From Salegentibacter lacus (GTDB taxonomy: Bacteria; Bacteroidota; Bacteroidia; Flavobacteriales; Flavobacteriaceae): a stretch of DNA of 64,000 nucleotides. The stretch covers positions 1 through 64,000 of the forward strand of contig NZ_JAIQZB010000008.1 of the NCBI RefSeq assembly GCF_020164555.1, written 5' to 3'. Shown here piece after piece: positions 1 to 64,000 of this stretch; the first letter of the stretch is position 1, and every line of letters begins with the position of its first letter. The notes below the pieces were generated by a model. It was not told the origin of the DNA and did not search any database. It saw only the letters and a list, made by a program, of their open reading frames with translations. Both the position numbers and the translations under genes were made by a program.

Positions 1-2
1 TT

Positions 3-125
3 GGTGGATGGAAAGGGTATCAATCTCAAGGTCCACCTGGAGTAATCGTTCTAAAAAGAGGAATGGAAAGGTTCAACTATATTATGGAAGGGTTAGAACT
101 GGCAAAAGATGTGTACACACGGTAG
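3..125 (+). CDS. C-terminal end of an unidentified protein (partial)
   Basis: An open frame enters from the left edge and stops with TAG at 123-125, giving a 40-residue tail that begins GGWKGYQSQGPPG and ends AKDVYTR. The other two forward frames also stay open for a while, so the frame choice rests on protein-like composition and on the stop lying just before the downstream convergent toxin gene. I do not recognise the family. It could also be non-coding. Confidence 0.4.
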   Translation, partial: GGWKGYQSQGPPGVIVLKRGMERFNYIMEGLELAKDVYTR

Positions 126-169
126 CTTGAAAATAAGGGGAGGAGCTTTTGGATTGTTTTTAAAACAAT

Positions 170-460
170 TTATTGAGGGAAATCTTCGTGTTTGAAAAGA
201 GAGAAAATCAAAATTATTTTCTTTTCAGAATCTATCTGGAAAATGATTACATATCCTTTGAAAATCATTTCACGTATATTTTCATTTTCAAAATATATCG
301 ATTGCCGAAAAGAATAAGGATGGGCTGAAATTTTTCGAATTTCAGTTAATAAGTCGGTTTTGAATTTCCTGGCCGCTCCAGGTTTATCCTTAGCAATATA
401 TATTACCTGACGCTCAAGTTTATTCCTGAATTTTGAAGATAATTTAATCTTCATATTCAT
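170..460 (-). CDS. type II toxin, RelE/ParE family
   Basis: This 96-residue basic protein has the RelE/ParE fold pattern: an N-terminal helical part rich in Lys/Arg, then the strand pattern ending REMIFKGYVIIFQID and a hydrophobic ILIFSLFKHEDF tail typical of plasmid-stabilisation ParE toxins. Family members either cut mRNA on the ribosome (RelE) or poison gyrase (ParE). The sequence looks closer to ParE, but the target cannot be told from it. The start overlaps the upstream antitoxin gene by 17 bp, so the two are translationally coupled. The pair sits directly after the rluD operon, with no terminator visible between them. Confidence 0.8.
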   Translation of the reverse strand: MNMKIKLSSKFRNKLERQVIYIAKDKPGAARKFKTDLLTEIRKISAHPYSFRQSIYFENENIREMIFKGYVIIFQIDSEKKIILIFSLFKHEDFPQ

Positions 461-677
461 TTATTACCTTTTCCAGATAGCTATCATATTCATCGATATC
501 CATTAAATCGGAGTCTCCATTATCAATTGCTTCCAGCTCCTTATCTAGTTCTTCTTTTTGCTTTTTGAAATCGGTTACTGAAATAATTTCCAATTCCTGT
601 TTACTGTATTTCTCCAAAAATTGCATCAGATCTTTGTAAGCCTGCCTATCGTTAATCTTTAAATGTAAATTTTCCAT
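444..677 (-). CDS. antitoxin of the RelE/ParE pair
   Basis: This 77-residue, strongly acidic protein lies immediately upstream of the toxin and overlaps it by 17 bp, the usual antitoxin-first order. The N-terminal half (MENLHLKINDRQAYKDLMQF) looks like a short dimerising or DNA-binding part. The acidic C-terminal half, with KKQKEELDKELEAID, is likely to wrap the toxin. The family is not one I can name with confidence; the call rests on size, charge and gene order. It starts 37 bp after the rluD stop, so it may be read from its own promoter or from the rluD operon. Confidence 0.7.
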   Translation of the reverse strand: MENLHLKINDRQAYKDLMQFLEKYSKQELEIISVTDFKKQKEELDKELEAIDNGDSDLMDIDEYDSYLEKVINEYED

Positions 678-713
678 TGTAAAAATCTTTCTATTAAAGA
701 TAACTAAAATCCC

Positions 714-1760
714 TTACAAAACCTCCTTCTGGTTTTTGGCGTAATTGCGCCATTTCTCGATGCAGGCCTGGATATCTTCCGGTATTTCGGTATTAAAACT
801 CATCGCTTCCCCGGTTTTTGGATGAATAAATCCAAGTGTTTTGGCATGAAGTGCCTGGCGGGGCAATATCTTAAAGCAATTATCTACAAATTGTTTGTAT
901 TTGCTAAAGGTTGTTCCCTTCAAAATCCTTTCGCCACCGTAGCGTTCGTCGTTAAAAAGTGTATGACCAATATGCTTCATATGCACACGAATCTGGTGTG
1001 TTCTTCCGGTTTCCAGTTTACAGGAAACCAGCGTTACATAACCGAAACGTTCTAAGACTTTGTAATGGGTAACGGCTGGTTTTCCTTTTTCGGCATCGTC
1101 GCCTTCGTAAACAGTGTTCTGTAAGCGATTTTTGGGATGGCGACCAATATTACCTTCTACCTTTCCCTCGTCTTCTTCAACATTTCCCCAAACCAAAGCC
1201 ACGTACTCCCGCTCACTGGTTTTATCGAAAAACTGTTTTGAAAGATGTGCCATCGCTTCTTCGGTTTTGGCGATAACTAAGAGTCCGCTGGTGTCTTTAT
1301 CTATTCTATGAACCAATCCGGGGCGGTCACTGGAATTATTGGGAAGGTTTTCAAAATGATAGATTAAAGCATTTATAAGAGTACCGCTGTAATTTCCGTG
1401 GCCGGGATGCACTACCATTCCGGCAGGTTTGTTTACTACCAACAACGTATCGTCTTCGTAAACTATATCCAAAGGAATATTTTCCGGGGTTAGTAAAAAC
1501 TCATAAGGCGGATGCTCAAACATTACCTGCACCACATCGCCGGCTTTTACCTTATAATTTTGTTTTACCTTTTCTTCGTTAACGTAGATATTACCGGTTT
1601 TCGCGGCTTTCTGGATTTTATTCCGGGTCGCGTTTTCAATAAAATTCATTAAGAATTTATCTACCCGCAATGGGCTTTGGCCGGGACCGGCTTCAAATTT
1701 ATGATGTTCGTATAAAGTTTCGTCCTGTTCTTCTATTTCGTGTTGTTCGTCTTCCTTCAT
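714..1760 (-). CDS. rluD: RluA/RluD-family 23S rRNA pseudouridine synthase
   Basis: The enzyme isomerises uridine to pseudouridine in large-subunit rRNA. It is 348 residues long. An S4 RNA-binding domain spans about residues 31-90 (PLRVDKFLMNF to GDVVQVMF). The catalytic domain carries HRIDKDTSGLLV at 151-162 with the catalytic Asp at 154, and the RTHQIRVH motif further on. The N-terminal 25 residues are an acidic extension. Its ATG overlaps the stop of the PASTA gene by one base (TAATG), so the two are coupled. RluD modifies helix 69 in Escherichia coli; the exact target here is inferred from family. Confidence 0.92.
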   Translation of the reverse strand: MKEDEQHEIEEQDETLYEHHKFEAGPGQSPLRVDKFLMNFIENATRNKIQKAAKTGNIYVNEEKVKQNYKVKAGDVVQVMFEHPPYEFLLTPENIPLDIVYEDDTLLVVNKPAGMVVHPGHGNYSGTLINALIYHFENLPNNSSDRPGLVHRIDKDTSGLLVIAKTEEAMAHLSKQFFDKTSEREYVALVWGNVEEDEGKVEGNIGRHPKNRLQNTVYEGDDAEKGKPAVTHYKVLERFGYVTLVSCKLETGRTHQIRVHMKHIGHTLFNDERYGGERILKGTTFSKYKQFVDNCFKILPRQALHAKTLGFIHPKTGEAMSFNTEIPEDIQACIEKWRNYAKNQKEVL

Positions 1761-2377
1761 TAAAATTCAATTTCTTCCTCTTCAGGAATTATACTATCCT
1801 GTTCTTCTTCGCCTTCCATTCTGTACCTGCCAGAGCCATCGCCCAAAACAAGATCAATTTTAGAAGTTTTCATCAGTTCATCTCCCGGCTCCAGTTTCTG
1901 GCCTTTATGCCTTAACTCCAGGACGGCATCTTCAGCAATATCTGGTTTATAGCTAATATCACCAATTTCAAAACCTAAAGATCTCAGCGTAGGTTCGGCC
2001 TGTCTTCGGGTTCTTCTAATCAAATCGGGAATCATTACTTTTCGGTAACCGGACGGATTTAAAGTCAGGTAAATCTTTCTGTTTTCTTTTACAAATTGTC
2101 CCGGTTCCGGCACCTGTTCTATTACCGAATATCGAGGAAAATCGGGGTTGAAATTCGCCGAATCGAGGATCTCAAATCTTAGATCGAGCGCAGCAAGTTT
2201 ATCATCTACCACATCTAAAGACTGTTTAGACAGGTCTGGAACAGCAATACGCTGATCCTGATTTGTAGAGTAATCCAGCCATTTTAAAGCTAAAAAGGCG
2301 ATTACTATTACTAAAATTGCAGCAATCACTAATTGAATTAAAAATGTTTTGCTGAAAATAAATTTAAAGAATCCCAT
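1760..2377 (-). CDS. membrane-anchored PASTA-domain protein
   Basis: One N-terminal membrane segment (about 22 hydrophobic residues, IQLVIAAILVIVIAFLAL) is followed by two PASTA repeats, IAVPDLSKQSLDVV onward and VMIPDLIRRTRRQAEP onward, then an acidic tail. PASTA domains bind muropeptides or beta-lactams in penicillin-binding proteins and Ser/Thr kinases. Here there is no kinase or transpeptidase domain, so it is a stand-alone periplasmic PASTA protein. An ATG seven codons upstream (2398) is possible, but a perfect -7 box covers it, so I place the start at 2377 (MGFFKFIF), giving 205 residues. It forms an operon with rluD and diverges from ddl. Confidence 0.85.
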   Translation of the reverse strand: MGFFKFIFSKTFLIQLVIAAILVIVIAFLALKWLDYSTNQDQRIAVPDLSKQSLDVVDDKLAALDLRFEILDSANFNPDFPRYSVIEQVPEPGQFVKENRKIYLTLNPSGYRKVMIPDLIRRTRRQAEPTLRSLGFEIGDISYKPDIAEDAVLELRHKGQKLEPGDELMKTSKIDLVLGDGSGRYRMEGEEEQDSIIPEEEEIEF

Positions 2378-2395
2378 ACATTTGTTTCTAAGCAG

Positions 2396-2403
2396 CAAAG
2401 ATA
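2396..2403 (-). promoter_or_regulatory. putative promoter of the PASTA-rluD operon
   Basis: On the minus strand this reads TATCTTTG, a perfect match to the Bacteroidota -7 consensus TAnnTTTG. Transcription would begin near 2389, about a dozen bases before the ATG at 2377. I see no good -33 TTTG at the usual 19-base spacing. The position decides against the upstream ATG at 2398. Confidence 0.5.
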
Positions 2404-2555
2404 TAAAACCCCTGCTTTTGGTGGCAGATTGTTTGTAGATTTGTTCTACCAGTTATGGGTTCCCGGTTTTGAGTTCTCAGAGCGCTTTATATCCGGAACA
2501 AATAGCTGAAAAACTGATAACCGAAAACAGATAACTGACAACTGATAACGGAGAA

Positions 2556-3536
2556 ATGAAGAAAAAAATTGCCATCGCCATGGGCGGCTTTTCCAGTGAG
2601 TATCATATTTCCATCAATAGCGGAAATATGGTTTACAAACATTTAAACCGAGATTTATATGAGCCTTATCGCGTACATATTTTACAAAAAGAATGGGTGG
2701 TAATAGCCGATGATGATATGCCCTACCCGATCAATAAAAATGATTTTACGGTAAAAATGGGTGGTAAAACTATTTCTTTCGATTGTGTGTTCAATACCAT
2801 TCACGGTACGCCGGGAGAAAACGGCTTACTGCAGGCTTACCTGGAATTGGTGGGAATCCCGCAAACCACCTGTGGATATTACCAGGCGGCCTTAACTTTT
2901 AACAAACGAGATCTTATAAGCGTTTTAAAACCCTACGGAATAAAAACCGCGACGAATTATTTTCTGAATAAAGAGGATAAAGTAAATGCTGAAGAAATAA
3001 TTGCCAAAGTTGGTTTGCCGTGTTTTGTAAAGGCCAATCGAGCCGGCAGTAGTTTTGGGATCACCAAAGTTAAAATTGAAGAAGAACTTATTCCCGCCAC
3101 AAAAACTGCTTTTAAGGAAGATGACGAAGTAATTATTGAATCTTTTCTTGATGGCACCGAGGTTTCCGTAGGGGTGATCACCTATAAAGGAAAAGTAAAG
3201 GCGCTTCCAGTCACCGAAATTATTTCTGAAAATGAATTCTTTGATTACGAAGCTAAATACTTAGGAAAATCTCAGGAGATAACACCGGCGAATATTTCTG
3301 AAGAAAAAACCAAACAAGTCCAGGAAATTGCAAAGTTGATATACCAGAAACTGAAAATGCGCGGATTTACCCGATCTGAATTTATTTTCCATAATGGTGA
3401 ACCCCATTTTATTGAAATGAATACCACCCCGGGATTAAGCCAGGCCAGTATTTTACCTCAACAAGCTGAAGCCGCCGGCATTAGTTTAACCGACCTTTAT
3501 GGAAGTGCAATTGAAACGGCGTTGAAAGCCCCCTAA
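2556..3536 (+). CDS. ddl: D-alanine--D-alanine ligase
   Basis: The enzyme joins two D-alanines with ATP to make the dipeptide end of the peptidoglycan stem. The 326-residue length is normal for Ddl. Visible landmarks are the N-terminal AIAMGGFSSEYHIS loop with the substrate-contacting Glu, NTIHGTPGENG, the ATP-grasp segment VGLPCFVKANRAGSSFG, and the metal-binding end FIEMNTTPGLSQASILPQ. It stands alone, divergent from the PASTA operon. The upstream gap holds short direct copies of GATAACTGA-like sequence whose role is unclear. Confidence 0.95.
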   Translation: MKKKIAIAMGGFSSEYHISINSGNMVYKHLNRDLYEPYRVHILQKEWVVIADDDMPYPINKNDFTVKMGGKTISFDCVFNTIHGTPGENGLLQAYLELVGIPQTTCGYYQAALTFNKRDLISVLKPYGIKTATNYFLNKEDKVNAEEIIAKVGLPCFVKANRAGSSFGITKVKIEEELIPATKTAFKEDDEVIIESFLDGTEVSVGVITYKGKVKALPVTEIISENEFFDYEAKYLGKSQEITPANISEEKTKQVQEIAKLIYQKLKMRGFTRSEFIFHNGEPHFIEMNTTPGLSQASILPQQAEAAGISLTDLYGSAIETALKAP

Positions 3537-3667
3537 CCTCCCGGAGGGGGAATTTTATGCTACTATACGAAATCAAAGATTCCTATATGCAAAAAGTTTT
3601 AAAGTTCCTTCCTTTTTTCAAAGGGGAGAAGCCGATAAGCGGAGGGGTTAATCTCAAATTGACTCCA

Positions 3668-3775
3668 CCGTCAGTTCGAGTAGATTTTTTTAAGGCGGTA
3701 GCTTTAAAAAACCGTATCGAGAACAGGTTTGGTATTAACACTGCCAATTCTCCCTTCGGCCTACTCGAATTGACG
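3668..3775. repeat. dispersed palindromic repeat between ddl and coaD
   Basis: CCGTCAGTTCGAGTAG (3668-3683) is matched by its near-exact inverse CTACTCGAATTGACG (761-775 of the third kilobase, 3761-3775), with one mismatch. The intervening sequence contains a smaller palindrome and CGTATCGAGAACAGG. This is the pattern of the intergenic 'CGTCA-TTCGAG' repeats that I know from flavobacterial genomes. The preceding stretch at 3530-3555 also holds a CCCCCTAACCTCCCGGAGGGGG-type hairpin. Any reading frame here is accidental. Confidence 0.6.
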
Positions 3776-3873
3776 ACGGGAACTTAAACAAAATTACCGA
3801 ATATTGACTAAATTAGATTTCCGCCGGAGTTTATGCTGAGGCGGCGAAGTGCGGAAATGATAAAATAATTTTT

Positions 3874-4326
3874 ATGAAAAAAGCAGTATTTCCGGGATCT
3901 TTTGATCCCATTACTTTAGGCCACACCGATATCATTGAAAGGGCGCTTCCACTTTTTGATGAAATTATTCTGGCTATTGGTACAAATTCCGATAAAAAAT
4001 ATATGTTCTCGCTGGAAGAACGGCTTCGTTTTTTAAAAGAAACTTTTAAAGATGAACCTAAAATAAAAGTCACCACTTATAAAGGACTTACCGTAGATTT
4101 CTGCAAAGAACAAAATGCAGAATTCCTCCTTCGTGGTTTGCGAAATGCGCAGGACCTGGAATTTGAGAAAGCCATTGGACAAACCAACTACAAAATGAGC
4201 GGTATAGACACCTTATTTTTTATCACTTCTTCAGGGAAAAGTCATATTTCTTCCACTGTTGTGCGGGATGTTATTCGCAATAATGGTGATTATGAGTTTA
4301 TGGTGCCAGATGTGGTGAGAAAATAA
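3874..4326 (+). CDS. coaD: phosphopantetheine adenylyltransferase
   Basis: The enzyme makes dephospho-CoA from 4'-phosphopantetheine and ATP, the fourth step of coenzyme A synthesis. It has 150 residues, slightly shorter than the E. coli enzyme. The nucleotidyltransferase signature is clear: FPGSFDPITLGH at the N-terminus with the T/HxGH motif, LRGLRNAQDLEFEKA in the middle, and ISSTVVRDV near the end, the family's ISSTxxR motif. Flanked on both sides by dispersed palindromes, it looks to be a single-gene transcript. Confidence 0.95.
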   Translation: MKKAVFPGSFDPITLGHTDIIERALPLFDEIILAIGTNSDKKYMFSLEERLRFLKETFKDEPKIKVTTYKGLTVDFCKEQNAEFLLRGLRNAQDLEFEKAIGQTNYKMSGIDTLFFITSSGKSHISSTVVRDVIRNNGDYEFMVPDVVRK

Positions 4327-4362
4327 AAGCTCCCAAGCCCGGAAAAGGGGAATCTAAAAACA

Positions 4363-4480
4363 CCGTCATTGAGAAGAGGCATTTGCCGACGTGGCAATCT
4401 GTTCTTGATTCGTTCGATTTCTTTAAAAACTTTCTCGCTAATCAAAAGATCGCCACACTCATTACTTCACTCGCTATGAC
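4363..4480. repeat. dispersed REP-like element
   Basis: The element runs from CGTCATTGAGAAG through GACGTGGCAATCT to AGATCGCCACACTC and ends CACTCGCTATGAC. Its ends are inverted (GTCAT/ATGAC), and so are the inner arms (GGCAATCT/AGATCGCC). This matches the abundant 'GTCATTGCGAGG...GTGGCAATCT' intergenic repeat of Bacteroidota. It fills the gap between the convergent coaD and TonB receptor genes and could serve as a transcription barrier, although it lacks a T-run. Confidence 0.65.
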
Positions 4481-4495
4481 ATTAGCTTTTAATTT

Positions 4496-6784
4496 CTAAA
4501 AAATATAACTCAGCTGAACGCCACCATAGTAATTTCTTGGATTGCCGGGGTAATAAGAACGTGGTGCAGCGCCTCCAAACCCAACGGCGTTGGTTAAGAC
4601 GCTTGCCGCATAATGCTCATCCAGAGCATTATTGATACCGCCGTATAAATTCAAGTTTAAATCCTGAAATACATTAAAAGTATATCCTGCTTTAAAATTT
4701 AAAAGACTGTACTGATCGGTATAACCCGAGTTAGCATCATCCAAAGGAATTTCCCCAACATTTCTATAGTTTCCGTAGAATTCAAAACCGGATTCGCTTT
4801 GAATATCTACTCCCAGATTCATAGTATATTTCGGTACTCCCGGCAGTTCGTTTCCAGAGAAATCTTCGTCATTATTTATAAATTCATCGAACTCAAAAAA
4901 GTTTATGGCGCCGTTGATATAAGGTTTAATTGAAATATCAGGACCTACTAAAAAACGGTAATTCGTTAAAAACTCAATTCCGTTATGATTAGTTTTTCCT
5001 GCATTTATTCCAACATATTGATCTTCTGCCACACGTTGTGCAACCAGTAAATTTTCTATCTGAATGGAAAAAACCGAAATTTCGGTATACAGTTTATTTT
5101 GGAGCCAGTTTCCTTTAAATCCGGCTTCATAATTAATTCCTGTTTCCGGCTCAAGATTGGTGTTTATTTGGCCATCCGGAGTTAAAGTTTCAGCAACCGT
5201 GGGTGTTGAAAATCCGTGGCTTATGGAAGCAAAAATATTCTTCCCGGCACCAATTTCATAACTCGTTCCAATTCGAGGCGAAAACACCGTATCAAAACTA
5301 TAATCTCCGGTCTGATCTACTTCGTCTTGAGTATAAAGATCGGTTAAACTATACTTTGTAGTATTCAGGTTAAAACCGGCTTCCAGGTTCCATTTTTCGG
5401 TAAAATCAAAATTAATCTGCGCAAAGAAATTAGCGTAATTACGATCCTGTTCGTTATTACTTAATCGTTCGCCGAGTACACTGCCTTCATTGGGGAATTC
5501 CTCATATAAATTCTGAAAAGTTCCCGTTTCGTACCATTCATTATAATATTCGGTTCCAAAACTTATTTCTGAAGGAGTTTCGAAAATCTGGGCCTCCAGA
5601 TTAAATTTTGTGCGAACCCCGGTAGAAACACGCTCTTCCTTTAAAATATTAAAAGGTCGCGGCTCATAAGCATCCCTAAAACTTAGAAATATACTGGTGG
5701 TATTACTAAAATTATCAAAAAGCGAATGTGTATAAGAACCGCCGAGCATTCCACGATCATAAGACTCATATCCCTGAGATTGCCCCCAGGTAAAAGCGGC
5801 AGTTTCGGGATTATTTAAGAAATCATCTTCATTCAAAGAACTCGGAATAAAAGCCTTTAACCGGGTAAAATTTGCCAGGTAAGATAAGCTACCGTTTTCG
5901 CTCGTTTTTAAACTTCCATTAACTAAAGCCGATTTCCTGTCATAACTTCCATTATCACGGTATCCATCGCTAGTTAAGTTGCTGAAGGTTGCAAACAGTG
6001 CGGAATTTTCAGTGGTATTTGACGCTTGATAAACCTGTTTTTGGGTATTAAAACTTCCGAACTGAGTTTTTGCAGTTAGTCGGGCTTCTTCCCTTTCGTG
6101 TTCTTTTGAATATAAATTGATAGAACCACCTAGCCCGGCGCCATAAATACTCGAGGTAGGGCCTTTAATCACTTCAATTCTACCCAGGCTTTCCTGGTCA
6201 AAATCGTCTAAAGTCAGTTCCCCCTCAGCGGTGGTTAAGGGAATTCCGTCAAAATAAGCCTGGATTCTATTGGTGCTGTATTGAGAACGAGCGCCAATAC
6301 CACGAATATTAATCTTATTAGTATTTAATGCACCCTGATTAACATACATGCCGGGAACATTATTAAAAGTTTCCAGAATGTTCGTAGCATCGGTTCGATT
6401 AAAATCAGTTTCTGTAATTAAATTGACCGCCGCAGGAACTTTTCTGAGTGTTTTAGGTATCATCGTACTTCGCACCACAACTTCTGAAAGCGCTTCCGAA
6501 GTCGGACTCATATATATTTCCTGAGGAGAGGTTGAAATTTGCAGTTCAATTTCTAAAGTTTCAAAGCCAAGCGCGGAAATTTGAAAATTTCCTGGTAATT
6601 CTTCTGAATTTAGACTAAAATTTCCTTCTTCATCTGAAACTGCGACCAGGTTTGAAGCTTTGTATATGCTAACATTTTCTAAGGGTTCAGTAGTATTTGA
6701 ATTTAATATTTTAAATTGATTTTCCTGAGAAAACAGGTTTCCAACGTAGAGTAGGCACAAAAGCGCCAATAATTTTTTTTCCAA
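4496..6784 (-). CDS. TonB-dependent outer membrane receptor
   Basis: This 762-residue protein has a signal peptide ending near NLFSQ, then a CarboxypepD_reg-like domain (residues about 25-95), a plug domain with KINIRGIGARSQYSTNR and IEVIKGPTSSIYGAG, and a beta-barrel that ends in aromatic YIF, the usual outer-membrane C-terminus. It imports a ligand across the outer membrane using TonB energy. The start codon is TTG, 12 bp after the stop of the sugar dehydrogenase gene, so the two form an operon. The ligand is unknown: siderophore receptors share this layout, but the partner gene suggests a cofactor such as PQQ or a sugar derivative. Confidence 0.9.
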   Translation of the reverse strand: MEKKLLALLCLLYVGNLFSQENQFKILNSNTTEPLENVSIYKASNLVAVSDEEGNFSLNSEELPGNFQISALGFETLEIELQISTSPQEIYMSPTSEALSEVVVRSTMIPKTLRKVPAAVNLITETDFNRTDATNILETFNNVPGMYVNQGALNTNKINIRGIGARSQYSTNRIQAYFDGIPLTTAEGELTLDDFDQESLGRIEVIKGPTSSIYGAGLGGSINLYSKEHEREEARLTAKTQFGSFNTQKQVYQASNTTENSALFATFSNLTSDGYRDNGSYDRKSALVNGSLKTSENGSLSYLANFTRLKAFIPSSLNEDDFLNNPETAAFTWGQSQGYESYDRGMLGGSYTHSLFDNFSNTTSIFLSFRDAYEPRPFNILKEERVSTGVRTKFNLEAQIFETPSEISFGTEYYNEWYETGTFQNLYEEFPNEGSVLGERLSNNEQDRNYANFFAQINFDFTEKWNLEAGFNLNTTKYSLTDLYTQDEVDQTGDYSFDTVFSPRIGTSYEIGAGKNIFASISHGFSTPTVAETLTPDGQINTNLEPETGINYEAGFKGNWLQNKLYTEISVFSIQIENLLVAQRVAEDQYVGINAGKTNHNGIEFLTNYRFLVGPDISIKPYINGAINFFEFDEFINNDEDFSGNELPGVPKYTMNLGVDIQSESGFEFYGNYRNVGEIPLDDANSGYTDQYSLLNFKAGYTFNVFQDLNLNLYGGINNALDEHYAASVLTNAVGFGGAAPRSYYPGNPRNYYGGVQLSYIF

Positions 6785-6796
6785 TATTTTATTTTT

Positions 6797-8083
6797 TTAT
6801 TCGGCTGAAACTTTCCAGATTATGTTTGCATCGTCGTCATTTACTAAAAGAGCTCCATCTGGAGTAACGCTCACTCCTACGGGTCTTCCATAAACCTTAC
6901 TTTCGGCTTCATCAGCTATAAATCCGGTAAGAAAATCTTCCGGCTGGCCGGGTTTTCCGTTTTCATCAAAAGGTACAAATAGAATTTTGTACCCGGAAAA
7001 ATTCGCTCGATTCCAGGAACCGTGTTGCCCTACAAAAGCGCCATTTTTATATTTTTTAGGGAATTTGTCTTTGGTATAAAAAGCCAATCCTAAAGAAGCT
7101 GTATGCGGTCCAACGGGAACATCTGGCACAATTGCTTTTTCAACTAATTCCATATGCGGATCTTCAGCCCATCGTGGATCCTGAATTTGCCCGTAATAAG
7201 AATAAGGCCAGCCATACCACCCGTTTTCCTTTACGCTCGTAATATAATCTGGAACTAAATTATTACCAATTTTATCACGCTCATTTACGGCGGTCCAAAG
7301 TTCACCGGTTACAGGATTCCAATCCATTCCAACGGGATTTCTTAATCCAGCTGCATAAATTTTCTCACCGCTACCGTCAGGATTAATTTCAAGAATGGCG
7401 GCACGTCCTTCTTCTTTTTCCATACCATATTCACCAACATTGCTGGCAGAACCTACAGAAACATAGATTTTGCTTCCATCATTATTGGCAATTAAATTCC
7501 GCGTCCAATGATTATTGTAACCACCAGCTGGAAGACTGAGGATTTTCTCTCCTGCGGCTTCAATTTTAGTATCACCTTCGGTATATGGATATCTGTAAAG
7601 TCCGTCGGTATTGGCAACATAAAAATAATTATCCAAAATCAACATTCCGTAAGGTTGGTTTAAATCTTCCATAAAAACATCCTGATAGTCTGGGGTACCG
7701 TCTCCATCCTTATCTCGAATTAAGGTAATCCTGTCTGCGCTGTTTTCGGTATTAGATTCCACCACAAAAATATCTCCATTGGGCGCAATATAAGTCCTTC
7801 GCGGGTGCTTTAAGTTCTCTGCGAATTTTGTCACTTTAAATCCGGCAGGAGCCTCTGGTTTTTTGTCTCCCCAACCAATAACTTCACTTTCCTTTGTAAC
7901 AGATTCTGAAGAAAAAGGTGGTACTAACCTAAGTTCACCAATTTCAGTTTGCACAATATTTGCTGGCTGTTGAGCCAATTCATTTTTCTTTTCTTCACTA
8001 AGATCAGTATTTACTTGAGCCTGAGACGTAATGGCTAAGCAGAAAGAAAGAGAAATGCCTATAATTGTAGTAAGCTTTTTCAT
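6797..8083 (-). CDS. secreted PQQ-type sugar (glucose/sorbosone) dehydrogenase
   Basis: The protein has a signal peptide (ending SQA) and a six-bladed propeller of the GSDH/sorbosone dehydrogenase family, 428 residues in all. Family landmarks are YNNHWTRNLI with the catalytic-type His, AAGLRNPVGMDWNP with the Arg that contacts the cofactor in soluble glucose dehydrogenase, and HTASLGLAFY followed by FVGQHGSWNR. Such enzymes oxidise sugars or aldehydes in the periplasm with PQQ; some relatives have lost PQQ. It is the first gene of a two-gene operon with the TonB receptor. No PQQ synthesis gene is seen in the window. Confidence 0.85.
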   Translation of the reverse strand: MKKLTTIIGISLSFCLAITSQAQVNTDLSEEKKNELAQQPANIVQTEIGELRLVPPFSSESVTKESEVIGWGDKKPEAPAGFKVTKFAENLKHPRRTYIAPNGDIFVVESNTENSADRITLIRDKDGDGTPDYQDVFMEDLNQPYGMLILDNYFYVANTDGLYRYPYTEGDTKIEAAGEKILSLPAGGYNNHWTRNLIANNDGSKIYVSVGSASNVGEYGMEKEEGRAAILEINPDGSGEKIYAAGLRNPVGMDWNPVTGELWTAVNERDKIGNNLVPDYITSVKENGWYGWPYSYYGQIQDPRWAEDPHMELVEKAIVPDVPVGPHTASLGLAFYTKDKFPKKYKNGAFVGQHGSWNRANFSGYKILFVPFDENGKPGQPEDFLTGFIADEAESKVYGRPVGVSVTPDGALLVNDDDANIIWKVSAE

Positions 8084-8239
8084 AATTTCAGCATTTTAGT
8101 TTAAAATTAGCCTTTAATATTTCGGCTGAAAAGTTTTTTAAGCAGATTAGGTTTACTTTAACATGAGCCAATTAGCCTAAGTTTTTTGGTGGCTAGGCGG
8201 GTTTTAGTTAAGTTTATGCTTTCAATTGCTAAGGATACT

Positions 8240-9991
8240 ATGAAAAAAATTCTCGTTTTGAGTTTGGGGCTACTTTCGCTGATTTCCTGCGATTTAGAAA
8301 AATATCAACTGGTTACTGATTATGATCTGGAAACCCGTTTTGAGAAAAGTGATGGGAAAGAAACCGGTACTTATGAAGAAGTTATTGATTTTTACAGCCA
8401 ACTTGCCGAAAGTTCGGGCAAAATAAAATTGGAGGAATTTGGTAAAACTGACAGTGGCAAACCCCTTCATCTTGCCATTTACAGTCCTAACGAAGATTTT
8501 GATTTTGAAGAATTGAGGGAGAAAAATAGTATAATTCTTATAAATAACGGAATTCATCCCGGGGAAAGCGATGGTATAGATGCTACAATGATGCTTTTTA
8601 GAGATTTAGCGGGAGATTCTATTAAAGCTCCACAAAATACCGTTCTAGCAACAATTCCTATTTATAATATTGGAGGCGCTTTAAACCGAAATTCCACTAG
8701 CCGGACCAATCAAAACGGACCTTCCGAATATGGATTTAGAGGAAATGCCAGGAACTACGATCTAAACCGAGATTTTATAAAAGCCGATACCCGAAACACT
8801 CGAAGTTTTTACGAGATTTTTCACCACGTAAAACCAGATATCTTTATTGATAATCACGTTAGTAATGGCGCCGATTATCAATATACACTCACGCATCTTT
8901 TTACGCAACACAATAAACTTGGCGGCGAACTCGGGTCTTATTTAAACGAACAAATTATGCCTGCGCTCGAGGATTCACTCGCTAAAAAAGACTGGGACAT
9001 CACGCCTTATGTGAATGTTTTTAATGAAGTGCCTGAAGAGGGGTTTTCTCAGTTTAATGATCATCCGCGCTATTCTACTGGTTATACAACGCTCTGGAAC
9101 ACTATTGGAATGATGGTAGAAACGCATATGCTAAAACCTTACCCGAAGCGTGTAAAAGGCACCTATGAATTGATGCGCAGTATGATTGGTATTGCTGAAA
9201 AAGATAGGGAACGAATGAAAGATATTCGCAACAGGGCTTCAAGAAAATACCTGACAGAGCGCTGGTATCCGATTAATTATAAACCCGATATAGAAAATCC
9301 CAGCAAGAGGAATTTTAAAGGTTACGAAGGCGAAATGATAGCCAGTGAAGTTACCGGGGGCGAACGCTTAAAATATGATAGCAGCAAACCATTTAATAAA
9401 GAAATAGACTACTATAATAATTTTGTGGCCGAAGATACAATTGAAATTCCACGCGCCTATATTGTACCTCAGGGATGGTGGCATCTTACCGACCTTCTAA
9501 AGTTGAATAAAATTAAAATGGAACCTTTACAGCGCGACACCACACTATATGTTGAAACTTATAGAATAGAAGATTTTGAAACCCTCGATCAAGCTTACGA
9601 AGGTCATTACATGCACAGTGAAACGAAAATTTCAAAAAAGATGGATTCGGTAAGATTTAGAAAAGGAGATTTTGTGGTAAAAACCTTTCAGGATGGTGCA
9701 CGATATTTAATTGAAACTTTAGAACCAGAAGCACCGGATTCTTTCTTTAACTGGAATTTCTTTGATAGTGTTCTTCAGCAAAAAGAAGGTTTTTCGCCCT
9801 ACGTATTTGAAGATATAGCCAAGCAAATGCTAGAAGAAAACCCGGAATTAAAAGAACAGTTTGAAGAAAAGAAACGCAATGATGCAGAATTTTCAAACAG
9901 CTACTATAAACAGTTAGCCTGGCTGCACAAACAATCTAAACATTACGAAGATGCCCATTTACGCTACCCTATCTTCAGAATGCCGCGCTAA
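8240..9991 (+). CDS. M14-family zinc carboxypeptidase lipoprotein
   Basis: I place the start at the ATG at 8240 (MKKILVLSLGLLSLISC), because this gives a clean lipoprotein signal with lipobox LISC; an upstream in-frame GTG/TTG-like extension to 8186 has no signal-like features. The mature enzyme carries the M14 zinc motif NNGIHPGESDG (HxxE), a downstream IDNHVSNGAD histidine ligand region and MMVETHMLKPY with the likely catalytic Glu. It should trim peptides in the periplasm or at the surface. The 583 residues exceed simple carboxypeptidases; the C-terminal 200 residues are a separate unrecognised part. It overlaps the convergent Nudix gene by 33 bp. Confidence 0.88.
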   Translation: MKKILVLSLGLLSLISCDLEKYQLVTDYDLETRFEKSDGKETGTYEEVIDFYSQLAESSGKIKLEEFGKTDSGKPLHLAIYSPNEDFDFEELREKNSIILINNGIHPGESDGIDATMMLFRDLAGDSIKAPQNTVLATIPIYNIGGALNRNSTSRTNQNGPSEYGFRGNARNYDLNRDFIKADTRNTRSFYEIFHHVKPDIFIDNHVSNGADYQYTLTHLFTQHNKLGGELGSYLNEQIMPALEDSLAKKDWDITPYVNVFNEVPEEGFSQFNDHPRYSTGYTTLWNTIGMMVETHMLKPYPKRVKGTYELMRSMIGIAEKDRERMKDIRNRASRKYLTERWYPINYKPDIENPSKRNFKGYEGEMIASEVTGGERLKYDSSKPFNKEIDYYNNFVAEDTIEIPRAYIVPQGWWHLTDLLKLNKIKMEPLQRDTTLYVETYRIEDFETLDQAYEGHYMHSETKISKKMDSVRFRKGDFVVKTFQDGARYLIETLEPEAPDSFFNWNFFDSVLQQKEGFSPYVFEDIAKQMLEENPELKEQFEEKKRNDAEFSNSYYKQLAWLHKQSKHYEDAHLRYPIFRMPR

Positions 9992-10582
9992 GTATTTTTC
10001 AGAAAAAAGAAGTTTAATATTCGCATAAGATTTTTGAAGTGCCTTTTGGCTCTTTTTCAAATCTTTCCATTTAGCTTTTTCAATACCTTCTTTGGTTTCG
10101 GGGCGCAATTCCCCTTCGTAGGAAGTCCGCATCTCATACCAATGGGTAACCTTAAGCCGGTAACGACCCTTTCGTTTAAATATATGATAAGTTTTCTGTA
10201 AAAATTTAGTCACTTTTAAACCTTCAACACCGGTTTCCTCCTCAACTTCTCTAATTGCCGAAGCTTCAATAGATTCGTTCTTTTCGGTTTTTCCCTTGGG
10301 AAGATCCCAGCGTTTTTTTCGATAAATGAATAGAATTTCGTCTTTATCGTTGAGTACCATTCCGCCGGCGGCAGTAACCACGCGTAGCTTTTTAAACAAA
10401 TGTTTCAGTAGTTTTTCTTCTTTTTCGTGATAAAGATTCACATAAAGCAGCTCGCCATTGCTAATTTTTTTAATTATTCGCTTAATTCTAACTTTTTTAA
10501 TAGGCAGCGATACATAATTTTCACCTAAATCTTTCTTCGTAGAGAGAATTAAGGGAACATCATTTACAAAAACTTTATACAT
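9959..10582 (-). CDS. Nudix hydrolase
   Basis: The 207-residue protein has a complete Nudix box, GKTEKNESIEASAIREVEEETGV (23 residues; shown here as its start GKTEKNE and end REVEEETGV), which binds Mg2+ and cleaves a nucleoside diphosphate linked to another group. An N-terminal 65-residue extension precedes it. The substrate cannot be told from sequence. The 3' end overlaps the convergent M14 gene by 33 bp, and its ATG lies only 7 bp from that of pyrE on the other strand. Confidence 0.88.
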   Translation of the reverse strand: MYKVFVNDVPLILSTKKDLGENYVSLPIKKVRIKRIIKKISNGELLYVNLYHEKEEKLLKHLFKKLRVVTAAGGMVLNDKDEILFIYRKKRWDLPKGKTEKNESIEASAIREVEEETGVEGLKVTKFLQKTYHIFKRKGRYRLKVTHWYEMRTSYEGELRPETKEGIEKAKWKDLKKSQKALQKSYANIKLLFSEKYLARHSEDRVA

Positions 10583-10585
10583 TTG
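10578..10585 (+). promoter_or_regulatory. putative pyrE -7 box
   Basis: TACATTTG matches TAnnTTTG exactly. It lies across the first codon of the divergent Nudix gene and only five bases before the pyrE ATG. If used, the pyrE messenger would begin at or next to its start codon (leaderless). No good -33 box is visible, so this may be chance. Confidence 0.35.
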
Positions 10586-10589
10586 CAGT

Positions 10590-11231
10590 ATGATTTTAAA
10601 TAAAGAAACAGCCAGAACAACCGCTGAACTGCTATTGCAAATTAAAGCAATAAAATTAGATGCACAAGAACCTTTTACATGGGCCAGTGGTTGGATGTCG
10701 CCAATCTATTGCGATAACCGAATAGTTCTCTCCTATCCGCCAATTAGAAATCACTTAAGGGAACAGTTTGCAAGACAAATTGAAGAACTTTATGGTAAAC
10801 CCGATGTTATTGCAGGGGTAGCCACCGGTGCCATTGGAATTGGTATGCTCGTAGCAGAGATCTTAAGTCTTCCCTTTATTTATGTAAGACCTGAAGCCAA
10901 AAGCCACGGACGAAAAAACCAGATTGAAGGCAATCTCTCTGAAGGCCAGACCGTGGTAGTAATTGAAGATTTAATTAGCACCGGAAACAGCAGTTTAAAC
11001 GCGGTAAAAGCTCTAAAAGAAGCTAAAGCCAATGTAAAAGGAATGTTGGCAATCTTTACTTACGGTTTTAAAACCGCCGATGAAAACTTTGAAAAAGAAG
11101 GAATAGAATTACATACGCTTAGCGATTACGATTTTTTATTGGAAACCGCACAACGCACCAATTATATTAATGCAACTGAAGCCGGTATTTTAAGAGAATG
11201 GCGTCAAGATCCCGCAAACTGGAAAAAATAA
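10590..11231 (+). CDS. pyrE: orotate phosphoribosyltransferase
   Basis: The enzyme converts orotate and PRPP to OMP in pyrimidine synthesis. The 213-residue protein shows the PRPP-binding loop VVVIEDLISTGNS, VIAGVATGAIGIG, and FIYVRPEAKSHGRKNQIEG, the flexible-loop region with catalytic Lys/His. It is followed after 3 bp by an SRPBCC gene with which it should be co-transcribed. It diverges from the Nudix gene across a 7-bp gap. Confidence 0.95.
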   Translation: MILNKETARTTAELLLQIKAIKLDAQEPFTWASGWMSPIYCDNRIVLSYPPIRNHLREQFARQIEELYGKPDVIAGVATGAIGIGMLVAEILSLPFIYVRPEAKSHGRKNQIEGNLSEGQTVVVIEDLISTGNSSLNAVKALKEAKANVKGMLAIFTYGFKTADENFEKEGIELHTLSDYDFLLETAQRTNYINATEAGILREWRQDPANWKK

Positions 11232-11234
11232 ATA

Positions 11235-11627
11235 ATGAATATAGAAAGCCCAAAAGTTACCGCTGATAAAAGTCAGCAGGAAATGTTCAATTTTTTAACC
11301 AAGGTTGAAAATTATGAACAATTAATGCCTGAGAGCCAAGAAGTATTTGAAGTTAGGGATGAAAAAACCTTTGTGTTTGGCCTTAAAGGAATGCCCGTAA
11401 TAAAATTACAAATCCAGGAAACCATAGAACCGGAATTGGTTATTTTGGCTTCTACCTCAGATAAATTTGATTTTAAATTAAAAGCGCATATTTCGGCTTT
11501 AAATGACAACCAGAGTGAAGTGCAAATGGCATTCAACGGTGAGTTTAATGCGATGATGGCTATGTTGGTTAAAAAACCATTAACCAAATTCATAAATACT
11601 TTAGCCGAAAATATTGGGAAGCTTTAA
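11235..11627 (+). CDS. SRPBCC-family (START-like) protein
   Basis: This 130-residue protein has the helix-grip pattern of the SRPBCC/polyketide cyclase-like superfamily: N-terminal VTADKSQQEMFNFLTKVENYEQLMP, central strands, and a long C-terminal helix (MMAMLVKKPLTKFINTLAENI). Such proteins bind hydrophobic ligands; no ligand can be assigned here. It lies 3 bp after pyrE, so the two are probably one transcript, a pairing I know from flavobacteria but without a known functional reason. Confidence 0.75.
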   Translation: MNIESPKVTADKSQQEMFNFLTKVENYEQLMPESQEVFEVRDEKTFVFGLKGMPVIKLQIQETIEPELVILASTSDKFDFKLKAHISALNDNQSEVQMAFNGEFNAMMAMLVKKPLTKFINTLAENIGKL

Positions 11628-11632
11628 AATTT

Positions 11633-11717
11633 AAAAACTGTTTGAATGTTTTTTTATTCGACGTAGAACCTGAAACAAGTTCAGGTTGACGGAGATAAAG
11701 CATTCAAACAGTTTTTT
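11633..11717. terminator. bidirectional terminator with nested palindromic repeat
   Basis: The outer arms AAAACTGTTTGAATG (11634-11648) and CATTCAAACAGTTTT (11701-11715) are exact inverses, and each carries A/T runs, so it can end both the pyrE transcript and birA. Inside, AACCTGAAACAAGTTCAGGTT forms its own hairpin. The core resembles the palindrome at 20688-20738. The birA stop codon overlaps the right arm's T-run. Confidence 0.7.
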
Positions 11718-12447
11718 AATACATTAATTTAATTTCTTTTAAATCAAAGGTTTTAAAAACCGAATCTTCTATTTCTAAATTCAATCTTCCGGAAGTGGTG
11801 ACACCCCGAATAATTCCGGTGAGATACTTGTCATCTGGCAGTTGAAAAGTAGACACCACATCCCGTCTAAACATATTCTTTGCATATCTCTCTAAAATTG
11901 AAGTTTCTTCTTCAGCATTTATTTGGGTTAATTTTTCTTCAAATTCATCGGTAATTCTTTTTAATAATTCATCCAGATTAAAATGAACTCCGGTTACCAG
12001 TTTTAGCGAAGAAGCCTGCGGAAGATCGGGAAATTCAGTTTGATTCACATTTAATCCCACTCCAATTATAGAGGCAGCTATTTCATTATTTTTCAGGATG
12101 TTTTCAATAAGAATTCCACTAATTTTATAGCGTGCTGACATTATGTCGTTAGGCCATTTTACTTTTAACGCAGGCACATTAAATTTGTTTAGCACTTCAA
12201 TAATTGCCAGGGAAACGGTGGCACTCATCAAAAACTGATGGTTTACACCAACCTTTATTTTAGGATATAAAACGCTAAAAGTAAGGTTCTCCCCCACATT
12301 TGAAATCCAGCCGGAACCACGTTGGCCGCGACCTTTAGTTTGCTCGTGGGCTACCACACATATTGGTTCGAAGGAGGTTTTACCGCGGTATAGTTCCCGG
12401 GCAAATTCGTTGGTGGAATTGGTGGCATTAACTTTGATTATACGCAT
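11716..12447 (-). CDS. birA: biotin--[acetyl-CoA-carboxylase] ligase
   Basis: The enzyme activates biotin as biotinyl-AMP and attaches it to the carrier protein of acetyl-CoA carboxylase. At 243 residues it lacks an N-terminal repressor domain, so it is the monofunctional type. Motifs seen are the substrate loop EQTKGRGQRGSGW, the catalytic LKVKWPNDIM with its lysine, and GVGLNVNQTEFP. It is transcribed alone, divergent from rsfS. Confidence 0.93.
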   Translation of the reverse strand: MRIIKVNATNSTNEFARELYRGKTSFEPICVVAHEQTKGRGQRGSGWISNVGENLTFSVLYPKIKVGVNHQFLMSATVSLAIIEVLNKFNVPALKVKWPNDIMSARYKISGILIENILKNNEIAASIIGVGLNVNQTEFPDLPQASSLKLVTGVHFNLDELLKRITDEFEEKLTQINAEEETSILERYAKNMFRRDVVSTFQLPDDKYLTGIIRGVTTSGRLNLEIEDSVFKTFDLKEIKLMY

Positions 12448-12516
12448 ACTAATAGTAAGAAATGAAACGGGCGTTAAATGTTATGTAAACTAAGCCTATA
12501 AACAGCTAAAAAGTAA

Positions 12517-12524
12517 TAACTTTG
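12517..12524 (+). promoter_or_regulatory. putative promoter of rsfS-ftsH
   Basis: TAACTTTG fits the TAnnTTTG -7 consensus 19 bases before the rsfS ATG. There is no convincing -33 motif. Confidence 0.45.
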
Positions 12525-12542
12525 CGAAAATAATTAATTTTA

Positions 12543-12914
12543 ATGGCAAAAAAAGAAGCGAACAACGATCAACTTATTGCGCATATAATTAAAGGAATTG
12601 AAGAGGTAAAAGGTAACGACATTGACATCCTTGACCTTAGACAAATAGAAAACACCGTATGTGATTATTTTATAATTTGCAACGGAACTTCCAACACACA
12701 GGTAAACGCCATTGTGAATTCCATACAAAAAACTGTAAGTAAGGCTCTTAAAGATAAACCCTGGCACGTAGAAGGCGGAGAAAATGCAGAATGGGTGCTT
12801 TTAGATTATGTAAACGTGGTTGTTCACGTTTTTCAAAAACATATTAGAGAGTTTTACGATATTGAAAGTCTTTGGGGTGATGCAAAAATCACTTCCATAG
12901 AAACCAATTATTAA
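12543..12914 (+). CDS. rsfS: ribosome silencing factor
   Basis: RsfS binds ribosomal protein L14 (uL14) and blocks subunit joining when nutrients are scarce. The 123-residue protein has the DUF143 pattern: IDILDLRQIENTVCDYFIICNGTSNTQ in the first half, then KPWHVEGGENAEWVLLDYVNVVVHVF, with the conserved WxxEG/WxLLDYxxxVxHxF signature. It is followed 24 bp later by ftsH, a neighbourhood often seen in Bacteroidota. Confidence 0.93.
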   Translation: MAKKEANNDQLIAHIIKGIEEVKGNDIDILDLRQIENTVCDYFIICNGTSNTQVNAIVNSIQKTVSKALKDKPWHVEGGENAEWVLLDYVNVVVHVFQKHIREFYDIESLWGDAKITSIETNY

Positions 12915-12938
12915 TTATTTAATTTAGAATTACCAAGA

Positions 12939-15005
12939 ATGGCGAAACAGCAACCCAAAAAAAATACAGATCCAAAGAAGCCTAAGTTTAATGCTTACTG
13001 GATCTATGCCGCTATAATTATTATATTTATCGGAATCAATTTCTTTAGCGGAGGCGGTTTTAGTGAACCGGCTCAAACCAATCCGGCTGAATTTCTATCT
13101 TACCTTCGGGACGGTGACGTAAAAAAGGTAGAGATTGTAAACCGAAAACAAGCTAAGGTTTATCTTACCGAGGAGGCAGCACGAAAAGACATTCATAAAA
13201 CAGCTAACGATCCCGAGCTTTTTAACACCGGTGGTGAAACCCCGGCTTATAGTTTTGAGTTTGGTGATTTGCAAAACCTTGAAGACGATATCAAGGAAAT
13301 AAAAGCTAAAAATAACCTGGATACTACTGTTGTTTACGATACGCAAAGTAACGTAATGAGTGAAATTTTCTGGGCCTTACTTCCATTCATCCTAATTATT
13401 GGAGTTTGGATTTTTATAATGAAAAAAATGAGCTCAGGTGCCGGTGGCGGTGCAGGAGGCCAAATTTTCAATATCGGGAAATCCAAAGCAAAACTATTTG
13501 ATCAGAATACCGATGTAAAAACTTCTTTTAAAGATGTGGCCGGTTTAGAAGGCGCAAAAGAAGAAGTTCAGGAGATTGTAGATTTCCTTAAACATCCCGA
13601 TAAATATACTTCCTTAGGTGGTAAAATTCCTAAAGGAGCCTTACTTGTAGGCCCTCCCGGAACCGGTAAAACTTTACTGGCTAAAGCTGTTGCAGGAGAA
13701 GCTAAAGTGCCTTTCTTTTCACTTTCAGGATCAGATTTTGTAGAGATGTTTGTAGGAGTTGGTGCTTCCAGGGTTCGTGACTTATTTAAGCAAGCCAAAG
13801 AGAAATCACCTTCTATCATATTTATTGATGAAATTGACGCTATTGGCCGTGCCCGTGGAAAAAGTAATTTCTCAGGTTCTAACGATGAACGTGAAAATAC
13901 CTTAAACCAGTTATTGACTGAAATGGACGGTTTTGGTACAAATACCAATGTAATTGTGGTAGCCGCAACCAACCGGGCTGATGTATTGGATAAAGCTTTA
14001 ATGCGTGCCGGAAGATTTGACCGACAAATTTATGTTGATCTTCCCGATTTAAATGAAAGAAAAGAAATTTTTGAAGTTCACCTGAAACCACTTAAAAAAG
14101 TAGCAGAAGAACTTGATACTGAATTTTTAGCAAAACAAACCCCTGGATTTTCGGGAGCTGATATTGCCAATGTTTGTAACGAGGCTGCGCTAATTGCAGC
14201 TCGTAAAGGCAATAAAGCTGTTGGAAAACAGGATTTCCTTGATGCCGTAGACCGTATTGTTGGCGGACTTGAGAAAAAGAACAAGATTATTACTCCAGAC
14301 GAGAAAAAAGCAATTGCCTATCACGAAGCCGGCCACGCGACTGTAAGCTGGATGTTAGAGCACGCTGCGCCATTGGTAAAAGTAACTATTGTTCCTCGTG
14401 GACAATCACTTGGTGCCGCCTGGTATTTACCAGAAGAGCGTCTTATTGTAAGACCGGAACAAATGCTGGATGAAATGTGTGCTGCCCTTGGTGGCCGTGC
14501 CGCTGAGAAAGTTGTTTTTGATAAAATTTCAACCGGGGCCTTAAGTGACCTTGAAAAGGTGACCAAGCAAGCCAAAGCAATGGTTACCATATATGGTTTA
14601 AATGATAAAGTTGGGAATCTTACTTATTACGATTCTTCTGGCCAGAGTGAATATAATTTCACCAAGCCTTATAGTGAAAGTACATCTGAACTTATTGATA
14701 AAGAGATTTCAAATTTAATTGAAACCCAATATAAGCGCGCTATAGATCTACTAACCGAGCACAAGGATAAGTTGGGACAATTAGCAGACATATTGCTTGA
14801 TAAAGAGGTGATCTTTAAAGATGACCTTGAAACCATCTTCGGAAAAAGGCCTTACGATAAAGAGAAGGATAAAACTGAAGTATTGGGAAAAAAAGAGACT
14901 CCAAAAATTGAAGAAAAAGCTTCAGAAACAGAAGAACAAAATCCCACCCCAAAAAATGATCCTGAAGAGAACACTATAACTGAAAATAATTCAGTTAATA
15001 AATAG
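12939..15005 (+). CDS. ftsH: ATP-dependent zinc metalloprotease
   Basis: FtsH is the membrane-bound AAA+ protease that removes misassembled membrane proteins and controls enzymes such as LpxC. There are two membrane segments, about 20-35 and 142-163. They are followed by Walker A GPPGTGKT (238-245), Walker [10 protein letters not shown], the second region of homology ending [12 protein letters not shown], and the zinc site HEAGH (462-466). The C-terminal 60 residues are charged and low in complexity, which is normal for the family. It has 688 residues and is probably co-transcribed with rsfS. Confidence 0.96.
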
Positions 15006-15021
15006 TTCACAACCACGGTTT

Positions 15022-15062
15022 AAAAAATCTTAATTTGCTCAAGGGTTAAATTAAGATTTTTT
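15022..15062 (+). terminator. terminator after ftsH
   Basis: AAAAAATCTTAATTT (15022-15036) and AAATTAAGATTTTTT (15048-15062) are exact inverses, leaving an 11-base loop and a T-run. Confidence 0.75.
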
Positions 15063-15069
15063 ACCTTTG
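15062..15069 (+). promoter_or_regulatory. putative promoter of the LUD-cdsA-psd operon
   Basis: TACCTTTG is a perfect -7 box abutting the ftsH terminator, so transcription would begin near 15075, about 30 bases before the LUD gene's ATG. Confidence 0.5.
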
Positions 15070-15104
15070 GTTAAAATGACGTTGAGAACCACACCCAAAA
15101 CTCT

Positions 15105-15716
15105 ATGAGTCTATTTAGAAGATTTCTTAACCCTAAATCTAAATCAGACAAGCAGCAGGAATCTCCTGGAAAAGCTGAGCGGGGAAAATACATGCCAGAG
15201 GTAAAACTACCTACAGATGAGCGTTTCATGCTCAATTTTAAGAATAACGGCGGAAAATTTCTCTATTGTGAAGACAATAAAGAAATGCAGGAAGCTTTTG
15301 ATAATATTTTGCTTGAAAACGATTGGTACGAAAAGGAATGTTTTTGTCTGGATCCCAATCTTCAGGACAAATTTAAAGGTTTCAACCTTACATTTACCAG
15401 ATCTGGTGCTGCACCATTCTTTCTTTCCACCTGTGAATATTTGGTTTCCAACGATGGATCTATCCTAATTTCCTCCAACCAGATTAAAGAATGTAAACTC
15501 AACGATTTACCAGATAATTTTGTTATTATTTCTTCTACAAGCCAGTTAATAGATACTATTGGCGAAGGCCTTCGCGGCATTAAATTTAGAAACAAACAGC
15601 GAATTCCTTCTAATATCACTACCATCAAAAATTTTGAAACTCAAAAAGAAGGAGATTTTATGAGCTATGGAAGTAGTACAAAAAACCTATATTTGCTCCT
15701 GCTGGAAGATTTATAA
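15105..15716 (+). CDS. LUD-domain (LutC-like) protein
   Basis: This 203-residue protein has the LUD fold used by LutB/LutC lactate-utilisation proteins: LTFTRSGAAPFFLSTCEYL, then DGSILISSNQIKE, and PDNFVIISSTSQLIDTI. It is not next to LutA or LutB here but starts the lipid operon, lying 3 bp before cdsA. I do not infer lactate metabolism; the association with ftsH and cdsA seems conserved in flavobacteria from memory, and the role is unknown. Confidence 0.75.
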   Translation: MSLFRRFLNPKSKSDKQQESPGKAERGKYMPEVKLPTDERFMLNFKNNGGKFLYCEDNKEMQEAFDNILLENDWYEKECFCLDPNLQDKFKGFNLTFTRSGAAPFFLSTCEYLVSNDGSILISSNQIKECKLNDLPDNFVIISSTSQLIDTIGEGLRGIKFRNKQRIPSNITTIKNFETQKEGDFMSYGSSTKNLYLLLLEDL

Positions 15717-15719
15717 CAC

Positions 15720-16523
15720 ATGAGGGAAGCAATTATTAGAACTATTTCAGGATTGTTGTACGTATCCATATTGGTGGCCTCTATACTTTCTTCAGAATTA
15801 ATTTTCATCAGTTTATTTTATCTTTTAGGACTCGTTTGTCTTGTTGAGATGCAAAAATTGCTGCATTTAAAAAGTTATGCGCTTTATGCAGTTCAGGCTT
15901 TACTTTTTTATCTCTTTAGTTATTTAAAATTCAATCAGGATGCCACCATCCTGCTTCTTTTCACAACCATTTTTGTAAACTTATTTCTAGTAAAAGATTT
16001 ACTGGTGGTTAGAAAAATCCCGGTTTTTGAAAAGAAAAAGTACATCATTATAATATTCTACCTTATCTCATCGGTTATTTTTTTAACGCTTATTCCTACC
16101 ATAGAAGGCGTATTTATACCAAAACTTGTGGTAGGAATATTTATCCTAATTTGGACAAACGATACTTTTGCTTATATTGTTGGTAAAAATTTTGGAAATA
16201 AAAAGCTCTTTGAACGCATTTCCCCTAATAAAACTGTAGAAGGTTTCCTGGGCGGACTTGTTTTTAGTGGTGTAGCCAGTTTTTTTATTTTTTATTACAC
16301 CCAATTCCTCACCTTCCCAATCTGGCTGGGAATGGCTATAATACTTAGTATTTTTGGTACATTGGGCGATCTTATTCAATCAAAATTTAAACGACAAGCC
16401 GGTGTAAAAGACAGCGGAAGTTTAATGCCGGGTCACGGCGGATTGTTTGATAGATTAGACAGTATTATTTTTTCGAGCCCATTTGTATATGCTTATCTCT
16501 ATATTCTAGATTATGTTTCATAA
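15720..16523 (+). CDS. cdsA: phosphatidate cytidylyltransferase
   Basis: CdsA makes CDP-diacylglycerol from phosphatidate and CTP at the inner membrane. The 267-residue protein has about seven to eight hydrophobic segments. It ends with the family signature: GTLGDLIQSKFKRQAGVKDS, then GSLMPGHGGLFDRLDS, which binds the metal ions. It overlaps psd by 11 bp, giving a compact phospholipid operon. Confidence 0.94.
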   Translation: MREAIIRTISGLLYVSILVASILSSELIFISLFYLLGLVCLVEMQKLLHLKSYALYAVQALLFYLFSYLKFNQDATILLLFTTIFVNLFLVKDLLVVRKIPVFEKKKYIIIIFYLISSVIFLTLIPTIEGVFIPKLVVGIFILIWTNDTFAYIVGKNFGNKKLFERISPNKTVEGFLGGLVFSGVASFFIFYYTQFLTFPIWLGMAIILSIFGTLGDLIQSKFKRQAGVKDSGSLMPGHGGLFDRLDSIIFSSPFVYAYLYILDYVS

Positions 16524-17169
16524 AGAAGGTTATAAAATTATGGCGTTGGCAGCTTTGCTGTTTATCGCAATAAACGCAGTTTCATATTCGTTAATAAATA
16601 CATACTGGATAAAATTTACTATCCTGGTGTTGACGATAATATTATTTTTATTGGTCATCCAGTTCTTTAGAAATCCTAAACGGAAAACTGATTTAAACGA
16701 TGCCACTGTGGTAGCTCCGGTAGATGGTAAAGTTGTCGCGATAGAAGAAGTTGAAGAAAAAGAATACTTTAAAGACAAACGGCTTCAGGTTTCTATTTTT
16801 ATGTCACCCATAAATGTACACGTAACCAGACATCCTGTGGGAGGGAAAGTAAAATACAGTAAATATCATCCTGGGAAATTTTTGGTTGCCTGGCATCCAA
16901 AGTCCAGTGAAGAGAACGAAAGAACAACCGTGGTAGTAGCAAACGATATTGCCGGTGAAATTTTATACAGACAAATTGCCGGGGCAATGGCGAAAAGGAT
17001 TGTTAACTATGCTGAAGTTGGCAATGATGTAATTCAGGGTAGTGACAGCGGATTTATAAAATTCGGTTCCAGGGTAGATGTATTCTTACCCTTACACACA
17101 CCAATTTCGGTTAAACTTAACCAGAAAGTAAAAGGCGGGCTAAGTGTAATAGCCAAAATTGAAGAATAA
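16513..17169 (+). CDS. psd: short-form phosphatidylserine decarboxylase
   Basis: Psd removes CO2 from phosphatidylserine to give phosphatidylethanolamine. The 218-residue short type has two membrane segments near the N-terminus and the core VVAPVDGKVVAIEEVEE, MSPINVHVTRHPVGG and GSDSGFIKFGSRVDVFLP. The Ser of FGSR is the expected self-cleavage point that becomes the pyruvoyl group. The start overlaps cdsA, its substrate-pathway partner. Confidence 0.93.
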   Translation: MFHKEGYKIMALAALLFIAINAVSYSLINTYWIKFTILVLTIILFLLVIQFFRNPKRKTDLNDATVVAPVDGKVVAIEEVEEKEYFKDKRLQVSIFMSPINVHVTRHPVGGKVKYSKYHPGKFLVAWHPKSSEENERTTVVVANDIAGEILYRQIAGAMAKRIVNYAEVGNDVIQGSDSGFIKFGSRVDVFLPLHTPISVKLNQKVKGGLSVIAKIEE

Positions 17170-17179
17170 GCAATACGTT

Positions 17180-17455
17180 ATGCTTGAAACAACAGATGAA
17201 AAATTTTTAAAAGCCTATGACATGGCAAGCAAAACCAATCAAAAATTTGCGCCAGATGTCATGCTTCATTTCTACGCCTATTACAAAAAAGCCACCCAGG
17301 TAAACGGATTTTACATTCCACCTACCAACGAGGGCGATCTTAGAAATGCCTTTAAAATAAACGCTTTATTACAGGTGAAAGATCTAAGCAAGCAGGAAGC
17401 TCGCGAAAAATATGTAGAACTTGTAGAAAAACATATTGGCGAAGTAAATACTTAG
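17180..17455 (+). CDS. acyl-CoA-binding protein
   Basis: This small four-helix protein carries the ACBP pattern: FAPDVMLHFYAYYKKATQVNG, then AFKINALLQVKDLSKQEAREKYVELVEKH (two helices). It would buffer long-chain acyl-CoA esters. I use the ATG at 17180 (91 residues, MLETTDEK); a TTG at 17159 would overlap psd and add seven residues. Coupling to cdsA/psd fits lipid synthesis. Confidence 0.85.
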   Translation: MLETTDEKFLKAYDMASKTNQKFAPDVMLHFYAYYKKATQVNGFYIPPTNEGDLRNAFKINALLQVKDLSKQEAREKYVELVEKHIGEVNT

Positions 17456-17483
17456 TTACTCCGCCAAAATATCCCCTTTTAAT

Positions 17484-20114
17484 TTATTTCAAACTTTCTA
17501 AACTTGCTTTAATCGCTTCTATTTTTGCTTCAGCATCAGCCTTTTTAGCTTTTTCTATAGCAACCACTTTTTCCGGTGCATTATTTACAAAACGCTCGTT
17601 AGAAAGCTTTTTCTCTACAGATTTTAAGAAACCTTCATTATATTTTAATTCTTCTTCCAGTTTTTCAATTTCAGCATCCACATCTATAGAACCGGCAATT
17701 GGAATAAAATATTCGTTAGATTTTACACGGAAGGAAAGTGCGCCTTCCACCTGCTTATCTACATAGCTAAAAGCATCTATATTTCCCATTTTCAAAATTA
17801 CAGGATCAAATAATTCTGATGCCTTTTCATTATTCATCACCATAAGATCTATGGTGTTTTTGAATGAAATATTCTTTTCTTTCCTTATTTTTCTAATTCC
17901 CGCAATAACTTCTGAAGCCAAACCAAATTCACTTATTATTCCCTCATTGAAATCTTTAAGTTCAGGCCATTTTGCGATAATTAAAGCTTCAGATGCTTTT
18001 CTTTCGGTAATTTCCTGCCAAATCTCTTCGGTTACAAAAGGCATAAATGGATGAAGAATCTTTAGATTATCCTCTAAGATTTCAATTACAGCCTTGTAGG
18101 TTTTGGAATCCATAGGCTGCCCGTAAGCGGGTTTCACCATTTCGAGAAACCAGGAACAGTAATCGTCCCAAACCAGCTTATAAGTACTCATTAAAGCATC
18201 ACTCATTCGGTATTTAGAGTAATGATCTTCAATTTCAGCAAGAGTTTTTCTAAATCTCGCCGTATACCAGTCTATAGCGATTTTAGAAGTTTCGTCTTGT
18301 TCTTTTTCTTCGGAAACCTCCCAACCTTTAACTAGTCTGAAAGCGTTCCAAATTTTATTTGAAAAAGCACTCCCCTGCTTACAGAGGTCTTCCTCGAACA
18401 TTAAATCGTTTCCAGCGGGAGAACTTAATAACATTCCTACCCGAACACCATCGGCGCCATACTGCTCAATTAACCCCAGAGGATCTGGTGAGTTCCCCAG
18501 GGATTTAGACATTTTCCTACGCTGCTTATCACGAACAATACCGGTGAGATATACATTTTTAAAAGGTCTTTCACCTCGATATTCATACCCGGCCATAATC
18601 ATACGTGCTACCCAGAAAAATAAAATTTCGGGGGCGGTAACAAGATCGTTGGTAGGATAATAATATTTAATTTCTTCATTTTCCGGCTCCAGGATACCGT
18701 TGAAAACACTCATTGGCCATAACCATGACGAGAACCAGGTATCCAGCGCATCTTTATCCTGAATTAATTCTTCAGCCTTAAGACTTTCATTACCGGATTT
18801 CTTACGGGCTTTTTCCAATGCTTCTTCTGCAGTTTCAGCAACTACAAAATCCTCTTTTCCGCTTCCGAAGAAATAAGCAGGAATCTGCTGTCCCCAAAGT
18901 AGCTGACGCGAAATATTCCAGTCGCGCACATTTTCCATCCAGTGCTTATAGGTATTCAGAAATTTATCTGGCACCAGGTTTATTTCGTCACCAACCACCG
19001 CATCAATTGCCGGTTTAGCCAGCTCTTTCATCTTTAAAAACCATTGATCGCTAAGTTTTGGTTCTATAACCGCACCGGTACGTTCACTGGTTCCTACCTT
19101 ATTAATGTGCTCTTCAGTTTTGGTAAGCACACCCATTTCTTTTAATTCTTCTACAATTTCTTTCCTGGCCTGAAACCTGTCTTTACCTTCATAGTGCATT
19201 CCATGGGCATTAAGGCTGGCATCATCATTAAGGATATCAATTACCTCCAGGTTATGCTTATCTCCAAGCATTTTATCGTTCTCATCATGAGCCGGGGTTA
19301 CTTTTAAACAACCGGTACCAAACTCCACATCTACATATTCGTCTTCGATAATTGGAATCACGCGATTGCAAATAGGCACAATTGCATTCTTACCTTTTAA
19401 ATGCGTAAAACGCTCATCATTGGGATTAATACAAATTGCCGTATCTCCCAGAATAGTTTCGGGACGTGTAGTTGCGATGGTTAAAACCTCATCACTACCT
19501 TCTATCTTATAATTCAGGTAATAAAGATTTCCTTGTTTTTCCAGGTGAATCACCTCTTCATCAGAAAGCGTGGTTTTTGCTACAGGATCCCAATTTACCA
19601 TTCGGTAGCCACGGTAGATAAGGCCTTTTTCATATAAATCAACAAAAACCTTAATCACGGAAGCTGACATGTTTTCATCCATCGTAAACTTCGTACGATC
19701 CCAGTCACAGGAAGCGCCTAGCTTTTTTAACTGCTCCAGGATAATTCCGCCATGTTTATGTGTCCAATCCCAGGCGTGTTGTAGAAATTCCTCACGGCTA
19801 AGATCGTTTTTATCAATTCCTTCAGCCTTTAATTTTGCTACTACTTTTGCTTCAGTTGCAATAGAAGCGTGATCGGTTCCCGGTACCCAGCAGGCATTAT
19901 AGCCTTTTAACCTGGCTCTTCTCACCAGGACATCTTGAATAGTATTATTCAACATATGCCCCATATGCAAAACACCGGTCACGTTTGGCGGCGGAATCAC
20001 AATGGTGTAAGGCTCTCTCTCATCTACTTCTGAATGAAAATACTTGTTTTCCATCCAGTAGTTATACCATTTATCTTCTACTTTTTTTGAATCGTATTGG
20101 GAAGCAATCGCCAT
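17484..20114 (-). CDS. valS: valine--tRNA ligase
   Basis: The class I synthetase charges tRNA-Val and edits threonine. The 876-residue protein has the HIGH-type motif [13 protein letters not shown] near residue 40, the editing domain with [25 protein letters not shown], the anticodon-binding helical domain, and a C-terminal coiled coil that begins [17 protein letters not shown]. It is transcribed alone. Confidence 0.97.
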
Positions 20115-20140
20115 ATTGGTCTGGTTTTTGAAAATAAAGG

Positions 20141-20148
20141 CAAAAGTA
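20141..20148 (-). promoter_or_regulatory. putative valS promoter
   Basis: On the minus strand this is TACTTTTG, a perfect -7 box. TTTT lies at the correct 19-base -33 position. Transcription would begin near 20134, 20 bases before the ATG. Confidence 0.5.
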
Positions 20149-20191
20149 AATATAACTTAAGGATTATAAAAGAAGTTGATTTGAATATAAT

Positions 20192-20222
20192 TTTGAGTGT
20201 ACATCATTTCAGCTTATCTTTA
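20192..20222 (+). promoter_or_regulatory. putative promoter of the DUF1573 gene
   Basis: A TTTG (20192-20195) and a TATCTTTA (20215-20222) are separated by 19 bases, matching the Bacteroidota -33/-7 arrangement with one change in the -7 box. It lies 27 bp before the ATG. Confidence 0.5.
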
Positions 20223-20248
20223 CCTTTCGTTATTAAAAACCAGAAATT

Positions 20249-20638
20249 ATGAAAAAATTAATCGCTATTGCCATTTTTGTTGTTGCCGGTTTAGGTACTG
20301 CAATGGCACAGGAAACAGCCAAAATAGAATTCAAGAGTGAAACTATCGATTATGGCGAAATAAAAAAAGGAAGTGACGGAATTAGGATTTTTGAATTTAC
20401 TAATACCGGAAACGCTCCATTGGTGATTGCCAATGTGACTTCAAGTTGCGGGTGTACTATCCCTAAAAAGCCTGAAGAACCTATTCAACCGGGCGAAACC
20501 GGTGAAATTCAGGTGAAATACAACACCAAACTTGTGGGGCCAATTAGAAAAACGGTTACTGTTTATTCTAATGCTGACGAAGCTACAAAATCGCTTAAAA
20601 TTAAAGGAAGAGTTATCGAAGACGATACCAGCCGTTAA
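20249..20638 (+). CDS. secreted DUF1573 protein
   Basis: The 129-residue protein has a signal peptide (ending TAMAQ) and a single DUF1573 immunoglobulin-like domain with the typical FEFTNTGNAPLVIANVTSSC GCT core (a CGC motif) and IQPGETGEIQVKYNT. Members are common in Bacteroidota; the function is unknown, although they look like periplasmic or surface Ig modules. It is a single-gene unit with its own promoter and a composite terminator. Confidence 0.88.
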   Translation: MKKLIAIAIFVVAGLGTAMAQETAKIEFKSETIDYGEIKKGSDGIRIFEFTNTGNAPLVIANVTSSCGCTIPKKPEEPIQPGETGEIQVKYNTKLVGPIRKTVTVYSNADEATKSLKIKGRVIEDDTSR

Positions 20639-20664
20639 TTTTTAAGATGAAGAATTAAGAATGG

Positions 20665-20775
20665 CCGTTTGAAAAGTCTGTATAAACGTCATCCTGAACT
20701 TGTTTCAGGATCTAATATATTAGAAGTTGAAACAAGTTCAGCTTGATGTAAATAGAATTTTCAAACGGTTTTTTT
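20665..20775 (+). terminator. terminator with nested palindromic repeat
   Basis: The outer arms CCGTTTGAAAA (20665-20675) and TTTTCAAACGG (20758-20768) are exact inverses followed by seven T bases. Within them CGTCATCCTGAACTTG, TTTCAGGAT, GAAACAAGTTC and GCTTGATG form two further inverted pairs. It is built like the element at 11633-11717, which shares the GTTTGAA outer arm and the CTGAAACAAGTTCAG core. Confidence 0.7.
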
Positions 20776-20897
20776 ACGCCTTAAATTTTAGAATTTTAAC
20801 TTAAGGAATGCATATACAGGTTTAGCCAATTATAACCAAAAATAGGCTTAGAATCTTACAGGAATTTTGCATTTTTGCACTTATTAAAAACAATCTC

Positions 20898-22088
20898 ATG
20901 CCAAGTATTTCAAACAAAGGGCGCAATATGCCCGAATCTCCAATAAGAAAATTAGTTCCTTTTGCTGAAGCAGCAGTAAAAAAAGGAAAAAAAATATACC
21001 AATTAAATATTGGGCAACCAGATATTGAAACGCCAAAAGCAGCTCTAGACGCGGTAAAAAACAACAATATCGATGTGCTCTCTTACAGCCATTCTGCAGG
21101 TTTTGAATCGTATAGAATCAAACTGGCTAAATATTATCGCAAGAATGATATCCCGGTAGATGCTGAAGATATTATCATCACCACTGGAGGTTCTGAAGCT
21201 TTGTTATTTGCTATGGGAAGTATTACCGACCCGGGAGACGAAGTGATAATTCCGGAGCCTTTTTATGCTAATTATAATGGCTTCGCAACGGCTTCGGGAG
21301 TTCAAATTGTTCCTATTAAAGGATCTATTGAAGATAATTTTTCACTTCCGGAAATTTCAGAATTTGAAAAATTAATTACCGATAAAACCAAAGCGATTTT
21401 ACTTTGTAACCCGGGAAATCCAACCGGTTATTTATATACGCGCGAAGAAATTCAGCAGCTTGCAGATTTAGCGATAAAACACGACCTGTTTATTGTTGCC
21501 GATGAAGTATACCGCGAATTTGCTTACGATGGTGTAAAACATCATTCTATTATGAGTATTCCCGGCCTGGAACAAAACGCTATTATGGTAGATTCTGTTT
21601 CCAAGCGTTACAGTATGTGTGGCGCAAGAATTGGATGCCTGGTTTCCAAGAATAAGGAAGTAATGACGGCCGCGATGAAATTCGCACAGGCAAGATTAAG
21701 TCCGCCTACATTTGCACAAATAGCTGCAGAAGCTGCTTTAGATACCCCAGATGAATATTTTGAGGAAGTAAATAAAGAATATACCGAAAGAAGAAACCTT
21801 TTAATTGAAGGTTTGGAAAGAATTCCAGGCGTAAAAGTAGCGAAACCAAAAGGTGCGTTTTACTGTATCGCTGAACTACCTGTAGAAAATGCCGATAAAT
21901 TTGCCCAGTGGTTACTGGAAGATTTTGAATTCAACAAGGAAACTGTAATGGTTGCTCCCGCTGCCGGATTCTACTCTACTCCAAATACCGGAATGAACCA
22001 GGTGCGAATTGCTTATGTTTTGAAAAAAGAAAACCTGGAAAGAGCCATAGAAATTCTTAAAATAGCCCTGGAAGAATACAACAAATAG
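20898..22088 (+). CDS. PLP-dependent aminotransferase, class I/II
   Basis: This 396-residue fold-type I enzyme has the pattern of aspartate-like aminotransferases: LNIGQPDIETP, ITTGGSEALLFAM, LLCNPGNPTG, ADEVYREFAYDG and the PLP-binding Lys in DSVSKRYSMCGARIG. The likely reaction is transamination of aspartate or a related amino acid, but the exact substrate is not fixed by sequence. It is followed after 3 bp by murB, suggesting one transcript. Confidence 0.88.
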   Translation: MPSISNKGRNMPESPIRKLVPFAEAAVKKGKKIYQLNIGQPDIETPKAALDAVKNNNIDVLSYSHSAGFESYRIKLAKYYRKNDIPVDAEDIIITTGGSEALLFAMGSITDPGDEVIIPEPFYANYNGFATASGVQIVPIKGSIEDNFSLPEISEFEKLITDKTKAILLCNPGNPTGYLYTREEIQQLADLAIKHDLFIVADEVYREFAYDGVKHHSIMSIPGLEQNAIMVDSVSKRYSMCGARIGCLVSKNKEVMTAAMKFAQARLSPPTFAQIAAEAALDTPDEYFEEVNKEYTERRNLLIEGLERIPGVKVAKPKGAFYCIAELPVENADKFAQWLLEDFEFNKETVMVAPAAGFYSTPNTGMNQVRIAYVLKKENLERAIEILKIALEEYNK

Positions 22089-22091
22089 GCT

Positions 22092-23105
22092 ATGCAGGTT
22101 GCTGAAAATTTTTCGTTGAAAGAATACAATACTTTTGGAGTAGATGTAACAGCCAGGAAATTTGTTTCGGTGCACTCTACTGGAGAATTACGTGATGTTT
22201 TGCAGCAAACCTATGCTTCCGAAATTTTTGTTTTGGGGGGCGGCAGCAATATGCTTCTTACACAAGATATAGATAAAACCGTTATTCATATTGGCTTAAA
22301 AGGAATTGAACTTATTTCTGAAAGCCGTGATGATGTAGTTTTAAAAGTTGGTGCCGGCGAAAACTGGCACCAATTTGTTTTATATTGTATTGAAAAGGGC
22401 TACGGCGGGCTTGAAAACCTTTCCTTAATTCCGGGTAATGTTGGCACAGCACCGGTTCAAAATATAGGTGCCTATGGCGTTGAACTAAAAGACAGTTTTG
22501 AATCTTGCGAAGCTATGCGCATTCAAACGCTAGAAGTGGACACCTTTAGCGCCGAACAATGCGAATTTGATTACAGAAATTCTGTTTTTAAGAATAAACT
22601 GAAAGGAGAATATATTATTACCTCTGTAAATTTCAGGCTCAGTAAAAAAGATCACCAGTTAAGCACTTCCTATGGTGCGATCCAGGAAGAACTGGACAGA
22701 CATAATATTGAAAAGCCAACGGTTAAAAATGTTTCTGATGCGGTTATAAGTATCCGTCAACAGAAATTACCAGATCCAAGGGAACTGGGAAACAGCGGTA
22801 GTTTTTTTAAAAATCCGGTTATTAAGGAAACTGAATTCAAAAAACTACAAAAACAATTTCCTGAAATGCCTTTTTATGCTTTGCAGGCAAATAACATTAA
22901 AATTCCTGCAGGCTGGCTTATAGACCAGGCCGGTTTAAAAGGTTACCGACAAGGAGACGCGGGAGTACATAAAAATCAGGCATTGGTTCTCGTGAATTAT
23001 GGAAATGCAACCGGACAGGAGATTTTAGCACTTTCCAAAGAAATTCAGGATAAGATCTATAAGAAATACGGCATACAACTCGAACCGGAAGTAAATGTTA
23101 TCTAA
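22092..23105 (+). CDS. murB: UDP-N-acetylenolpyruvoylglucosamine reductase
   Basis: MurB reduces the enolpyruvyl group to give UDP-MurNAc, using NADPH and FAD. At 337 residues it is the type I (E. coli-like) form. FAD-domain motifs seen are VLGGGSNMLLT and LSLIPGNVGTAPVQNIGAYG. The catalytic Ser is in GNSGSFFKNP, and the C-terminal Glu is in QLEPEVNVI. It sits just upstream of the orphan TPP riboswitch and has no terminator of its own that I can see. Confidence 0.95.
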   Translation: MQVAENFSLKEYNTFGVDVTARKFVSVHSTGELRDVLQQTYASEIFVLGGGSNMLLTQDIDKTVIHIGLKGIELISESRDDVVLKVGAGENWHQFVLYCIEKGYGGLENLSLIPGNVGTAPVQNIGAYGVELKDSFESCEAMRIQTLEVDTFSAEQCEFDYRNSVFKNKLKGEYIITSVNFRLSKKDHQLSTSYGAIQEELDRHNIEKPTVKNVSDAVISIRQQKLPDPRELGNSGSFFKNPVIKETEFKKLQKQFPEMPFYALQANNIKIPAGWLIDQAGLKGYRQGDAGVHKNQALVLVNYGNATGQEILALSKEIQDKIYKKYGIQLEPEVNVI

Positions 23106-23190
23106 TTCCAATAAGAATTTATTTAACTTTTGAATTTAAAAAAATATTATAATTGGCTTAATATTAGCATTATAACCCATAAAATATTCT

Positions 23191-23198
23191 TATATTTA
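23191..23198 (+). promoter_or_regulatory. putative promoter of the TPP riboswitch RNA
   Basis: TATATTTA, one base off TAnnTTTG, lies so that transcription would begin near 23204, the first base of riboswitch helix P1. No -33 box is clear. The fit between predicted start and P1 is the main support. Confidence 0.4.
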
Positions 23199-23203
23199 TA
23201 AAA

Positions 23204-23278
23204 TCAATATCGGGGTGCTTAGGCTGAGAAATACCCGCAAAAACCTGATCTGGATAATCCTAGCGTAGGAAATATTGA
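23204..23278 (+). ncRNA. TPP (THI-box) riboswitch
   Basis: The conserved core is unmistakable: CGGGGTGC, GGCTGAGAAATACCC, ACCTGATCTGGATAAT and AGCGTAGGAAA in the right order and spacing. P1 is a perfect seven-pair helix, TCAATAT (23204-23210) with ATATTGA (23272-23278). A short hairpin (AAAAGAC/GTCTTTT, 23284-23303) and a strong terminator follow. What is odd is that no thiamine gene follows: downstream lies the 3' end of a fasciclin gene on the other strand. The aptamer itself shows no sign of decay. Confidence 0.92.
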
Positions 23279-23312
23279 ATCTGAAAAGACTTCATTGTCT
23301 TTTTACGAGGAG

Positions 23313-23347
23313 AGCTTCATTTTCTTTAGGGAAAATGAAGCTTTTTT
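23313..23347 (+). terminator. expression-platform terminator of the TPP riboswitch
   Basis: AGCTTCATTTTC (23313-23324) pairs perfectly with GAAAATGAAGCT (23331-23342), followed by a T-run. The 5' hairpin just upstream contains CTTCATTGTC, one base different from CTTCATTTTC, so it could compete for the same 3' arm as an antiterminator. That is an inference from sequence. Confidence 0.8.
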
Positions 23348-23363
23348 GGTTGAATATTTGCAT

Positions 23364-23392
23364 AAAAAACCCGTCACAGAATTGACGGGTTT
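23364..23392 (-). terminator. terminator of the fasciclin gene
   Basis: AAACCCGTCA (23367-23376) and TGACGGGTTT (23383-23392) are exact inverses. Read on the minus strand, the hairpin is followed by a T-run from the A bases at 23364-23369. It sits 26 bp past the fasciclin stop. Confidence 0.75.
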
Positions 23393-23417
23393 CCAATACT
23401 CTATAATTATTGTTGTT

Positions 23418-24035
23418 TTATGAAGCTTTCTTCATCACTACACCATCAATAAGGTGTACCATACCATTAGAAGCTTCAATATCTGTAGCGATAATGGTCG
23501 CTGTATTTCCATTTCCATCTTTAAGAACAATGTTCTCACCGTCCATCATAGCGGTAAGCTCTGCACCTTCCATTGTAGCGAAAGTTACCTCACCGTCTCC
23601 GTCTTCTATCATTTGACTTAGATCTGAAGCGGTAATTTCTTTATCTACTACGTGATATTTCAATACCCCGGCTAATTGATCTTTATTTTCACTCTTCATT
23701 AATTCGTCTAATGTAGCTTTATCAACTTTTTCAAAAGCACTGTTTGTAGGTGCAAAAACAGTAAAAGGACCTTCATCTTCAGTAAAAGAAGTGGCTAATT
23801 CTGCACTTTTTAGTGCGCTAACCAAAGTACTTAAAGAATCGGTCGCCATTGCTTTAGCTGCAATACTGTTAGATTCCATTTCCATACGCTCTTTCTCAGC
23901 TTCCATTTCGGCCTGACGCTCTGCTTCCTCCTGCTCCATTTGAGCTTTCTCTTCTTCTTTTTTCTTATTATCCTCACAAGAAGTAAAACTGAATGCAAAA
24001 ACTGCCAATAGTATTAATAAAAATTTAGATTTCAT
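23418..24035 (-). CDS. fasciclin-domain lipoprotein
   Basis: The protein is 205 residues long. A lipoprotein signal (AVFAFSFTSC) is followed by a charged Glu/Lys-rich coiled linker (about 23-60) and one FAS1 domain with FTEDEGPFTVFAPTNSAFEKV and the C-terminal ASNGMVHLIDGVVM. FAS1 domains mediate adhesion. The gene faces the orphan TPP riboswitch, whose read-through RNA would be antisense to it. Confidence 0.9.
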   Translation of the reverse strand: MKSKFLLILLAVFAFSFTSCEDNKKKEEEKAQMEQEEAERQAEMEAEKERMEMESNSIAAKAMATDSLSTLVSALKSAELATSFTEDEGPFTVFAPTNSAFEKVDKATLDELMKSENKDQLAGVLKYHVVDKEITASDLSQMIEDGDGEVTFATMEGAELTAMMDGENIVLKDGNGNTATIIATDIEASNGMVHLIDGVVMKKAS

Positions 24036-24175
24036 AAATTTAGTTTTAGTGGTTTAAGCAATCTAATTTAGAGTCTAATATCGACATTTTGAGGCTTTTA
24101 CGATTAAATTTTAGTTAAAGTATGTAAAGCTTATACTAATATACTCCGTAATTTTCCCAAACGTCATTTTATTGT

Positions 24176-24183
24176 TATTTTTG
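24176..24183 (+). promoter_or_regulatory. putative promoter of the 24.3-26.1 kb operon
   Basis: TATTTTTG matches the -7 consensus and lies 88 bp before the small membrane protein gene. TTTTC occurs near the -33 position. Confidence 0.4.
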
Positions 24184-24270
24184 CAGTAGTAATAATATAC
24201 CCGATGTTTTCGGGAATTATTTAAATAAAAACCTTGATCTAGAAAAAAGGTTTTAGTAAAAAATACAGCT

Positions 24271-24477
24271 ATGCAATTATTATTAATAACAATTTTACTT
24301 TTAGGACTGGCTTTTGCCGGAATCGCCATCAAAATATGGGGAAAGAAAGACGGTAAATTTGCGGGAACCTGCGCCAGCCAAAGTCCATTTTTAAACAAAG
24401 AAGGTGAAGCCTGTAGTTTCTGCGGGAAATTACCCGATGAAATGTCTGATTGTTCTGGAGAAAAGAAGGCTAATTAG
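24271..24477 (+). CDS. small membrane protein with a CxxC pair
   Basis: This 68-residue protein has an N-terminal membrane segment (LLLITILLLGLAFAGIAIKIW) and a short tail with GTCASQSPFLNKEGEACSFCGKLPDEMSDC, containing four cysteines, including a CSFC pair that could bind metal or form disulfides. I know it only as an uncharacterised flavobacterial protein. It is followed after 5 bp by the glycosyltransferase gene. Confidence 0.7.
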   Translation: MQLLLITILLLGLAFAGIAIKIWGKKDGKFAGTCASQSPFLNKEGEACSFCGKLPDEMSDCSGEKKAN

Positions 24478-24482
24478 ACTAA

Positions 24483-25586
24483 ATGGCAACAATTCTACTG
24501 GGATTTTTCTTTTTATTTTCCTTAATCATTCTGGCCTATTATTTGGCCTTTTTCGCATTCGCAAGTGATAAAACAAAAAATCCCGGTAAAATGAACTTGC
24601 CGGTTTCGGTTATTGTTTGTGCTAAAAACGAAGCTGAAAACCTTAAAAACTTTCTTCCTCCTATCCTGGATCAGGATTATCCCTATTTTGAAGTAATAAT
24701 TATCAATGATGCTTCGCAAGATGAAACTTTAGAAGTTATAGAGGATTTTCAGGCCCTCGATGGTAGGATAAAACTGGTAGATGTACAAAATAATGAAGCT
24801 TTTTGGGCTAATAAAAAGTATGCTCTTACCTTAGGAATTAAAAAAGCTCAGAATCCTTATTTAATTTTCACCGATGCCGACTGCGCTCCGCAAAGCCAAA
24901 ATTGGATTACCCATATGGCTGCTGGGTTTCAGGAAGAAAAAAGTATCGTATTAGGTTATGGCGGTTATTTTAAAAACAGCAAGTCTTTACTTAACAAACT
25001 TATTCGCTTTGAAACCTTGCTTACGGCTATTCAGTATTTTTCTTATGCAAAATTAGGAAATCCGTATATGGGCGTGGGCAGGAATCTTGCCTACACTTCT
25101 AAACAATTTTACGATCAAAAAGGATTTGCAAATCATTTGCATCTGCGTTCGGGGGACGATGATCTTTTTGTAAATGAAGGAGGAAACGAGTACAACACTT
25201 TTATCTGTCATCACCCCGAAGCCAGCACGCGAAGTGTTCCTAAGACCGATTTGAAATCCTGGTTTCAACAAAAAAGAAGGCACGCTTCAGTAGCCGGTTT
25301 TTATAAAACAAAAGACAAAGTTTTGCTGGGCTTATTTTATACTTCGCGATTCTTTTTCTGGATCTTATTGTTAGTTTTACTCGTACTTCAATTTCAATGG
25401 CAACTTGTTTTAGGTGTAGCGGGACTTGTATTGTTGGTACAGGCGATTGTCTACGCTAAATCGGCTAAAAAACTTCAGGAGACCGATGTAGTTTGGTTAT
25501 TTCCGTTTTTAGAAGTATTTTTAATATTCACCCAATTTGGCATATTTATAGCAAACAGCGTTTCAAAACCTACGCATTGGAAATAA
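24483..25586 (+). CDS. family 2 membrane glycosyltransferase
   Basis: The 367-residue protein begins with a membrane anchor, continues with a GT-A domain (PVSVIVCAKNEAENLKNFLP, a DxD-type IFTDADCAPQ, and RSGDDDLFVNEGGN) and ends with two to three membrane segments. The Q..RRH region QQKRRHASVAGFY is like the QxxRW motif of processive enzymes. It probably extends a surface polysaccharide or glycolipid. It overlaps the sigma-factor start by about 10 bp. Confidence 0.88.
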   Translation: MATILLGFFFLFSLIILAYYLAFFAFASDKTKNPGKMNLPVSVIVCAKNEAENLKNFLPPILDQDYPYFEVIIINDASQDETLEVIEDFQALDGRIKLVDVQNNEAFWANKKYALTLGIKKAQNPYLIFTDADCAPQSQNWITHMAAGFQEEKSIVLGYGGYFKNSKSLLNKLIRFETLLTAIQYFSYAKLGNPYMGVGRNLAYTSKQFYDQKGFANHLHLRSGDDDLFVNEGGNEYNTFICHHPEASTRSVPKTDLKSWFQQKRRHASVAGFYKTKDKVLLGLFYTSRFFFWILLLVLLVLQFQWQLVLGVAGLVLLVQAIVYAKSAKKLQETDVVWLFPFLEVFLIFTQFGIFIANSVSKPTHWK

Positions 25587-26149
25587 ATCAGGAATTGCTA
25601 CTTACCAAAATTAAAGCTGCCAAAAAAGGGAGTCAGTCAGCTTTTAATTATTTGCTTGATACTTTTTGGGATAATGTTTACGGTTTTCAGCTAAAAAAAA
25701 CCGGTAACGCTTACGAATCTGAAGATATTACCATTCAAACTTTTTCCAAAGCTTTTAATAAGATCCATACTTTTGATGAAGATTATTCTTTTAGCACCTG
25801 GCTTATTGCGATTTCAAAGAATATTCACGTAGATATGATTCGGAAGCAAAAGTCTTCTATCAGGTCTCAAACAACTTCAGATCAAAATGAAAAAGTACAT
25901 CGTATTGCCGATGAAACCCCTACTATTGAAGACAAATTAATTAGCGAACAGCATTTAGCGCAACTCCTTACCGATATTAAACAACTGAAGCCACATTACC
26001 AGGAGGTGATCAATCTTAGATATTTTCAGGAGAAATCTTATAAAGAAATCGCCGAGTGTTTGGATGAACCTATGAATAATGTAAAAGTAAAACTCCTGAG
26101 AGCCAAAAAGTTACTTGCAGGAATTATTGAGGATCGAAAATCGGTGTAA
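25577..26149 (+). CDS. ECF-type sigma-70 factor
   Basis: Region 2 is YESEDITIQTFSKAF followed by DEDYSFSTWLIAISKN. Region 4 is INLRYFQEKSYKEIAEC followed by NVKVKLLRAKKLL. I take TTG at 25577 as start (MEINQELLLTKIKAA, 190 residues), since it overlaps the upstream stop by only ten bases; an extension to 25493 would lie entirely inside the glycosyltransferase gene. No anti-sigma gene is beside it. It may control envelope genes, but the targets are not visible. Confidence 0.85.
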   Translation: MEINQELLLTKIKAAKKGSQSAFNYLLDTFWDNVYGFQLKKTGNAYESEDITIQTFSKAFNKIHTFDEDYSFSTWLIAISKNIHVDMIRKQKSSIRSQTTSDQNEKVHRIADETPTIEDKLISEQHLAQLLTDIKQLKPHYQEVINLRYFQEKSYKEIAECLDEPMNNVKVKLLRAKKLLAGIIEDRKSV

Positions 26150-26197
26150 GTTATCACCGACTTAACGTTCTAATTTATGCAGTTCATTAGATTATTG

Positions 26198-26205
26198 TAT
26201 CTTTG
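26198..26205 (+). promoter_or_regulatory. putative promoter of lipA-gap
   Basis: TATCTTTG, a perfect -7 box, lies 18 bases before the lipA ATG. Confidence 0.5.
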
Positions 26206-26222
26206 AAACCTAGAATTTTGCT

Positions 26223-27101
26223 ATGAGTACAGACACTATAAGCCCCGTTAAAGAAAAGCCGAAAGCCAAACCAAAATGGCTAAGGGTAAAACTCCCAACT
26301 GGTAAAAAATATACCGAACTTCGCAGCCTGGTAGACAAATATGATTTGCATACCATTTGTACTTCGGGAAGTTGCCCAAATATGGGAGAATGTTGGAGTG
26401 AAGGCACCGCTACCTTTATGATTTTGGGGAATGTTTGTACACGTTCCTGCGGATTTTGCGGTGTAAAAACCGGCCGCCCGGAAACGGTAGACTGGGACGA
26501 ACCCGAAAAAGTAGCACGTTCTATTAAAATAATGGGCATTAAGCACGCCGTGGTAACCAGTGTAGACCGGGACGATCTTAAAGATATGGGCTCTATTATT
26601 TGGGCGGAAACCGTAAAAGCTATTCGCCGAATGAACCCCGAAACTACTTTGGAAACACTAGTTCCAGATTTTCAGGGAAATGAACGTAACTTAGACCGAA
26701 TTATAGAAGTTATGCCAGAAGTGGTTTCTCATAATATGGAAACAGTAAAGCGTTTGACACGTGAGGTTAGAATTCAGGCTAAATACGATCGTAGTCTTGA
26801 AGTACTTCGTTACCTAAAAGATCAGGGAATTAATAGAACTAAATCTGGAATTATGCTTGGCCTTGGCGAGCAGGAAGATGAAGTGATTCAAACCCTGCAC
26901 GATCTTAGAAGTGTAAATGTAGATGTGGTAACTATTGGCCAATATTTGCAACCCAGTAAAAAGCACTTACCGGTTAAGCAATTTATTACGCCAGACCAGT
27001 TTAAGAAATACGAGGCTATTGGTCTTGATCTTGGATTTCGTCATGTAGAAAGTAGCGCTCTTGTTCGTTCTTCTTATAAAGCTCACAAACACATCGACTA
27101 A
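26223..27101 (+). CDS. lipA: lipoyl synthase
   Basis: LipA inserts two sulfur atoms into octanoyl groups on lipoyl domains. The 292-residue radical SAM protein has both clusters visible: the auxiliary cluster in [12 protein letters not shown] (Cx4Cx5C), the SAM cluster in CTRSCGFC (CxxxCxxC), and the C-terminal RSS motif in ALVRSSYKA. No lipB is in the window. gap follows 15 bp later. Confidence 0.96.
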
Positions 27102-27116
27102 GTTTTCCTTTATTAA

Positions 27117-28124
27117 ATGAATAAAAGCATCAATATTGCCATAAACGGTTTTGGCCGTATTGGGCGTAGTCTCTTTAGACTTTTAATCGAAAATGAAAGC
27201 ATTAATGTTGTTGCAATAAACGACCTGGCTGATGCTAAAACCCTTGCGCATTTACTAAAATACGATAGTATTCACGGCGTTTCCACAGCTCAAATCTCTT
27301 CAGAAGGGAATAGTATTATTGTAAATGGCAATTCAGTTCCATTACTAAACGTTGCTCATCCACAAGATATAGATTGGAGTAAATACGAAGTTGACACAGT
27401 AATAGAAGCTACCGGAAAATTTAAGACTTCAAAAGATCTTCAGCATCATATTGAAAACGGAGCGAAAAAAGTGATTTTATCGGTTCCACCGGAAGATGAA
27501 CAGATTAAAATGGTGGTGCTGGGAGTAAATGAGCATATTCTTGACGGCAGTGAGGAAATAATTTCCAATGCCAGCTGTACCACAAATAACGCCGCCCCAA
27601 TGCTGAAACTTATTCACGAGAATTTTAAAGTAGAGCAGGCTTATATAACGACAATACACTCCTATACTTCAGACCAAAGTCTGCACGACAAACCACATCG
27701 TGACCTAAGAAGAAGCCGTGCGGCAGCGCAATCTATAATTCCTACCACCACAGGAGCAGCAAAAGCCCTAACCGGTATCTTCCCTGATATTAGCGACGTA
27801 ATTGGTGGCTGCGGGATAAGAGTTCCCGTTCCCAATGGTTCTCTTACAGATATGACACTAAATGTGAGCAAGGAAACCAATATTGAAGAAATAAATGTAA
27901 TTTTTAAGCAAGCCTCAGAAACTTCTTTAAAAGGAATTCTTAGTTATACCGAAGATCCTATAGTATCTATTGACATTAATAACAATCCGCATTCTTGTAT
28001 ATTTGACTCACAAATGACCTCGGTAATAGGTGGAAAATTAATTAAGATTATTGGTTGGTACGATAATGAAATCGGGTATTCCAGTCGTCTTGTCGATTTA
28101 ATTTCTATCGTTAATGATAAATAA
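27117..28124 (+). CDS. gap: glyceraldehyde-3-phosphate dehydrogenase
   Basis: This is a type I GAPDH of 335 residues with the NAD-binding NGFGRIGRSLFRLL, the catalytic Cys in SNASCTTNNAAPM, the His in TTIHSYTSDQS, and PTTTGAAKA. VAINDLAD fits an NAD enzyme. Its place after lipA could reflect central metabolism control or chance. A hybrid kinase gene follows after 39 bp. Confidence 0.95.
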   Translation: MNKSINIAINGFGRIGRSLFRLLIENESINVVAINDLADAKTLAHLLKYDSIHGVSTAQISSEGNSIIVNGNSVPLLNVAHPQDIDWSKYEVDTVIEATGKFKTSKDLQHHIENGAKKVILSVPPEDEQIKMVVLGVNEHILDGSEEIISNASCTTNNAAPMLKLIHENFKVEQAYITTIHSYTSDQSLHDKPHRDLRRSRAAAQSIIPTTTGAAKALTGIFPDISDVIGGCGIRVPVPNGSLTDMTLNVSKETNIEEINVIFKQASETSLKGILSYTEDPIVSIDINNNPHSCIFDSQMTSVIGGKLIKIIGWYDNEIGYSSRLVDLISIVNDK

Positions 28125-28163
28125 CTATATTTATCGAGATAAGCGTTTAGCTGAATTTCCCGA

Positions 28164-30389
28164 ATGAAGAACTTTACCTTTATACTACTTTTCGCATTTT
28201 GGTGCAATCTTTCGTATGCACTACAGTTAAATCACACTGAAGATACTCCGGTTGCAAATGACAAAATTCAGCAATTATTGAATGATGCTGAAGTTTCTGT
28301 AAATATGTTGGATTTTGATAATGCTATCGAACAACTAAATTCTTCCCTGGAACTTTCAAAATCAATAAACGACAAACGTGCTATTGCCCTTTCCAGTAGT
28401 ATTCTCGCCAAACTTTACTATTTAAGGCACGATTTTGATAAAGCAATTACTGAACTACAACGGGCAATTTCCATTCAAAGAGAAATTAACGATCAGGAAG
28501 GTTTGGCTTATAGTTATGTGAATTTCGCCAAAATTTTTATGGCTCAACTCGATAAAACAAGAGCCGATCGTTATTTAAATCTCGCAGAAGAGATCTATCT
28601 AAAACTGGATAACGAAGTATACCTGGGAATCATAGATTTAAACCGGGCAATTATAGTTCTAAATACTGAAAATCAGCCTGGGCAGGCACTTAACCTTCTT
28701 CAGAGAGCAAAAAATAGAATCTCTGATTCTAAAAAACTATATGAAATTTCGCGACTTTACTACTATACTGCTCGTGCCCATTTAGAATTGGAAAATTACG
28801 AATTGGCCGAAGAAAATAGTAGAAAGGTTCTCGATATTGCTTATGCTCAAAATTTTGGTGGGATGATTATGACTGCCAATAATCTACTGAGCCAAATAAA
28901 TGAAGAAACCGGGGATTTTGAATCTTCATTAGTCTTTCTTCAAAAAAGTTTTGCCCGTAAGGATTCTATTATTGCTATGAATAATGCAATACTCGCCGAA
29001 GAGATGAATGCTAAATACGGTGTAGATGCATTACAAAGCAGCTTAAACGAATTAAGCCTACAAAATGCAGAACAGGAAAGGAATTTAAAGGTTAATAAAC
29101 TTACCACAATTCTTAGTGTGGCGCTTATTACTATTTTATCACTTTTAACCCTTTCCCTTTACAAGAATAATAACTTAAGGGCGCGCGCTAACGAACTGCT
29201 GCAAAAGAAAAATACTGAATTAACAAAGGCCAAAGAAAACGCCGAAAAAGCTTCCCTGGCTAAAGCACAATTCCTTTCTACCATAACCCACGAATTAAGA
29301 ACACCCTTATACGCTGTAACCGGCCTCACCCATTTATTGCTGGAAGAAAGCCCTACCGAAAATCAGAAAGAACATCTTAATTCGCTTAAATTTTCCGGGG
29401 AATACCTGCTTTCACTCATCAATAATATATTAGATCTCAACAAGCTGGAAGCTAATAAAGTAGAGATTATGGAAGCTTCTTTTGATCTTAGAAAGCGAAT
29501 ATCAGATGTGCTGGTTGCTCTAAAAAATTCAGCCGATGAGAAAAATACCGAAATTCATTTTAATTACGATGATTCTATTCCGCAGGAACTAAAAGGAGAT
29601 CCTTTAAAAATTTCCCAGATTCTTATAAACCTAATCGGAAACTCTATAAAATTCACCGAAGACGGCGATATATGGATCAATGTTACTAAAAACAGCCGTG
29701 AAGGAAATATTGTTCTACTGGATTTTGAAATTAAAGATAATGGGGAAGGAATTAGTAAAGAAAAGCAAAAAGCCATTTTTGAAAATTTCACCCAGGGATC
29801 TACGCAAATTAACCGCAAATTTGGTGGTACTGGACTAGGCCTTTCTATTGTAAAAAACTTACTTAGTTTGCTTGGCAGTGAAATAAAGTTAGAAAGTGAT
29901 CTGGGCAAAGGTTCTACATTTGCTTTTCAGTTAAAATTTGAAGCCAAAGAGGTTGAAAATATGCTTAACAATAGTCCTAGAATTGAAGATGAACCGGCAG
30001 AAGATAAATTAGAAGGCAAAAACATTCTTATTGTTGAAGATAATAAGATAAATCAAATGATTACCCGAAAGATTTTGGAAAAACATGGGGTTAAATGTGA
30101 AGTGGCCGATAACGGAACCATTGCCATAGAAAAAACCAAGGAAAAAGATTACGATCTTATTCTTATGGATATTCATATGCCTGGAATCAGCGGTATTGAA
30201 GCCACGAAAGAGATTAGAAAATTTAATTCTGAAATTCCTATAATTGCTCTAACCGCGGTAACTTTAGATGATAACCTCGAAGAATTCTTCTTGAATGGCT
30301 TTAGTGACATTATCCCTAAACCATACAAAACTGAAGAGTTCTTCCTTAAAATTAACAGGCAATTAGCTATTAAGGAAAACGCCGTTTAA
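28164..30389 (+). CDS. TPR-containing hybrid sensor histidine kinase
   Basis: The 741-residue protein has a signal peptide, then several tetratricopeptide repeats in the periplasmic half (about 30-270). A membrane segment follows near 315-335, then a coiled coil and HisKA with the phospho-acceptor His at 376 (STITHELRTPLYAV). The ATPase domain carries FGGTGLGLSIVKN, and a C-terminal receiver has the acceptor Asp at 669 (LILMDIHMPGIS). A TPR sensor region is common in Bacteroidota. No response regulator lies beside it, so the output may go through a phosphorelay elsewhere. Confidence 0.92.
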   Translation: MKNFTFILLFAFWCNLSYALQLNHTEDTPVANDKIQQLLNDAEVSVNMLDFDNAIEQLNSSLELSKSINDKRAIALSSSILAKLYYLRHDFDKAITELQRAISIQREINDQEGLAYSYVNFAKIFMAQLDKTRADRYLNLAEEIYLKLDNEVYLGIIDLNRAIIVLNTENQPGQALNLLQRAKNRISDSKKLYEISRLYYYTARAHLELENYELAEENSRKVLDIAYAQNFGGMIMTANNLLSQINEETGDFESSLVFLQKSFARKDSIIAMNNAILAEEMNAKYGVDALQSSLNELSLQNAEQERNLKVNKLTTILSVALITILSLLTLSLYKNNNLRARANELLQKKNTELTKAKENAEKASLAKAQFLSTITHELRTPLYAVTGLTHLLLEESPTENQKEHLNSLKFSGEYLLSLINNILDLNKLEANKVEIMEASFDLRKRISDVLVALKNSADEKNTEIHFNYDDSIPQELKGDPLKISQILINLIGNSIKFTEDGDIWINVTKNSREGNIVLLDFEIKDNGEGISKEKQKAIFENFTQGSTQINRKFGGTGLGLSIVKNLLSLLGSEIKLESDLGKGSTFAFQLKFEAKEVENMLNNSPRIEDEPAEDKLEGKNILIVEDNKINQMITRKILEKHGVKCEVADNGTIAIEKTKEKDYDLILMDIHMPGISGIEATKEIRKFNSEIPIIALTAVTLDDNLEEFFLNGFSDIIPKPYKTEEFFLKINRQLAIKENAV

Positions 30390-30473
30390 CCCTATGGCAC
30401 GCACTTTGTAAATCCTGGGTTAATTGAATTATATATCGAAGAATAAACATATATAGTTTGAATTAGCCAAAAT

Positions 30474-30504
30474 AAAAATGAGGTGTGAATTCACCTCATT
30501 TTTT
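30474..30504. terminator. bidirectional terminator between kinase and lpxK
   Basis: AAAAATGAGGTG (30474-30485) and CACCTCATTTTT (30492-30503) are exact inverses with A/T tails on both sides. The lpxK stop codon lies inside the right arm. Confidence 0.75.
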
Positions 30505-31500
30505 ATGCACAAAATTCAGTATCTCCTGCCTGAATTCTTCTTCTTTACATAGAAATGCAGTCTTTACCGGCAAATAAAATAACTGTTCATTTTTAAAATT
30601 CTCTCTTAGCCTAACGTAATCTTTCTCGGTAGTTAAAAGCAGTGGTTCTTTTTTTAATTGCGCCAATTCAGTTGCAGTAAAATTATGATGATCTTTAAAA
30701 GCCAAATGTTTAAAATCAAGTCCTTTTTCCTTTAAATAATTTGTAAGCGGTTTTGGATTTGCAATTCCTGTAACGAGTGTAAGTTTTTTATCTTTTAAGA
30801 TGGTTAATTTCTCCTTACTGCTTTCAGAAATTATTTCTTCATCGTACTCAATGAAACTAAAATAAAGTTGTTGATAGTTCTGTAATTTAAGTTTACGCCG
30901 GATTGTTTCCATTTCTGGTTTAGTAAGTTTTGGCGGACACTTAGTCACAGTTACTATTCTTGCCCGGTCTGCACCCACCGTGGGCTCGCGCAAATACCCT
31001 GTAGGCAGCATAAAATCGTTCACATAGAGATCGCCGTAAGTGGTAAGTAAAATATTGAGCCCAGCTCTAACTTTCCTATGCTGAAAAGCATCATCCAGTA
31101 AAATTATTTCAGCATTTTCCTGCTGAAGTTTTTCAATCCCATGTTGCCTATCGGCATCTACAGCAATAAGCGCTTCTTTAAACTTTCTTTTAAATTGCAG
31201 AGGCTCATCTCCTACTTCAGCTGCGGTTTCATTTCCGCTTAATACCTTATAGCCTTTAGTAGTTCGCTTATAACCACGGCTTAGCGTTGCCACCTCAAAA
31301 TCGGGTAGTAAAAGTTTCAGCAAATATTCTATCATTGGAGATTTTCCGGTTCCTCCAGTATTTAAGTTTCCAACACAAATTACAGGAAAATCATAGGTTT
31401 TAGATTTCAAAATTCCGGAGTTATAAAACAAATTCCTGCTCCACGTGATAAATCCATACAATAAAGCAAAGGGAAGTAGCATTTTTCGTAAAATCTTCAT
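30496..31500 (-). CDS. lpxK: tetraacyldisaccharide 4'-kinase
   Basis: LpxK phosphorylates the lipid A precursor at the 4' position. The 334-residue protein has a membrane-associated N-terminal segment and the P-loop VGNLNTGGTGKSPM, then LLDDAFQHRKVRAGLNILL and VTKCPPKLT. It is divergent from the Nif3-like gene. Confidence 0.93.
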   Translation of the reverse strand: MKILRKMLLPFALLYGFITWSRNLFYNSGILKSKTYDFPVICVGNLNTGGTGKSPMIEYLLKLLLPDFEVATLSRGYKRTTKGYKVLSGNETAAEVGDEPLQFKRKFKEALIAVDADRQHGIEKLQQENAEIILLDDAFQHRKVRAGLNILLTTYGDLYVNDFMLPTGYLREPTVGADRARIVTVTKCPPKLTKPEMETIRRKLKLQNYQQLYFSFIEYDEEIISESSKEKLTILKDKKLTLVTGIANPKPLTNYLKEKGLDFKHLAFKDHHNFTATELAQLKKEPLLLTTEKDYVRLRENFKNEQLFYLPVKTAFLCKEEEFRQEILNFVHKK

Positions 31501-31520
31501 ACAGGGCGGGCTATAATAAT

Positions 31521-31528
31521 TATATTTG
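31521..31528 (+). promoter_or_regulatory. putative promoter of the Nif3-like gene
   Basis: TATATTTG, a perfect -7 box, lies about 77 bases before the start at 31605. It could leave a 70-base leader. No -33 box is clear. Confidence 0.4.
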
Positions 31529-31604
31529 AAGTTGGGCTGAAATTACAACTACTACGAAATTAATAAAAAGCAACCTGCTACGTTTATAAAAACAGAAAAA
31601 CAAG

Positions 31605-32699
31605 ATGCTTGTAAAAGAAGTTATTGATATAATTGAAGAATTTGCACCTTCTGCTTACGCCGAAGACTTTGATAATGTAGGTCTTTTGGTGGGCGATAAG
31701 AACGCTACTGTAAGCGGTGCGCTTATCACTTTAGACACTTTGGAAACTGTGGTAGACGAGGCCATTGATAAAAATTGCAACCTCATTATTAGTTTCCATC
31801 CAATTATATTTTCGGGTTTAAAAAAACTTACCGGAAAAGACTATGTAGAAAGAACGGTAATTAAAGCAATTAAAAACGATATCGCCATTTATACCATTCA
31901 CACCGCACTGGATAATCAATATAAAGGTGTAAACGATATGATTTGCGAAAAGATAGGCCTTAAAAACCGGCAGATATTAATTCTGCGTAAAAACAGTATA
32001 AAGAAACTTACCACTTTTGTTCCGAATAAACAGGCTGCAGAGGTTAGAAAAGCTCTTTTTGATGCCGGTGGAGGAAGCATTGGCAATTATGATAATTGCA
32101 GCTTCAATTTAAAAGGAGAAGGAAGTTTTAAACCTAATGAAGAAGCTAATCCCGTAATTGGAAAACGAGGGGAAGTTCATCTTGAAGAGGAGACCCAAAT
32201 CGGACTTATTTATCCTTCTCACTTAGAAAAAAAGCTGCTTCAGGCACTTTTTAGCTCTCACCCTTACGAGGAAGTAGCGTATGAGGTAAGCGCTTTAGAG
32301 AATGAAAATCAACATTTGGGAATGGGAATGATAGGAGAATTAGAATCTCCAGAAGATGAAAAAAGCTTTTTAAAACGTATAAAAAATGTATTCAATTGTG
32401 GATGTATTAGACATTCTGAATTCCGAGGAAAACCAATTAAAAAAGTAGCAGTTCTGGGAGGTAGCGGAAGTTTTGCTATTAACCAGGCAAAAGCTGCCGG
32501 GGCCGATATTTATCTAACTGCCGACCTAAAATACCACGACTTTTATAAAGCAGATAAAGACCTCATTTTAGGCGATATTGGTCACTATGAAAGTGAGCAA
32601 TACACAAAAGATTTATTACATTCTTATCTTACAAAAAAAATTAGTAATTTTGCACTTATTTTAGGAGAGACAAACACCAATCCAATCAAGTATATATAA
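31605..32699 (+). CDS. Nif3-like dinuclear metal-centre protein
   Basis: The 364-residue protein belongs to the NIF3/YbgI family. Metal-binding segments are FHPIIFSGLKKLTGK and YTIHTALDN in the first half, and KYHDFYKADK and LGDIGHYESEQY in the second. A central inserted domain of about 100 residues (about 125-220) is seen in the longer members. Members form hexamers; the function is not settled, though GTP cyclohydrolase activity has been proposed. It is followed after 2 bp by the coiled-coil gene, a pairing common across Bacteroidota. Confidence 0.9.
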   Translation: MLVKEVIDIIEEFAPSAYAEDFDNVGLLVGDKNATVSGALITLDTLETVVDEAIDKNCNLIISFHPIIFSGLKKLTGKDYVERTVIKAIKNDIAIYTIHTALDNQYKGVNDMICEKIGLKNRQILILRKNSIKKLTTFVPNKQAAEVRKALFDAGGGSIGNYDNCSFNLKGEGSFKPNEEANPVIGKRGEVHLEEETQIGLIYPSHLEKKLLQALFSSHPYEEVAYEVSALENENQHLGMGMIGELESPEDEKSFLKRIKNVFNCGCIRHSEFRGKPIKKVAVLGGSGSFAINQAKAAGADIYLTADLKYHDFYKADKDLILGDIGHYESEQYTKDLLHSYLTKKISNFALILGETNTNPIKYI

Positions 32700-32701
32700 C
32701 T

Positions 32702-33481
32702 ATGGCAAAAAAGAACGATGTTACTGTAGAAGACAAGTTAAGAGCGTTGTACGACCTTCAACTGGTTGATTCCAGAATTGACGAAATAAGGAACGTACGC
32801 GGTGAGCTTCCGCTGGAAGTGGAAGATTTGGAGGATGAAGTAGCCGGATTGAGCAAGCGTTTGGATAAAATGGATGCCGATATTGAGGTAATCGAGAACG
32901 ACATAAAGAGCAAGAAGAATCTTATTGATGAGTCTAAGGTGACCATGAAGAAATATGCTGAGCAGCAAAAAAACGTGCGTAACAACCGCGAGTTTAATGC
33001 GCTTAGCAAAGAAGTTGAGTTTCAGGAATTGGAAATAGAGCTTGCCGAGAAACACATCAAAGAATACCGCGCTCAAATTGAGCAGAAAAAAGAGGTTATC
33101 GAGCAAACAAAAGGGCGTCTTGAAGAAAGGAAAAAACACCTGGAACACAAAAAAAGTGAACTTAACGAGATCCTGGCCGAAACTGAAAAAGAAGAACAGG
33201 CACTAATCAAAAAATCTGCTGAATTCGAGAAGAATATTGAAGATCGTCTTGTTAATGCATATAAAAGAATTAGAACCAATGTTAAAAACGGACTTGCTAT
33301 TGTTCCCGTAGAACGTGGAGCTTCCGGAGGTTCTTACTTTACTATTCCGCCACAGGTAATTATGGAAATTGCCGGTAGAAAAAAGATCATTACCGATGAG
33401 CACAGTGGGAGGATCCTGGTAGACGAAGAACTTGCTAAAGAAGAGCAGGAAAAAATGCAAAATCTTTTCGCTAAGGTTTAA
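32702..33481 (+). CDS. coiled-coil protein with degenerate C-terminal zinc ribbon (DUF164-like)
   Basis: This 259-residue protein has a long coiled coil, about residues 30-180, followed by a C-terminal segment VPVERGASGGSYFTIPPQ and KKIITDEHSGRILVDEEL. It aligns by eye with the zf-RING_7/DUF164 C4 zinc ribbon, in which the four cysteines are at GACGGC and CEHCGRI-type places. Here these are Ser, Ser, Asp and Ser, so no zinc can bind in the usual way. The role in the cell is unknown. It is coupled to the Nif3-like gene. Confidence 0.8.
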   Translation: MAKKNDVTVEDKLRALYDLQLVDSRIDEIRNVRGELPLEVEDLEDEVAGLSKRLDKMDADIEVIENDIKSKKNLIDESKVTMKKYAEQQKNVRNNREFNALSKEVEFQELEIELAEKHIKEYRAQIEQKKEVIEQTKGRLEERKKHLEHKKSELNEILAETEKEEQALIKKSAEFEKNIEDRLVNAYKRIRTNVKNGLAIVPVERGASGGSYFTIPPQVIMEIAGRKKIITDEHSGRILVDEELAKEEQEKMQNLFAKV

Positions 33482-33503
33482 AAGCGAGCTTAAAGAATCA
33501 TCT

Positions 33504-33540
33504 AAAAACCGTCTAAAAATTACTTTTTAGACGGTTTTTT
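33504..33540 (+). terminator. terminator after the coiled-coil gene
   Basis: AAAAACCGTCTAAAAA (33504-33519) pairs exactly with TTTTTAGACGGTTTTT (33524-33539) across a four-base loop and ends in T bases. A weaker imperfect inverted repeat at 33560-33607 may end the convergent lipoprotein transcript. Confidence 0.8.
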
Positions 33541-33628
33541 ATTTTTGAGTTATTGTCATAAAATAAAAAAGAGACTAATCTTTTGAGACAGCCTCTTCCT
33601 TTATTTTATAAATTTATTGTTTCAAATA

Positions 33629-34267
33629 TTAGTCATGGCATTCTATAGAGCAGGCTTCAATGGCAGTGAACCATCCTTTTCCATTCGTTAATGCAACCGT
33701 AGGAACTCCATTTGTATTAGAACAAACTTCAGATGCAGCTCTACATTGTTTTACAACAGCTTGTTGAGACATTTCGATCATAGCTCCTATTACGGGAGAA
33801 GGTTCTTCTAACATAGGGTCTCCGTGCCATTTGTTTAAAGATGCATTAGCCTTGCCCGGCTTATACAGTACTGAAGAGAGAACCTCGCCAGTACTTAATT
33901 CTGCATCAAATTTTAAGAAGCCGTTTTTTAATTCTTCAAAATTTGAAAATACCATATATTCATCGGTATTGGGATTAGTTATCATTAAACCTTCAATAGC
34001 GTGCTTGTTAGTTGACGTTGCATCATATGATAATTCATTTACGAATTTGAAGTTAAAATCCCAATTGTCACTAAGAAATTTAGCGGTTTCACCGGATTTC
34101 TTAAAAATGTAGGTGGCCGATTGAATTTTAAGAACGCCGTCATTCTCTAAAGCCAATTCCTGTTCCAGCTCCTGGACAGTAGCATTTTCTTCAGATTCTG
34201 TACTGCAGGATTGCAATGTAATTGTAAATATAAAAATCCCTAAAAATAATTTCGTAATATTTTTCAT
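33629..34267 (-). CDS. unknown lipoprotein with cysteine-rich tail
   Basis: The protein is 212 residues long. A lipoprotein signal (ITLQSC) is followed by an acidic linker and a domain of unknown fold. Near the C-terminus are four cysteines in VKQCRAASEVCSNTNG and EACSIECHD, which could form disulfides. I recognise no family. The convergent neighbour ends in a strong terminator, and the upstream gap is long, so it is likely a single gene. Confidence 0.65.
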   Translation of the reverse strand: MKNITKLFLGIFIFTITLQSCSTESEENATVQELEQELALENDGVLKIQSATYIFKKSGETAKFLSDNWDFNFKFVNELSYDATSTNKHAIEGLMITNPNTDEYMVFSNFEELKNGFLKFDAELSTGEVLSSVLYKPGKANASLNKWHGDPMLEEPSPVIGAMIEMSQQAVVKQCRAASEVCSNTNGVPTVALTNGKGWFTAIEACSIECHD

Positions 34268-34659
34268 TTAGATTTTGGTATAAAATTGATTAGTTTATTT
34301 TTCAGTAATAAAGAAACAAGATGTACTTGATTACTATCTTGTTTTATGTCGATTTACACTTTCGTATACCCGACTTTGGGGTTGTTTTTTTACATATAAT
34401 CTTGTTTAAAGTTTTCTATTAGAGGGTCTTACTTTTGTCATTAATTATCTCGTCTAATTATTGTTTATGTAAATCTATTAAATTTTGTTAATTTTTATAA
34501 GTTTCTCTCAATAAATTAAATATTTCAATTTAAAAATCTGTTTCATTTTTCAACTAGCTCTTATATCGAAAATTTAGGTTTTTTATTGATTAACAAGCTT
34601 TTCACATTATTAATCTATTTTAGAGCTACCTTTATTTCAAATAACTAATACCCTCAATT
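34268..34659. other. 392-base AT-rich intergenic region
   Basis: This lies between two divergent lipoprotein genes. It contains a hairpin with AAACAAGAT (34314-34322) and ATCTTGTTT (34336-34344), which could be a terminator-like structure, and a -7-like TACCTTTA at 34627-34634 in front of the right-hand gene. I see no coding frame. Confidence 0.5.
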
Positions 34660-35268
34660 ATGAAATTTTATGCAATCTTACTTTGCTTAATTTTTATTTT
34701 GGTATCCTGCAAAAATGATGATAAAGACCAGGAAAGCGAGCCTGATTTCGAAACTGAACAAACTGAAAATAATGGCCTTTCTGAGCGCAGTGCTGAAGAT
34801 TCCGCTTCAAAACCCAATTCAGACTATAATAAGACAGAAAAAGAAACTTTAGAATCTCCCAATACAGGTGCAAACGATTCGGAAAAATCTTCTTTAGCAA
34901 TTACTCCCGGCACCCTCTATGTAAAAACGGATGAAAGTGATGCTAATTGTAGCTGTTATTGTTTAGAATTAGATATAAACAAGAATACTGTATTATGCCT
35001 TTCAGAAGATGAAATGTATATAAATGCCAGATTCTCAAAAACCGGAAATGAAATAGATATCTATTTCGTAAGTCCATCAAATAGAAATACCAACGAAGAT
35101 CTCCCCTGGGAAGATTTTGATACCAATAATCCTATCGCTATACTGAGCCCAGGAGAAAATGGAAATATGGAGTTAGATTGGAAAGGTTTTTATATAAATG
35201 GAGAACTCGCTGTAGATTATGCTATTTATGGCAAAAAAACACTTGAAGGAACTTATAAAAAACAATAA
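34660..35268 (+). CDS. unknown acidic lipoprotein
   Basis: The 202-residue protein has a lipoprotein signal (LIFILVSC), a long acidic, disordered Ser/Glu/Thr stretch (about 22-80) and a small globular C-terminal domain with a CSCYCLELD cysteine cluster. I do not recognise it. Just 4 bp separates it from msrA, so the two probably work in one transcript; extracytoplasmic thiol chemistry is an idea, not evidence. Confidence 0.65.
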   Translation: MKFYAILLCLIFILVSCKNDDKDQESEPDFETEQTENNGLSERSAEDSASKPNSDYNKTEKETLESPNTGANDSEKSSLAITPGTLYVKTDESDANCSCYCLELDINKNTVLCLSEDEMYINARFSKTGNEIDIYFVSPSNRNTNEDLPWEDFDTNNPIAILSPGENGNMELDWKGFYINGELAVDYAIYGKKTLEGTYKKQ

Positions 35269-35272
35269 TTAA

Positions 35273-35935
35273 ATGAAACGATTTTTCTTACCTACGTTTA
35301 TATTCTTATTAATTTCCTGCGGAAATAACGCCCAGCAAAAAACAGTTACCAAACCCGAAATAGCCAATGCCGATCCTGTGGAAGTTCCCGCAGAAAACGG
35401 TTATGAAAAAGCCTATTTCGCCAGCGGATGTTTTTGGTGTGTAGAAGCTATTTACGAAAGTATAGAAGGCGTAAAAGAAGCGGTTTCCGGTTACGCGGGC
35501 GGGCATACTAAAAACCCTACATACGAATCCAGCAACACCGGAAGAACCGGTCATGCTGAAGCCGTAGAAGTTATTTACAACCCAGAAGTAGTGAGTTTTG
35601 AAACCCTGGTAGAGGTTTATTTTGGTTCTCAAGATCCTACCCAGGTAAATGGGCAGGGGCCAGATATTGGTTCTCAGTACCGTTCTATTATATTTTATCA
35701 AAATAAGGAGCAAAAAGATATCATCAATAAGGTAAAAAATGAAGTAGCAAAAAATTATGAAGAGCCTATTGCTGCCGAAATTTTACCTTTTCAAAAATTC
35801 TGGGTAGCTGAAGATTATCACCAGAATTACGAAAAGAATAATCCTAACAACCCCTATATTCAAAAGGTTTCTATTCCAAGATTGAATCGCTTCAAAGAAA
35901 AATTTCCCGAAATTCTCAAAGATAATTCACATTAA
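35273..35935 (+). CDS. msrA: peptide-methionine (S)-S-oxide reductase, lipoprotein form
   Basis: MsrA repairs oxidised methionine. The 220-residue protein carries GCFWC in ASGCFWCVEAIYESIEG, then VSGYAGGHTKNPTYE and GSQYRSIIFY. The N-terminus, ending LLISCGNN, is a lipoprotein signal, so it acts outside the cytoplasm, probably on envelope proteins. No MsrB is nearby. Confidence 0.93.
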   Translation: MKRFFLPTFIFLLISCGNNAQQKTVTKPEIANADPVEVPAENGYEKAYFASGCFWCVEAIYESIEGVKEAVSGYAGGHTKNPTYESSNTGRTGHAEAVEVIYNPEVVSFETLVEVYFGSQDPTQVNGQGPDIGSQYRSIIFYQNKEQKDIINKVKNEVAKNYEEPIAAEILPFQKFWVAEDYHQNYEKNNPNNPYIQKVSIPRLNRFKEKFPEILKDNSH

Positions 35936-35977
35936 TCTTTGGGTAAATTTGTTCTAACTAAACGCTTTTTAATAATA

Positions 35978-36018
35978 AATATATTCGGCTTTATTTAATA
36001 GGGCCGAATATGTATTTT
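35978..36018 (+). terminator. possible terminator after msrA
   Basis: ATATTCGGC (35981-35989) pairs with GCCGAATAT (36003-36011), with partial extension on both sides and T bases after. It is weaker than the others here. Confidence 0.5.
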
Positions 36019-36137
36019 TACAGCAGAAAATACTTTTTAGGACAGGTCGCAAAATTTAAAATCCAAAACCATTAACTTTTGGAGTCACCCTCGTAAAATT
36101 TTAAAGCTCACATATTGAGTAAAACAACAGAAAACGA

Positions 36138-37625
36138 ATGAGCATAACAATAGAAAATATTCTTTTAATAGGCTCTCTATTGTTATTTATTAGTATTCTG
36201 GCCGGTAAAACATCTTACCGATTTGGTGTACCAACATTAATACTTTTCCTCGCGGTAGGAATCCTATCAGGCTCAGAGGGAATTGGAGGTATTTACTTCA
36301 ACGACCCCCAACTTGCCCAGTTTATAGGTATTGTTGCCCTTAATTTTATCTTATTTTCCGGTGGACTTGATACGAGCTGGAAAACCATTAAACCCGTGAT
36401 GTGGCAGGGAATTTCCCTTTCTATACTCGGCGTTTTATTTACTGCAGTCAGTGTTGGTGTCTTTGTTTGGTTTATTACAGATTTTACAATCTATGAAGGT
36501 TTGTTGCTCGGTGCCATTGTTTCATCTACAGATGCCGCAGCGGTGTTCTCTATTTTAAGGGCTAAGAATCTCGCGTTAAAATCTAATTTAAGGCCAACCC
36601 TGGAACTGGAGAGTGGTAGTAACGACCCTATGGCCTATTTTCTAACTATTGCCTTTTTAGGTTTAGTAGTGAATCAGGACCAAAGCATTTATAGCATAAT
36701 TCCGTTGTTTCTTCAGCAAATCTTAATTGGTGCCGCTCTTGGGTTTATTTTCGGAAAATTGAGCCGACTTGTAATCAACAGGATTCATCTGGATTTTGAA
36801 GGTTTATATCCTGTACTCGCCATTGCCTTAATGTTTATAATATTTTCTGCTACTGATGCTCTTGGAGGTAACGGATTTTTAGCAGTTTACTTAAGTGCCG
36901 TCTACCTTGGAAACCACAATATTATCCACAAAAAGACCATTATGCGAATGTTTGATGGACTTGCGTGGTTAATGCAAATTGTGCTGTTCCTTACTTTAGG
37001 ATTGCTGGTTTATCCGTCACATATCGTCCCGGTTATTGGCGTGGGAATTTTTATTTCCGTTTTCCTGATCTTTATAGCAAGACCACTGGGCGTATTTTTA
37101 AGCTTAATTTTCTTTAAAATGAAGATGCGCCGGCGTTGGTATATTTCCTGGGTTGGACTTCGGGGAGCTGTGCCCATTGTATTTGCCACCTATCCCCTAC
37201 TTGCCGGAATTGAAAAAGCCGATATGATCTTTAATATTGTATTCTTTGTATCGTTATCTTCGGTACTAATTCAGGGAACCACATTATCTGTTGTAGCAAG
37301 ATGGTTACACGTCGCCTTACCGATGCAGGCCAAACAAAAATCGCCGGTAGACGCGTTTATGGCCGATGGTGCTAAATCTTTTTTGAGGGAAATTAATATT
37401 CCGGAACAAAACCATTCGGTAGGGAAAAGAATTGTAGAATTAAAATTTCCGAAGAAAGCGATTATTGCAATGATTTCCAGGGACGATCAATTTATCACTC
37501 CAAACGGAAACACAGTTATTGAAGCCGATGATATGCTGGTAGTTTTAACCGAAGATCACAGAACAATGGAAGGTGTTTATGAAAGCCTTAATATTGAACC
37601 TGAGTTTGAAGATAAATTAGACTGA
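36138..37625 (+). CDS. potassium/proton antiporter (NhaP2/CvrA type)
   Basis: The 495-residue protein has about twelve to thirteen membrane segments of the CPA1 family (SSTDAAAVFSILR, LELESGSNDPMAY with the ion-binding acidic residues) and a C-terminal cytoplasmic RCK_C-like domain beginning near VGKRIVELKFPKKA, typical of the K+/H+ NhaP2 subgroup. It overlaps kmo by 9 bp at the convergent 3' ends. Confidence 0.88.
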   Translation: MSITIENILLIGSLLLFISILAGKTSYRFGVPTLILFLAVGILSGSEGIGGIYFNDPQLAQFIGIVALNFILFSGGLDTSWKTIKPVMWQGISLSILGVLFTAVSVGVFVWFITDFTIYEGLLLGAIVSSTDAAAVFSILRAKNLALKSNLRPTLELESGSNDPMAYFLTIAFLGLVVNQDQSIYSIIPLFLQQILIGAALGFIFGKLSRLVINRIHLDFEGLYPVLAIALMFIIFSATDALGGNGFLAVYLSAVYLGNHNIIHKKTIMRMFDGLAWLMQIVLFLTLGLLVYPSHIVPVIGVGIFISVFLIFIARPLGVFLSLIFFKMKMRRRWYISWVGLRGAVPIVFATYPLLAGIEKADMIFNIVFFVSLSSVLIQGTTLSVVARWLHVALPMQAKQKSPVDAFMADGAKSFLREINIPEQNHSVGKRIVELKFPKKAIIAMISRDDQFITPNGNTVIEADDMLVVLTEDHRTMEGVYESLNIEPEFEDKLD

Positions 37626-38978
37626 AAAAACCGGTTTATTATCCAGCAAGTTAAGAATTTTATTTTCAACTTCAGTAGAATCCCAGTTCGTTTCGATTTC
37701 CGGCATCTTCATCACCTCATCCATAATTTTTCGCTGATAATCTCCAATCGCTAAAGCTTCAGCATATGGCTTATCAGAAAAAGTTACCCTGGAATACAAA
37801 GGCACCCAGGTTTCAGGGTGTTTGTTAGAGAACCAGTTTTCAATTTTCTTCCGCAATAAAAAATCGGGATCTGCAGTTTTACTGCTCATTTCTATAAAAT
37901 TCCGATAGCTAAGCTCTGCAATGGCATCGGTATTGGGTTTACGGGCATTTTGATATTCTTCAAAAATACGTTCCCAATCGTCTCCATGTTCTTCCATTTT
38001 CTGGCTCAAAACCAGAATATCTTCAAAACCGGCATTCATTCCCTGCCCATAAAATGGTACAATAGCGTGCGCCGAATCTCCAACCAAAGTCACTTTTTCC
38101 CAATAAGACCAGGGGAAACATTTAATGGTCACCATACTACTGGTAGGGTTTTTAAAGAAATCTCTTTTCAAATTTTCAATCTCGTGGCTTATATCCGGAA
38201 AGTGTTTTTGAAAAAACAAATCGGCATCTTTCTCGGTTTTTATGCTTTCAAAGGAGTTTTCACCTTCAAAAGGCATAAATAAAGTACAGGTAAAACTACC
38301 ATCTAAATTAGGCATGGCAATAAGCATAAATTCCCCGCGAGGCCAAATGTGGAAAGAGGCATTATCCATTTTATGGCTACCATCTTCATTTGGGGCGATA
38401 CTTAATTCTTTATAGCCTACGTTTATAAAGTGCTGCGAGTAATTAAACCTACTCTGTCTTTGCATTTTATGCCGAACTCTGGAAAATGCCCCATCGGCTC
38501 CAAAAATAAGATCGAACTGATATTCTTTCCACTCTCCTTTTTCACTCTCCCCGGTATATAATCTGGCGGCAGCCATATCTATATCCCAAACTTTTTCTTC
38601 AAACCTAAATTTTGTTCCGGCATCTTCGGCCAGGGTAATCATTCTTCGGTTTAAAACGCCACGGGAAATCGAGTAAATAGCTTCCTCATTTTTTCCGTAT
38701 TTCTGATAATAAAGCGGTTTATCGTTAACGTGCATCGCTCTTTTATCTAAAGGGAGCGCTAATTTCTTTATTTCCTTTTCTATGCCAACCGCTCTTAAAG
38801 CATTCCAGCCGCGATTAGACATCGCCAGGTTTATGGAACGACCGGAAAATTCTACTTTTCTAATATCCTTTCTTCGATCAAAAACCTCAACTTGATGTCC
38901 GGCTTTTCTAAGATAAATAGCGAGTAAAGATCCAACCAATCCTGAGCCAACAATGGCGATTTTTTTAGGTGTTTGCAT
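37617..38978 (-). CDS. kmo: kynurenine 3-monooxygenase
   Basis: The enzyme hydroxylates L-kynurenine to 3-hydroxykynurenine with FAD and NADPH. FAD motifs are KKIAIVGSGLVGSLLAIYLR and GDSAHAIVPFYGQGMNAGFED. I set the start at the ATG at 38978 (MQTPKKIAIV), giving 453 residues as in relatives; a further 44 codons upstream are open but do not look like a leader. The next enzyme, kynU, lies at 46.5-47.8 kb on the same strand, so the two are unlinked. Confidence 0.9.
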   Translation of the reverse strand: MQTPKKIAIVGSGLVGSLLAIYLRKAGHQVEVFDRRKDIRKVEFSGRSINLAMSNRGWNALRAVGIEKEIKKLALPLDKRAMHVNDKPLYYQKYGKNEEAIYSISRGVLNRRMITLAEDAGTKFRFEEKVWDIDMAAARLYTGESEKGEWKEYQFDLIFGADGAFSRVRHKMQRQSRFNYSQHFINVGYKELSIAPNEDGSHKMDNASFHIWPRGEFMLIAMPNLDGSFTCTLFMPFEGENSFESIKTEKDADLFFQKHFPDISHEIENLKRDFFKNPTSSMVTIKCFPWSYWEKVTLVGDSAHAIVPFYGQGMNAGFEDILVLSQKMEEHGDDWERIFEEYQNARKPNTDAIAELSYRNFIEMSSKTADPDFLLRKKIENWFSNKHPETWVPLYSRVTFSDKPYAEALAIGDYQRKIMDEVMKMPEIETNWDSTEVENKILNLLDNKPVFSV

Positions 38979-39257
38979 AAAGTGCCTGCTGTGCATCTTC
39001 TTGAAGATAGAAAAATAGCTTTGAGAAAATGCAGTTTTTAAGTTACGAAAATACTTATTTATACTGAATTTAAGCGGTTCTAAAGGGTTTAAGAAAAACC
39101 TATTTATCATTTAATTAACAGCACTTACGCATTGCTTGCCTTAAATTTAATAGAAAACTAGCTTGAACTAAGCTTTCAGGCTTATTCAAGCGAAAAAATA
39201 TTTGACATCATTGGCTGAATATTCTAATTCTCATTTAGTGAATAAAAAACTTAAATT

Positions 39258-40379
39258 ATGATTGAAAATCAAGCTTTATTAAAATCGGTTAAAATTGGTG
39301 ACATGGAACTAAAAAACCGGGTAATTATGGCTCCAATGACGCGTAACCGCGCCGATAATAAAGAAAAGGCACCTACTGAGTTACACGCTGAATATTATGC
39401 ACAACGCGCCGGCGCCGGACTAATAATATCTGAGGGTTCGCAAATTTCTAAAGCTGCCACGGGATATATAAATACACCGGGGATTTATACTGAAAATCAG
39501 GTTAAAGGTTGGGAAAAAGTAATTGAGGCTGTTCACAAAAACGATGGGAAAATGTTCCTGCAACTATGGCATTGCGGGCGTATTTCACATCCTAAATTTC
39601 ACGATGGGGAAAAACCTTTGGCGCCAAGTGCCGTAAATCCCAATACTCAGGCATACACTTCAGATGGTTTTGAGGATACAGTAGAACCCCAGGCTATGAG
39701 CCTAACCGATATTAAACAAACAGTTCAGGACTTTAAACACGCTGCCGAAAATGCCAAGAAAGCCGGGTTTGACGGAGTTGAAATTCATTCTTCAAACGGG
39801 TATTTAATTCATCAGTTTTTCAACAAAAATGCTAACATAAGAACCGATGATTACGGTGGAAATATTCAAAATCGGGTGCGCTTCTTTTTTGAAATACTGG
39901 AAGTGATAAGTGAAGTTTGGCCGGAGAATCGTATTGGTGTAAGATTAAACCCCTCCCTGAATGATGCTTTTGGTATCACTGCTTCTGAAGAAACAATTCC
40001 CACCTTCGATCATATTATTGAAAAATTAAACGCCTACGATCTGGCTTATTTACATCTTTCCGAACCTTTTACCGATGTAAGTGAAATAGATTATCTGGAA
40101 TCAAATATAGCGAAACACTACCGCCCTATTTATAAAGGAAATTTAATAATTAATGCCGGGTTTGATCAGGAATCGGGAAATAAAGTCATCAAGGAAGGAA
40201 ATGCCGATATGGTTTCGTATGCTAAACTGTTTATTTCTAATCCCGATTTACCGGAGCGTTTTGCTAAAAATGCGCCGATGGCCGATTGGGATGAAGACAC
40301 TTTCTATACACCCGGAGCAAAGGGTTATACCGATTATCCGCGATATGATGCTGAAAAATCTAAGATGAAAAATTCATAA
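39258..40379 (+). CDS. alkene reductase (Old Yellow Enzyme family)
   Basis: This is an FMN TIM-barrel enzyme of 373 residues. Landmarks are VIMAPMTRNRADN, LQLWHCGRISHP, FDGVEIHSSNGYLIHQF and VISYAKLFISNPDLPERF-like VSYAKLFISNPDLP. It reduces activated C=C bonds, nitro groups or quinones; the natural substrate is unclear. It stands alone, downstream of the divergent kmo gene. Confidence 0.9.
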   Translation: MIENQALLKSVKIGDMELKNRVIMAPMTRNRADNKEKAPTELHAEYYAQRAGAGLIISEGSQISKAATGYINTPGIYTENQVKGWEKVIEAVHKNDGKMFLQLWHCGRISHPKFHDGEKPLAPSAVNPNTQAYTSDGFEDTVEPQAMSLTDIKQTVQDFKHAAENAKKAGFDGVEIHSSNGYLIHQFFNKNANIRTDDYGGNIQNRVRFFFEILEVISEVWPENRIGVRLNPSLNDAFGITASEETIPTFDHIIEKLNAYDLAYLHLSEPFTDVSEIDYLESNIAKHYRPIYKGNLIINAGFDQESGNKVIKEGNADMVSYAKLFISNPDLPERFAKNAPMADWDEDTFYTPGAKGYTDYPRYDAEKSKMKNS

Positions 40380-40475
40380 TTTTAGATTAAATCTCCTTAA
40401 AAGGAGGTTAATTGAACTTTTATTTTATCAGGAAAAATGTATTTTTAATGATGAACCAAAAAAAATGTAACAAAT

Positions 40476-40721
40476 ATGGATGAGTCGAAAATTGAGCAAA
40501 TGAGGTCTACATTAAATAAACTGGAAGATATTAAAAATAGCCAGGAAAGTATTATCGATAAGATAAACCACGTGATTACCGATTTGTTTCAACACCCAGA
40601 CAAAGAGTTGGAGAAAGCTATGAACGAAGCCCACCAAAAATCTTCAGACAATGTAGATGCGGTTCGTGAGGCTATGGAAGAATACGAAATGAGAATAAAT
40701 AAACTGGAAAATCAAGGCTAA
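40476..40721 (+). CDS. small helical protein, unknown
   Basis: This 81-residue protein has heptad-like repeats (KIEQMRSTLNKLEDIKNS; MEEYEMRINKLENQ) that suggest a coiled coil or helical bundle. I do not recognise it. A terminator follows immediately. Confidence 0.6.
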   Translation: MDESKIEQMRSTLNKLEDIKNSQESIIDKINHVITDLFQHPDKELEKAMNEAHQKSSDNVDAVREAMEEYEMRINKLENQG

Positions 40722-40757
40722 TCAATTTATAAAGAAAAGCTAATGATTATACTCCTT

Positions 40758-40816
40758 AGGTGGCTAAAACATAAATTTGTCTGGAAAAGGCATTTTTAGT
40801 TTTAGTCACCTTTTTT
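40758..40816 (+). terminator. long-loop terminator containing a promoter
   Basis: AGGTGGCTAAAAC (40758-40770) and GTTTTAGTCACCT (40799-40811) pair with one G-U, then six T bases. The 28-base loop holds a perfect -7 box for the next operon. Confidence 0.65.
40772..40779 (+). promoter_or_regulatory. putative promoter of the photolyase operon
   Basis: TAAATTTG is a perfect -7 box inside the loop of the preceding terminator, 52 bases before the flavin reductase ATG. Transcripts would start near 40785, so they carry only the right arm of the hairpin and would escape termination. Confidence 0.5.
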
Positions 40817-40830
40817 ATTAAACCAATTCT

Positions 40831-41481
40831 ATGCAACATATTACTTCAGAAGAAATAGTGGATATGGAAAAGCTTTTCCGTTTAAACCTTATTAATAGTG
40901 TTACCGGCTACAAATCGGCTAATCTTATCGCTACCAAATCTGCAGAAAAAGGGGCTAACGTGGCGGTTTTTAGTTCAGTTACACATCTGGGCAGCAATCC
41001 CGCACTACTTGGTTTTATTACCCGCCCTACTAAAGAGGTACCGAGAAACACCTATAAAAATATAAAGGAAAACAAGTATTTTACGGTAAATCATATCCAG
41101 AAAGATATGATTGAAAGTGCCCACCAAACTGCAGCAAAATACGAAGAAGAAATTTCTGAATTTCAAAAGACAGGTCTGGAAGAAGAATACCTTGATAATT
41201 TTTATGCGCCTTATGTAAAACAGTCTACGGTAAAATTGGGATGCAAATTTGTAAATGAATATTTTATTAAAGAAAATGATACGGTAATGGTAATTGGTGC
41301 CATTGAACATATTTATTTCGATGAAGGCATACAGTCGCTAGATGGCTGGTTACGACTTGATGATGCGGAAACCGTGGCGATAAATGGTTTAGACGGATAT
41401 GCGCTTCCAAACCTTTTAGACCGCTTTCATTACGCCAGGCCGGGACAAGAAATAAAGTCGTTTTTTAAGAAAGAAGACTAA
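40831..41481 (+). CDS. flavin reductase family protein
   Basis: The 216-residue FMN-binding split-barrel protein contains VTGYKSANLIATKSAEKGAN, FTVNHIQKDM and a VMVIGAIEHIYFDEG region. These enzymes bind FMN or reduce flavins with NAD(P)H. It starts an operon with three genes of light-driven repair or signalling; a flavin supply role for them is inferred. Gap to DUF2256 is 3 bp. Confidence 0.82.
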   Translation: MQHITSEEIVDMEKLFRLNLINSVTGYKSANLIATKSAEKGANVAVFSSVTHLGSNPALLGFITRPTKEVPRNTYKNIKENKYFTVNHIQKDMIESAHQTAAKYEEEISEFQKTGLEEEYLDNFYAPYVKQSTVKLGCKFVNEYFIKENDTVMVIGAIEHIYFDEGIQSLDGWLRLDDAETVAINGLDGYALPNLLDRFHYARPGQEIKSFFKKED

Positions 41482-41484
41482 TTG

Positions 41485-41622
41485 ATGAAAACGGTAAAAA
41501 AAGCCGATTTGCCAGAAAAGATATGTCCCGTTTGCAAAAGACCTTTTAAGTGGCGTAAAAAATGGGAGAAGTATTGGGAAGAGGTAATTTACTGTAGTGA
41601 AAAATGCAGAAGAAATAAATAA
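41485..41622 (+). CDS. DUF2256 small zinc-finger-like protein
   Basis: This 45-residue basic protein has [14 protein letters not shown] and CSEKCRRNK, the four-cysteine arrangement of DUF2256, likely a zinc-binding knuckle. The stop overlaps the start of the CRY-DASH gene (TAATG). DUF2256 genes are known to travel with photolyase/cryptochrome genes; its function is unknown. Confidence 0.85.
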
Positions 41623-42917
41623 TGAGTACAGGATTAGTCTGGTTTCAAAACAATTTACGCACCGAGGATAATTTACCTTTAGCACAGGCCTGTAAAGAGA
41701 ACGAACAAGTAATTGCCATTTATTTTTTTGATCCCAGGCAGTTTGAAATGACTGAATTCGGGTTTAAAAAGACCGGTAAATTTCGCGCGAAGTTCCTGAT
41801 AGAAACGCTAACCGAATTAAAACAAAATCTCACTGCTTTAAACATTCCGTTATTTATTGATCACGCAAAACCTGAAAAAAAATTACCGGACTTTCTTCAG
41901 CAACATTCCATTTCAACTATTTATCTTCAGAAAGAATGGACCAGCGAAGAGCAAAACTTGATCTCTAAAGTAAAAAGAAGCATTTCTAAAAATATCAAGT
42001 TTCAAACTTATTACGATCAGTTTCTATTTCATTCTGATGATATTCCTTATTCCGATTTTAGTGAAATACCGAAAGTTTTTACCAATTTCAGAAAAAAGTG
42101 TGAAGCCAAAGTTTCGGTAAGAAATTGCACACCGGCTCCAGAGCCATTAAATGAGGAAAACTTCAATCTACAAAATGAGACTGCAATTCCCAATCTGCAG
42201 CAATTGGGTTTTGAGGATTTCCGACTGGATCCACGAACTGCTTTTCCTTTTAAAGGTGGTGAAAATCAGGCTAAAAAGAGAATTCAGCAATATTTCTGGG
42301 AAACACAAAATTTAGCACAATACAAACAAACCCGAAATGGATTAATCGGTGAAGATTATAGCTCCAAACTTTCGGCCTGGCTTGCTAACGGGAGTATTTC
42401 AGCAAAACAAATCTATTGGGAAATTCAAAAATTTCAAAAAGAGATCACCAAAAACGAAGATACCTACTGGCTTATTTTTGAACTTATCTGGCGAGATTAT
42501 TTTAAATTCATTTCCCTAAAACACAGGAATAAGATCTTCAAGATTGGAGGAATTTTGGATAAGGATCTGAAATGGAAAACCGACCAAGCAGCACGTGAAA
42601 AATGGATTTCCGGAAAAACCGAAGAATCTTTTGTAAACGCTAATATGAAAGAAATTGCAGCAACCGGCTTTATGAGTAATCGCGGCCGCCAAAATGTAGC
42701 CAGTTACTGGGCCAAAGAAATAAAACAGGATTGGCGGGTTGGCGCCGCTTATTTTGAAAGTTTGCTTATAGATTATGATGTGCACAGTAACTGGGGAAAC
42801 TGGATGTACAACAGCGGAGTTGGCAATGATCCACGCGATAGAAAATTCAATATTAAAAGCCAGGCAGAACGCTATGATTCAAATCAAAAATTTCAGGAGT
42901 TATGGCTGAAAGAATAA
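41622..42917 (+). CDS. cryptochrome DASH
   Basis: The 431-residue photolyase-family protein begins GLVWFQNNLRTEDNLPLA and contains a clear FAD domain (GLIGEDYSSKLSAWLANGSIS; GFMSNRGRQNVASYW; WGNWMYNSGVGNDP). It is the CRY-DASH type, known to repair cyclobutane dimers in single-stranded DNA and also proposed to act as a light sensor. It overlaps the next gene by 16 bp. Confidence 0.93.
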   Translation: MSTGLVWFQNNLRTEDNLPLAQACKENEQVIAIYFFDPRQFEMTEFGFKKTGKFRAKFLIETLTELKQNLTALNIPLFIDHAKPEKKLPDFLQQHSISTIYLQKEWTSEEQNLISKVKRSISKNIKFQTYYDQFLFHSDDIPYSDFSEIPKVFTNFRKKCEAKVSVRNCTPAPEPLNEENFNLQNETAIPNLQQLGFEDFRLDPRTAFPFKGGENQAKKRIQQYFWETQNLAQYKQTRNGLIGEDYSSKLSAWLANGSISAKQIYWEIQKFQKEITKNEDTYWLIFELIWRDYFKFISLKHRNKIFKIGGILDKDLKWKTDQAAREKWISGKTEESFVNANMKEIAATGFMSNRGRQNVASYWAKEIKQDWRVGAAYFESLLIDYDVHSNWGNWMYNSGVGNDPRDRKFNIKSQAERYDSNQKFQELWLKE

Positions 42918-44449
42918 AGACTTTAAGATTAATTTTAGGCGATCAACTCAATCATCAGCATAGTTGGTTTAAAGAAGAACAGGATAATCTGCTTTATGTT
43001 TTTATGGAAATGCGGCAGGAAACAGATTATGTGGTTCATCATATTCAGAAAATAACGGGATTTTTTAGCGCGATGCGGAATTTTTCTGAATATTTAAAAG
43101 AACGTGAGCAAGAAGTAATCTACCTTAAAATCAACGATAGCAGCAATAAACAAACTTTACCCGAAAACCTGAACAGCCTAATTTTTGAACATAAAATTGA
43201 GAAATTTGAATACCAACTTCCCGATGAATACCGGCTCGATGTACAGCTAAAAGATTTCTGCAAAGAATTATCTATAGCTTCTGAAGTTTATGATACTGAA
43301 CATTTTCTCACTTCAAGAGATGATCTTGCCAGGTTTTACAAAGGAAAAAAGCAAATGACCATGGAGTATTTTTACCGCGATATGCGGAAGAAATATGAAG
43401 TACTTATGGTAAACAGCAAAGATCCTGAAGGTGGAAAATGGAATTTTGACAAATCCAACCGTAAGAAATGGACCGGAAATCCTGAAATTCCTCACGAACG
43501 CGGATTTAGAAAAGATGTTTCAGAAATAGTCCGGGAGATTAAAAAAGCAGAGATCAAGAGTATTGGAAACATTGACCCTGAAAAATTCAACTGGCCAACC
43601 AGCCGGGAAGATTCCCTTTCAGTTTTAAATTATTTCTGTAAAAATCTGCTTGTTCATTTTGGGGATTTTCAAGATGCGTTACACACCGATGAGGCTTATT
43701 TATTCCATTCCCGTTTATCTTTTGCATTAAATACTAAAATGCTACATCCTAAAGAGGTTATCGATTCTGTGATTAGTCATTGGAGAGAAAATCAGGATGA
43801 AATAGATCTTTCTCAGGTAGAAGGTTTTGTAAGACAAATTCTTGGTTGGCGGGAATATATGCGTGGAATTTACTGGAAAGAAATGCCCGGTTACAGGCGA
43901 ACAAACAAGCTTGATAATCAGAATAAATTACCAGAATTCTACTGGAATGCCAATACCAAAATGAATTGCCTGAAGCATAGCATTCAGCAAAGCCTGGATA
44001 ACGCGTATGCACACCATATTCAGCGTTTAATGATAACCGGAAATTATGCGCTACTTACTCAAACCCATCCCGATGAAGTTGATGCCTGGTACCTTGGAAT
44101 TTACATCGATGCCATAGAATGGGTAGAAATAACCAATACACGCGGAATGAGTCAGTTTGCCGATGGCGGGATTGTAGCGACCAAACCCTACGTTTCCAGT
44201 GGAGCTTACATCAATAAAATGAGCAATTATTGCAAAGGCTGTGTTTATGATGTAAAGAAAAAAACCGGAGAAAATTCCTGCCCGTTTAATAGCTTATACT
44301 GGAATTTTTTAGATGATAAACGCGAATTTTTTAAAAATAATCGCAGAATGGCCATGATGCTCAATATGCTGGATAAAAAGTCTGAAAATGAACTATTTAG
44401 AATAAAAGAACGAGCAAATTCTATAATTCAGAATCCTGAAAATTTTTAA
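42902..44449 (+). CDS. FeS bacterial cryptochrome/photolyase (FeS-BCP)
   Basis: The 515-residue protein starts LRLILGDQLNHQHSWF and has the C-terminal [4Fe-4S] cysteines: one in KMNCLKHS (about 360), then YCKGCVYDVKKKTGENSCPF, three cysteines. Characterised relatives such as PhrB repair (6-4) photoproducts. The active-site region is QIHGWRE-like ILGWREYMRGIYW. It overlaps CRY-DASH by 16 bp and ends the operon. Confidence 0.93.
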   Translation: MAERIKTLRLILGDQLNHQHSWFKEEQDNLLYVFMEMRQETDYVVHHIQKITGFFSAMRNFSEYLKEREQEVIYLKINDSSNKQTLPENLNSLIFEHKIEKFEYQLPDEYRLDVQLKDFCKELSIASEVYDTEHFLTSRDDLARFYKGKKQMTMEYFYRDMRKKYEVLMVNSKDPEGGKWNFDKSNRKKWTGNPEIPHERGFRKDVSEIVREIKKAEIKSIGNIDPEKFNWPTSREDSLSVLNYFCKNLLVHFGDFQDALHTDEAYLFHSRLSFALNTKMLHPKEVIDSVISHWRENQDEIDLSQVEGFVRQILGWREYMRGIYWKEMPGYRRTNKLDNQNKLPEFYWNANTKMNCLKHSIQQSLDNAYAHHIQRLMITGNYALLTQTHPDEVDAWYLGIYIDAIEWVEITNTRGMSQFADGGIVATKPYVSSGAYINKMSNYCKGCVYDVKKKTGENSCPFNSLYWNFLDDKREFFKNNRRMAMMLNMLDKKSENELFRIKERANSIIQNPENF

Positions 44450-44656
44450 CATTCGAGTTAAACACTAGTTAAAAGATATTATTCCAAATCAGTTATTCTC
44501 TAAATTCGTTTAGAACTAAGAATCAACTTTACTTAGTACAGAGTAGACAGCTAAAAATTAAAATATTATGCTCTTCACTCTTTAAAAATTGAGAGTTATT
44601 TATTAACAAGTATAAACCATTAACCAAAGTAGCTTAGCTACACAAAACCAACCAAT

Positions 44657-44812
44657 ATGAGAGATTTAATATGGCTTATCGTAGTATTATTAGTAATAGG
44701 ATGGCTCATTGGATACTTTGCATTTCCAGACTTAGGAAGCATTATCCATATACTTATTGTAGTAGCAGTAATCCTAATATTGTATAAATTATTAACCGGA
44801 CGCCGTCTGTAA
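44657..44812 (+). CDS. small membrane protein (lmo0937-like)
   Basis: This 51-residue protein has two membrane segments joined by GYFAFPDLGS, ending KLLTGRRL. The pattern matches the small 'lmo0937' membrane family. Its function is unknown. A perfect terminator follows 22 bp later. Confidence 0.75.
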   Translation: MRDLIWLIVVLLVIGWLIGYFAFPDLGSIIHILIVVAVILILYKLLTGRRL

Positions 44813-44833
44813 TTAATAATTTAATCGAATCAG

Positions 44834-44864
44834 AAAAACCCTTTGAGATCTCAAAGGGTTTTTT
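44834..44864 (+). terminator. terminator after the small membrane gene
   Basis: AAAAACCCTTTGAGA (44834-44848) and TCTCAAAGGGTTTTT (44849-44863) are perfect inverses. Confidence 0.75.
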
Positions 44865-44918
44865 GATTTTGTATATAAAGCATCCTACCATTTAAAGCCT
44901 CATTTATTAAGTAAATCT

Positions 44919-44926
44919 TATCTTCG
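44919..44926 (+). promoter_or_regulatory. putative promoter of the SDR gene
   Basis: TATCTTCG, one change from TAnnTTTG, lies 17 bases before the ATG. Confidence 0.4.
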
Positions 44927-44942
44927 AATTTAAAAAACAACT

Positions 44943-45701
44943 ATGTGGAACCTGAATGACAAATGCGCGCTGGTAACCGGTGGTACTAAAGGAATTGGGA
45001 AAGCTGCTGTTCTGGAGTTCCTAGAGCTGGGTGCTGAAGTACTTTTCACTTCAAGAACTCAAAAAGATATAGACCTTGTTTTAGAAGAACTGGAAAAATA
45101 CGGTAATAAGATACACGGCCTGGTTGCCGATGTTACTATAGCAGATGACCGGCAGAAAGTTTTTAATTTCATCGAAAAAGAATGGGGAAAACTGGATATA
45201 CTCGTAAATAATGCCGGTATCAATATTAGAAAAAAAGCAAACGATTATTCAGAAGAAGAATTCAGAAAAGTAATGGAAATTAATCTTAACGCTCCTTTTG
45301 AATTAAGCCGAAAACTTCACTCCCTGCTTCAAAAAAGCGGAAATGCAAAGATTGTAAATGTCGCGTCTTCCGCAGCAATGCAAGATGTTGGTACCGGCAC
45401 TCCTTATGCAATGTCTAAAGCCGGTTTACTTCAGCAAACCCGAAGCTTTGCGGTAGAATGGGCCGCCGATGGTATTCGCGTGAACGCGGTTTCGCCCTGG
45501 TTTACGGTTACGCCGCTCACTAAAGGACTTTTGAATGAAAGCGAGAGAATGGACAACATTATCAAAAGGACACCTTTAAATCGTGTTGCAAAAGCCAGTG
45601 AAATGGCTGCGATTATTGCCTTCTTGGCGATGGACAAATCTTCTTACATTACAGGACAAAATATTATAGCTGATGGTGGAATGAGCATTAATGCTATATA
45701 A
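44943..45701 (+). CDS. SDR-family oxidoreductase (tropinone reductase-like)
   Basis: The 252-residue Rossmann enzyme has ALVTGGTKGIGKAAV, NNAGINIRKK and the catalytic Ser...YxxxK in VASSAAMQDVG and TPYAMSKAG. The C-terminal GQNIIADGGMS is usual. Its overall shape is like plant tropinone reductases, but the substrate is unknown. Confidence 0.85.
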   Translation: MWNLNDKCALVTGGTKGIGKAAVLEFLELGAEVLFTSRTQKDIDLVLEELEKYGNKIHGLVADVTIADDRQKVFNFIEKEWGKLDILVNNAGINIRKKANDYSEEEFRKVMEINLNAPFELSRKLHSLLQKSGNAKIVNVASSAAMQDVGTGTPYAMSKAGLLQQTRSFAVEWAADGIRVNAVSPWFTVTPLTKGLLNESERMDNIIKRTPLNRVAKASEMAAIIAFLAMDKSSYITGQNIIADGGMSINAI

Positions 45702-45714
45702 AAACAGTTTTTTG

Positions 45715-45722
45715 TATCTTTA
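45715..45722 (+). promoter_or_regulatory. putative promoter of the following lipoprotein gene
   Basis: TATCTTTA, one base from consensus, lies 16 bases before the ATG. Confidence 0.35.
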
Positions 45723-45738
45723 AAGGAAAACCAACACA

Positions 45739-46413
45739 ATGAAAAAACTACTACTTTTTACTTTTCTATTTTCAGCTTTAATTAGCTGTAAAAATAACGA
45801 AACCAAAATTGGGAAGGAAGTTGAAACTGAAGCTGAGAAAAGCATTGAGCAGCAAATCGCTGAAGCCCACGGATTAAATAATTTTGATGAAGTTGAAGAA
45901 ATTCAATTTACCTTTAATGTAAGGGTTCAGGATTCAATAAGGACCAGTCGTGCCTGGACCTGGAAGCCGCAAACTGATGAGATTAGGCTAACCGAAGGCG
46001 ATATTAGCCGCACGTATACCAGAACCGATAGTATTGCAGAAGAACACAAAGACATAGACCAGAAGTTTATTAACGATTCCTATTGGTTCTTGTTTCCATT
46101 CCAGATGGCATGGAGTGATGCTGAGATTTCTGAAGAAAAAACCGGAAAAGCACCAATCAGTAAGGAAGAGATGAATTATCTGGAAGTTTCTTATAAAGAT
46201 GAGGGCGGTTATACTCCCGGTGACACCTATGTGGTTTATTATAAAGACGATTATTTATTAGAGGAATGGATCTATAAATCGGCTGATGGCCAGCGGGAAA
46301 TGCCTACTACCTGGGAAGATTTTGAAGATTTTCAGGGCTTAAAAATTTCAAAATCACATAAATCTCCAGATGGAAGTTTTGAGTTATTCTTTACTGATAT
46401 TGAAGTGAAATAA
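45739..46413 (+). CDS. conserved lipoprotein, unknown
   Basis: The 224-residue protein has a lipoprotein signal (SALISC), an acidic linker, and a domain that starts DEVEEIQFTFNVRV and contains ARAWTWKP-like SRAWTWKPQTDEIR, an aromatic pattern known from periplasmic lipoprotein-carrier-like beta proteins. I cannot assign a family with confidence. A long bidirectional terminator follows. Confidence 0.65.
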   Translation: MKKLLLFTFLFSALISCKNNETKIGKEVETEAEKSIEQQIAEAHGLNNFDEVEEIQFTFNVRVQDSIRTSRAWTWKPQTDEIRLTEGDISRTYTRTDSIAEEHKDIDQKFINDSYWFLFPFQMAWSDAEISEEKTGKAPISKEEMNYLEVSYKDEGGYTPGDTYVVYYKDDYLLEEWIYKSADGQREMPTTWEDFEDFQGLKISKSHKSPDGSFELFFTDIEVK

Positions 46414-46426
46414 AACTAAATTTAGA

Positions 46427-46481
46427 AATTAAAAAAGCCACGAATTCACTAATTATTAGTGAATTCGTGGCTTTTTTAATT
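46427..46481. terminator. 27-bp perfect inverted repeat, bidirectional terminator
   Basis: Two 27-base arms (46427-46453 and 46455-46481) are exact inverses. They include AAAAAAGCCACGAATTCACT and AGTGAATTCGTGGCTTTTTT. Both sides carry A/T tails, so it can end the lipoprotein and kynU transcripts. Confidence 0.85.
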
Positions 46482-46502
46482 CTAATTTCTCTTCTCTATT
46501 TG

Positions 46503-47777
46503 CTATTCAAGGATTCCTTTCTTAAGAATTTGTCCAAACTGATACATATCTTCAAAAGAACAATAAAAAGGCGCCGGGGCCAGTCGAATTACATTCGGCT
46601 CGCGCCAATCAGTTATCACACCATTTTTCATTAAATAATTAAACAATTCCCTGCCTTCCCCGTGTAAAAACACTGAAAGCTGCGTACCACGTTCTTCCTG
46701 ATTCGCAGGAGTAATAATTTCAAAACTGCTATCCACTTCCTTATCAATTTCGTGTAAAACAAATTCAAGGTATGCAACGATCTTGTTTCGCTTTTCTATT
46801 AAAGCCGGCATTCCCACTTCATCAAACATTTCCAGGGAAGCCAAATAAGGCGCCAAAGCCAAAACCGGTGCATTGGAAATTTGCCAGGCATCGGCACCGT
46901 TTTCGGGTTGAAATTCGGGCTCCATTAAAAAGCGGCGTTCTTTATTGTGACCCCACCAGCCTTCAAAACGAGGAATATCTTTTTTGTTATGATATTTTTC
47001 ATTGATAAAGCATCCGGAAGCATTTCCCGGGCCGCTATTCATATATTTATAACTGCACCAGGCAGCAAAATCTACCTTCCACTCGCTAAGTTTAAGCTCA
47101 ATATTTCCAGCGGCGTGGGCAAGATCCCAACCTACAAACGCACCAATATCTTGTCCTGCTTTGGTAATTGTTTCCATCTCCAGCACCTGGCCGGTGTAAT
47201 AATTCACACCACCAATTAAAACCAAGGCGCACTCCTCTCCTACTTCATTGATTTTCGCTAAAATATCTTCGGTTCTAAAATTATTTTCTCCTTGCCGCCT
47301 TTTAATTTCAACAATTGTATCTTTTGGATCATAGCCGTGAAAACGAACCTGGCTCGAGATCATATACTGGTCACTTGGAAAGGCTTTTTCCTCGCAAATA
47401 ATCTTATAGCGCTTACCCTTTGGTCTGTAGAAGGAAACCATCAGCAAATGCAGGTTTACCGTGAGGGTATTCATTACTGTAACTTCGCTAGATTTAGCAC
47501 CTACAACTTTTGCCAGTTTTTCTGAAAATCGTTCGTGATAATCCCACCAGGGTTTTTCGGCATAAAAATGACCTTCTACGGCAAGGTTTGCCCAATCGGT
47601 CATAATTTCATCTACATATTTTTTTGCCGATTTTGGCTGCAGGCCTAAGGAATTTCCAGTGAAATAAATCACTTTTTTCCCTTCGTGCTGCGGAAAAATA
47701 AATTGATCGCGGTATGATGATATTTTATCCTGAGAATCTAGTTCCCGGGCATATTCAAGCGTGTTTTTAAATTGCAT
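46503..47777 (-). CDS. kynU: kynureninase
   Basis: The PLP enzyme cleaves kynurenine or 3-hydroxykynurenine to anthranilate (or 3-hydroxyanthranilate) and alanine. The 424-residue protein shows FTGNSLGLQPKSAKKYVDE, GWDLAHAAGNIELKL and the PLP Lys in AWCSYKYMNSGPGNASG, with the C-terminal NVIRLAPAPFY. It partners kmo functionally, 8 kb away. Confidence 0.95.
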   Translation of the reverse strand: MQFKNTLEYARELDSQDKISSYRDQFIFPQHEGKKVIYFTGNSLGLQPKSAKKYVDEIMTDWANLAVEGHFYAEKPWWDYHERFSEKLAKVVGAKSSEVTVMNTLTVNLHLLMVSFYRPKGKRYKIICEEKAFPSDQYMISSQVRFHGYDPKDTIVEIKRRQGENNFRTEDILAKINEVGEECALVLIGGVNYYTGQVLEMETITKAGQDIGAFVGWDLAHAAGNIELKLSEWKVDFAAWCSYKYMNSGPGNASGCFINEKYHNKKDIPRFEGWWGHNKERRFLMEPEFQPENGADAWQISNAPVLALAPYLASLEMFDEVGMPALIEKRNKIVAYLEFVLHEIDKEVDSSFEIITPANQEERGTQLSVFLHGEGRELFNYLMKNGVITDWREPNVIRLAPAPFYCSFEDMYQFGQILKKGILE

Positions 47778-47920
47778 GTGTGGTTCAATTTTTTAAATCA
47801 ATGAAGCAATTCTATGCTAACTTCGAGAGTAAAAATACAATTTATTGACAGACTTGCGCTCCTGAAAAACCATATCCTATTTGTAGCTGAAAGCAGCTAT
47901 ATCAGAACAATTAATTTCTC

Positions 47921-47928
47921 TAAATTTG
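47921..47928 (+). promoter_or_regulatory. putative promoter of the O-methyltransferase gene
   Basis: TAAATTTG is a perfect -7 box 17 bases before the ATG. Confidence 0.45.
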
Positions 47929-47945
47929 ACAAAAAATAAAATCCA

Positions 47946-48587
47946 ATGCATTTTCTTCCTGAAGCGATAGACCAGTATATTTTAGAACATTCAGCTAAAG
48001 AACCCGAACTTTTGGCAAAGCTCAACCGGGAAACCAATCAGAAGGTATTGCAACCACGAATGTTAAGCGGAAATTATCAGGGAAGAGTTCTAAGCATTAT
48101 TTCAAAAATAGTCGCTCCAAAAAGCATTTTAGAAATTGGAACTTATACCGGTTATTCGGCCTTATGCCTGGCAGAAGGTTTGGCCAAAGGTGGTATGCTG
48201 CATACCATAGATATTAATGAGGAATTACAAGATTTTCAGCAGAAATATTTCCAGGCTTCAGATTTTGAAAATCGGATTAAACAATATATTGGCGATGCAC
48301 GAGAGATAATTCCTGAAATAAATGCGAAATTCGATTTGGTTTTTATTGATGCTGATAAACCTAATTACCCCACATATTTCAATTTAATTATTGAGAAAAT
48401 GAATCCCGGCGGAGTAATATTATCAGACAATGTTTTATGGAGCGGAAAGGTGGTAGAGCCGGTTAAACCCGATGACGAATCTACGCAAGCCCTTTTAAAA
48501 TATAACAAAATGCTGGCAGAAGATGAACGTGTGGAAACCGTGATTTTACCTGTTCGAGATGGATTAACTTTAACGCGGGTTAAATAA
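47946..48587 (+). CDS. O-methyltransferase family 3
   Basis: The 213-residue class I SAM methyltransferase has ILEIGTYTGYSALCLAEGL (motif I), DLVFIDADKPNYP and MNPGGVILSDNVLWSGKV. Relatives methylate catechol-like hydroxyls. The substrate is unknown. Its 3' end overlaps the convergent PAP2 gene by 8 bp. Confidence 0.88.
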   Translation: MHFLPEAIDQYILEHSAKEPELLAKLNRETNQKVLQPRMLSGNYQGRVLSIISKIVAPKSILEIGTYTGYSALCLAEGLAKGGMLHTIDINEELQDFQQKYFQASDFENRIKQYIGDAREIIPEINAKFDLVFIDADKPNYPTYFNLIIEKMNPGGVILSDNVLWSGKVVEPVKPDDESTQALLKYNKMLAEDERVETVILPVRDGLTLTRVK

Positions 48588-49137
48588 AGCGTTTTCCGGA
48601 ACGTTGATACACTAAGAAGAAAATAATGGCGAAAATAATCCCAACAGCAGCACCAACCAATACATCACCGGGATAATGAACTCCAACGTAAATTCGGCTT
48701 AGCATAAATAAGAGAGGCCAAATAAGCACTACCCAAATCCACGGGTACTTATGCTTCATCGATAGGATAAAAAACAAGGCAGCAGCAGCAGAAACCGCTG
48801 AATGACCCGAGAAAAAACTGTAATTGTCCGGGGTTTGTAGAATTCTAATCACATCGGCTATTTCAGGTTGGTTATTGGGCCTGAGCCGTAAAAAAAAGTT
48901 CTTCACTACATTGGTAAAACCATAAGTAGAAAGGGCCGTAGCAAGTATAAATAAACTGGTAAAAAGAGCTTTTTTCCAGTGAAAAGCTATAAAATAAAGA
49001 ATAAAAAAAGTCACGTAAAGCGGAATCCAATTTTGGATAGTAGTTACGGTAATCCAAAAATTATCGTAGGTTTCAATTCCCAGTCCGTTAAGATATACAA
49101 ACAGCTCGCGATCCCATTGTTTTAGCTGTTCTAACAT
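48580..49137 (-). CDS. PAP2-family phosphatase
   Basis: The 185-residue membrane protein has the three PAP2 motifs: KNFFLRLRPN, SFFSGHSA, and SRIYVGVHYPGDV with the catalytic His. It could act on undecaprenyl pyrophosphate or a phospholipid. It shares a transcript with tatA (8 bp gap). Confidence 0.9.
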   Translation of the reverse strand: MLEQLKQWDRELFVYLNGLGIETYDNFWITVTTIQNWIPLYVTFFILYFIAFHWKKALFTSLFILATALSTYGFTNVVKNFFLRLRPNNQPEIADVIRILQTPDNYSFFSGHSAVSAAAALFFILSMKHKYPWIWVVLIWPLLFMLSRIYVGVHYPGDVLVGAAVGIIFAIIFFLVYQRSGKRFI

Positions 49138-49145
49138 AAAACTGA

Positions 49146-49427
49146 TTAAAATCTACGTTTTACCGAACCGGTGATTTCATCAATATCTTCCTTCACTTTA
49201 TCAATTTCACCTCTTACATCTTTAGAAATATCAGTATCTATACCTTGTTTTTCAGCACTTTTCTGAATTTCGGTCTTGATATCGTTGGATGCGTTACGAA
49301 GCATTTTCATTCCTTTTCCCATTCCGCGGGCAATGTCAGGAATTTTATCGGCACCAAAAACCATTACCAAAATAAACAGGATAAAGGCAATCTCGGCACC
49401 ACTAATAAAAAGAGGTATGATGTTCAT
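49146..49427 (-). CDS. tatA: twin-arginine translocase subunit TatA/TatE
   Basis: The 93-residue protein has one membrane helix (AEIAFILFILVMVFGADKIP), the amphipathic helix starting DIARGMGKGMKMLRNA, and a charged tail. It forms the protein-conducting part of the Tat export path. tatC is not in the window. A perfect -7 box lies only eight bases upstream of the ATG, so the messenger may be almost leaderless. Confidence 0.92.
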   Translation of the reverse strand: MNIIPLFISGAEIAFILFILVMVFGADKIPDIARGMGKGMKMLRNASNDIKTEIQKSAEKQGIDTDISKDVRGEIDKVKEDIDEITGSVKRRF

Positions 49428-49434
49428 AGCAAAA

Positions 49435-49442
49435 CAAATATA
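49435..49442 (-). promoter_or_regulatory. putative promoter of tatA-PAP2
   Basis: On the minus strand this is TATATTTG, a perfect -7 box. Transcription would begin near 49429, next to the ATG at 49427. It sits after the M1-peptidase terminator. Confidence 0.4.
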
Positions 49443-49458
49443 GCCACAAATTTAAGCA

Positions 49459-49489
49459 TAAAAAAAGCCGACTCGTTAAAAGTCGGCTT
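49459..49489 (-). terminator. terminator of the M1 peptidase operon
   Basis: AAGCCGACT (49465-49473) and AGTCGGCTT (49481-49489) are exact inverses. On the minus strand a T-run follows (A bases at 49460-49466). Confidence 0.8.
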
Positions 49490-49497
49490 AATTTATT

Positions 49498-51810
49498 TTA
49501 GTTTCCCAGACTCTCTTTGAATTCTTCAAATTTACTGGTTGTTTCCTCTTTTGGCCAGGTATTGTTGCTTACATCAACATCTGCTGTTTCAAGGTTTGGA
49601 TCTACCACCATTTTCACGATTTCCTTATTGGTTGCAATAGTTTTTGTCGCTACCTCATCGTTCATTCTCCAAAGTTGTACCGGATATCTTTTCATTTCTG
49701 TAGAACCATCGGCATAAGTGAATTCAACGATTAAAGGCATTGGGATTCCTCCTGGTTTTTCAAAGGTTACCTGATAGAAATATTTAGGATCCTTTAATTT
49801 TGCTCTTTCTTCTTCAGAAAAATTATCCATTACGTACTCTTTTAGAGTAGGCGAATTTTCTAAAACAGATTTACCTTTCAGGCTTTCATCAAACTCTTCA
49901 CTACCTTCTTCTACTACGTAAATTGCATCAATTTCCTCCGGATCTGCACCATAACGCTCTAAAAATTCTTTTCCTTTCTCTGTTACATTATCAGTAATAT
50001 AAAGTTTTTGAACTTCTTTAATTCCCATATCTACATTGTGCGTAGTATAGAACCATCCTCTCCAAAACCAGTCTAAATCTACTGCTGAAGCATCTTCCAT
50101 GGTTCTAAAAAAATCCTCAGGAGTTGGATGTTTAAACATCCAGCGGTGAGCAAATGTTTTGTAGGCGTAATCAAAAAGCTCGTGTCCCATTACAGTCTCA
50201 CGAAGAATATTTAAGGCAGTAGCCGGTTTCCCGTAGGCATTATTTCCTAACTGGTAAACATTCTCCGGGTTAGACATAATTGGTGCGATATACTTTTGAT
50301 TTCCTTTCATATAAGGAACAATTTTCGCTGGAATCCCTCTTCGAGAAGGATACTGCTCTAACGGACCAATAGCTTCTGGATATTTTTCACCAAACTTCTG
50401 CTCGGCTAGATACTGGCTAAAAGTATTTAAACCTTCGTCCATCCAACCCCACTGGCGTTCATCACTGTTTACGATCATTGGGAAAAAGTTATGCCCAATT
50501 TCGTGAATAATTACACTTATCATCCCGAATTTAACCCTATCGGAATATGTCCCATCCTCATCGGGACGGCCATAATTCCAGCAAATCATTGGGTATTCCA
50601 TCCCTTGATTTCTTGCGTGAACGGAAACCGCTTTATGGTATGGATACTGAAAAGTTTGATCTGAATACGATTTTAGAGTACTGGCCACGGCTTTTGTTGA
50701 CCATTCTTCCCAAAGTGGATTTCCTTCTTTTGGATAAAGGGAAACCGCCATTACATCTTTACCCATAACATCTGTAGCCATCATATCAAGAATAAATTTT
50801 CTTGAAGTAGAGAATCCAAAATCCCTAACCATATCGGCTTTATATTTCCAGGTTTTGGTTTTGCTAGAAAAAGACTTTTCGGCTTCTTCGGCTTCGGCCT
50901 GAGTCCTAACTATTACAGGTTCATCGTAAGATTTTTTGGCCTGCTCATAACGACGCATCATTTCTTTGGTATAAACCTCATCACGGTTTTGAAGTTCTCC
51001 TGTAGCTTCCATAATGTGATCTGCAGGAACGGTTATATCTACTTCATAATCACCAAAAGGTAGTGCAAACTCACCACTGCCCCAAAACTGCATATTCTGC
51101 CAGCCTTCCACATCGTTGTAAACCGCCATTCTTGGAAAGAATTGTGCAATTACATAAGCATTATTCCCATCTTCCGGAAAGTGCTCATAACCACTTCTTG
51201 CCCTATCGGTAATATGGTTGTTAATATTATACCACCATTTCATTTCAAACTCAAAAGATTCACCGGGCTCCAAAGCCTCTTCTAAATCTATTCTTAACAT
51301 CGTTTGATTTATGGTATAATTTAATTTATCTCCATCGTGGGTTAATCCAACAATATTAAAACCACCATCAAAAGAATCTTCCATATGCTGATCTACAAAA
51401 CGCTGAGGAGTGGCCACAGGGCTCATTCCACTAGGATTTCGCTCTAAAGCCGGCGCATCCTTTTTTCTAACATTCTGGTCTAATTGCACCCACAAATATT
51501 CTAATTTATCGGGAGAATTATTATAGTATGTGACCTCGGCCTCACCATCTAAACGGGTATTCTTATCGTCTAAAACGATATCCATTTTATAGTCGGCCTG
51601 GTTTTGATAATAGGCTTCCCCGGGAGATCCGGCACCGGTTCGGTATTGGTTTGGAGTTGCGAAGGTTTTATAAAGTTGTTTAAACTTATTATTATTTTCG
51701 TGACCTTCCTGTTTTGGTTGCTGTTCTTCGGCTTCCGAATCCTGGGCCTGAACACCACTTACAAAAAGCATCACCAAAGCGAAACTTAAGAGTCTTAATT
51801 TATTCATCAA
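49498..51810 (-). CDS. secreted M1-family metallopeptidase
   Basis: The 770-residue enzyme has a signal peptide (LFVSGVQAQ), an N-terminal beta domain, and the zinc site HEIGH at 436-440 (VIIHEIGHNFFP), followed by the second ligand Glu in GWMDEGLNTF. It is a gluzincin aminopeptidase-like protein of the Bacteroidota type. It ends a six-gene run of secreted proteins read in one direction, and a shared messenger is possible (52 bp from DUF6702). Confidence 0.93.
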   Translation of the reverse strand: MMNKLRLLSFALVMLFVSGVQAQDSEAEEQQPKQEGHENNNKFKQLYKTFATPNQYRTGAGSPGEAYYQNQADYKMDIVLDDKNTRLDGEAEVTYYNNSPDKLEYLWVQLDQNVRKKDAPALERNPSGMSPVATPQRFVDQHMEDSFDGGFNIVGLTHDGDKLNYTINQTMLRIDLEEALEPGESFEFEMKWWYNINNHITDRARSGYEHFPEDGNNAYVIAQFFPRMAVYNDVEGWQNMQFWGSGEFALPFGDYEVDITVPADHIMEATGELQNRDEVYTKEMMRRYEQAKKSYDEPVIVRTQAEAEEAEKSFSSKTKTWKYKADMVRDFGFSTSRKFILDMMATDVMGKDVMAVSLYPKEGNPLWEEWSTKAVASTLKSYSDQTFQYPYHKAVSVHARNQGMEYPMICWNYGRPDEDGTYSDRVKFGMISVIIHEIGHNFFPMIVNSDERQWGWMDEGLNTFSQYLAEQKFGEKYPEAIGPLEQYPSRRGIPAKIVPYMKGNQKYIAPIMSNPENVYQLGNNAYGKPATALNILRETVMGHELFDYAYKTFAHRWMFKHPTPEDFFRTMEDASAVDLDWFWRGWFYTTHNVDMGIKEVQKLYITDNVTEKGKEFLERYGADPEEIDAIYVVEEGSEEFDESLKGKSVLENSPTLKEYVMDNFSEEERAKLKDPKYFYQVTFEKPGGIPMPLIVEFTYADGSTEMKRYPVQLWRMNDEVATKTIATNKEIVKMVVDPNLETADVDVSNNTWPKEETTSKFEEFKESLGN

Positions 51811-51862
51811 TTCTGTTTTAATTTAAAGATTGCTAAAAATAATTATTTTAATTAGTTTTTCC

Positions 51863-52366
51863 TCAAGGAAAAGTGAGTTTTTCTGTTTCCTGTTGCCGCA
51901 TAAGCAATAAACTTTTGGTTTTTCCATTTACTTTTACGTGCACCACGTTTTTCTGGTCGTCAAAAAGATCGGTTAAGATTTCATTAGTAACTTCAATTTG
52001 ATTGAAAGAAGCTACATTTTCAACTTCAATATAAAGTACCAACTGATCGGCATCGTATTCTTTCCCCAGATAATTTAGCTGAAGGTCTTCACCATTGGCA
52101 TTTAATCTTAATTTTTGCCCAAGGTATTTTGAAATATTTTCGGCAACTGCTCCTTCTTCCGCTTCCTGTGAAAGCTGAATATCGGCATCAAAACGTTCAT
52201 TTAAAACATTCTGAAAATCGTCTATAAAAACACGGGTTATAATTTGCAAACTTTGCTCCTCGTTATTGTATTCAATCTCAGTAACGCTTAGGTAAAACTC
52301 GTGAGCGCCAGACTTAAATGCCGAAAGCAAAAAAAAGCTAGCCAGGATTAAGCTTATCTTTCTCAT
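51863..52366 (-). CDS. DUF6702-family secreted protein
   Basis: The 167-residue protein has a signal peptide (LSAFKSGAHEFYLSV), a predicted beta-rich domain, and the EIEYNNEEQSLQIITRVF-like opening known for DUF6702. It is found next to M1 peptidase genes in flavobacteria. The function is unknown. It lies 27 bp after the last of four paralogous genes. Confidence 0.8.
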   Translation of the reverse strand: MRKISLILASFFLLSAFKSGAHEFYLSVTEIEYNNEEQSLQIITRVFIDDFQNVLNERFDADIQLSQEAEEGAVAENISKYLGQKLRLNANGEDLQLNYLGKEYDADQLVLYIEVENVASFNQIEVTNEILTDLFDDQKNVVHVKVNGKTKSLLLMRQQETEKLTFP

Positions 52367-52393
52367 TGATCTTTTTCTATTCTATAACAAATA

Positions 52394-53194
52394 TTAATCC
52401 AAAGCACTTAAAGCTTTAAATTCAACGGATTTGGATTTAAAAAACTCGTACAATTCTAAAGGATTCTCCAGCAGAATTTCCAAATCGTAATTTTCAGCAC
52501 AATAATACACAAAATTCATCACCTCATCCTTCGGGATTTCGAAGTCTTCAATTAAAGTATTTTCAGAAATTAAATAGATCGCTTTTTCAATAGTAAATTT
52601 AAATTCATCCTTTGCTTTTCTTTTCTTTAGCCACGCCGTCCTGCCACTAATGGCATTTATAACGGGATCTAATGGAATTGTGCCGGTTAACGCACCTAAA
52701 ATAGAAAGCCTGCTACCTCCAGGACCTGTGGTAGCCGTAAATAATTGCCTTTCTACCTGTGAAGGTGGCGGTTTCCTGGCCATTGGCGCATTTAAATCGA
52801 ATTTATTAAAAATTTTTATTCTTGAAATATCATTGCCTAAATTCCCGGATAGATTGTGAAGTTTTACCTCATCTAATTCGGTAAGATCTTCCTCTAGTTT
52901 AATTGTAAAATTGTTTTGCTGAAGTTTTTCACGACTTACTACAATTGTTTTCTTTCTATATTGAACCGAAGAAAAAACTAAAGAGTCTCCAATATTTACT
53001 TCTACAGAAAAACGACCTGAAAGTTCCCTTACACCACCTATTTGCCTTGTAACATTAATAATATGAACCGGCGAGTTAAGAGGTTCTTCCGTAATTATCT
53101 GGCCAGATAAAATTGTTTTCTCTTGCGAAAAAGCTGAAACAGCAATTAGCACAAAAACTAACAGAAACGAACTTTTATTCCTCGATAAACTCAT
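52394..53194 (-). CDS. CarboxypepD_reg-like secreted paralog 4
   Basis: This 266-residue protein has a signal peptide (ending SAFSQ), then the Ig-like regulatory domain (ILSGQIITEEPLNSPVHIIN; SVEVNIGDSLVFSSVQYRKK) and TELDEVKLHNLSGNLGNDI, then a C-terminal helical part. The carrier domain occurs as an N-terminal module of TonB receptors; here it stands alone. It overlaps paralog 3 by 20 bp. It has an extra RPP-rich segment (APMARKPPPSQVERQLF). Confidence 0.8.
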   Translation of the reverse strand: MSLSRNKSSFLLVFVLIAVSAFSQEKTILSGQIITEEPLNSPVHIINVTRQIGGVRELSGRFSVEVNIGDSLVFSSVQYRKKTIVVSREKLQQNNFTIKLEEDLTELDEVKLHNLSGNLGNDISRIKIFNKFDLNAPMARKPPPSQVERQLFTATTGPGGSRLSILGALTGTIPLDPVINAISGRTAWLKKRKAKDEFKFTIEKAIYLISENTLIEDFEIPKDEVMNFVYYCAENYDLEILLENPLELYEFFKSKSVEFKALSALD

Positions 53195-53921
53195 TATACT
53201 TCGGGACCATTTCCTTTAGGAATTCCATTAAAACCAGAGGGTCGTTTTTATTGACCAATTCTTTAAAATTTGGCTTTAAACTACAATAGTAGAGAAAATC
53301 CATAATTTTATTCTCGGGTAAAAATAAGGTTTCAGTAAAATATTCATCGGGAACAAATTCTCTGGCCTTATAAACCAGTGTGCTTAATCTGTTATTTTCT
53401 ATAGCTTTTTTGAGTTTTTTATTTTCTCCCGAAATCGCTCCGTAAATGAGCCCGACAGGATCCATAGGGCTACTCATGGCAGCCAATTTACGTTCTTCAA
53501 TACTTAAAGGTTCTTTATCTGAAAGGGCAAAGCCAATAATCCTTGGGTCAAAAGTTTTAATATCATCGATATCATTTGCAAGGTTTCCACTTAATTGATG
53601 AAGTCTTACTTCATCTAACTCTGTGAGATCTTTGTGTAATTCGATTTCTAATAAACCAGAGGATAAAATTTCGGAAGTAATCAGGATTTCTTTTTTTTGA
53701 AATTGTACCGACGAAAATAATAACAAATCATTTTCACTTACCTCAACCGAAAATTCCCCACTTGCTTCGGTTACCGTTCCTTTTTCAGCTGTAATATTTA
53801 TAATGTGGATTGGAGCTTCAATAGAATCGGCAAGTATTTTTCCCTTGAGCATTATACTTTCCTGGGAAAACAAATGGGTTGAAAAAATGAGCAGAAATAT
53901 AAGAAAGAAGCTGCTTTTCAT
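53175..53921 (-). CDS. CarboxypepD_reg-like secreted paralog 3
   Basis: This 248-residue secreted protein (signal ending THLFSQ) shares ILADSIEAPIHIINIT, DLLLFSSVQFQKKEI and TELDEVRLHQLSGNLANDI with the neighbours. The C-terminal 100 residues end in a helical YYCSLKPNFKEL segment, similar to the YYCAENYDLEIL segment of paralog 4. It starts right after paralog 2 stops. Confidence 0.8.
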   Translation of the reverse strand: MKSSFFLIFLLIFSTHLFSQESIMLKGKILADSIEAPIHIINITAEKGTVTEASGEFSVEVSENDLLLFSSVQFQKKEILITSEILSSGLLEIELHKDLTELDEVRLHQLSGNLANDIDDIKTFDPRIIGFALSDKEPLSIEERKLAAMSSPMDPVGLIYGAISGENKKLKKAIENNRLSTLVYKAREFVPDEYFTETLFLPENKIMDFLYYCSLKPNFKELVNKNDPLVLMEFLKEMVPKYNEFIEE

Positions 53922-54704
53922 CTATTCCCCAATAAGTTTTAAATACGCAATGCTTTCATTTTCAAGAAAAATAGCAAGTTCAAAAGCATTTTGATCCCTA
54001 ATCAAACTTTCATTTATTCCTTTTTCAAAAACATAGACAAGAAAATTATAAATATGTGAAGTTTCTATTTTAAGGTGATTAGAAAAGAAATAATCATCAA
54101 ATTTACTACGTACGTTTTTAACAAAATCAATTTGACTGGCTTTCGGGCTCACCCTCTTTTTACTCCCAATGTTCCCAAAATTCTTATTTCCGGTAATTAG
54201 ACTTCCTATAGATTTGAAGTTAAGTCCGTTTTTCATAGTCCTTCCGGCCTGGGTGTTATCGAAAGCCGCATTGGGCGTACCTCTTGGTGGAATGTAATTT
54301 ATGGGTGGCGGGGCAACACTTATCACCGGCATATCTATTACCTTTATATCAGCAATATCTTCTCCGAGATTTCCGCTAAGATTATGAACCCTTACCTGAT
54401 CGAGTTCGGTAAGGGCGGGGATTAATTCTATATTTAGTGTTTCTTCTTTAAGAATTTCAGAAGTAATCTTAATTTCTTTCCGCTGAAATTGGACCGAAGA
54501 AATGAGTAATAAATCATTTTCTGATACTTCAATATTAAAATTTCCCGCTTTATCACTTACGCTACCTTTCTCCTGGGTTAAATTGATAATGTGAATGGGC
54601 GCTTCAATACTATCGGCTTTAATTTTACCGGTGAGTTGTTGTTTTTCCTGGGCACTTACCGCAAGTGCAAAACACAGCAATAAGACTGATAAAAAGTATT
54701 TCAT
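53922..54704 (-). CDS. CarboxypepD_reg-like secreted paralog 2
   Basis: This 260-residue protein (signal ending AVSAQ) carries the same module, IKADSIEAPIHIINLT, DLLLISSVQFQRKEI and TELDQVRVHNLSGNLGEDI, and a divergent proline-rich middle (APPPINYIPPRGTPNAAF). It is closest to paralog 3 over the first 110 residues. Spacing to paralog 3 is zero. Confidence 0.8.
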   Translation of the reverse strand: MKYFLSVLLLCFALAVSAQEKQQLTGKIKADSIEAPIHIINLTQEKGSVSDKAGNFNIEVSENDLLLISSVQFQRKEIKITSEILKEETLNIELIPALTELDQVRVHNLSGNLGEDIADIKVIDMPVISVAPPPINYIPPRGTPNAAFDNTQAGRTMKNGLNFKSIGSLITGNKNFGNIGSKKRVSPKASQIDFVKNVRSKFDDYFFSNHLKIETSHIYNFLVYVFEKGINESLIRDQNAFELAIFLENESIAYLKLIGE

Positions 54705-54740
54705 TGATTGATGTTGATGATTGATGATGATTATTCGGAC

Positions 54741-55553
54741 TTATTCACGATTGTGAAAAGCTTTATATTCTTCACTCTTTTCTATTAAAAATTCAATAAG
54801 GTTTAGTTCGTTTCCATCTTCCAGTAGGTCATTATCCAGGCCGTGATCTGTGACATAATAAATAAAGTCACTTATTTTATCTTTTTCTATATTCAGATTT
54901 GCTCTAAAAAACTCATCGTCATAAAGATCCCGTAATTTTTCGTCTAATTCCTGTTTGGTAAAAGGATTGTTTTCAACTTCAGCACCAACAAGTAATTTAA
55001 AAATATTCACAAAGTTGAGTCCGTTTACCAGCCTTGTATTACCAGCGGCAAGGGCAGCATTTCTACCCGGGCCCATTAAAGAATCGGGTTGCCTTCTAAC
55101 ATTCATCGCTTCCAAATCAGCTGCAGAATACCTGGGAACCTCAGGGTCATTAACCTCAATTCTGGCCACATCTACCCTAATATCACCTGAAAGTTTATTA
55201 TCAGATAGAAGTACCTCTGGCAATTCGGTTACGGTTTCGGTAAGAAAAACATTCATTTCCCCAGAGTTTATAACACCCTCTTCTACCACCACTCTAAATT
55301 CTTCAAATTGTATGGAAGAAAATACCACCGTATCATTGAGCCCTACGCGCAATTTAAATTCCCCGTCAGGATTAGCGATAGTACCCCTGGAAGTATTCTG
55401 ATTAAAAATCGTCATTCCTTCGGGAGTATCATTTTCGGGAACAATAATATTACCGTTAACCAGAATTCGTTCTTTTTCCTGGGCAATTAAAATACTGCTG
55501 AAGAAAATTAGAGTAATATATAAAGTGTTTTTTAGCATAGTTGTAGATTTCAT
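54741..55553 (-). CDS. CarboxypepD_reg-like secreted paralog 1
   Basis: The first gene of the run has 270 residues and a signal peptide (ending ILIAQ). Its module reads ILVNGNIIVPENDTPEGMTIF, DTVVFSSIQFEEFRVVV, then TELPEVLLSDNKLSGDI, so it is the most divergent copy. The 55553 ATG is used; the ATG at 55538 (MLKNTLYITL) is an equally good start. The C-terminus keeps FIYYVTDHGLDNDLLED, matching the others. Confidence 0.78.
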   Translation of the reverse strand: MKSTTMLKNTLYITLIFFSSILIAQEKERILVNGNIIVPENDTPEGMTIFNQNTSRGTIANPDGEFKLRVGLNDTVVFSSIQFEEFRVVVEEGVINSGEMNVFLTETVTELPEVLLSDNKLSGDIRVDVARIEVNDPEVPRYSAADLEAMNVRRQPDSLMGPGRNAALAAGNTRLVNGLNFVNIFKLLVGAEVENNPFTKQELDEKLRDLYDDEFFRANLNIEKDKISDFIYYVTDHGLDNDLLEDGNELNLIEFLIEKSEEYKAFHNRE

Positions 55554-55678
55554 ATAAATAAAGAAACAATTCTTACTACTTATTTATAGTAAAGCAGCTT
55601 GTAAACTTTTGTTAAAACCCCTATTTAGAGTAATTTTAGGACAATATATATTATACTCGCACTAGAAAAATTTTAAAT

Positions 55679-56386
55679 ATGAGCAAAGCTTTATTAGCCA
55701 GCACCTCAACTTTACACGACCAGGAATATCTGGAATATCTAATTCCGGAACTAAAAGTATTTTTCAGCGAAACCGAAGAAGTGATCTTTATTCCCTTTGC
55801 CCGCCCCGGCGGAATTTCTCACGATGAATACACTAAAAAAGCAGCAGAAGCTTTCAAAAAGGCCGGAATAAGTTTACGTGGAATTCATGAGTTTGAAAAT
55901 ATGACTGAAGCTATATCTTCAGCTAAAGGAATTTTCACCGGTGGGGGCAATACTTTTCTATTAGTTTCTGAACTCTACCGAAATAAATTAATGCAACCTC
56001 TTCGAGAAAGTATCCTAAACGGTTGTGCTTATATGGGAACCAGCGCCGGAACCAATATTGCCGGCTTAACTATGCAAACAACCAACGATATGCCCATTGT
56101 TTATCCGCCGACTTTTAAAACGCTGGGTATAGTTCCTTTTAACATAAATCCGCATTATTTAGATCCCGATACAAATTCTACCCATAAAGGAGAAACGAGA
56201 GAAACGCGTATTAAAGAATTCCATACCATAAATACCCAACCGGTTGTTGGACTTCGGGAAGGTAGCTGGTTATTGGTTTCAGATAATAAAATTGAGTTAA
56301 AAGGGACCTTGAGCGCTCGTATTTTTAAAACAGAAAAATTACCTTTCGAAATAGAAACCAATTCAGACCTAAGCGAATTAAATTAA
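55679..56386 (+). CDS. pepE: peptidase E (aspartyl dipeptidase)
   Basis: This serine peptidase of family S51 cleaves dipeptides with N-terminal Asp. At 235 residues it carries the nucleophile in MGTSAGTNIAG (GTSAG), GIFTGGGNTFLLVSE and NPHYLDPD. It is followed after 1 bp by glsA, so aspartate and glutamine release may be linked. Confidence 0.92.
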   Translation: MSKALLASTSTLHDQEYLEYLIPELKVFFSETEEVIFIPFARPGGISHDEYTKKAAEAFKKAGISLRGIHEFENMTEAISSAKGIFTGGGNTFLLVSELYRNKLMQPLRESILNGCAYMGTSAGTNIAGLTMQTTNDMPIVYPPTFKTLGIVPFNINPHYLDPDTNSTHKGETRETRIKEFHTINTQPVVGLREGSWLLVSDNKIELKGTLSARIFKTEKLPFEIETNSDLSELN

Positions 56387-56387
56387 T

Positions 56388-57302
56388 ATGGATTACCAAA
56401 AAATATTAAACACTATTAACGACGAATTGAGTTACCGGGACGTAACAGGCAAAGTTGCTTCTTATATTCCGGAACTTGCCAAAGTAGATCCCCGTAAATT
56501 TGGAATGCATGTTTATTGTGGAGACCGCCAACATTTTAGTTTTGGCGATAGCGAAGAACTCTTTTCTATTCAGAGTATATCTAAGGTTTTTAGCCTTTCT
56601 ATGGCTATGCGTATTATGGGCGAAGATCTTTGGGACCGGGTAGACGTAGAACCATCGGGAGATCCATTTAATTCTTTAAGTCAGTTAGAATATGAAAGCG
56701 GTGTACCTCGAAATCCTTTTATTAACGCGGGTGCTTTAGTAATTTCAGATATTTTGGTAGACCAATTAGAAGACCCAAAACAAGAATTATTAGATTTTGT
56801 TAGAAAAATCACAGAAGACAATAGTATTAATTTTGATCCCAAAATCGCGGCTTCAGAAAGATCTACTGGTTACAGAAATGTTGCCCTGGTAAATTATATG
56901 AAAGCGCTTGGGAATATTAAATGTGAAGTAGAACCTATTGTAGACTTTTACTTTCACCTTTGTTCCCTGGCTATGTCCTGTAAGCAGTTATCGCAAGCTT
57001 TTATGATTTTCGCCAATAAGGGTAAGATATTAAGTACAGATGAAGAAATTTTAACCCCTACTACGGTAAAAAGGATTAATTCTTTAATGCAAACCTGTGG
57101 TTTCTATGATGAAGCAGGAGAATTTAGTTTTGAAGTAGGATTACCGGGGAAGAGTGGTGTTGGCGGTGGAATAGTTGCCATTCATCCAGATCAATATTCA
57201 GTAGCGGTTTGGAGTCCTATTTTAAATGAAAAAGGAAACTCAGAGTTAGGTATGAAAGCTTTAGAACGCCTTACTACCTTAACCGGTCTTTCGGTTTTTT
57301 AA
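56388..57302 (+). CDS. glsA: glutaminase
   Basis: The beta-lactamase-like glutaminase hydrolyses glutamine to glutamate and ammonia. The 304-residue protein carries the SxxK motif in SIQSISKVFSLSMAM and EPSGDPFNSLSQLEYE, NPFINAGALV, and GLPGKSGVGGGIVA. It is coupled to pepE. Confidence 0.94.
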   Translation: MDYQKILNTINDELSYRDVTGKVASYIPELAKVDPRKFGMHVYCGDRQHFSFGDSEELFSIQSISKVFSLSMAMRIMGEDLWDRVDVEPSGDPFNSLSQLEYESGVPRNPFINAGALVISDILVDQLEDPKQELLDFVRKITEDNSINFDPKIAASERSTGYRNVALVNYMKALGNIKCEVEPIVDFYFHLCSLAMSCKQLSQAFMIFANKGKILSTDEEILTPTTVKRINSLMQTCGFYDEAGEFSFEVGLPGKSGVGGGIVAIHPDQYSVAVWSPILNEKGNSELGMKALERLTTLTGLSVF

Positions 57303-57323
57303 ACCTAAAAACTATTAAAAATA

Positions 57324-57357
57324 AAAAATGCTTTCCGCAAACGCAGAAAGCATTTTT
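57324..57357. terminator. bidirectional terminator between glsA and rpsT
   Basis: AAAAATGCTTTC (57324-57335) and GAAAGCATTTTT (57346-57357) are exact inverses with A/T tails on both sides. Confidence 0.78.
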
Positions 57358-57381
57358 CTATAATTGAACACTGTAATATTA

Positions 57382-57630
57382 TTAAAGCTCAGCTACGTGC
57401 TTTGTAAGTTGCGATTTTAAGTTCGCAGCTTTATTGTCGTGTATAATATTTTTCTTTGCCAATTTATCTACCATAGAGATAACAGAAGGCAAAAGAGCTT
57501 CAGCTTCTTTCTTCTCAGAATCTTTCAATTTTTTAATTGCGTTTCTGGTAGTTTTATGCTGGTAGCGATTTCTAAGACGTTTAGTCTCATTGCTACGAAT
57601 CCTCTTTAATGCTGACTTGTGATTTGCCAT
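57382..57630 (-). CDS. rpsT: 30S ribosomal protein S20
   Basis: This 82-residue basic protein has the S20 pattern: MANHKSALKRIRSNETKRLRNR, then a helical body and IHDNKAANLKSQLTKHV. It lies downstream of two tRNA-Glu genes on the same strand and may be read with them. Confidence 0.96.
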   Translation of the reverse strand: MANHKSALKRIRSNETKRLRNRYQHKTTRNAIKKLKDSEKKEAEALLPSVISMVDKLAKKNIIHDNKAANLKSQLTKHVAEL

Positions 57631-57660
57631 TACAAAATTGCTTTAATTATTTTTTAAAAG

Positions 57661-57732
57661 TAGTCCGTAGGGGAATCGAACCCCTGTTACCAGGATGAAA
57701 ACCTGGCGTCCTAACCCCTAGACGAACGGACC
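57661..57732 (-). tRNA. tRNA-Glu (UUC)
   Basis: On the minus strand, the acceptor GGTCCGT pairs with ACGGACT (first pair G-U), and the anticodon arm is CCAGG-TTTTCAT-CCTGG with anticodon TTC. The T-arm is GGGG-TTCGATT-CCCC. The discriminator is A, and the CCA end is not encoded. 72 bases. Confidence 0.95.
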
Positions 57733-57798
57733 ATTAATTTATTTCAAATTGCCTTTTCAGGACTTTAAAAACACACTACTAAAACCTGTGTTCTTTTG

Positions 57799-57870
57799 TA
57801 GTCCGTAGGGGAATCGAACCCCTGTTACCAGGATGAAAACCTGGCGTCCTAACCCCTAGACGAACGGACC
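57799..57870 (-). tRNA. tRNA-Glu (UUC), second identical copy
   Basis: It is identical to the copy at 57661-57732, separated by a 66-base spacer that is not repeated. This is the promoter-proximal copy. Confidence 0.95.
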
Positions 57871-57893
57871 ATTTTTTTGTTTCAATGCGGATG

Positions 57894-57924
57894 CAAAAAT
57901 ACAACTATTTTTGAATGCCGCAAG
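57894..57924 (-). promoter_or_regulatory. putative promoter of the tRNA-Glu/rpsT transcript
   Basis: On the minus strand, TATTTTTG (plus 57894-57901) is a perfect -7 box, and CTTG (57921-57924) lies exactly 19 bases upstream as -33. It stands 24 bases before the first tRNA-Glu. Confidence 0.55.
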
Positions 57925-57948
57925 AGTTGAACAAAAAAAATTTAAAAT

Positions 57949-59427
57949 TTAATAAGCCTTCGCAAAAAGTACTCTTTGCTCTGAAGGTTTACCAGTAAGC
58001 ACACAGCTTCCCGACTCCTTTTCGGAATTAAATGGTATACAGCGAATTGTGGCTTTGGTTAGCCCTTTTATTTTGTTTTCTGTCTCTGTAGTTCCATCCC
58101 AATGCGCAGAAATAAATCCACCTTTTTCTTTTAAAACTTTTTTAAATTCATCAAAAGAATCTACTTCGGTGATATGTTCGTTTCTAAATTTGTAAGCTTT
58201 GTCAAATAAAGTGTCTTGCATTTCAACCATTAGGTGCTTCACCTTCTCCACTACTTCATCCTGATTTACAAACTCTTTAGTTAGTGTATCCCTTCTTGCA
58301 AGTTCCACACTTCCTTTTTCAAGATCTTTTGGACCTATAGCCAGTCTTACCGGCACACCCTGCAATTCGTATTGCGCAAACTTCCAGCCAGGCTTTTGAG
58401 TGTCTCTGTCGTCATATTTAACCGAAATACCAGCCTCTTTAAGATCATCGGCAAGTTTATTCGCAACTTGAGAGATTGCTTCTAATTGTTCTTCTCCTTT
58501 ATATATAGGTACAATCACAACTTGTGTAGGCGCTAAATTTGGAGGAAGCACTAAACCGTTATCATCACTATGCGTCATAATAAGCGCTCCCATTAACCGT
58601 GTAGAAACACCCCAGGAGGTTGCCCATACATTTTCTAATTTCCCTTCTTTAGAAGTAAATTTCACATCAAAAGCTTTTGCAAAGTTCTGACCTAAAAAGT
58701 GAGAAGTTCCTGCTTGCAGTGCTTTCCCATCCTGCATCATTGCTTCAATGCAATAAGTTTCTACAGCCCCGGCAAAGCGTTCACTTTCGGTTTTACTTCC
58801 CTTTATAACCGGCATTGCCATAAATTTCTCGGCAAATTCGGCATAAATATTATTCATTAATTCAGTTTCCTCCAAGGCTTCCTGTTTGGTGGCGTGAGCG
58901 GTATGCCCTTCCTGCCAGAGAAATTCTGAAGTTCTCAAAAACAAACGGGTTCGCATTTCCCAGCGAACCACATTGGCCCATTGGTTGATTTTAATAGGAA
59001 GATCTCTGTAAGATTGAATCCAGTTTTTGTAAGTATTCCATATAATAGCTTCAGAGGTTGGTCTCACTACAAGTTCCTCTTCCAGTTTAGCATCAGGATC
59101 TACTATTAATTTAGATTTATCGTTAGGATCTGTCTTAAGCCTGTAATGAGTAACCACGGCACATTCTTTCGCGAAACCTTCGGCATTTTTTTCTTCAGCT
59201 TCAAAGAGATGCTTAGGAACAAAAAGCGGAAAATAAGCATTTTGGTGGCCGGTTTCCTTGAACATTTTATCAAGCTGGGCCTGCATTTTTTCCCAAATGG
59301 CGAACCCGTAGGGTTTAATAACCATACAACCCCGAACTGCGGAATTTTCAGCTAAATCGGCTTTTACCACCAATTCGTTGTACCATTTTGAATAATCTTC
59401 GCTTCTTTTGGTTAACTTTTTACTCAT
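57949..59427 (-). CDS. proS: proline--tRNA ligase (archaeal/eukaryotic-type)
   Basis: This class II synthetase charges tRNA-Pro. At 492 residues it lacks the bacterial editing insertion and has the extra C-terminal domain with [20 protein letters not shown], as in type 3 ProRS. Motif 2 is [21 protein letters not shown] start at the ATG at 59427 ([15 protein letters not shown]); a 13-residue extension upstream does not resemble the family. Confidence 0.93.
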
Positions 59428-59491
59428 TCTCTGAATTTGGCATAAATCTTGTATTTTATTAAACACAATCTAAATGCAGGTTTAGTTAGCG

Positions 59492-59499
59492 CAAAACTA
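59492..59499 (-). promoter_or_regulatory. putative proS promoter
   Basis: On the minus strand, TAGTTTTG is a perfect -7 box; GTTG lies 17 bases upstream. It leaves a leader of about 58 bases and lies back to back with the next promoter. Confidence 0.45.
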
Positions 59500-59501
59500 A
59501 C

Positions 59502-59509
59502 TATTTTTG
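59502..59509 (+). promoter_or_regulatory. putative promoter of the low-complexity lipoprotein gene
   Basis: TATTTTTG is a perfect -7 box 28 bases before the ATG at 59538, two bases from the divergent proS -7 box. Confidence 0.45.
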
Positions 59510-59537
59510 TAATGTTCAACAATAAAATACTAAGCTA

Positions 59538-60686
59538 ATGATACGCAATTACGACTTACACAAGAAAGCAATTCTATTTGTTGCTCCTATGTTCTTGCTA
59601 TTGTTAGCATCTTGCGGTTCTTACCAGTATTCTGGTTATGAGGATGGGATCTATGGTGATTCTAACCAACAGCAATCAACTGCTGAAGAGCCATCCCAAT
59701 ATGCTAATAATAATCAGGATCAGGGAAATTCATATTATAAGAACCTTTTTTCAGAAAAATCAGAATTTTATGGCCAGATGGCCGATGAGATCGTCTTTAC
59801 CGATGTAGAATCTTACTCTTCTGCTGATGGTGCTGAAGATGAAATTTATTATGAAGACCAACAAGCCTATGTGGGCGGAAGAGCTCCCTGGGGTGAAGAT
59901 CCAGATCAATATACCATAAACATTTATAATACCGGTTTTCATGGTGGGTTTTACAATCCTTGGAGATGGAACAGTCTTGGTTTTGGAGGCTTCTATAATG
60001 ATCTATGGTGGGATCCCTTTTACGCTCCTTGGGGCGGTGGCTTTGGCCCATGGGGAGCAGTAGGTTACGGCCCCTGGCAAGGAGGCTTTTTAGGTCCCTG
60101 GGGTGGCGGTTTTGCCTACGGCCCTAGATGGGGCTGGGGTAATCGCTTTGGCTACGGATTCGGATATGGCGGCTTCGGTGGGGGATTTTATAATCCACAC
60201 TGGGCAAGAAGAGGCTTTATAAATAATCCATATTATAATAATCGCACTAATTATAGAGATGTAGCTTATAATAGTGGTAGAAGGGCTAGTTATTCAGATT
60301 ATGGAACCAATTCAAGAGACAATGTTTCCCGCATAAGAAGTAATGAATCTTCTTACTCCAGAAGCATCAGAAATATTAGAAGCAATGATAATGCTACAAG
60401 AAGCAGAAGTTATTCCAGAAGTAATGCTGATAACTCTAATATTTATTCACGTTCTAACAGAAGAAGCGAACCGGCGAGAGTCAACACTTCTTCTACCAGG
60501 AGAAACTCGGCAATAAATAGCTCTAATAGAAGTTCAAGATCTAATTCTACTTATAATAGGTCTTCTAATAGATCTTCAAGAAGTAGTGGTACTGTTCGCA
60601 GTAGCTCAAGTAGTTCTAGAAGCTCTGGAACAAGAAGTTCAGGCGGAGGTCGCTCTTCCTCTTCTAGAGGAGGCGGTAGAGGATAA
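59538..60686 (+). CDS. lipoprotein with Gly/Trp-rich and Ser/Arg-rich repeats
   Basis: The 382-residue protein has a lipoprotein signal (LLLLASCGSYQYSGY), an acidic region (about 40-125), a Gly/Trp/Pro/Phe-rich stretch (about 130-225, PWGGGFGPWGAVGYGPW) and a Ser/Arg/Asn repeat tail (about 235-382) ending SSSRGGGRG. No enzyme domain is seen. It may be an adhesive or structural surface protein; the family is unknown, and base composition is unlike its neighbours because of the repeats. Confidence 0.8.
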   Translation: MIRNYDLHKKAILFVAPMFLLLLASCGSYQYSGYEDGIYGDSNQQQSTAEEPSQYANNNQDQGNSYYKNLFSEKSEFYGQMADEIVFTDVESYSSADGAEDEIYYEDQQAYVGGRAPWGEDPDQYTINIYNTGFHGGFYNPWRWNSLGFGGFYNDLWWDPFYAPWGGGFGPWGAVGYGPWQGGFLGPWGGGFAYGPRWGWGNRFGYGFGYGGFGGGFYNPHWARRGFINNPYYNNRTNYRDVAYNSGRRASYSDYGTNSRDNVSRIRSNESSYSRSIRNIRSNDNATRSRSYSRSNADNSNIYSRSNRRSEPARVNTSSTRRNSAINSSNRSSRSNSTYNRSSNRSSRSSGTVRSSSSSSRSSGTRSSGGGRSSSSRGGGRG

Positions 60687-60731
60687 TAAACTCCTAACTT
60701 GAATGATATAGCGTATAAAATTATTGAACCA

Positions 60732-60762
60732 ACCTTACAGTTATCCACTGTAAGGTTTTTTC
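60732..60762 (+). terminator. terminator after the low-complexity lipoprotein
   Basis: AACCTTACAG (60732-60741) and CTGTAAGGTT (60749-60758) are exact inverses, followed by T bases. Confidence 0.78.
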
Positions 60763-60830
60763 TGAAATCATTAATTATACAGCCGGTCTTAAGGCTGGAA
60801 AAAAACCGTAAAAGGAATTAAAAATAGTTT

Positions 60831-62336
60831 ATGAAAAATATATTTATAATAATGAGCGTCCTTTTTATAGCAGGAGGCGCCCAGGCCCAGAATATTACCG
60901 ATGCTTATAGATACAGTTCTGAAGAGTTGAACGGGACCGCAAGGTTCCAGTCTCTTAGCGGTGCTTTTGGTGCACTGGGAGGAGATTTATCAGCCATTAC
61001 TGTAAACCCGGCTAGTTCTGCCGTCTTCCTTAATTCTTTTGGAACGATGACATTTTCCCATCGTTCTACTAATAAAAATGTAGATTATTTTGGAACAGGA
61101 ACTACTAATGAAAATTCAGATTTTAATTTCAATCAGGCCGGTGGAGTACTTGTTTTTGACACTAGAAGTGATAGCCCCTGGAGAAAATTCAGTTTAGGCT
61201 TAAATTACAGTCAGACAAATAATTTTGACGATGCTTTCCTGGCTACAGGAACCAGCCAAACTTCTATAGACCAGTACTTTCTAAATTATGCTAACGGCAT
61301 ACCCTTAGACTTGCTACAAACCCGTGAAGACGAAAGTGTCTCTGATCTTTATTCTTACCTTGGAGAAAACGAAGGTTTTGGAGCGCAACAGGCCTTTTTA
61401 GGATATCAGGGATATGTTATAGACCAGGCAGAGGATTCGCCCGAAAACACTTCGTATAATTCGTTTATAAGCCCGGGTAATTTTAACCAGGAATACCGCT
61501 CGGTGGCCACAGGACTAAACGGAAAATTTTCTTTCAATTTTGGTACGCAGTTTAGAGATTTTCTTTATCTCGGCGCAAATCTAAATACACATTTTCTAAA
61601 TTACGATCGTTCCACAAGATTCAGAGAGAATAATAATAATTCAGGTAGTGCTACTAATCAGGTGATTTTTAATAATAACCTAAGTACAACCGGAGACGGA
61701 TTTTCGTTTCAATTAGGAGCCATTGCAAAAGTAAGCGAGAGGTTTAGGGTTGGAGCATCCTACCACTCTCCTACCTGGTTTAATATTATTGAAGAAGCCA
61801 CCCAATATCTTGAAACCAATAACGATGCTAATGAGCGTGTTGTTGTAGACCCAAACGTATTAAATCTTTACCCTGATTATAACCTTAAAACACCAGGTAA
61901 AATCACAGGTAGCCTTGCCGTTTTATTTGGCACTAAAGGATTGATTAGTTTTGATTATTCTTATAAAGATTATTCTGCCACTGAATTCAGACCTACAGAT
62001 GATCCCGAATTTGATTTTCAGAATAGTCTAATCTCAGAAGAACTTCAGGCTGCTTCTACCTTTAGGTTAGGTGGAGAATATAGAATTAATAACTGGAGTT
62101 TAAGAGGTGGTTATCGTTTTGAACAAAGTCCTTATGCCAATGAATCTACTATAGGTGATTTAACAGGCTACTCAGGAGGTATTGGTTATGATTTTGGAAG
62201 CATGAAATTAGACCTGGCATACACCAATGCAAATTATGAGGAAAATGCAAGATTATACGAAACAGGATTAACAAATACCGCAAACATTGATAGAGATCTT
62301 TCTAAAGTAATTTTATCACTAAGCTTCGGTTTATAA
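60831..62336 (+). CDS. OmpP1/FadL-family outer membrane protein
   Basis: The 501-residue protein has a signal peptide (AGGAQAQ) and the N-terminal hatch with LSGAFGALGGDLSAITVNPASSAVF, the conserved ITVNPA motif of FadL/TodX porins, then an antiparallel beta-barrel. It may carry hydrophobic compounds. It stands alone. Confidence 0.85.
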   Translation: MKNIFIIMSVLFIAGGAQAQNITDAYRYSSEELNGTARFQSLSGAFGALGGDLSAITVNPASSAVFLNSFGTMTFSHRSTNKNVDYFGTGTTNENSDFNFNQAGGVLVFDTRSDSPWRKFSLGLNYSQTNNFDDAFLATGTSQTSIDQYFLNYANGIPLDLLQTREDESVSDLYSYLGENEGFGAQQAFLGYQGYVIDQAEDSPENTSYNSFISPGNFNQEYRSVATGLNGKFSFNFGTQFRDFLYLGANLNTHFLNYDRSTRFRENNNNSGSATNQVIFNNNLSTTGDGFSFQLGAIAKVSERFRVGASYHSPTWFNIIEEATQYLETNNDANERVVVDPNVLNLYPDYNLKTPGKITGSLAVLFGTKGLISFDYSYKDYSATEFRPTDDPEFDFQNSLISEELQAASTFRLGGEYRINNWSLRGGYRFEQSPYANESTIGDLTGYSGGIGYDFGSMKLDLAYTNANYEENARLYETGLTNTANIDRDLSKVILSLSFGL

Positions 62337-62360
62337 GAAATATATCTTACTTAAATTTCA

Positions 62361-62386
62361 AAAAACGCCCCTAACGGGCGTTTTTT
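62361..62386 (+). terminator. terminator after the FadL-like gene
   Basis: AAAAACGCCC (62361-62370) and GGGCGTTTTT (62376-62385) are exact inverses with a five-base loop. Confidence 0.78.
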
Positions 62387-62512
62387 ATTGTCTAATTCTT
62401 ACAAAATATCAACCAAAATAGAACTATATAACTATTTTTCAGTAACTTAGAGAACCTATTTATTAAGCCTCATCTATCATAGCTGAATTATTAACTCTTA
62501 ATTACACAGCTT

Positions 62513-63289
62513 ATGAAATCAATTTTTTACTGGATGATGCTAATTCCATTTTTAGTATTCTCCCAAAACGAACAAAATAACAGTGAGGAATACCTTATTG
62601 TTGGCACTACTATTTTTTCTGCTAAAAGCGATAAAATGAAGGAGTTTTCTGAAGGAATGAGAAACCACAACGAGCAATTTCATGCGGAAGGGCCGATGGG
62701 CGTAAGAGTTTTCAACATTATGAACGGCCAAAATGCGAACAGTTTTATGGCGGTTATGGGGCCAATGCCCTGGAGTGCTTTAGATGAAGCTATGGATAAT
62801 ACCGCTCACGATGAAGACTGGTCTACAAATGTGGTACCCTACATAGCCGAAGAAGAAGAAACCACTTTCTGGAAATTTCACAACAAACTCTCCCATTTCC
62901 CAACAAATTTTGAAATGAATAAACTAAAAGTGACGGTGTGGGATATTGAAAGAGGTGAATATGAAAACATGACTTCTGGCCTGGAAAAAGTAACCAAAGT
63001 TTTTAAAGAAAAAAGGCCTGAAATGCCATTTGGCATTTACACAAACGAATTCACTTCCACCCAATCAGGTCAGGATCTATCTGTAGTTCAATTTTTTGAT
63101 GACTTTTCCTGGCTTGGAAAAAACCAGAAACTAAAAGAAAAATATGATGAAGTTCACGGTTCGGGAAGTTTCGATAATTTTTTAAAAGACTGGATGAAAA
63201 CCACCAAAGGGGGTTCACAAGAATTATGGGTTTACAATCCTAAGTTAAGCGGACTCGGCCCACAGGTTACCACATCTACACAAGATTAA
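62513..63289 (+). CDS. secreted protein of unknown function
   Basis: The 258-residue protein has a signal peptide (PFLVFSQ). The body appears to be two similar halves (about 28-120 and 135-250), both beginning with a beta-strand and ending with Trp-rich FWKFHNKL-like or ELWVYNPK sequence, as in duplicated dimeric alpha/beta-barrel folds. I base that only on inspection. No family assigned. Confidence 0.65.
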   Translation: MKSIFYWMMLIPFLVFSQNEQNNSEEYLIVGTTIFSAKSDKMKEFSEGMRNHNEQFHAEGPMGVRVFNIMNGQNANSFMAVMGPMPWSALDEAMDNTAHDEDWSTNVVPYIAEEEETTFWKFHNKLSHFPTNFEMNKLKVTVWDIERGEYENMTSGLEKVTKVFKEKRPEMPFGIYTNEFTSTQSGQDLSVVQFFDDFSWLGKNQKLKEKYDEVHGSGSFDNFLKDWMKTTKGGSQELWVYNPKLSGLGPQVTTSTQD

Positions 63290-63327
63290 AGCATATAACT
63301 AATAAAATTATATTGCGACAATTTTAG

Positions 63328-63362
63328 AGCCTGCTTCAAATTTATTTTGAAAGCAGGCTTTA
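63328..63362 (+). terminator. terminator after the 62.5-63.3 kb gene
   Basis: AGCCTGCTT (63328-63336) and AAGCAGGCT (63351-63359) pair, with partial extension and T bases. Confidence 0.7.
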
Positions 63363-63497
63363 AATATTTTCATCACAATATTTCATCATTCTCCTTAAGC
63401 TCTCTTACCTGCATTAGATTAAATACTGTTTGAAAAAACTATTTTAATTCCTAAAAAAATTAGATTTTCTTACCTTGTAAAAAATTAATAGCCAATC

Positions 63498-63668
63498 ATG
63501 TTTGAGTTTGACCAGGAAACCTGGATTTACTTCGCGCTCATTGCGGTCTTTCTTATATATTTTATCTGGAATTCCCGCAGAGCGAAAAAGGAGCGAAAAG
63601 CACGTAAAAATAAAAACTTCAGAAGAAGATATATTGAACGTCGAAGAGAGGAAAAATCGGAAACATAA
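63498..63668 (+). CDS. small single-pass membrane protein
   Basis: The 56-residue protein has an N-terminal DQETW segment, one helix (IYFALIAVFLIYFIWNS) and a very basic tail (RRAKKERKARKNKN to RRRYIERRREEKSET). Composition and starts fit a real gene better than the larger frame in another phase. The function is unknown. Confidence 0.65.
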   Translation: MFEFDQETWIYFALIAVFLIYFIWNSRRAKKERKARKNKNFRRRYIERRREEKSET

Positions 63669-63739
63669 ACCTGATTCTCTACTTACCAAAACCATTCGCT
63701 TAAGTCTTCATTTTGTACCTTTGAAAAGTAGACTACCCA

Positions 63740-63823
63740 GAGGCAAAGCCTCAAGTGGCATTATTTGAAAATACATCTTGATTTCGAGACGGGCCTCGTA
63801 GCATTTAAATCTCGATTATCGAG
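63740..63823. repeat. possible dispersed palindromic repeat
   Basis: Small palindromes GAGGCAAAGCCTC (63740-63752) and CTCGATTATCGAG (63811-63823) flank TTTCGAGACGGGCCTCG. This resembles intergenic repeats in flavobacteria; I have no second copy in the window. Confidence 0.35.
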
Positions 63824-63875
63824 TGAACTTGTAATAAACCTACAAAGTATTAAGTAGAAAAAACAAAACTTTTAT

Positions 63876-64000
63876 ATGAAGATTTATACTAAAACCGGTG
63901 ATAAGGGTACTACCGCTCTTTTCGGAGGCACGAGAGTTCCCAAACATCATATTCGAATAGAGAGTTACGGGACGGTAGATGAACTTAATTCACACATTGG
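63876..64000 (+). CDS. cob(I)yrinic acid a,c-diamide adenosyltransferase (partial, N-terminal)
   Basis: The first 41 residues, [20 protein letters not shown] and [16 protein letters not shown], are the classic opening of PduO-type ATP:cobalamin adenosyltransferases, with the ATP-binding TKTGDxGxTxLFGG loop. The gene continues past the window edge. Confidence 0.9.

Follow-up and report, generated by a model that had tools for sequence, protein, structure and literature searches.

A conserved TPP riboswitch of Salegentibacter that precedes no gene of its own and may be a free-standing small RNA

TPP riboswitches are normally regarded as leaders of the genes under their control. For Bacteroides thetaiotaomicron, the part of PMC7366714 used here describes three TPP riboswitches, all with a sense gene. 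The relevant portion of PMC8079631 presents SreA of Listeria monocytogenes, a SAM riboswitch that heads an operon and whose terminated RNA also acts in trans; AspocR of Listeria, an antisense RNA to pocR that is controlled by a B12 riboswitch; and Rli55, a B12 riboswitch RNA that sequesters an antiterminator protein and has no protein-coding gene of its own. In the part of PMC9943018 that tabulates antisense-acting candidates, the TPP row reads 9,766, 83, and P 1.00. Among the titles and abstract openings listed from the open literature, none reports a stand-alone TPP small RNA; subscription papers fall mostly outside that literature, and the locus could be contained in the supplement lists of PMC9943018. 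A search of the open literature for Salegentibacter together with riboswitch gave a match on hemicellulase gene regulation, judged by its title.

The window (the whole stretch of DNA analyzed, 64,000 nucleotides from Salegentibacter lacus) contains one TPP aptamer above the Rfam gathering score. The match to RF00059 extends from 23201 to 23288 on the + strand and covers the full length of the model (positions 1-105), with a cmscan score of 59.9 bits (gathering score 54.3) and an E-value of 3.1e-9; the element thus belongs to this family by sequence and structure score. P1 is a perfect helix of 7 bp, formed by TCAATAT (23204-23210), which is invariant in all 11 copies of the element that we found, and ATATTGA (23272-23278), which is invariant but for one base in the genome labeled G013. 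These matches bear out the first-pass annotation, which had described a complete and well-conserved aptamer with a perfect P1. Between aptamer and terminator, local folding gives a hairpin of variable sequence (23285-23302, + strand) for each of the 11 copies. The 166 nt from 23195 to 23360 fold better than all of 200 dinucleotide shuffles (z -4.0). Elsewhere in the window, on the minus strand, Rfam identified two tRNA-Glu (TTC) genes at 57661-57732 and 57799-57870, which are identical in sequence, lie 66 nt apart, and score 61.8 bits each.

The upstream neighbor, in the same direction as the element, is murB (22092-23105, + strand; Pfam MurB_C and FAD_binding_4). Downstream lies a convergent fasciclin-domain gene (23418-24035, minus strand; PF02469, E 5.4e-32), whose designation as a lipoprotein gene was made by eye and by the earlier reader. 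A terminator-like hairpin of this gene (23367-23392, minus strand) was found in the fold of the 75 nt that follow the element; by eye, it has a short T run on the + strand. Both the opposite orientation of the fasciclin gene and the lack of a thiamine or transporter gene, as first annotated, hold: we found no thi gene, transport gene, or other conserved sense gene downstream, and thus no sense gene for thiamine synthesis or transport of the sort that a cis-acting thi riboswitch would control.

The first-pass annotation had placed a strong terminator at 23313-23347 on the + strand. The minimum-energy fold contains this intrinsic terminator 3' of the aptamer, as in a terminating riboswitch, with the stem AGCTTCATTTTC / GAAAATGAAGCT, a loop, and a T run; the hairpin itself occupies 23313-23342, and the T run reaches 23347. 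Nine of the 12 bp in the stem (AGCTTCATT/AATGAAGCT) are invariant in all 11 copies. The hairpin is absent from the list produced by a simple terminator scan of the window; our guess is that the scan probably overlooked it since the stem pairs part of the T run.

The 3' strand of P1 has a possible alternative partner in the 5' strand of the terminator, with which it could form an antiterminator. For the nascent RNA before the second terminator arm, 10 of the 11 copies have this pairing in their best local fold; the exception is the window copy, for which the antiterminator fold lies 0.6 kcal/mol above the best local fold. When the terminator arms were shuffled, an equally good duplex was obtained in 9-71% of the shuffles per copy. 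The expected antiterminator pairs sum to 102, compared to a mean of 86 and a maximum of 113 for shuffled terminator arms; the contrast is clearer against shuffled P1 strands (mean 61, maximum 93). These predicted folds weakly support mutually exclusive pairing of P1 and antiterminator. Since the element is related to TPP leaders, it is likely to work as an on/off switch.

At the 5' edge of the element, a possible -7 promoter box, TATATTTA (23191-23198, + strand), resembles the Bacteroidota consensus TAnnTTTG, which the part of PMC9723704 used here gives for the sigma-A -7 box in a flavobacterium. In the alignment, TA..TTT is kept in 11 of 11 copies as TATATTTA, TATCTTTA, or TATATTTG, and the final G of the consensus is found in one, in A+T-rich DNA where boxes of this kind are common by chance. 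A scan for E. coli-type (sigma-70) promoters returned four matches where 4.5 were expected, and no -33 element was seen near the box. Because the sigma-70 matches are at chance level, the claim of a promoter rests on the -7-like box; a plausible promoter at this edge had been noted in the first-pass annotation. A start of transcription at about 23203-23206 would fit this box. A TTAAC pentamer (TCAAC in G006) is aligned about 80 nt upstream of the aptamer in all 11 copies, including G012; the pentamer may be an upstream promoter element, or its alignment may be due to chance in DNA rich in A+T.

The whole unit, consisting of the -7-like box, aptamer, variable hairpin, and terminator, is present in 11 of 15 Salegentibacter genomes, with scores of 128-171 bits against the model R1. 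Since R1 derives from these 11 copies, it necessarily scores them highly, and what is informative is the drop to the runner-up: among 60 relatives (the 15 genomes of the genus included), the best match other than these copies has 57.9 bits and is a leader ahead of a methyltransferase-like gene. All 11 places were recovered without R1, through a plain DNA search with the window's 312 bases and the Rfam TPP model. Outside the element's own places, the only matches of the 312-nt query (E 0.001) were further TPP leaders, the terminator in reverse, owing to its palindromic sequence, and a single short and weak match. A wider draw of 397 family genomes, which used even sampling and stricter filters (E 1e-10) and has three genomes of the genus among those listed, added five leaders from outside the genus at 64-80 bits with the full-unit model; all five have a sense reading frame downstream, whose genes were named by eye. 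The P1/core pattern had nine matches in a named genome collection, eight of them in Salegentibacter and the ninth in a Ruminococcaceae bacterium; the records with this pattern include those of the cultured S. salarius and S. agarivorans.

The four genomes of the genus from which the element is absent are G002, G004, G005, and G011. On the tree of the murB region, this distribution needs at least three changes of presence, for example one old presence and three losses (the root is not known). The element is thus probably old in the genus, and dispensable. The TPP leaders of G004 and G005 (L047 and L048) contain a long insertion within the aptamer region and lie ahead of a PnuC-type transporter gene (by eye). 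Among 19 TPP leaders other than the element that were examined, 17 are accompanied by an ATG frame that starts -10 to +94 nt from the end of the match; one of the other two loci is cut off early, and the second leader enters a TonB-receptor-like frame without an ATG (by eye).

Mean pairwise identities were calculated over the 10 copies at the murB locus; G012 was omitted because its copy is in a different place. The aptamer is 94.0% identical and the expression platform 74.5%, compared to 61.2% just upstream, 62.5% in the 30-nt promoter stretch, and 47.4% downstream. The 3' coding end of murB has 75.5%; the platform is therefore about as conserved as murB coding DNA, and the aptamer more so. 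Between G000 and G012, the stretch after the terminator is 22% identical. Across the copies, the aptamer helices are intact in nearly all cases. With an aptamer that is 94% identical next to noncoding flanks at 47-63%, the element is not a decaying remnant, in agreement with the absence of decay that had been noted from the window copy.

For the variable hairpin, 89.4% of the cells are paired in the structure-fitted alignment (83.6% in the unfitted one); two of the six pairs changed on both sides and seven of the 66 cells are unpaired, a pattern of partial compensation. In the terminator alignment, all cells are paired (100%); one pair changed on both sides, and 9 of 12 pairs never vary. Over the whole structure, nine cells changed on both sides compared to 3.2 in the shuffles, and none of 500 shuffles reached this value. 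Counted as pairs with a change on both sides, the value is four, which was reached by 15 of the 500 shuffles; further pair types were not in excess over the shuffles. Most pairs are invariant and hence silent on covariation either way.

The genome that contains the window has four TPP matches; besides the element, one is over the cut-off and two are below. These three precede an operon with methyltransferase, AIR-synthase-like, and TMP-synthase-like genes (L005, named through Pfam), a TonB-dependent receptor gene (L006), and a gene of the nicotinamide-mononucleotide-transporter (PnuC-type) family (L007). The L005 operon (4276-7148 on contig C40) also encodes a small zinc-ribbon-like protein, identified by eye, and a similar methyltransferase-like gene follows the TPP leaders at L028, L097, L108, and L062. 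This operon is not a familiar one and is a candidate for a role in salvaging thiamine or handling its precursors, in a genome without a ThiC match. ThiC was not matched in this genome and was matched in 8 of the 15 genomes of the genus, which indicates that thiamine genes were lost or gained in the lineage. The element is present in five of these eight genomes, and in all five a separate TPP leader lies ahead of ThiC; it is also present in six of the seven genomes without a ThiC match; among these seven, G013 has a completeness of only 61%. Presence of the element thus does not track that of ThiC among the 15 genomes.

The arrangement of riboswitch and fasciclin gene, for which a search of related genomes had been suggested, is present in 10 of the 11 genomes that have the element, with the copy located between murB and fasciclin. 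An orthologue of murB is found in all 15 genomes of the genus and a close relative of fasciclin (at least 243 bits) in 14, and in G002, G004, G005, and G011 murB and fasciclin are neighbors without the element. The exception is G012 (CP051246.1), a metagenome-assembled chromosome listed with 99% completeness and 5% contamination, where the element is found between an outward-pointing gene with an APP1 domain and a gene for an M15 dipeptidase. The best fasciclin match in G012 has 58.5 bits, compared to at least 243 in each of the other 14 genomes. The region downstream of murB in this genome (L087) differs from the usual one, and the genome has no close fasciclin homologue; the altered murB region and the missing homologue may explain the other place of the element. 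Among fasciclin, ThiC, and M15, none is a constant partner across the 11 copies.

We put the chances at about even that the element is a stand-alone gene for a small RNA that is controlled by TPP and acts in trans. Because no downstream gene, frame, or neighbor is common to all copies, the RNA is most likely itself the useful product. The fuller version of this proposal is more tentative, at somewhat under even chances: a dedicated trans-acting small RNA with TPP-gated release and no gene of its own, which would signal vitamin B1 status in Salegentibacter as a diffusible molecule and is retained both in ThiC-bearing genomes and in those that lack ThiC. According to the proposal, the element's own promoter would start the RNA at the base of P1. 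With TPP bound, P1 would be held, the terminator would form, and an RNA of about 140-150 nt would be released; with TPP scarce, the 3' strand of P1 could pair with the 5' strand of the terminator, and transcription could run on. The released RNA would act in trans on another RNA or a protein and would report the TPP status. The computed basis consists of the aptamer (by model score), the terminator (by fold), the conservation, and the absence of a constant partner; we infer that the promoter is used, that the RNA is made and binds TPP, that it switches, and that it acts in trans.

Action in trans, one of the readings in the first-pass annotation, is favored by the elimination of cis targets, but the search with the terminator arm gave no target gene shared between genomes. 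For the conserved arm AGCUUCAUUU, the exact complementary sites examined for pairing at start codons had no gene in common; this covers one pattern in three genomes, and a target with imperfect pairing could be missed. Allowing one mismatch, AAATGAAGCTYYTY has 79, 47, and 71 sites in G000, G010, and G012, respectively, compared to 24, 20, and 34 for the reversed control. This excess may reflect A-rich starts with lysine codons. Among the matches listed, 13 exact AAATGAAGCTYYTY sites lie outside the element, and one of these opens a long frame (388 aa, in G010).

The main rival explanation, which we consider unlikely, is a TPP-gated antisense RNA, as had also been suggested from the sequence of the window. 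At low TPP, read-through would enter the fasciclin gene from its 3' side and lower the output of fasciclin, as in the case of AspocR and pocR in Listeria. The position fits, as read-through would run into the convergent fasciclin gene in 10 of 11 genomes, and by eye the T run of the fasciclin hairpin is short or absent in the + direction in several genomes, e.g., G000, G014, and G003. In G001, G007, and G013, however, a fair T run on the + strand (also by eye) could halt read-through at this hairpin. Precedents are described in parts of PMC8079631 and PMC9943018. A function in all copies is not supported for this reading, because in G012 the element occurs in the absence of a close fasciclin homologue, and in four genomes fasciclin occurs in the absence of the element. 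A local role between murB and fasciclin may exist, as 10 of 11 copies share this place; the case against it rests on one metagenome-assembled genome, G012. We know of no link between the fasciclin protein and thiamine. It is improbable that the element is the TPP-dependent 3' end of the murB transcript, by which the 3' untranslated region of murB would be trimmed or lengthened. In 10 of 11 copies, the element follows murB on the same strand at a distance of about 95-100 nt, and by eye the four genomes without the element have a hairpin soon after murB instead; however, the copy in G012 is not behind murB and has an upstream neighbor that points away, and all 11 copies have the -7-like box at their own 5' edge.

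The remaining explanations would assign the element to a gene in cis, present or past. We regard it as very improbable that the element is a normal leader whose gene is either the next sense gene or a small one that was overlooked. In G012 the M15 dipeptidase gene does start 335 nt downstream in the sense direction, but its orthologues, which occur in all 15 genomes, lack the element: a scan with R1 of about 1.5 kb to either side of the 14 other M15 loci found it at none, and M15 was rejected as a general target. M15 lies beside SbcD at L149, L151, and L152, as it does in G012. An MKLF frame opens at the AUG within the terminator arm in 11 of 11 copies; these frames have 9-30 codons and unrelated ends, and a short peptide product was rejected. 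Within 700 nt downstream, 10 of the 11 copies have no sense ATG frame of at least 60 aa other than frames antisense to fasciclin, which occur in four of the 10. The idea that the element is a remnant, left from the leader of a lost thi operon, is scarcely tenable, even though ThiC is found in 8 of 15 genomes and is not matched in the window's own. This idea from the first-pass annotation was rejected: the element is conserved across the genus far above the noncoding flanks and with nearly all aptamer helices intact, five of the eight ThiC-bearing genomes have it beside a separate thi leader, and no thi gene was seen at the place between murB and fasciclin (none within 700 nt downstream in 10 of 10 copies at the murB locus).

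If the element is a free small RNA, it would be unusual, as such sensors usually precede the gene that they control. A conserved copy without a gene, in a genus with cultured strains, offers a direct test of whether a riboswitch can sense a metabolite as a free small RNA. Such a copy is also relevant to how vitamin B1 is sensed in a bacterium without a detectable ThiC, as is the case for the genome of the window.

Among the known systems, the terminating type of the TPP (THI-box) riboswitch, RF00059, shares with the element the aptamer, P1, the terminator, and a possible antiterminator; unlike these leaders, the Salegentibacter element has no thi, transport, or other conserved sense gene. The same difference separates it from the TPP riboswitches of B. 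thetaiotaomicron, a member of the same phylum. Rli55, of which EutX is the counterpart, resembles the element in being a riboswitch RNA without its own protein-coding gene. In contrast to Rli55, the stretch after the element's terminator is poorly conserved (47% identity, 10 copies), and no ANTAR-type hairpins were seen there by eye. With AspocR and other antisense-acting riboswitches, the element shares a convergent gene into which read-through would be antisense; in contrast to AspocR, that gene is not retained in G012. SreA differs in that it heads an operon, which the element does not; the ligand of the element would be TPP, and its role as an effector is a proposal. The likeness to SreA lies in a short, ligand-terminated riboswitch RNA as the proposed effector.
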